Assembly: GCF_000003605.2 (NCBI RefSeq)
Contig: NW_003155252.1
Location: 292,503 to 322,225, forward strand
DNA from: Saccoglossus kowalevskii
Lineage: Eukaryota; Hemichordata; Enteropneusta; Harrimaniidae
Length of the DNA: 29,723 nucleotides
Direction: 5' to 3'
The position numbers and the translations under genes are program-made. Of this stretch, positions 1 through 29,723 are shown one piece after another. How positions within the stretch are numbered: position 1 is the first letter of the stretch; the number at the start of each line of letters is the position of its first letter. The notes under the pieces were generated by a model. The model had not been told where the DNA came from. It saw only the letters and a list, made by a program, of their open reading frames with translations, and did no database searches.

Positions 1-1100
1 TGGATAAAATTAAATTAAACGTCATTAAAATATAACATAAACATTTATAACATTTGTATCTTTGACGTTAATGTTGTCCACGTGTGAAACATATTTAGTT
101 CAATTAGTTCAATTTATGAATACCAGGCGCAGTCGATGAAAACTGGAAATTAAGTCAAACTTAATAATCATTCACCTGTTACAGATTGCTGTATAGAAAA
201 TGGCATGTCATGCATTGTTCATTGCGTGGTGTGTATAATACGCCAGTCGGTCTGCCGTCGCACGATGAATGTGATTATACTGTGCGATGAATAGGTTACT
301 ATTCTTTGTTTGTTTGGTTGGTTTGTAAATGAGACACAGCAGCGCAGGCTGGACAAATACTGAAAGGTACCCACACAGCTTGGGAACTTCAATAAAGCCG
401 TCTCTGTGTAGGTGTGAACGCGGGTCGGAATGTGACCTAAATACATTAAATAGCGACGAACTCTTGAATAACTATTCTGTTAATAGCCAGCAGAGCACAC
501 TATTAACTCATCATTATGTATATCAATATATGCGTAAGAACGTACTGAGTGAATATTATTTGTTGCAGATAATGTATTCAATGCAGATAATGTATTCAAT
601 TAGTGTAAGTCGAGTATTAAACACACGATATAAACAATATGTATATATAATGTTGTATAATGAATTGTTCATTTCCTTGACTTAATACCTTCTTAGTCTG
701 TCAAGAGGCTTACTTGGCCAAATCCGATTTTAAATTGCGTCATATTGTCTCATCTCTGGAGCCAGATGTATGTTATCCTTGTTGAGGCGCCAGTGTTCGG
801 CTCAAACTGAATTATCCGTGTGTGGGTGTGTTGTGCGTTCGACTAAAATGATCCGATACACCATGATGAATTGTGCCTGAATGTAGTACGCAGTGGTCCG
901 GTGAATAGAATCGGAATCTCACTTTCAATTATTACAATTATAATTTAATTTCTTATTGATATAATATCCCATAATTTCAATTGCATAACTGCTACTTTTC
1001 TACTCAGATTAAGCTTGATTAGTAGTATACGATAAGAAGAAAACGCAACGTGCATTTGACCTTGCCCTAAGAACCAGGCAATGTGTATATGTCAATTATA
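1..1100. other. Intergenic, no gene recognised
   Basis: AT-rich sequence without a convincing exon. The longest plus-strand open frame (329-685, 118 codons) shows no recognisable motif. It also runs through an exact 18-bp tandem duplication at 565-582 and 583-600 (GCAGATAATGTATTCAAT twice), so it is probably a chance frame. Confidence 0.5.
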
Positions 1101-2436
1101 TACTTAACAAATCCATGTGATCTCTATGTATGTTTCCTGTTATTCGTGGTAGCTGGTGGGTTGACGGAATTATCTGCTGGGGACAGCGTTGCCATCGCAA
1201 CCTCGCCTCTATTGTGAAGAAATATGTTTTCTCGGAGAATTAGTCAGTCTCCATGGTAACATATGAATGATAAATAGTATTCATAAATGCTTTACTTGTG
1301 TGTGGGGGTTTATAATTATACGAACTGAAATGTGCATATATTTAAGAGTCAAGATTATCCAATCATAGATTTTAGGACTATGAAACAAACATTTGATGTT
1401 GTTGTTTCGGAGTTCCTTTCCCGCGGTCCTATACAAAATATTAGCAAATAGCATTCCACCATTTGTTTATTTGCGCGATTGAAAACCGTGAATACTCAAA
1501 ATCCACAACGAGATAGTGCCCAATACCGTTTTCAACGTACCTGAATATGATACTAAAACACAGACATACGATAAAAAATTGCGCAAACACACAGCCTCAT
1601 GCTGGTAATTGACAGCCAAATGTTATTCAATATATTTATTTGTCCATATTTCATGTTCCATGCATTATAATGTATATTCAATGACACGATATTATACGAC
1701 GTCACCATACTATTTGTCGTAGACGATTATAATATGAGGTTAATAGGAGAACACCTCAAAGTATGCACGAAGACAGTACAGCTGGCGTATCGACCGACGC
1801 GCAGTGGAGGTCGATGCGCGGCGTACAGTCTGAGTGCATAATTTGAGGTAACCTCGTAATAACCTTATTGTTATACAACTTTTCCTTCCAAGGAATGCCG
1901 AAGTCCAAAATTTTTAGAACAGAGTCAGCGAACTTCTTTGTGTGGAGTCCGGTCAAACTCTGGTGGCAGCCATGTTTTTGTTTTGTTTTATTATTAGAGG
2001 ACGCTCACGCGCGTAATTATTTCATATTTGGAATTCGCATTTCCTAATATGGTAGATGAAAATACCCCGTAAAATACCGCAAAATTACGGCACGCGGTAA
2101 CTTATGGCGTTACGGTGACAGATGTATAATAATATAAAGTAACAAGATCGCAAACCTTTATACGGATTTTCGAAAACAAACGGAGAGGGTAGCTATTAGT
2201 AGCATTGAAATAATTATTGCAGATCGAATGAGCTGTTGACTTCTTCGTGAATTATGCCATTATCATTCCTTATAGTTCTCCACAGTGTTTAATCGAGAAT
2301 GTGGCAGCGGGGACAATGGAAATAATATCACACCTATAGCTGTACAGTATAATGGGTTACATGAGTATCTGGTTATTGAGTTAATGTATCGAATGGAGTC
2401 AGAAATCAAGGATGCCAGCATATTTCCCGAACCAAT

Positions 2437-3810
2437 CTAGCGCAGCATCATACAATGTGTTTTGGGGCATTACTTGGTATCCATAGTAACATTCTCATGA
2501 ACGCAACAATGCTCTCCTAATGCTAGCAGGTATATAGTTATACGAATTGACAATAGTGACCACATTTACATGGAGGTCATTTGAGAGGCTTGTGCCATTA
2601 TGATGGAGTTTGTTTATCGTGTACAAATATACCGTCAACACATTTCTCAGAATGTATGCAAAAAACAATATAAAGACATTGAGAAGTGACGCCTGAGTCA
2701 CGCGATGTTCCACCTGGCAATTAAAGTACACGCTTGTTTAATGTTGTTTGTGTTGTTTTGAATAGCCCCGGGCACACAAATGAAACGAACAATTTAATGA
2801 ACACCATGAGTATGTTCTCATAAATTGTGTTGATACATGTGCGTACGTAAATAATCTTATAATTAATCTTATAGCCAGCAAGTTCAAGCTTCGAAACCAG
2901 AAATAAACACGTGAGTCACGCACTACTTGTTGTCCTATTAATAAACATAGACTAACTATACGCCTAGACTTAATTTCCTATTTCATAGACTTTAAATTGA
3001 AGGAAATGCCACTCATTCTCTGCTTGTATAACCTTTATCAACGCATTAACAATCTCCCACAACTTTGTTATGATAGATTTCTGCCATTGATTAATTTCAA
3101 CTTAGGAATATACTACTGTATTACTTCTGCAGGGGTTGACATAAATACAAAATATGGCGCGTATTTGGTTGGGAATCAATGATATTACGAACCCGCATTT
3201 CCAGACGTCACAAAATAAACTATCATTTTTATTGTGACAACACCATATACTGACCCGAAACAAAACACTTCTGCAACAGACTAAATGACTGGTCAATTAA
3301 TGAACAAAATCACATGCGTTGCACTGATTAATTATCACGTTCGAATAAACAACTCAGTATAACGAAGGTGGGAAATTTCGACACAAGGTTCTGACCCCAG
3401 GTACAGTCAACTAGAAGACCATTAATTTTTCAATTACCCTGCACCGCACTCAAAACTCTGTCTGCGATTCTGCGCTGACAACGTATACATGAATGTGGAA
3501 TTCGTATTTCGATAAAAGGTTTGATTCGAAGTACTGTAAACTTGAAAATGAATTTATTAACTTTTAGTGAGTCATAATTGCTTTACTTTATAAACAATCC
3601 CGGGTGTAAATATGCATGCACATTACACTCAATGCGACGACCTGCGGGTAAATTACATCTTTAAATTCATGATTCTGTGATTTGCTGGAGATGACCCGAG
3701 TTACTTTGACAGCAGATCGGTAGTGCATTACCGCTTGATGATCATGTTACAAATTGATTACTTAGGTATCTACGCAATTGTTTTATTTCTGTTCAACAGG
3801 AAACAACCTC
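2437..3810. repeat. Degenerate direct-repeat unit A
   Basis: First of three clearly related units lying head to tail. It opens with GCAGCATCATACAATGTG followed by TTTTGGGG near 2445, matching the same words near 5258 in unit C. The best-preserved part (about 3281-3731) shares ATGACTGGTCA, AAATTTCGACACAA, CTGTCTGCGATTCTG versus ATGTCTGCGATTCTG, and GTACTGTAAACTTGAAAATG with 6162-6668, in the same order and orientation. By eye, identity is roughly 70 percent in the best stretches. No terminal inverted repeats or coding capacity were recognised, so the element type is unknown. A weaker related fragment (GTTTCCTGTTA, GCGTTGCCATC) lies at about 1132-1340. Confidence 0.6.
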
Positions 3811-3915
3811 AAAATTAATCACAACGTCGTCTAGTATTTCGTTTGTAAACCCAACTGCTGGCCCCCTCCCTACTTGCCTGGTCGTCGACTAGTTGCTACA
3901 TTACATGATTTTTGA

Positions 3916-5065
3916 TTATGTGTTATTTGTCCAAAGAAAGAAGTTACGGTAACTGAAGTTAGACACGTCTATCTTTAAGAAATTATTACTATCACATTTC
4001 TCTAAGGATTTGGTTGCTGGCTTGTCTAACACAGATATTAGGAGCCCACATTTCCCGACGACATAACATAATCTCCTGGTTAAAACAATCCGCTTAGTTT
4101 TCCAAGTTGACGTCAGCAAATGACATTGACTATCAACAGGTAGGTTGAGGATTAAAACCACATACGTCACATTGATGTGTTGGTCACATTCAAATAAACA
4201 ACTGAATACAAAGAAAGAGTGAATTTCATATTTCAACACAAGGTCAGGATTTCATGCAGTTATCAAGTTCCAATGTTACAATATGAACGTTAGTGGGTAA
4301 CTTGAACATCGCCAGTTTCACTCCAAAACACTTATACGATTATACGCAAATGTATGTATTTTCCGCGAAATGATACGATATGTGAGCATGTCATCTTTAA
4401 ATTAATTATCAGAATTATTTGATAGAAAGATCGGTAATGCATTTGCTTGTTTCAATTTGATTCTATGTCCATAGCTTCAAATCATAGTGCAATGGTTTCG
4501 CATGAGGACAGAGCATTCTCAACATTATACGTATAGTGTAAAGACATAACGATTTCGTGCTCTGAGGTAGCGGGAAGAGTAGCCCTTTGTGAACAAATCA
4601 TTTTGCGTCTGCTATATCATTCATTATATTTGTGAAAAGTTGGATGTAGAAGAACACATTCGAACCTACTCGGCAGGCAATTGTTTACACAGGTGGCAAC
4701 CACAATGACCAAAGCCGCGAGTTTGAGACACAGGGTAGTACGTACGTTCAATTGCAATGTGCGGTATACAATGAATGTTACTAAATGAATGTAAATGCAT
4801 CCTTATTGTTTTTGGAAAACCGTTTTTTTATAAAGTTTACAGAGAAGTTTGTTTTGCGGTTCTGTAATTCAATACTAGTTAAATCCGTTGAAGTATTACA
4901 TGTATACCCTGTCGAGTGTAAAGTGCATTTCTAAAACCAAGACATTAGGCTTTCCTATTGGATTTCCAATCCCGTGACCCTATTTTAAACAATCGCTATG
5001 CTGATTTACATTTACAATAATTATACCCCTTGCAGTATCAGATCATTTTATCGTATGTTTTTTTT
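3916..5065. repeat. Degenerate direct-repeat unit B
   Basis: Related to units A and C. Near 4035 it has GATATTAGGAGCCCACATTT, matching GATATTACGAACCCGCATTT at 3181 in unit A. Near 4185 it has GGTCACATTCAAATAAA, matching 6212 in unit C. GATCGGTAATGCATTTG at 4429 recurs at 6651 and, diverged, at 3715. TCCAATCCCGTGACCCTAT at 4965 recurs as TCTAATCCCGTGGCCCTAT near 6970. The minus-strand open frame at 3916-4239 has a diverged counterpart at 3102-3296 (both contain KCG followed by a hydrophobic stretch). That frame could be a decayed coding remnant or a by-product of shared DNA. Confidence 0.55.
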
Positions 5066-5249
5066 TTGCGCAGTGTATAGGAATAATGCTCTCAATCAAT
5101 TTGCCCCACGCATGGATGTGCTGCAAAATGAGCTCCGATTTTACAAACAGTTAGTATGCAAGTTTCCTGTTACCATTTCAAATCCGCAGGTGGTACGTAG
5201 AAAAACATCTTATGGAACCAGCGTTGCCATCACAACATGTCATATATCT

Positions 5250-7070
5250 GTATACGACGCAACATCATGCAATGTGTTTTGGGGTCATCTTGGTAATCTT
5301 TCGAATGAAAGATTTACTTACATGTGTCTTTCCTGTGCCTGTGGTTATGTAATTATACGATTCGAAATGCACAACGTTGACAGCCAAGAGACTGGGTCTA
5401 CCTTGTATACTTTGACTCATTTTGAAATAGTTTGTGTGCATATGTACCTCAGAACATTAAAAGAAATATTATACACATAGGTTACGTAACATAATAATAA
5501 ACGCATAGTTTATGTAATATATCACCTGTCCGACAATAAAGATGGTTGGAACAATTACAACAAGTTGCTTGCTAAACTTTACTGTGAATGCTCTTTTTCA
5601 AATGTAATTTATGCTGTATTTAATATTAGATTTCGTCCGTTCTGTGTGACTAACCCGAAATACATGAAAGAAATGAACAATTTAATTAACACTAAAAGTC
5701 TTTCCTCGTTAATGTGTAGATACACTTACATGCGATTTAAAGTGTAAGAAACGGGACATCCTTTGTTAAGGTAATATCATAAACTGAAAATGTCGATGTT
5801 TGATATTGGGGAACTACCAAGAACAAGGCAATAAACCCACTAGTCGTCGATGAATTATTTAAGAGTTGCCGCACAAATTAAATTTTCTATTTAATACAAT
5901 TCATAATAGTAGAAATGCCACTCATTCTTTGTTTGTTTACCCATTTAAAAGTTCTCAAACCACTGTTTATTATCATGATAGTTTTATGTACTTGACAACT
6001 GTGTATTTATTGGAGTATTATTATTCAACACTTGTGTTAATAAGATTGAACGCAAATTAAATTGAATATGTCGTAAGCAGAATATATAAATGGTTTGTAT
6101 TTGGTTGGTTACAATTCATTTCAGGCGCGTAGCACGTGTCGAAACATTGCTATAGACAAAATGACTGGTCAGTTGACCGGTTAAGAGTAAAATCACGTGC
6201 TATACACGGAATATTGGTCACATTCAAATAAATAAATCAGTATTACAAAAGCGGTAAATTTCGACACAACGTTCTGAACATGGGTACTGTCAATAAGACG
6301 CAGTTTTCAGTTACGTTACATCGCACGCACAGTCGAAAATATGTCTGCGATTCTGAGCTGATAGCGTACACATGAGAAAGTGAAATTCGTATTTCTGAAT
6401 AAAGGTGTATTCAAGGTACTGTAAACTTGAAAATGCATTTGTTATCAAGTGTTATTACTAGCGTTATCAGTGATATTGACCCTGAAATGTTAGTAGGTCA
6501 TTAGTGCTTTACAATATAAAAAGTCCCGGTTGGAAATACGTATGCAAGAGTGCGCTGATAACGTATATACAGCTAATGCTCAATACGGCGGCCTTTGAAC
6601 ACTTTAAATTCATAGTGATTCCATGATATGGCCTCGGTTAATTGGCAAACGATCGGTAATGCATTTGTGACAGCTTAATTATGTGTGTATAATTTAAATC
6701 AATGTCGAATAAATGTGATTCACATGAACATAACACCCATCCCATCGTCATTTTATATCACGGTCTTTTCAGCAATGTAAGCACACAGAGCAAAGAATTG
6801 TGTTCACATCGCACTATAATTTGTCAAAGTCATCCTACTTTGTGATTCTAAAATAGATTAATCCCATTAAAGATTAAAAAATGATATGTTTAGTCTTCTT
6901 TATTTGTACTAGTTATCTCGTCGCAATTACGTTCCTAAAGCGAAATCCTTCTGCTGTTATTATTTTGAATTCTAATCCCGTGGCCCTATCCATAACAATC
7001 AGTAGGTAGAGTTACATTTACATTAGTGATATCCGCTTGCAGCATTTGCTTATTTACATTTAACAGTTCG
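5250..7070. repeat. Degenerate direct-repeat unit C
   Basis: The longest unit. It contains counterparts of unit A blocks (5258, 5914 ATGCCACTCATTCT, 6162-6668) and of unit B blocks (6212, 6651, 6970) in a consistent order. Offsets between units vary from about 2.0 to 2.9 kb, so indels have accumulated and the duplication is old. The plus-strand frame at 4998-5480 (160 codons) spans the B/C junction. It is not conserved in unit A, where the equivalent stretch has no long open frame. Confidence 0.55.
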
Positions 7071-10000
7071 CCTTCATGTTTAAGAATTGCAAGGGTCTCT
7101 GCCGAGTTGTTCCTCAACACTGTTAACATGGACTACACAACACAGCAATGCGATACGAATTATGCTGGTACACGCTATTTGACCAGCTTATGTTCAGATA
7201 TACGCTCACATATAGTTATGTTATGTTATTGTTTGTGCCCAGCGTCCTGAGAGCCACCACATTTGTGTGCTCGTATATAATGTAAACTCAACGAGAATTT
7301 TGTTGTTTGGGTTTGCCGTGCGTTCTCGCCACGGCCCTGCGTCTCTTTTTGTGTCACAATTATCCTAAAATTATATGTACTATGAACAAACGACCAGAAT
7401 ATTTATATTATGAATGTAATTATGCGTTTCTCTTTACTATTATTTGTGTTCCTTGCCAGTTATACAGTAATTAATATTTAAAAGTAAATCGATATTCAGC
7501 ATTTGTTTCCAAGTGTATTAAAGATAAATGATGATAAATGACTTGAATTATATTATTTTCCATGTATTATTTTTTTTTCATAAATCATCTTATTACAATA
7601 TACCACCAATGGAGTTCATTACAATTTAAAGATAAGACGATAATTTCCCATTTCCGAATGTACTAAATATTTAAAAGAACAACTAGTATAAAGTAGTTAT
7701 CATTATATTATTATTATTTTAGAATGGGCAGATACATGTTGTTTCGGTTTTTTATTTAAAAAATCTCAATTATTGATGTGAATACAACCTAAAATTAGCA
7801 TAATGCTTCCTGAGAGTAGTAAATAATGTACTGTTAGTTATACTTTTTAATTTTTTAAAGGTAATTTATCAAGATACTATTTTAGTTTAAATACACGGTT
7901 TTGATAAACCATCTCAATCTCAGGTCGTAGGTTAATTTCTTAAAACAAGCTCAGATATGATGTGACTGAATTCCTAAACATCTAAGAATTGTTTATGATA
8001 TATGTTGACGATTTGTGTCAACAAAACTACAATAAATAGAAATAGCAGATGTAGAGATATTCATTCCTACACAAGTGCCAGAAACTTTAGAAATATAACT
8101 GATATACAAATTCGAAATCAAGTATAAATGGAGTGAAGTATATGAATAGAACTCGCAAGCCTGAGTATGGCAATCAAACATTCATATATCGACACGCAGC
8201 AAAAGGTTCGAAAATACCCCTTACAATCCTAAGCAAACGGGTTAGTAGATATGTCTTACACCAGAATGTATAAAATACGCCCATTATTAACAGCTTCGTG
8301 TAATTTGTTTGTTTTACAACACGTTTACATAATACATAAACAAATATTTAGGTTCAATTTTTTGTTTGTCACTCAAACTTCCACAGGCATTTGGATTGTG
8401 CGTTCGGTGTCCTCACATGCAGACACGAACGACTAGTTCAGACAGACCGGCATTCCGATTTTAAAGTAGGTACAATTAACATTTAGACCTTTGAAAGAAA
8501 TATGTTTTGCCGGATTTATTCGAATTTCAACAAGAGTATTAAATGGCCCGTCATATACAGTAAGTATAGGGAGAGAAACGTTCATTCAAACGATCCTGGC
8601 ATTTAGAGGTCGTAAATAGAGAGTGTCGAGATACGCGGTGTATAGAATTGCATGAAAGTAATTACAATTTTGATTATCGCTACATTCGGGAAGTTTCTCA
8701 TGAATGTGTCTGTCTATCAAAACAGGTATTTTATCAATCACGTAACAGACTTTATCTCTGGCATTACGTCACAGGGACATGTCAATTAAGCATCATCTGT
8801 TTATCGTGCCAACTCGGTTATGCCTTCGGTCGTGGACAATTAATATTGAAAAATAGACTCGATCGAATAAAGATTTTTCTGTGAAACTTATCTCAGCCAC
8901 CTGTTAATAACTATTTATAGTAGACAGATGAAAATTAGTTGTTGTATTGAAACAAAAGATTGGTTAATTGTTCGGTTTGATGGAATTAAACAAATTATTA
9001 TACCATATATTATCTGCAATGTTTCCTTAACTTGTGTAGATAAGCTGGTTGTGCATACAAATCAAGTTTGTAATCTTTCTGGGAAAGGTTGGCCTTTGGA
9101 ATCAGTCACACTGTAGGGCAATCGCGTGCAAATAAAAGGTTGGGATGTTGTGTTAATATCGTTAGACGGGTAGAAATGCTAATGAAGCACAATGCTCCTA
9201 ACGTAATGAAGTTATGTTCACACGCTGGTTCTGTCGTCTACCTTTGATCACAAATGAAATTTCAGATCAATAGTTTAGCACAACTGAACGCTAAGGTCGG
9301 GCATAACACTCACGCACGTGGCGTTTCGCTGACTTTAATATCATCAATCGCCATTACGTGTCTCGGAACACACAGCATCCTGGTGGGTCTGCGCGGAATT
9401 AAAATAAATTCAACTCGGAAAATACGAAAAAGCTCTGAACCGAGATCAATTAGAGCACATATCTCATCTACCCACCCACATAAAAGAACATCAGTGAATG
9501 CGTCGGGTTAACCATTTATCATGCTTGCAAATTTATATCTGTATCAGTCAAGTATACAGCTCTTTAAAAATAAGATTGAAGAGAAGACATCTTCTATCTG
9601 TCACTTTTCACTTAAAATGCCTTTATATTCTTTGTGTGAAATCATGTTCCATTCATGTAAGTGTAAAATGCCGCTTGCAAAAACAGTTTCAGCGGCTAGA
9701 AATGATACGTCCAAGTTAGACAATTTTATTGAATTTCAAAGTATTGTTCTCGGCTTGAACGAATATGGATGAGAATTCAATACTTCTGGCTGACTAACAC
9801 CATATGACACATTCACTAGTGAAGGATTCAATGCTCGTAATATGCATGTTCTGCAAATGGCTGGTTTAGTCTAACTATGTTATTTCCACTTTACATGTGA
9901 AACCCCAGAAGCATATTCAAAATGAAATTACATTTACACTGATATGGTTGCATGGAGTATACGTTTCGAATAATTCGCATGATTAGGCATTCCGTTAATA

Positions 10001-11125
10001 AAGTGCCGCATTGATATAATTTAATATGAGTATTCGTATATATAAATTACCTTGGAGATTATGTTTCACTTTGATATGCATTTGTATTGAAAAATGTAAA
10101 TTTGGCAGAATAAGGTGTTAATTAAAATTCATTCAGTCACTTCACAGATGGCAGGTCAAACTATAATATATTCAACTACATGTTAAATATGCGTAAGGAT
10201 TAAACTGTGCTAGAATATAATTTGGAGATTAGAATTAAGTGTCTCCTTTTAAGAGGCATGTGTCTTGAGTTGTATGCAAAATTAAAATGTTTGTTATAAA
10301 AAAGGAGACTACTTCACAAACAAATAGCACTGCACAAAAACCATTTGTTTTACTGTTTCATGATACAACGGCCTGGAGTTGTCCAACAGTTGAACTTCTC
10401 GGGAATCTTTAGTTCTTCCCTTAAAGGGTTACGCGTTATCGACTCAATACACAAGCCTGTGGAGTAAACTAAATGATACAGTCAGTTGCATATATTGGAC
10501 TAAATGTAAACTGGTTTCATTTTCCAGATGACTAGATCATTAGATTGTCATCCTCAAATGAGTTAGAGGATTCAAACAATGGCAGGTTTATGTCATGCAT
10601 GGTACTTCTAGGAAGAAAAATTAATAAAAATGAGAATTTCTCAATTATTTCCCCCAAGATACTAGCAGTAATCAATAAAGTTCAAAAACTGTTAAACATG
10701 ACAACAACTGACGTATAACATAATACCTATCTCTGCTATAAAGAAAAACAATGTGCGATCTTTAGGGTTGCATTGTGTCTGTTATGATAATACAAATTGA
10801 ACCTTAACTTCGCAATCAACCCGACTACTAGGTGCTAATATCACATAATCATTATGATTCCTAAATACAAATAAGTAATAAATAAAACACACTTATGGAA
10901 TCGTGTTGCAACATGCTGTTGCACTGAATATATGGGTTGTGCAGAAGACCACAGTCTAAGATTAGCGATTAAAGATGAGGGATTTAGACAAGACAAATCA
11001 TAGGTTTACAATTGTACCTTATTGCGTAAAACAGCCCCAACATAACGGTTATATAATTATTTAAAAATTATATTAAAAAACTCAAAGATGGATTGTCTTG
11101 GCAAAGCTTACCAGTGAAAAACAGT
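7071..11125. other. Non-coding, no gene recognised
   Basis: AT-rich sequence with scattered short frames and no splice-bounded exon that I can support. The plus-strand frame at 9254-9511 (85 codons, Ser/Arg/Lys-rich) is the most exon-like in composition and has an AG at 9265. It shows no recognisable family and no clear donor. If the R7BP-like gene has exons beyond 11273, they would lie here on the minus strand; I searched for its usual basic, cysteine-containing C-terminus and did not find one. Confidence 0.4.
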
Positions 11126-11131
11126 TTTAAT
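11126..11131 (-). terminator. Candidate polyadenylation signal (ATTAAA)
   Basis: On the minus strand the hexamer ATTAAA lies about 142 bases past the stop codon of the proposed third R7BP exon. It is the common variant of AATAAA. No perfect AATAAA was seen on the minus strand between 10600 and 11273. In AT-rich DNA the hexamer is expected often by chance, so this is only a positional suggestion. Confidence 0.2.
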
Positions 11132-11272
11132 CCGGGATATACACATTTTGACTAGTGAATGAACTTCCAGTATTATCAAGTTACACTAGAATTTCAAACA
11201 ATTCTTTCAATAAATATAAACCACCTAAAACGATGTGTTAATGCATTAGGAGTTTTTTTTCAGCCCATGGGA

Positions 11273-11504
11273 TCAAAGCTTAAATTGTGAGCCAGAATCA
11301 ATTAAGAAGCCGATAGGGATGGTGGTGTTCACTTTGACTCGCTGATAGAACCGGAGGTCAACAAAGTATAAACCATCTACTGGTTTCAGGTCTGCGTCAT
11401 ATTCTGTCTCATTGATTGTGTCAGATACGTTTAGGCGTGTTCGCAGATCGTTCATGAACCGCACGGTTGTCGTGTACCCAAACAAATGAGCCAAGTGAAT
11501 GCAA
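11273..11504 (-). CDS. Proposed exon 3 of the R7BP-like gene (uncertain)
   Basis: A minus-strand open stretch of 77 codons plus one base ends in TGA and is visibly GC-richer than its surroundings. Exon 2 ends two bases into a codon (AG), and this exon would begin with the single base T after an AG at 11505-11506, so the phase fits and gives Ser. Its first third (HLAHLFGYTTTVRFMNDLRT) has the heptad-like spacing of a helix, as expected for helix c of the syntaxin-like bundle. The remainder has three N-glycosylation-type sequons (NVS, NET, NTT) and ends IPIGFLIDSGSQFKL. Against this: the pyrimidine tract before the acceptor is poor, and no polybasic, cysteine or transmembrane tail follows, although R7BP/R9AP proteins usually carry one. 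The FLIDSGSQ end resembles the active-site turn of retropepsins, so a retroelement remnant is an alternative. Confidence 0.4.
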
Positions 11505-12010
11505 CTATTTTAGGACTTTTCGGCATTTCAAATCAGGCATTACCTGTCATGTATAAGTATGATGGATATAAATATGAGGATAATTTTAATAGTTACTGCA
11601 TGCATGTATGGCTACAGACAATTGTATGACGTACTGTCACTAGTATGTTTAACGAAGCATTGCCTGTACTATACGCCAGGTATAAACTGTGAAATTATCA
11701 TATGATGAATAGATATATTTAAATATCTAACCTTCTTCTTATAAAATGTGAATCATGGCAGTAACTTCAACTTAAAATAAAACACGTTAATTTTGAATCT
11801 GTCAACACCTGTCACAATTATACATGTGTATATGTTGTTCTCTTAATTTTATTATAATTGTTTCCTGTTGCAATGAAACACATTTTAACGCTTTTAGTGT
11901 TACATAAAATTGGACCTATCTCTATATACGTGTACGTTTGCGTCTTTCAATAACTCATTTGTAGAGAGTGATCCTGGGTTTTAAACGAAGCTCAAGGTTT
12001 TACGAACAAT

Positions 12011-12050
12011 TCCTCTCTCTCTATATATATATATATATTTTTTTTTTATA
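12011..12050. repeat. Compound microsatellite (TC)n(TA)n(T)n
   Basis: A run of TC repeats passes directly into TA repeats and then a stretch of T. It lies inside the proposed second intron of the R7BP-like gene. Confidence 0.9.
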
Positions 12051-13037
12051 TTTATTGATCTTTTCATTGTGATGTACTGCGTGGTAATGATGTGATTTTT
12101 TTTGGGAGATGACGCTTACGCATGACTACAAAGCTATCTATGTGTTATAAAATCTATTTATATTTCACATGTCTAAAGGATTAGTTTTTAATGACAGTGT
12201 ATCTTTGTTACCATGGTTACGCTATTGTTATCCTCACATTTTAATTGGGTGGGCCGTATGTGCCTCTGGAGGTCAAATGGATTGCTGATCCTTCGTATGA
12301 AAGAAGTGATGAATTGCTCTCGATAATTTTGGAAATGGATTACTAATACATTTTTTTTGTCATTCGAAAGTATGTTTCCATCGAGGTTGGGCTGAAATAT
12401 ACTCGGATGAATATCAATGTTTCACTTTTGGCTTCGTTCTTCAAGGGACATTAATTGAACTGGTTTAATTTGTTGCTGTCACTGTTGAAACTAGAATTGA
12501 ATACGTATTTTGCGCAGCTACATTTTAGCACATGGAGGTAACATAATGTCTCATTTTCCTCCATGGAGAGTGCTCATACATCTCTCGAATATATATATAG
12601 TCGTCGACCAGTATAAAAAATACGTGATTTTCAAGCTTTGCGCTATGGGGTCTGTACACCATGAATATTCACCAGGCCGACTTGTATTTAACTCGCTAAT
12701 TGCAAACGCCTGTGTGTCTTAAACAGGTCACTGATATTTGATAAATCACCAAAACGACATTTGCATTGGATACAATTAGTAATGCTAGTTCTCAGTGGTT
12801 AGTATCGCGTTAATCGATGTATAACTAACTATTTTCAATCGTTTCTATCAATGGGAGCTACCTCGTACAGTATCTATTTCAAAAACATAGTCACATGGAA
12901 TATGTAAGATGGGAGCGGTAAATTGGATGACTTGTTCATTAATCAGTATTCGTGAGTGTTTGGTAGTTTGTTTGTTTGTTTTGACCACAAAATAGCTGTA
13001 CATTACATATTAATAAATATTAAATGCGAATGCTCCC

Positions 13038-13126
13038 CGAGATCTCGTTGGGGACAATGATAGCTACCAGAGTGTTTTATTCAGTCCCGTCATTGCAATG
13101 ACACTCTCGCTATCAGTGAGATCTCG
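13038..13126. repeat. Nested foldback sequence with palindromic ends
   Basis: The palindrome GAGATCTC occurs at 13039-13046 and again at 13118-13125. Between them lie inverted arms TGATAGC (13058-13064) with GCTATCA (13109-13115), and AGAGTGT (13069-13075) with ACACTCT (13101-13107). The centre holds the palindrome ATTGCAAT. The whole can fold into one hairpin of about 90 nt. It may be a small foldback or MITE remnant; no target-site duplication was identified. Confidence 0.6.
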
Positions 13127-13529
13127 CCAGACATTATATATATCTATGATATATTCATTAAAAACCCTCCAACAAATAATAAATCAGGATTAAGTAAAAA
13201 TAATCAAAATATATGTACACTTCGTCAATGACATCACACAATATATATTTATTTCGAATGATCAATGCGTGGGCTGGTGGCAATATTACTGTTTACATCG
13301 AATTCTTTAAAATGGCGCGACATGTGTGGCGTGTATTCAAAGCTTCATCTGCAAGCAGGTGGATTGGGACACAGTAAGACTCCATATTATTATTTCCAAA
13401 TCATTTTTAGAACGTTTTTTTTATCGATACAGAGATTGCGTTGCACCAGTATGCAGTATAACTACTACATACATACGATAAAATCGCTACTATCACTAAG
13501 AGACAATATAATCTACTATAATATATTAC

Positions 13530-13696
13530 CTGCTTAGATACGGTGCCAGTTTATACTTGGTAACTTTCATGCCTCCCAGGCATTTTCTTCTTATCTTAGT
13601 AATATCTTCTCGAAGTACAGGTGAGTCTGTCTTGTCGCCAATAAAAATAAGAAGCTCCCTGTAGACTGCCACTTGGTTGTTAATTTCCAGTGCAAG
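13530..13696 (-). CDS. RGS7BP: R7BP-like protein, exon 2 (conserved core)
   Basis: RGS7-binding protein anchors R7-family RGS/G-beta-5 complexes at neuronal membranes and so sets how fast Gi/o signals are switched off. This 167-bp exon is bounded by TTTGTCCACAG and by AGCAG followed by GTAAT. It encodes 55 residues plus two bases of the next codon. NNQVAVYRELLIFIGD matches the vertebrate signature NTQVALYRELVISIGD. It is followed by SPVLREDITKIRRK, against CPSLRAEMHKTRTK, and a final KYKLAPYLS, against HQKLAAIS. These correspond to helices a and b of the syntaxin-like three-helix region. The exon starts in phase 0, matching the phase 0 end of exon 1. Identification as R7BP rather than its relative R9AP rests on these motifs; an invertebrate ancestor of both is equally possible. 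Confidence 0.85.
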
Positions 13697-14983
13697 CTGT
13701 GGACAAATGGATAACCATTAGGATCTATAGCTGACGAAAAAAAGTTGATTGCTATGGCAACGCATCAAATTGCAAATGTACATTCTCGTGAGAGGAGTGG
13801 AGATGCGCGTCTATTTTCGTCAACAATTACGTAAAGTTAAATAATATGAAAACTGATTTTACTGTATGCACGTATGGTCAAACATTTACAGCCAAAAAAG
13901 AAAATTAACCGGTTTATTGTTTGAAAAAAAGACGAAATTCTCTTGCTGACAGATGAGAATTTACTTTCAATTACCGACACGTCATCATTGATGGGTACAG
14001 ATTAGAATGGTATCAATTTAATGTAATAATTTATGCTAGGTCGCCAAATAACTATAATGTTATCTATTTAATGAATTGATCAATCAATCAGATATTTGTT
14101 TGAAATACTAACTTGCTGCATCATAATATTCATTTAAACTGAGTCAGGGTTTCATAGATATCGGTGGTTACTGCATAAAGATCACACAAAGCTTTTGTGC
14201 GTATATATTAAGACACAAGCTTCAAGAAATAAGGAAAATTCATCGTACGTAACGACTAAGTAATACAAGAAGCCGATGGGGTAACAGTAAGACTATATGG
14301 ACAGACAATTGATGTATTCGTTACTATATCAGCCGATTCGTGCTTGTACAGTTGGGTTACAATTCTTTGGCGTCGTTTTTTTTTTTCGAGAACGCCTGTA
14401 GTTTCAGACAAACGGTTGATTTCCCTCTTTTTATGTAATTATCGAACTTGTCGTCGTAATATACTGCTTCACAAAAGTACATTACAGGCAAATTGTCGAG
14501 AGATGACAGGCAATGCATTGGAAATTGGATACACATCTGTAGGCATCATTGAAGTACAGCACTGACGGGAACTGCATTTACATTCGTTAATAACGAGGCT
14601 TACCGGTGTATGTCAGTTATATATTGGATATGGAACAAATGGATACAAAGTCTTGACGCCCGTTGACAGAGAATATATAACTATCGGAAACATAGTAGGA
14701 CGTTAGTTTTGCGTAGAAGGCGCCACGAATAACACCGAAGCCGATATGCTGTAAACAAACCTAACTCTGTTTGTTGTGGGTTCATAACACATAGCCAAGG
14801 CAAACGTTACTTGTTAGACATTATATAGACCACTACCGGTGCGGTGTCTATTAGCAGTGGATATTCATTGTGTTGTTGCCTAATACTATATTATAATAGG
14901 AACCACCATCGTAAATTCCATTCACGACTTTCTAAGAATATTATCTTAACGATTTAAAGTAAATTCGTAGCCATTTACACAAA

Positions 14984-16849
14984 ATAATATATTTACTTCT
15001 GAGCTGTATAATAATATATTTACTTCTGAGCTGTATAATAATATATTTACTTCTGAGCTGTATAATAATATATTTATTTCTGAGCTGTATAATAATAATA
15101 TAATTACTTCTGCGCTGTATAATAATATATTTACTTCTGAGCAGTATAATAATATATTTACTTCTGAGCTGTATAATAATATATTTACTTCTGAGCTAAA
15201 TAATAATATATTTACTTCTGAGCTGTATAATAATATATTTATTTCTGAGCTGTATAATAATATATTTACTTCTGAGCTGTATAATAATACATTTACTTCT
15301 GAGCAGTATAATAATATATTTACTTCTGAGCTGTATAATAATATATTTACTTCTGAGCTGTATAATAATATATTTACTTCTGAGCTGTATAATAATATAT
15401 TTACTTCTGAGCTGTATAATAATCTATTTACTTCTGAGCAGTATAATAATATATTTACTTCTGAGCAGTAAAATAATATATTTACTTCTGAGCTGTATAA
15501 TAATATATTTACTTCTGAGCTGTATAATAATATATTTACTTCTGAGCTGTATAATAATATATTTACTTCTGAGCTGTATAATAATATATTTACTTCTGAG
15601 CTGTATAATAATCTATTTACTTCTGAGCTGTATAATAATACATTTACTTCTGAGCAGTATAATTATAATATATTTACTTCTGCGCTGTATAATAATATAT
15701 TTACTTCTGAGCTGTATAATAATATATTTATTTCTGAGCTGTATAATAATATATTTATTTCTGAGCTGTATAATAATATATTTATTTCTGAGCTGTATAA
15801 TAATATATTTATTTCTGAGCTGTATAATAATATATTTATTTCTGAGCTGTATAATAATGTATTTACTTCTGAGCTGTATAATAATATATTTATTTCTGAG
15901 CTGTATAATAATATATTTATTTCTGAGCTGTATAATAATGTATTTACTTCTGAGCTGTATAATAATATATTTATTTCTGAGCTGTATAATAATGTATTTA
16001 CTTCTGAGCTGTATAATAATATATTTACTTCTGAGCTAAATAATAATATATTTACTGTTGAGCAGTATAATAATATATTTACTTCTGAGCTGTATAATAA
16101 TATATTTACTTCTGAGCTATATAATAATACATTTACTTCTGGGCTGTATAATAATACATTTATTTCTGAGCAGTATAATTATAATATAATTACTTCTGCG
16201 CTGTATAATAATATATTTACTTCTGAGCAGTATAATAATATATTTACTTCTGAGCTGTATAATAATATATTTACTTCTGAGCTGTATAATAATATATTTA
16301 CTTCTGAGTTGTATAATAATATATTTACTTCTGAGCAGTATAATAATATATTTACTTCTGAGCTGTATAATAATATATTTACTTCTGAGCTGTATAATAA
16401 TATATTTACTTCTGAGCTCTATAATAATCTATTTACTTCTGAGCTCTATAATAATCTATTTACTTCTGAGCTCTATAATAATATATTTACTTCTGAGCTC
16501 TATAATAATATATTTACTTCTTAGCTGTATAATAATCTATTTACTTCTGAGCTGTATAATAATATATTTACTTCTGAGCTGTATAATAATATATTTACTT
16601 CTGAGCAGTATAATAATATATTTACTTCTGCGCTGTATAATAATATATTTACTTCTGAGCAGTAAAATAATATATTTATTTCTGGGCAGTATAATAATAT
16701 ATTTACTTCTGAGCTGTATAATAATATATTTTATTTCTGCGCTGTATAAATAATATATTTACTTCTGTGCTCTATAATAATATATTTACTTCTGAGCAGT
16801 ATAATAATATATTTACTTCTGAGGTGTATAATAATATATTTACTTCTGC
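14984..16849. repeat. 27-bp-period minisatellite, about 69 units
   Basis: A near-perfect tandem array of a 27-bp unit, readable as GAGCTGTATAATAAT plus ATATTTACTTCT. Because 27 is divisible by 3 the array stays open over long stretches and reads as a nine-residue peptide repeat (YNNIFTSEL) in one frame. Those frames are a by-product and not genes. Variants are clustered: four successive units begin GAGCTC at 16414, 16441, 16468 and 16495, exactly 27 apart, and units with TTTATTTCT cluster at 15720-15980. Three 30-bp units (near 15088, 15658 and 16174) are each followed by the same TGCGCTG variant at 15111, 15681 and 16197. Such clustering is expected from unequal exchange or slippage. Confidence 0.97.
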
Positions 16850-18250
16850 GTTCATTAACGGTTAGTGAGATGTATAAAAAAAACTCATATGATTGCAATA
16901 TAGTTCGTGACACATTTCCGTAATGTATGCGTGAACTGGACAGTCGTGATTATGTTGAAATATCATAATTCGAACATGGTAGTCGTTTCTCATTGATCAT
17001 ACTCTGACGTTCCGCGCAATGTAATACTATTACTTGATTCAAGAAGGTGGCTGATTGAAGTATCCATCATACTGAGAGTATCCTCAAAGTGATAAATTGA
17101 TATTGCATTTACAGATATAATCAGTATTACATGCATATATACGAACATGAAACACGATATTCGAGCTCGTAACTCGGCAAATGAAAAAAAAATTATGTAT
17201 ATATTATACATGCAAACGAGGCTACTATTCACATAACAGACTGCTCAAAATCAGCTGCTCTACTCCAAACGTGTACGTTGCAAATGTTTAAGGCATTAAC
17301 GCACCGCGACGAGCTTTTCCCACAAATTGACAAACTATTATTTTCCATCAGTCTTAATAAGTAATCAGGTAGTACCTGACAAGTAATTATGTCGTTAGAT
17401 ATGTTAAGCATTATATCAAAATTATTCGGAGTGAAATAAGCCATATGTCTTAGAAATTATTATTAATATTATTACTAGATTAAGAAAGATGGACATTATT
17501 CGTATATCAAACGTATAATTGAATAGCGTTAATGTACCTGGTCGTGAGTTCAAAGATTGTGGTGCATGAGGTAATTCGTGTGACAACGTATTCATCAACT
17601 CACAAAGCAACGCATAGTTTATAGGCGACAGCATTTGTTACACGAGGCAGCTGAAAGCGAGTCACCCGTTTCATGGATTCAGTTGAATACTGTAAAATCG
17701 CCCATTCTTTGCCATGGAATTTCAATCGTTGTTTGCCACTTCGGCTACATTATTATATATAATTGTTGATTGTCTGCATTATTATAATGCCAGTAATTTT
17801 ATTGAGTATTTCATCTATTTTTAAGTGAATCCTGAATAACATGCCTAAATGGCGGATCATTATAAACTGTGGGAGGTGTGATGGCAGAATAACTGTGCAT
17901 TTTCTGTTTCTTCACTTAGTTTTGTGGTAACTGTTTTGTTTCCACTTTTTTACACAATGTGAAAAATATATATTTGTATTTTTTTCTGTTCTTGATTCCA
18001 TTCTGATTTTCCCACGTGCAAATTATTTATATCCATTTCTGCAACCATCCTAATGATCGACCACTAAATCGCTACAAAAACCGCGCTTTCAGGGAAATGC
18101 ACCCCAATAATAAGGAATGTCCGACCAATTACTTGAGAGAAGTTGGTTGGGGAATAAATTAACTGCAATTGTAATAATTGCCGAATTGGGCAAATTGTTT
18201 GTTTTAACATGGTATTAAATTACCATATATATACATACATTGATAATTGG

Positions 18251-18268
18251 AGACATAATCTTATGTCT
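18251..18268. repeat. Short perfect hairpin sequence
   Basis: AGACATAA and TTATGTCT are perfect inverted 8-bp arms separated only by TC. It is intronic in the R7BP-like gene and no function is implied. Confidence 0.5.
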
Positions 18269-19620
18269 GATACTACAATACATACAATATTTGGTTAGGT
18301 GATACAAAGTTGTTTATTTCAAATAAACTTGATACTGAACAACATTTAATCTACATAAAAATATACATTTACTTTGAGATAATATACAATTTAAATGGTA
18401 TGTTCAACGTTAATGGTGCGACAACCAACCTGGCAGAAATATAAATATTTTGCCATGAACATCACAGAATAAACATTAACTTGTTCACACTTATTGAATA
18501 TTTTCATCAAACCAATTCTTCAATACTTTTGCAACTTATTAGTGAATCGGTCTAATGTACATGTTAATATTTCTTCTAACATACGATAGTGGTTTTGTAT
18601 TAATAATATTGGTTATTAATGTAATGTTATAATCGGAGTGTGGTGGTTATACCAACTGCAGAAAGACATCAGATATGAATGTAAAACGCAACAATAACTT
18701 ACGAAATATCATAATCATAATCAAAATCGCTAAAATAATAAAATGTGATCATTGCAATTAGTAGTAAGCCAAGTCAACATAACTAAGACGCAAATACAAA
18801 TGTTACCCACAGTAAAACAATACTTTCACTGCGAATGTCTTAAATCTTGCTCGTATTGCCTGGTCCGACGGCAAAGAGGCGTGCTGGCAGTTTTCCACGT
18901 GGATTATTCAACGCTGTGATTTATGTTAACTTAACAATACGAAATCATAAAGTTCCGTGTTCGATTTTTCTCACGTTTAAAGCCACTATTAATAACGGGT
19001 CAAGCGCGTTTATGTGTGTATGTAGTGTTTGAATACATGGTAGATGAGTGGGTTCGGTTAGTGTTGCCATGCCTTTGTGCATTTGCGTGGAACCGGCGCG
19101 GACAGAGTGCTGGGGAGCAAGTCCGTACCCCATTCAATTAAATATCAAAATTTCAAAACATCGGATATTTTCAATTTAAAGGAAGATGTAATCTCAGTGT
19201 ATTCTCCGTAGTTGAAACATTATCATTCCACGAATTGACTAATAATTTTTGGTTAATGGTTCTTTTATTTATTTATTTTTTAAAAAGGTTTACGTTACTT
19301 AGCAACATGCACTGATAATAATCTAGAGGTTACCATTAAATGTAAAGGCGGGCAATCATACTGATTACACATTCGTAATGATCACACCGAGATCATTAGT
19401 AAAATTGCATTTTTATAAAGAGTCGCCCTGTTATAGTGTTGGCTATCATCATTATACAACATTCGTGATTATCGTTAGTATTACACAAGTTGGCGGGGTT
19501 TGAATAACTGTCATATGAGATATGTTCTCAAATATGCGTTGTAGTAATATTCGATTACTTACTATACATATCCAAATTGGTTGTATTTTTCAATCGTGTT
19601 ATATTTTTTTATAGAAATCC

Positions 19621-19649
19621 ATATCACTCACATGATATGTAAGTGATAT
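19621..19649. repeat. 13-bp-arm hairpin with 3-nt loop
   Basis: ATATCACTCACAT (19621-19633) and ATGTAAGTGATAT (19637-19649) pair at 12 of 13 positions around the loop GAT. It lies about 170 bp before the exon-like frame in the R7BP intron. It could be a small foldback remnant or a transcribed hairpin; the stem is too short for a canonical microRNA precursor. Confidence 0.5.
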
Positions 19650-19822
19650 TAAAAAATATTGGTTCTCGTCGTTTTTACGTGCAAAGTGCAAAGCCAGATT
19701 TAGTTTGGTTTGTATTAAACCTCAGTCGGATTTCATAAATGATCATAATTTAGACACTATAGACTAATTGCACAGTTGATTAGATGCTTTTCAACATTCG
19801 GTATTTCAAAGCTGTTGCCTAG

Positions 19823-20012
19823 ACTTCGATGTCCATATTGGGACCGTCGTCAAATGTAGAACGCTAGACACAACTAACATTATTCTGAACTCCTATTTTA
19901 AATACTGGGGCATTTACAGCGGGAATTGCATTCACTCGAATCTGGATCCGAGGCTGAATACAAATAACAATTACAAATGGGGAAAGCACTACATCGTCAT
20001 TGAAGTTTACAG
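19823..20012 (+). CDS. Exon-like open frame inside R7BP intron, strand uncertain
   Basis: On the plus strand the frame is open from 19780 up to a perfect donor, TTTACAG followed by GTGAGT (20013-20018), and its stop (TGA, 20014) lies inside that donor. Possible acceptors are CTAG at 19819-19822 and AAAG at 19808-19811. It would encode about 63 residues, including CRTLDTTNIILNSYFKYWGI and NYKWGKHYIVIEVYR, rich in aromatic residues and with purine-N-pyrimidine codons. YWGIYSGNCIH is faintly like the HWGIYVG...H core of LRAT-type acyltransferases, but the expected His before W is Tyr, so I do not assign it. It has no start codon, so it would be an internal exon. The same codon register read on the minus strand is also open (19864-20097) and begins like a signal peptide (MITFMTVIPFLVIVV). 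One of the two, or neither, is real. Confidence 0.3.
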
Positions 20013-22308
20013 GTGAGTTATGGGTAGCACCGGATGCAGGAAAATCGTTTGATACTACGATCACTAGAAATGGAATGACCGTCATGAATGTTATCAAATA
20101 TTAGTTAACAAATCACAGCTCAGTATTTAATTTATATATAATACTGTTAAACCATTGTTTTTCACATACGCATGATGAGCTGCCAAATACATGCATGCAC
20201 CATGATAGACATTCTGATATTTGGTAAAAACGTTTGTTTTTCTGTTTTGTTTTTCTTTTAGGTTAGAATGTTACGTTCCCTAATTCAACGTGAAGCCATT
20301 ACATAGAAGCCACATATTACGGGCATATTCCTTACATTGAGATTTCAGACGAATTTAATCATTGCGCCGAATTCGCCAAAATAAAATGCAGTAATTTTAA
20401 GAAGTTATCCATGATATCTGAAAAGGCCATTTCACCTTGATACCACCTTATAAGCAGGGTTTAGTTTATTCTTCTACGATTTCCTCTGAATATTGCTTTA
20501 CGCTATTGGTTGTTGAATTTTGACAACCGGAGATTGAGTCACAGCCGAAACGTACGCAGCTGAAAACATTAGCGGTATATTATTAGCTGTAAATTGCAAA
20601 CTCCCACGGGCATTAACTCCTTTTTACGCGCAATGGAATCGAGTTACGTGTACTCCTGTTACGCCGATAACAAATAGGTAAAGAGAATAAACCTGCGTGC
20701 CGGGAAGTATGAAACATTGTACATATCCCATCGATGTATCCTAATTACTCGTACATCCGGTTCTGAACTCCCGTAAATGAAACAGATTTAGCAGTATATA
20801 TATCGGCAGTGAGCCACAGTTATAAAATTAGTTTACTATATGTAGCCATTAGTTATTTAATATTTAGATAAAAAGAGAAAATCTAAATACGAACTCTCAA
20901 TGTAAGACCCTAAAAGGTAATAATAATGTAACCTAGTTCTCTGTATTCTTATTTGAAAATACAAGATACATCCTATTACCACACGATTTGACCAAATTAT
21001 TTTTCACCTTTCTAAAATAAAATATTTTATACTGACACAGTTTTTTTTTTTTTTATAAATTGAGAATAGCAACAGCCTGAGCGAAACCATGTATCAGTCT
21101 GACTAATGGCTCATTTTTCTTGAGGGGTCGTGTTGCATTTGACTAAATAATAAACACAACACCACATGTTATCCGGCATGTCTCCGTATGACCTGGAAAC
21201 ACCGCTGAGAAACCAATGTAAAATAAAATACGGATCAGAAGGAAATACTATTCATTGAGCTTCTATTAATTGAGTGCAGTGTGTGTATACAGTATAAAAT
21301 ATGTATGTACCAATGATCTACCATAGAGTGTCAATTGCTTCTATTAATTAGGTCACCTCGGGTCTACCGTATACCTAGCTATGTTCATGGACATACGCCG
21401 ACTGCTCGTGTGCTGCATTTATTTTAGCACTTACATAAACCGACGCAATTCGGGTTACTCTATCAGATAACAGACAGTTATCTCGTCTACACATTGCTGA
21501 CCCACGAATAACTATTGCAAGAGAAACATCTAGCATTATTGTCATATTATAAGCTCGATATATAGCAATAAATAGTGTATAACCATTATAATGAAAATAA
21601 CGCATTTTACGGTACTTGTCGGCCATTAATACATATCATCAAATTTCTTTGACTTTTGCAATATGGCTTTATTTTATGCTGTTGTTAAAAAAAACAGATA
21701 AAAAATATTGTCACCTAACGTAAATATCTATGCAAATGTTTATTTTCGAGTCATTTATCAAAAAAAAGTAAGACCATATTATGTATTATGTTAAACATAA
21801 GCGGAGGAATCACATTTTATTGCAAATTTCTGATGAATGTTAATGAATTCTCGTCTCAAAATGTGATGACTTGTGTCCAAATCAACAATTATTTAGGCTG
21901 AAAATGTGTTGCTTGGTAACGCTCGAACATTCTATTACCGACGTAAAAACGAGTGTTATATAATCGATCATATTTTAAAATTAATTCATATACTTGTTTA
22001 TGGCTGCCGTAAGTAAGTGTTACTATTGCTTCATGGTACACACGGTTCTCAAAATATCAGCTACTTTGGAATTTGGTGTCTCGTCACAACAAGCATACAA
22101 AATAATTAGTTCGATACGCTCAGAATACGAAGAACATTATTTTTTTTTTAAAACCGGTGATCGTACATAAATATTTTTGCCAAATAAAATTAGGTTTTCT
22201 TTTATCATTTTGTTTTCTGTATTCTCGAATTCAGTATTCATCATTCAAATGTGATTCCCGGCGAAATCAACGGAAAAGTACATTAATGTTTTGAACATAT
22301 CCACTTAC

Positions 22309-22446
22309 TTTAGAGCACTCTTCCTGTGCCTGTATATTAGGAGAAATGTGCAAATCGCTGATGGACGTGTCGTACTGGGATCCCCGCGAAGGCTGCGAGT
22401 TGCTGCTCTTTGGGCGACAACCCCGCCCTACTGTTCCCCCGTTCAT
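22309..22446 (-). CDS. RGS7BP: R7BP-like protein, exon 1 with start codon
   Basis: Forty-six codons from ATG (22444-22446) to the donor AAA followed by GTAAGT at 22303-22308. The N-terminus is Ser/Gly/Arg-rich and probably disordered (RPKSSNSQPSRGSQYDTSIS), as in vertebrate R7BP before its helical region. The last residues, AQEECSK, join LALEINNQ of exon 2. This matches vertebrate ALDDCKMLVQEFNTQ position for position without a gap, which is the main support for linking exons 8.6 kb apart. The start is the first in-frame ATG after an upstream TAA. Its context is weak (T at -3), and it is the last of three overlapping ATGs. A 140-codon frame on the opposite strand (22346-22768) is antisense to this exon and has no recognised signature. 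Confidence 0.8.
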
Positions 22447-22545
22447 GCATTCATTTACGATGACGCGCTCAAGCCGGCATGTTTTCGAATGTTATGAATA
22501 CGACGCGAACACCATATATGGGTTCAGGAAGTCGGTCCTACGGGT

Positions 22546-22553
22546 TATAAATA
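22546..22553 (-). promoter_or_regulatory. Candidate TATA/MEF2-like element upstream of R7BP
   Basis: On the minus strand CTATTTATAACC lies about 100 bases before the R7BP start codon, within a GC-richer stretch (about 22340-22770) that probably marks the 5' end of the gene. It could serve as a TATA box, with a start site near 22520, or as a MEF2-like site (CTA, four A/T, TAA). Read on the plus strand the same bases spell TATAAATA, so orientation is ambiguous. Confidence 0.3.
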
Positions 22554-22870
22554 GCCACCCAACGACTGGCGTGTTAAGTGCGGTTGGGTCAATGCGGAGT
22601 CTTTTCATTTACAGACTACATATCCTGTGCGGAAAGGATGGAACAGCACGCTCGCCGACCAACATCAACATTGGAATAGCTACGTTGTTTCCAGTCGCGT
22701 CGTTAGGAGTAATAAGCACTCAAAAGGGACGCCACAGACAACTAATGGTAAGCATGGTGAATCCCTAGCTAAGTGAAAATAATCAACTGCAAATTGTTTG
22801 TTTCAAATCGCGTATGACATCACTGACGGGATGATTACAATTCCAGGGACGGGAGCAGGATTTTTGACAG

Positions 22871-22878
22871 TGACGTCA
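22871..22878. promoter_or_regulatory. Perfect CRE palindrome (TGACGTCA)
   Basis: The full 8-bp cAMP response element, the binding site of CREB/ATF factors, lies 425 bp upstream of the R7BP start codon. It would fit regulation of a neuronal G-protein gene, but no start site has been mapped and an 8-mer can occur by chance. A near match (CACTGACG) lies at about 22819. Confidence 0.35.
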
Positions 22879-23792
22879 TTGCCATATTGCACTATGGAAC
22901 AGGGGCAAGTACATAACTTCGTCAGGATAATAACAAAAATGATTAATTTATGTGACAATTCACTGTCGATTTGTCAAATATCTTTTAAAATAAACAAAAC
23001 CTGTTCTCACAATAATTTCAATTAGGTGGAACGTTTGTTTGGAAGTATCAAGCTCTGGGTTGAACGACAATTTGTGACAAACAAATACAAAACATGACAT
23101 TTTTTTAGTATAATACATCTATGAACTTTAATAAAGAAACGTCTTCTGTGATACCAAGCTTGTAATTAAAAAATATCTGAATGAACTATTTAATTTCAGA
23201 TTCACAAAAGATACGAGTTGAAACTATTGAATTGTTTTTTTTTATCTGTCAATCACCCGTCACAACAATAGAACGAGCTTCCTGTTGATGTTAAACTTAG
23301 GTTAGTAATAACTTACTGGAGTATAGTTGAATCTGCAACTGAAAGATATTAAATGGGGGGGTTACAGAACCATTTTTCATTGCTTATTCTATTTTATATT
23401 GCAAAACTATTGTCAATGTCGGGTTAAAGTTGTTGTTCTAAAATGTGCGGCAATCTAACAACATGTCAAACAACATTACAAAAACTGAAAGACACTCTTA
23501 TTTATTGTAGTGGAAAAGGTAATATTTCTTTCAATTTCATTTTCCGGTACTTGATAGAGTTTGTTATTTGTATATGCTATCAGAGTTGTCGGCAAGGCTG
23601 TATCGTGATCCAATCAGTACACGCGTTTTGAAGCTTTGTTATTGCGTGAAATCACGATTATATTTATACATGAAAATGAAATGAAAATAATGTTAAATAC
23701 CTAATATTTTTATAAGTCAGCATCCTAAATCTCAACAAGGTACCATCTTTTTTTTAAATATGGCATCAAGATATGAAGGTTATAAGGTCGAT

Positions 23793-23837
23793 GATTGGTC
23801 AAAACAGATAGTAGTACCCCTTTTATAAACCCGCCCC
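23793..23837 (+). promoter_or_regulatory. Candidate core promoter (CCAAT, TATA, GC box)
   Basis: An inverted CCAAT box (ATTGG near 23794), TATAAA (23824-23829) and a GC box (CCGCCCC, 23831-23837) lie in order in an otherwise AT-rich region, followed by CpG-rich sequence to about 23960. A plus-strand start near 23855 would be expected. Read on the minus strand the same TATA is TATAAAAGG, which is also good, so direction is uncertain. The downstream frame from the ATG at 23893 has 32 codons. The 67-codon frame at 23910-24113 is Cys- and Phe-rich with a hydrophobic middle. Neither is recognised, so a non-coding transcript is as likely as a protein gene. Confidence 0.3.
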
Positions 23838-24573
23838 GTTGAGGTACGCGTGTACGAGTAACGGCGGTTGTAGTGGAGGCACGCATCCGGTGATGAATTT
23901 GGTACCCATATGCTGTCCTACAGAGACACGTCGTCTCAAAATACGTATGAAAGGGGCGTTGCCCGTTGCTGTTATTGCTCGGTGTTGGTAGTTAGATGTT
24001 TGTTTTTTTGTTTTTTACGTTTGTGTGTATTGATTATTATTTTCCAATTTTTATGCAATTATATGCAGCGGCCCGTCCATATTTTCATAATGTTGTCATC
24101 CAGCAGGAAATAGCGGCCCATCAAAATCTAACCACATGCGTTACTTTGATATGTTATTTGCGTTTAAAGTGACTTGCATTTTTCATTCACGGGTCAACGC
24201 ACTACATATGTTACACTGATTTATTTTAACGCGCCACACACAATACAATGCATAGGCGGATAGTTAGATGCACAGATGGAGAGACAGAAGTGCTGCGTTT
24301 CCATGGAAGCGAAGGATTAAAAAAAAATATTTCAAAATATATAGTATGAAGGAGTTCAAGATAAAAGTCATTCATAGCCTGTTCATTGATAAACCGTTTG
24401 GATTAACCTCACACTGTGACCTGGCATATTATTTCTAGAATAGATTCGATACGATATTTAAGTAGTGTACGCAAATCTATATTGTGTTACAAGTAGAGAC
24501 GCACTTAAATTTACTTGTGTTTCACTATATGGCGTTTACACACAGGTGATCGACAAAAAAAACTCACTTAACT

Positions 24574-24778
24574 TTAAAGGGCACAGAAGAATTCAATATC
24601 ACAAACGTGTATGCTAATCCGCATCAAACTTTATGTATGTTGTGTTTCAATGGCGATGGTCGTTGCCCCGCGTGCTGTTCGATATAAAACTCATAGCGAC
24701 GTACAAAACGCGTGTAGACTACTCGGTTTGTTTATATGAAATTCGAACACGCGGCGACGACCACCGACTGCCCTTTAA
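24574..24778. mobile_element. Possible TTAA-flanked MITE of about 197 bp
   Basis: ACTTTAAAGGGCA at 24571-24583 is exactly inverted at 24769-24781 (TGCCCTTTAAAGT). Read as TTAA + AGGGCA ... TGCCCT + TTAA it has the layout of a piggyBac-type non-autonomous element, with TTAA as the target duplication. The terminal repeats are very short and the match could be chance. An open frame at 24633-24845 runs through and beyond the right end. Confidence 0.2.
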
Positions 24779-24975
24779 AGTCTTCTCTGTTGCTGCTCAC
24801 GATAAGAGAACCATTACTCCAGGACCAAAATGTGTATTGGAATGACCAATTTTGTCGTCATGGTTACCGCACGCCCCGCTGATAGTTCGTTGCCAACAGC
24901 AAGTAACTAAAACCGATATAATGTAGTAAATTTATTTATGTTTTTGCTTACAACGCCACGGTCTTCAAACCGCGC

Positions 24976-25004
24976 TGTGTGTGTGTGTGTGTGGGGGGGG
25001 GGGG
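24976..25004. repeat. (TG)n(G)n microsatellite
   Basis: A run of about nine TG dinucleotides leads into twelve or more G. It is a slippage-prone simple repeat that may be polymorphic and is a likely spot for sequencing error. Confidence 0.95.
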
Positions 25005-25620
25005 TTCCATGCGACGTGGGCGGTGTGCGACGTGCAATAATACATTGTTTGTTAATACGAATTTTGAACGCGCGCTGAATGGTGACTGTTACAATATTAC
25101 CATCATTATTTTTACATAACATGAAACATAAAACGAAAAGATCAAAAAGTGAATATTAAAAAAATACACTTATCATCAGGCCAGATAGGATACAACCCGG
25201 GGCAAACATATACAAGAGTAATGTTTCGTCTTAATCGATTCTGAATATGCATAAGAATGGTAACCATAGTAATAGTTTATTTCTGCATACTGACACTAGC
25301 GTAAAGCATGTACAATTTGGAACAACTGGTGGTTGTCATGGTAATCAACTACATCATGTATCTGTTTACTGATAAATAATGTAAATTGTCCCCAAAAATT
25401 GATACAATTAATCAATAGATATCAAATAGCACGTGACGGTACGTCAAGCTCGTCTGACTGAACACGTTCATGTATTTTTTATTAATTTGGTCTATATTCT
25501 TTAATTTATTTCTCGAACTCGCCTGGTTCTAAAAAAAGTATGCCTTACGTTTCATCTATACTACTCATATTGTGTTATTTTAAAGAATAGCTGTGTTAAT
25601 ACATACTGTATAAGGATTAA

Positions 25621-25790
25621 TTATTCACTGGGTTTTAATTTTGCATATTTCGCTGACTGGAAAATGCGCTAAATTAAAACCCAGTGAATAACAAACAAAT
25701 TAGCATAGAACACATTATCTAAATGATAAAACCCACTGAATATGCCTGAAATGGTTAATCAGCGAAATTTAAACCCAGTGAAAATTAGTA
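25621..25790. repeat. Foldback repeat with 21-bp perfect arms
   Basis: The arms at 25621-25641 (starting TTATTCACTGGGTTTTAA) and 25671-25691 are perfect inverted copies over 21 bp, with a 29-nt loop. Two more copies of the core follow on the right: AAAACCCACTGAA (25728-25740) and TCAGCGAAATTTAAACCCAGTG (about 25759-25780). The second pairs with the left arm plus its inner TTTCGCTGA in a larger nested hairpin. This is typical of a MITE or foldback element with repeated subterminal motifs. No protein is encoded. Confidence 0.75.
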
Positions 25791-26157
25791 ATTTTACAGT
25801 ATATTGGCATAATATAAAATATGATCGATTAGTTACCTCTTTCCACGTATCTATGGATACCGAGGTTGTAGGCTGCGGACATTAAGCATGGCATGAATGA
25901 CGGAGAAAACATGCGATATGATGATATTTCGATGTATGAAACTGGCAATTGTATGGGTGTTTTGTTTGTTTTCAGAGAGAAATTTGTTATTAACGCGGCA
26001 ACAAAAAGCACATCGGTTATTCGTAAAGTGGTCGCGCTGCATTAAACGATTACTGCTTGGTATTGTCAGCAAAGATCACGCACCTAACTAAAAAATACAT
26101 GCAGATCTCTTCCTAAATATAACTAGTTTGTGTTACCATAAATATGTGTACTTTCAG

Positions 26158-26379
26158 TTTGCCATGACACCTGTTGGTGTTGGTGTGATACGTGAAGACG
26201 AACATAGCGATCTCAATCGGTTCGTCAACTTATTACGTCACAGCGAATATTCTTGCATTTATACTAATCGTAAGAGGGCGCTCATACTGCTACGAGACAA
26301 AAAAACGTACATGGTTTGCTCAAATGGTCGAGTTCCGCGAAAAAGCACCCGAGAACCAGCATCCGTCATCATTTTATAG
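26158..26379 (+). CDS. Unassigned exon-like open frame
   Basis: A frame beginning after a plausible acceptor (TGTACTTTCAG at 26147-26157) reaches ATG at 26164 and runs 71 codons to TAG. It starts MTPVGVGVIREDEHSDLNRF and contains NRKRALILLRDKKTYMV, with a mix of charged and hydrophobic residues that looks coding rather than random. I recognise no family. A second plus-strand frame overlaps it in another register (26192-26437). A further basic frame lies at 26661-26954 (many Arg), with an opposing minus-strand frame at 26643-26921. The region may hold a young or decayed gene, or a repeat. Confidence 0.2.
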   Translation, partial: FAMTPVGVGVIREDEHSDLNRFVNLLRHSEYSCIYTNRKRALILLRDKKTYMVCSNGRVPRKSTREPASVIIL

Positions 26380-26709
26380 CAAAATTAAATTCCCAGTCCA
26401 ACATAATCAACATAAGTCAGGATCTCTTTCACGATGAATGGCAAAACAACATATTGTAGAAATGGCTTGAAGGTAAACGCCGAAACACTATCAAGAAATG
26501 GATTTAATGTCCTCGTGAATTGAAAACAAGATTGCTATGGTAATTTACCTGTCAAGTAACCACATAGTGACGGAGTGGTGTGACGTCGATAATTTTGGGT
26601 CGCGAGGAATGGTTGGCCACATCGTCAATATTAATTTGATCTCTAGTCGCCTGTCACTAAATGTTTCGTGAAATTTCCTATATTATTAATTCCAGAAAGA
26701 CGATGTGCA

Positions 26710-26724
26710 CCACGAGAGGGCGCG
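26710..26724 (+). promoter_or_regulatory. CTCF-like motif
   Basis: CCACGAGAGGGCGCG fits most of the CTCF core consensus (CCASYAGRKGGCRSY), with 13 of 15 positions agreeing. A second AGAGGGCGCT core without the left half lies near 26274. A boundary between the divergent R7BP and NUDT15 genes would be plausible, but this is sequence similarity only. Confidence 0.3.
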
Positions 26725-27387
26725 GTATTACTAGAATAGATCAAATGCGTGTTTCGAATTTCAGAGAAGATTTTGAAAAGGTTGTACTGGTTGGTTTTCG
26801 ACCCAATTTCTGTCGTATATATAATAAAAACGCTCGCCGTGCTAGAAGTTTGAGGGAAATTTGCCAGATAATGGTTTACGTATACAGAAAAATTATCGTC
26901 CCGATGGGCACCATTAAGCAAATAAGTGTTCTGTTTGCAAATACTGATCTATAGTTTGGGAAGCCAATACATTCGGTGGAGCACTACATAACTTGCTAGT
27001 TGCTTCCTCAGACTGTTGACTTTTTAACTTCAATTAATAATCACTTGAGAAGTTATTTTGGCTTGTGTGTGAATCTTTCTGTCTAAGGCGTGTCCCTCGT
27101 ACAGCGACCCATTCACAACGCTTTGAGAATGTACGTGTATTTGTTTACTTTCCACTAATTTTTGTTTTAAACTTTGGTGAACCATGTGCCATTATATTGT
27201 ATGGTATTCACCAACACCAGGAACTAACAGAGTTTTTCGATAGTAAAATCCCTCGCTGTGAGCTCAAGTCACAGTTCTAGAGGCCGTACCTACACACGAT
27301 TTGGTGACATCATAAAATTCATGTCGTGTAAACTGTAGGTTGCACGTGACAGCACACTATCCTCGGGGGGGGGCGGACATCCGGGCA

Positions 27388-27420
27388 TTTTCACCGCCTG
27401 GCAACCCGCGGCGGTGAAAA
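27388..27420. repeat. GC-rich hairpin, 11-bp perfect arms
   Basis: TTTTCACCGCC (27388-27398) and GGCGGTGAAAA (27410-27420) are perfect inverted arms around an 11-nt loop (TGGCAACCCGC). A nine-G run precedes them at about 27365-27373. The half-sequence TTTTCACCGGC recurs near 27571. It lies in the GC-richer stretch 1 kb upstream of NUDT15 and could be a paired protein-binding site or a transcribed stem. Confidence 0.5.
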
Positions 27421-27559
27421 CAAAGGCCCAAACTCGCAGAAAACGGTACTTTGGGATGATTGTTGAGACTCCTCTGAACAGTGTAACAAGATTAGCTCTA
27501 CGTGTGTAACATATATAAATTTGGTTGTTCAGGATTACTTCAAAGTTGAGTTTGTGTTG

Positions 27560-27725
27560 TTTTCTCGAATTTTCACCGGCTCGACCGGCGTTCCACAGCA
27601 GCGCGCACAGAGCCCGTAGAAATGCATGTACAGTGGTGCGCGTCGTAGCAACGTGGAACGTCTTGTGACGTAGCTCCGCCCCCGAGGATACCAGGTAGTG
27701 GACTCGGTAGTGGCGGATAAGGGCT
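27560..27725. promoter_or_regulatory. CpG-rich segment with GC box upstream of NUDT15
   Basis: This stretch has markedly more C+G and CpG than its surroundings. It includes a GC box (CCGCCCCC, about 27676-27683) and a CRE-like TGACGTAG next to it. It could be a distal promoter or enhancer for NUDT15, which starts about 700 bp downstream, or an unrelated start region. The minus-strand frame crossing it (27535-27813, 92 codons) has no recognised motif. Confidence 0.3.
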
Positions 27726-28378
27726 TGACAACGCTAGACAAATGATATGGATGTACCGACAGTATAACTCTTTTCATGTTTGTTTTTTTCAGACATGGGT
27801 TATGTATATGCACTGGAATCCCACAAGAATGATTTTTAGGGATTTTCGTCGACCATATTCATACATGTAATTCAATGAGAATGATAAAATTACATTCGTG
27901 TCTTGTATGAGGTGTCAGTGTTTGATATCTCCGTCTACAGAGGTTTTCTGTAGTGAACGACATTTCATGTGCAAATATCGAACGCAATAGTCGAACATAT
28001 TAATATATGATGAAAATTAATGAAAATGTTACGTTTAGCTACCTCCGCAAAGTAAGTAATGTGACGGCAGCTTTAAGTAACCATTGACATACCTGATACG
28101 TCTGAAGGTAGACGTGCCAAATTAAAGAGACGGTTATAAAATTAGGCTAAATCTATTTAGTTCCATTGGCCATAAGAATAATTGAAAAATAATTATTAAT
28201 TAAAAACAAAGCAAACAGGTTATGGAAATCGATATCGTTAGTATGCACCGTCGACGTCACCATGTCCTTTGTTTCATTTTTGGTCATTCACTTACGATCT
28301 TACCGTCGATCTTACCAGGTGAAACATTCAACTTGTCTGGCGCCCTCAACATTTATTGCACGAATGATTTTGTTTTAA

Positions 28379-28390
28379 TTTCCCGCCAAA
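28379..28390 (+). promoter_or_regulatory. E2F site at the NUDT15 start
   Basis: TTTCCCGCCAAA is a perfect E2F/DP consensus (TTTSSCGC) and ends 13 bases before the NUDT15 start codon. A CRE-like GACGTCAC lies at about 28254-28261. E2F sites close to transcription starts are typical of S-phase genes, which fits an enzyme that cleans the nucleotide pool. No TATA box is evident, so initiation is probably dispersed and close to this site. Confidence 0.5.
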
Positions 28391-28403
28391 TATCAAAATA
28401 CAA

Positions 28404-28594
28404 ATGGCTTCCCATACGACGAATGGAGTATCCCTGAACGGCAACGGGATAACCAAATGTGAGCGACCGAAAGTCGGCGTTGGAGTACTTATCTCAAGTC
28501 CTAATCATCCAGGGTGCATACTCATTGGCAAACGGAAAGGAAGCATCATGGGTGCCGGAAAGTACGCTCTTCCCGGAGGTCACCTGGAGTTTGG
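28404..28594 (+). CDS. NUDT15: NUDT15 nucleotide diphosphatase, exon 1 (partial gene)
   Basis: NUDT15 (MTH2) hydrolyses oxidised and modified nucleoside triphosphates, including thioguanine nucleotides in humans, to the monophosphate, using a Nudix fold and divalent metal in the cytosol. The exon encodes 63 residues plus two bases. After a 21-residue unconserved leader come [20 protein letters not shown], matching the vertebrate GVGVVVTS...HPRCVLLG strand pattern, then GKRKGS, then ALPGGHLEF. The Nudix box (G-x5-E-x7-RE-x2-EE) starts at Gly59, and its catalytic REx2EE part lies in the next exon, beyond the donor GTACGT at 28595-28600. Start choice: the ATG at 28404 has G at +4 and sits just before the conserved domain at the expected distance. 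Read past the donor, the frame ends in a spurious [10 protein letters not shown] tail. Confidence 0.93.
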
Positions 28595-29723
28595 GTACGT
28601 TTTTTTTGTAATATTGACGTGTCAACTAGAGGCATTATAATATATAACATGCGGCCTTAACATTGACGTATTTCTTAGTGTGCTGGGACAAAACATTTGG
28701 ACTATTATAACATTCATACTTACTGATACCGATTATTTTTATATGGACCTAGAAACGCAAAAGCCGCCTGTGCGTATATGAAGGGGTCATAACAGGGTCA
28801 ATAAGACGAGCGTGAAACCAGCTTTTTCCTGTGGTGATCTGCACATGCGTCACATGTCCTAAGTGTTATTGTTTACAAACAAGCGTCCACTTATGACATT
28901 TGCGTTTCAAGCACGCGTTGTTATCGTGGGTTGCAGAAGGTCTATGATTGGGACTCATTTTACGCGCGTGCGCAGGTGACGACTCCTCCGCTTTAATTAA
29001 TCACATGGATTACCATACTTTTTACACAATAAAAATGTACAAAGCAAATAAATTTTTATTTTAATTTTATAAATATTTTGTTATTATTTATTTCAACTGT
29101 CCCTTTCTTTTAGGTTTTCAGAGTTACCACAACTTTGAAAAAACAACCAGCAATTAAAAAAATGAAAAATTAGGCCAGGAAAAACAAAAGTTTTAAAATC
29201 AGGTGGCGAAGCGATTTTTTTTTTGATTTTTTTTTTTTTGAATACTGATCTAAAATGGGGGAAATTTGAGACAAGTGCGAGTATTTTGGAATGTTTTAGA
29301 CGAAAAAAAACGTTTGAGGTGCATAGTTCAAAATGATGCTCGGAAACGAGAAACAGATATTTTTTTCTCAGCCTTATATATATGAAAAAAATAATAATTA
29401 TAAATTACTACCACAAATAAAAAAAGCCCTCACTAGAATATTCTTTTGTGATTGACTTTTTGTGATGTAATTAATACTTTATTAATTTGACAAAAAATAC
29501 ATTTGAATCTGAGGCTCGCATCACAAATACCCACATGCAAATATTTTATTGACAGAGGATAGTCAGCTGATGTTCTGCAGTGCAATACAACTGGCAGAAT
29601 ACTGTAATAATCAGGTAATATGAAATCTGGGGTCTGGGGCTTTTTTGTTTTTTGTGAATTTTGTATTTGCATCTATCACAATTCGTATATAATACAGACA
29701 TGCTTACTGTCTTGTTCACAAAA
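28595..29723 (+). other. NUDT15 intron 1, incomplete
   Basis: The sequence from the donor to the window edge contains no stretch encoding the expected continuation of the Nudix box (an E-x-W-E-E-C-like start). Intron 1 is therefore longer than 1.1 kb and the remaining exons are outside. The sequence is AT-rich with long A and T runs (for example 29215-29240) and no recognised element. Confidence 0.8.

Follow-up and report, generated by a model that had tools for sequence, protein, structure and literature searches.

The minus strand of the window (the whole stretch of 29,723 bases that we analysed, numbered from its first letter) carries what we read, with a probability of about 0.86, as the 5' portion of an ordinary animal gene with introns, a member of the R7BP/R9AP family that stands closer to R7BP than to R9AP. 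Judged by its sequence, the gene is most likely an invertebrate relative of these two proteins. A preliminary description had claimed an R7BP-like gene here, and the analysis supports that reading: the proposed exon 2 is the top tblastn match in the window, and the donor of the proposed exon 1 ranks first of 609 sites. The parts of the proposed gene are collected in Table 1.

Table 1. Features of the proposed gene and of its first intron (a slash marks an exon-intron boundary).
Feature	Coordinates	Strand	Description
TATA-like TATTTATA	22546..22553	minus	~100 bases above the proposed ATG; pattern match only, without control
Exon 1, coding from the proposed ATG onwards	22309..22446	minus	46 codons, MNGG...QAQEECSK; donor AAA/GTAAGT, phase 0
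Intron 1	13697..22308	minus	8,612 bases, GT-AG; splice sites directly read, splicing predicted
27-bp minisatellite	14983-16848		inside intron 1; about 69 copies
Exon 2	13530..13696	minus	167 bases, LALEINNQVAV...LAPYLS and two bases of a split codon; likely donor AG/GTAATA, phase 2

Results

Exon 2 resembles the N-terminal helices of R7BP and R9AP

The minus strand is open from 13696 to 13529, between TTATCCATTTGTCCACAG and TAATAT, with the translation LALEINNQVAVYRELLIFIGDKTDSPVLREDITKIRRKCLGGMKVTKYKLAPYLSR. A stop limits the frame to 13717 on its upstream side, and the single ATG in it is internal (13570); exon 2 thus lacks a start, as had been claimed, and, there being no ATG before the exon, an upstream exon is needed. 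Past the donor, the frame continues with R and stops at TAA (13528-13526); the exon likely ends at 13530, base 13529 being the G of the donor GT.

All comparisons with R7BP, R9AP and STX7 were made with sequences not drawn from a database, human in the case of the first two. When R7BP was searched against the window by tblastn, exon 2 came first with an E value of 1e-6 (the next match having 3.7), and it came first again with R9AP (6e-4, the next 0.47). Both alignments enter the reading of the intron by a few residues, where a chance Cys falls under the conserved Cys, and they are therefore silent on the junction with exon 1. Within exon 2 there are 24 identities in 52 residues to R7BP (RGS7BP, the vertebrate neuronal anchor of R7 RGS-Gbeta5) and 12 in 34 to R9AP (RGS9BP, the photoreceptor anchor of RGS9-1). 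Two helices are predicted, at residues 2-22 and 26-41 of the exon.

R7BP and the syntaxins have a distant common ancestry, which leaves some slack in a family assignment made from 60 residues. One can accordingly ask whether the exons belong to a SNARE gene of the syntaxin 7/12 type rather than to an RGS anchor. The N-terminal helices do have a distant, sub-threshold similarity to these endosomal Qa-SNAREs: Syntaxin_2 (PF14523) gave 14 and 14.8 bits (E 0.03-0.05), under the Pfam gathering cut-off of 26.5 bits, and a DSP.LR stretch is common to the exon peptide and STX7. The similarity of the same helical region to the R7BP/R9AP family is specific, and we hold a SNARE gene to be extremely improbable.

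The donor GTAA of exon 2 (13526-13529) overlaps the in-frame TAA, so that retention of intron 2 would end the protein at the exon boundary and yield a complete product of 102 residues, with the N-terminus and helices 1-2 only and without an anchor. That such a transcript provides a soluble short form seems to us highly improbable; if it did, this natural form could compete with the anchored protein.

The proposed exon 1 and its junction with exon 2

Exon 1 reads NIQAQEECSK/GTAAGT, and exon 2 begins with LALEINNQVAVYREL at 13696, directly after TTATCCATTTGTCCACAG; the end of the first at 22309 and the start of the second are both in phase 0, as the preliminary description had given them, and the intron between them has the 8.6 kb that it had claimed. 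It had also claimed an exact alignment over the junction. The joined peptide does align there without a gap to both R7BP and R9AP, but "exact" is too strong a word, with identities of 2/7 to ALDDCKM of R7BP and 4/7 to AREECKA of R9AP. The 60-residue alignment to R7BP has one gap, further on than the junction. With exon 1 joined, the match to R7BP rises from 36.6 to 42.4 bits and that to R9AP from 29.6 to 37.4 bits.

The 16 kb that lie upstream of exon 2 contain 609 phase-0 GT sites preceded by 8 open codons. We ranked the donor among them, each site being scored against the family residues at this junction, RALDDCKM of R7BP plus MAREECKA of R9AP. It scored 38, while the runner-up scored 17 and the mean was -16. 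It was also first for each target taken singly (15 against 11, and 23 against 10), and the best of 1,150 sites in a plus-strand control scored 19. The acidic-Cys motif just before helix 1, which from two human sequences we take to be a mark of the family, is present at this donor as QAQEECSK; the pattern [DE][DE]C../GT occurs a single time in the 16 kb, where 0.06 occurrences are expected from 200 first-order simulations.

The rest of exon 1 is less telling. Over its full length the exon does not stand out: out of 1000 shuffles, 50 come up to its score for R7BP and 173 to that for R9AP. Outside its last 8 residues it has no clear similarity. The start at 22446 is doubtful, because its context is weak (T at -3) and four ATGs lie upstream of it in the scanned stretch 22600-22440, at 22515, 22480, 22454 and 22450; three of these lead into frames of 7, 3 and 3 codons, and the remaining one into an out-of-register frame of 37 codons. 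Since the exon 1 frame stays free of stops back to 22491, an upstream splice might also supply the first coding base. Given that the junction match lies in the last 8 residues, and given this unremarkable remainder and start, exon 2 could be a true R7BP-family exon whose real first exon is elsewhere (at an alternative promoter, in an unranked exon between 22309 and 13697, or upstream of the window), the piece 22446-22309 being a chance fit. We consider this unlikely: the donor is first by a large gap, near-consensus and in the right phase, and the junction brings 4/7 identities to R9AP.

It had been claimed that exon 1 lies antisense to a longer frame. This is indeed so: the plus strand is stop-free from 22295 to 22765, which makes 157 codons, or 140 amino acids from its ATG. 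Chance can produce a frame of such a size: in 40 first-order simulations the longest run without a stop had a mean of 129 codons and a maximum of 181. This one has no Pfam match.

The two exons joined as proposed resemble R7BP in the ungapped junction and in a Ser-rich N-terminal extension before the conserved Cys; unlike R7BP, they have 46 rather than 55 residues before the junction, with no clear similarity outside the last of them. They resemble R9AP in the AxEEC at the junction and differ from it in that their N-terminus is longer and an intron interrupts the coding part. In R9AP just a few residues precede the Cys. The R9AP group is reported to be generally without a coding intron, and R9AP to have a transmembrane tail (PMC5795056).

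The downstream part of the proposed gene

The preliminary description had let the gene span at least 9 kb and reach down to 11273. From 22446 to 13530 there are 8,917 bases (8.9 kb), which falls short of that span, and the lower end could not be upheld: the 78-codon frame 11509-11273, tried as a further exon, has no similarity to R7BP or R9AP (scores reached by 260 and 572 of 1000 of its own shuffles, respectively) and no Pfam family.

We searched for exon 3 among minus-strand frames of at least 15 codons downstream of exon 2 that follow an acceptor (at least 9 pyrimidines of 15); the 72 candidates in the right phase were aligned to the C-termini of R7BP and R9AP. The best of them for R7BP scored 38, above all of 20 simulations (maximum 35), but 16 of 200 simulations reach this score, and the candidate aligns to about residues 206-236 of R7BP and not to the expected next segment; we rejected it. 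In any phase the best R7BP score was 41 (reached in 12 of 200 simulations), and the best phase-matched R9AP score was 30, where 20 simulations had a mean of 28 and a maximum of 31. No exon 3, third helix or SNARE-like C-terminal helix thus rose above chance in minus-strand 13529-1; it may be diverged or lie outside the window.

The anchor gave a similar picture. One candidate polybasic/Cys tail, with its end near 3817, was found where 0.49 are expected, and the plus strand of this stretch, taken as a control, gave one too. Hydrophobic tails number two, near 2160 and 2723 (1.65 expected); by eye, neither the tail near 3817 nor that near 2160 has a convincing acceptor. No palmitoylated/polybasic or transmembrane anchor tail is above chance downstream of exon 2 within the window, and the C-terminal half of R7BP, with its polybasic/palmitoylated tail, has no counterpart found there.

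These 13.5 kb without further recognised exons would be understandable if the locus were a decayed copy, a pseudogene fragment of an R7BP gene. We judge this very unlikely, since both exons are open, their GT-AG sites are intact and their phases match; exon 2 is bounded by introns, hence the copy is not a processed one, and the C-terminal half of R7BP may be too diverged for our search to detect. On the main reading, the remaining exons may be too diverged to be recognised in 13529-1 or may lie beyond the window's low end.

Other content of the window

With about 35% GC and an observed/expected CpG ratio that is mostly 0.8-1.4, apart from the minisatellite and a poorer region around 10-11 kb, the window looks like DNA of an invertebrate animal. 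The minisatellite has 21-26% GC and a ratio of about 0.15-0.3 over most of the array. Two diverged direct copies, 2441-3620 and 5258-6546, are 74-88% identical in five pieces at an offset of 2.8-2.9 kb; a further, partial copy lies at 4154-4244 (71%), and the whole has the look of an ancient duplication or of a mobile element. Self-BLAST gave imperfect palindromes at 25621-25691 (82%) and 1734-1868 (72%), such as small inverted-repeat elements leave behind.

Frames that run for 80 codons or more without a stop number 40, 31 of them outside the minisatellite, against 15.7 expected from first-order simulations. This excess counts against the view that everything in the window is due to chance, though no Pfam family is found among those scanned. 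One of 147 codons without a Pfam match lies at 27293-27733 on the minus strand, where local GC is about 51% (27251-27750). Of the 185 frames without a stop over 48 codons or more, the Pfam scan took in 135, one trimmed to exon 2, but not 16 that lie on the minisatellite and 34 with lengths of 48-51 codons; none of the 135 has a family at E 0.01, exon 2 (E 0.03) being below that limit. In the window, ARAGORN with its bacterial setting found no tRNA, and no Rfam family matched at its gathering score. Searched by sequence in the PDB, the joined peptide had one match, a nitrogenase protein (E 1.5), and R7BP none. In viral contigs 14 stretches match a pattern and none encodes a relative of exon 2. 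The one paper that contains the string VALYREL is listed as being on a Drosophila sex-ratio distorter.

Discussion

If the gene is spliced and expressed as we infer, exon 1 would give a short Ser/Gly-rich N-terminus, probably unstructured, and exon 2 the first two helices of a syntaxin-like helical bundle, which the remaining exons would complete while also supplying a membrane anchor. Going by homology, we would expect the product to attach to R7-family RGS-Gbeta5 complexes at their DEP/DHEX part and to keep these complexes stable and membrane-bound, whereby activated G proteins would be switched off faster.

The value of the finding is one of annotation, the gene itself being of an ordinary and well-known kind: small exons lying far apart, one of them with a longer frame on the opposite strand, escape open-frame scans but can be joined by homology and splice phase. 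Family members outside vertebrates are already known. RSBP-1, likewise an invertebrate member, is reported as the sole C. elegans homologue of R7BP/R9AP, acting with EAT-16 (PMC3357403). To this family, known from C. elegans to mammals, the present gene would probably add a further invertebrate member, whose first intron is long.
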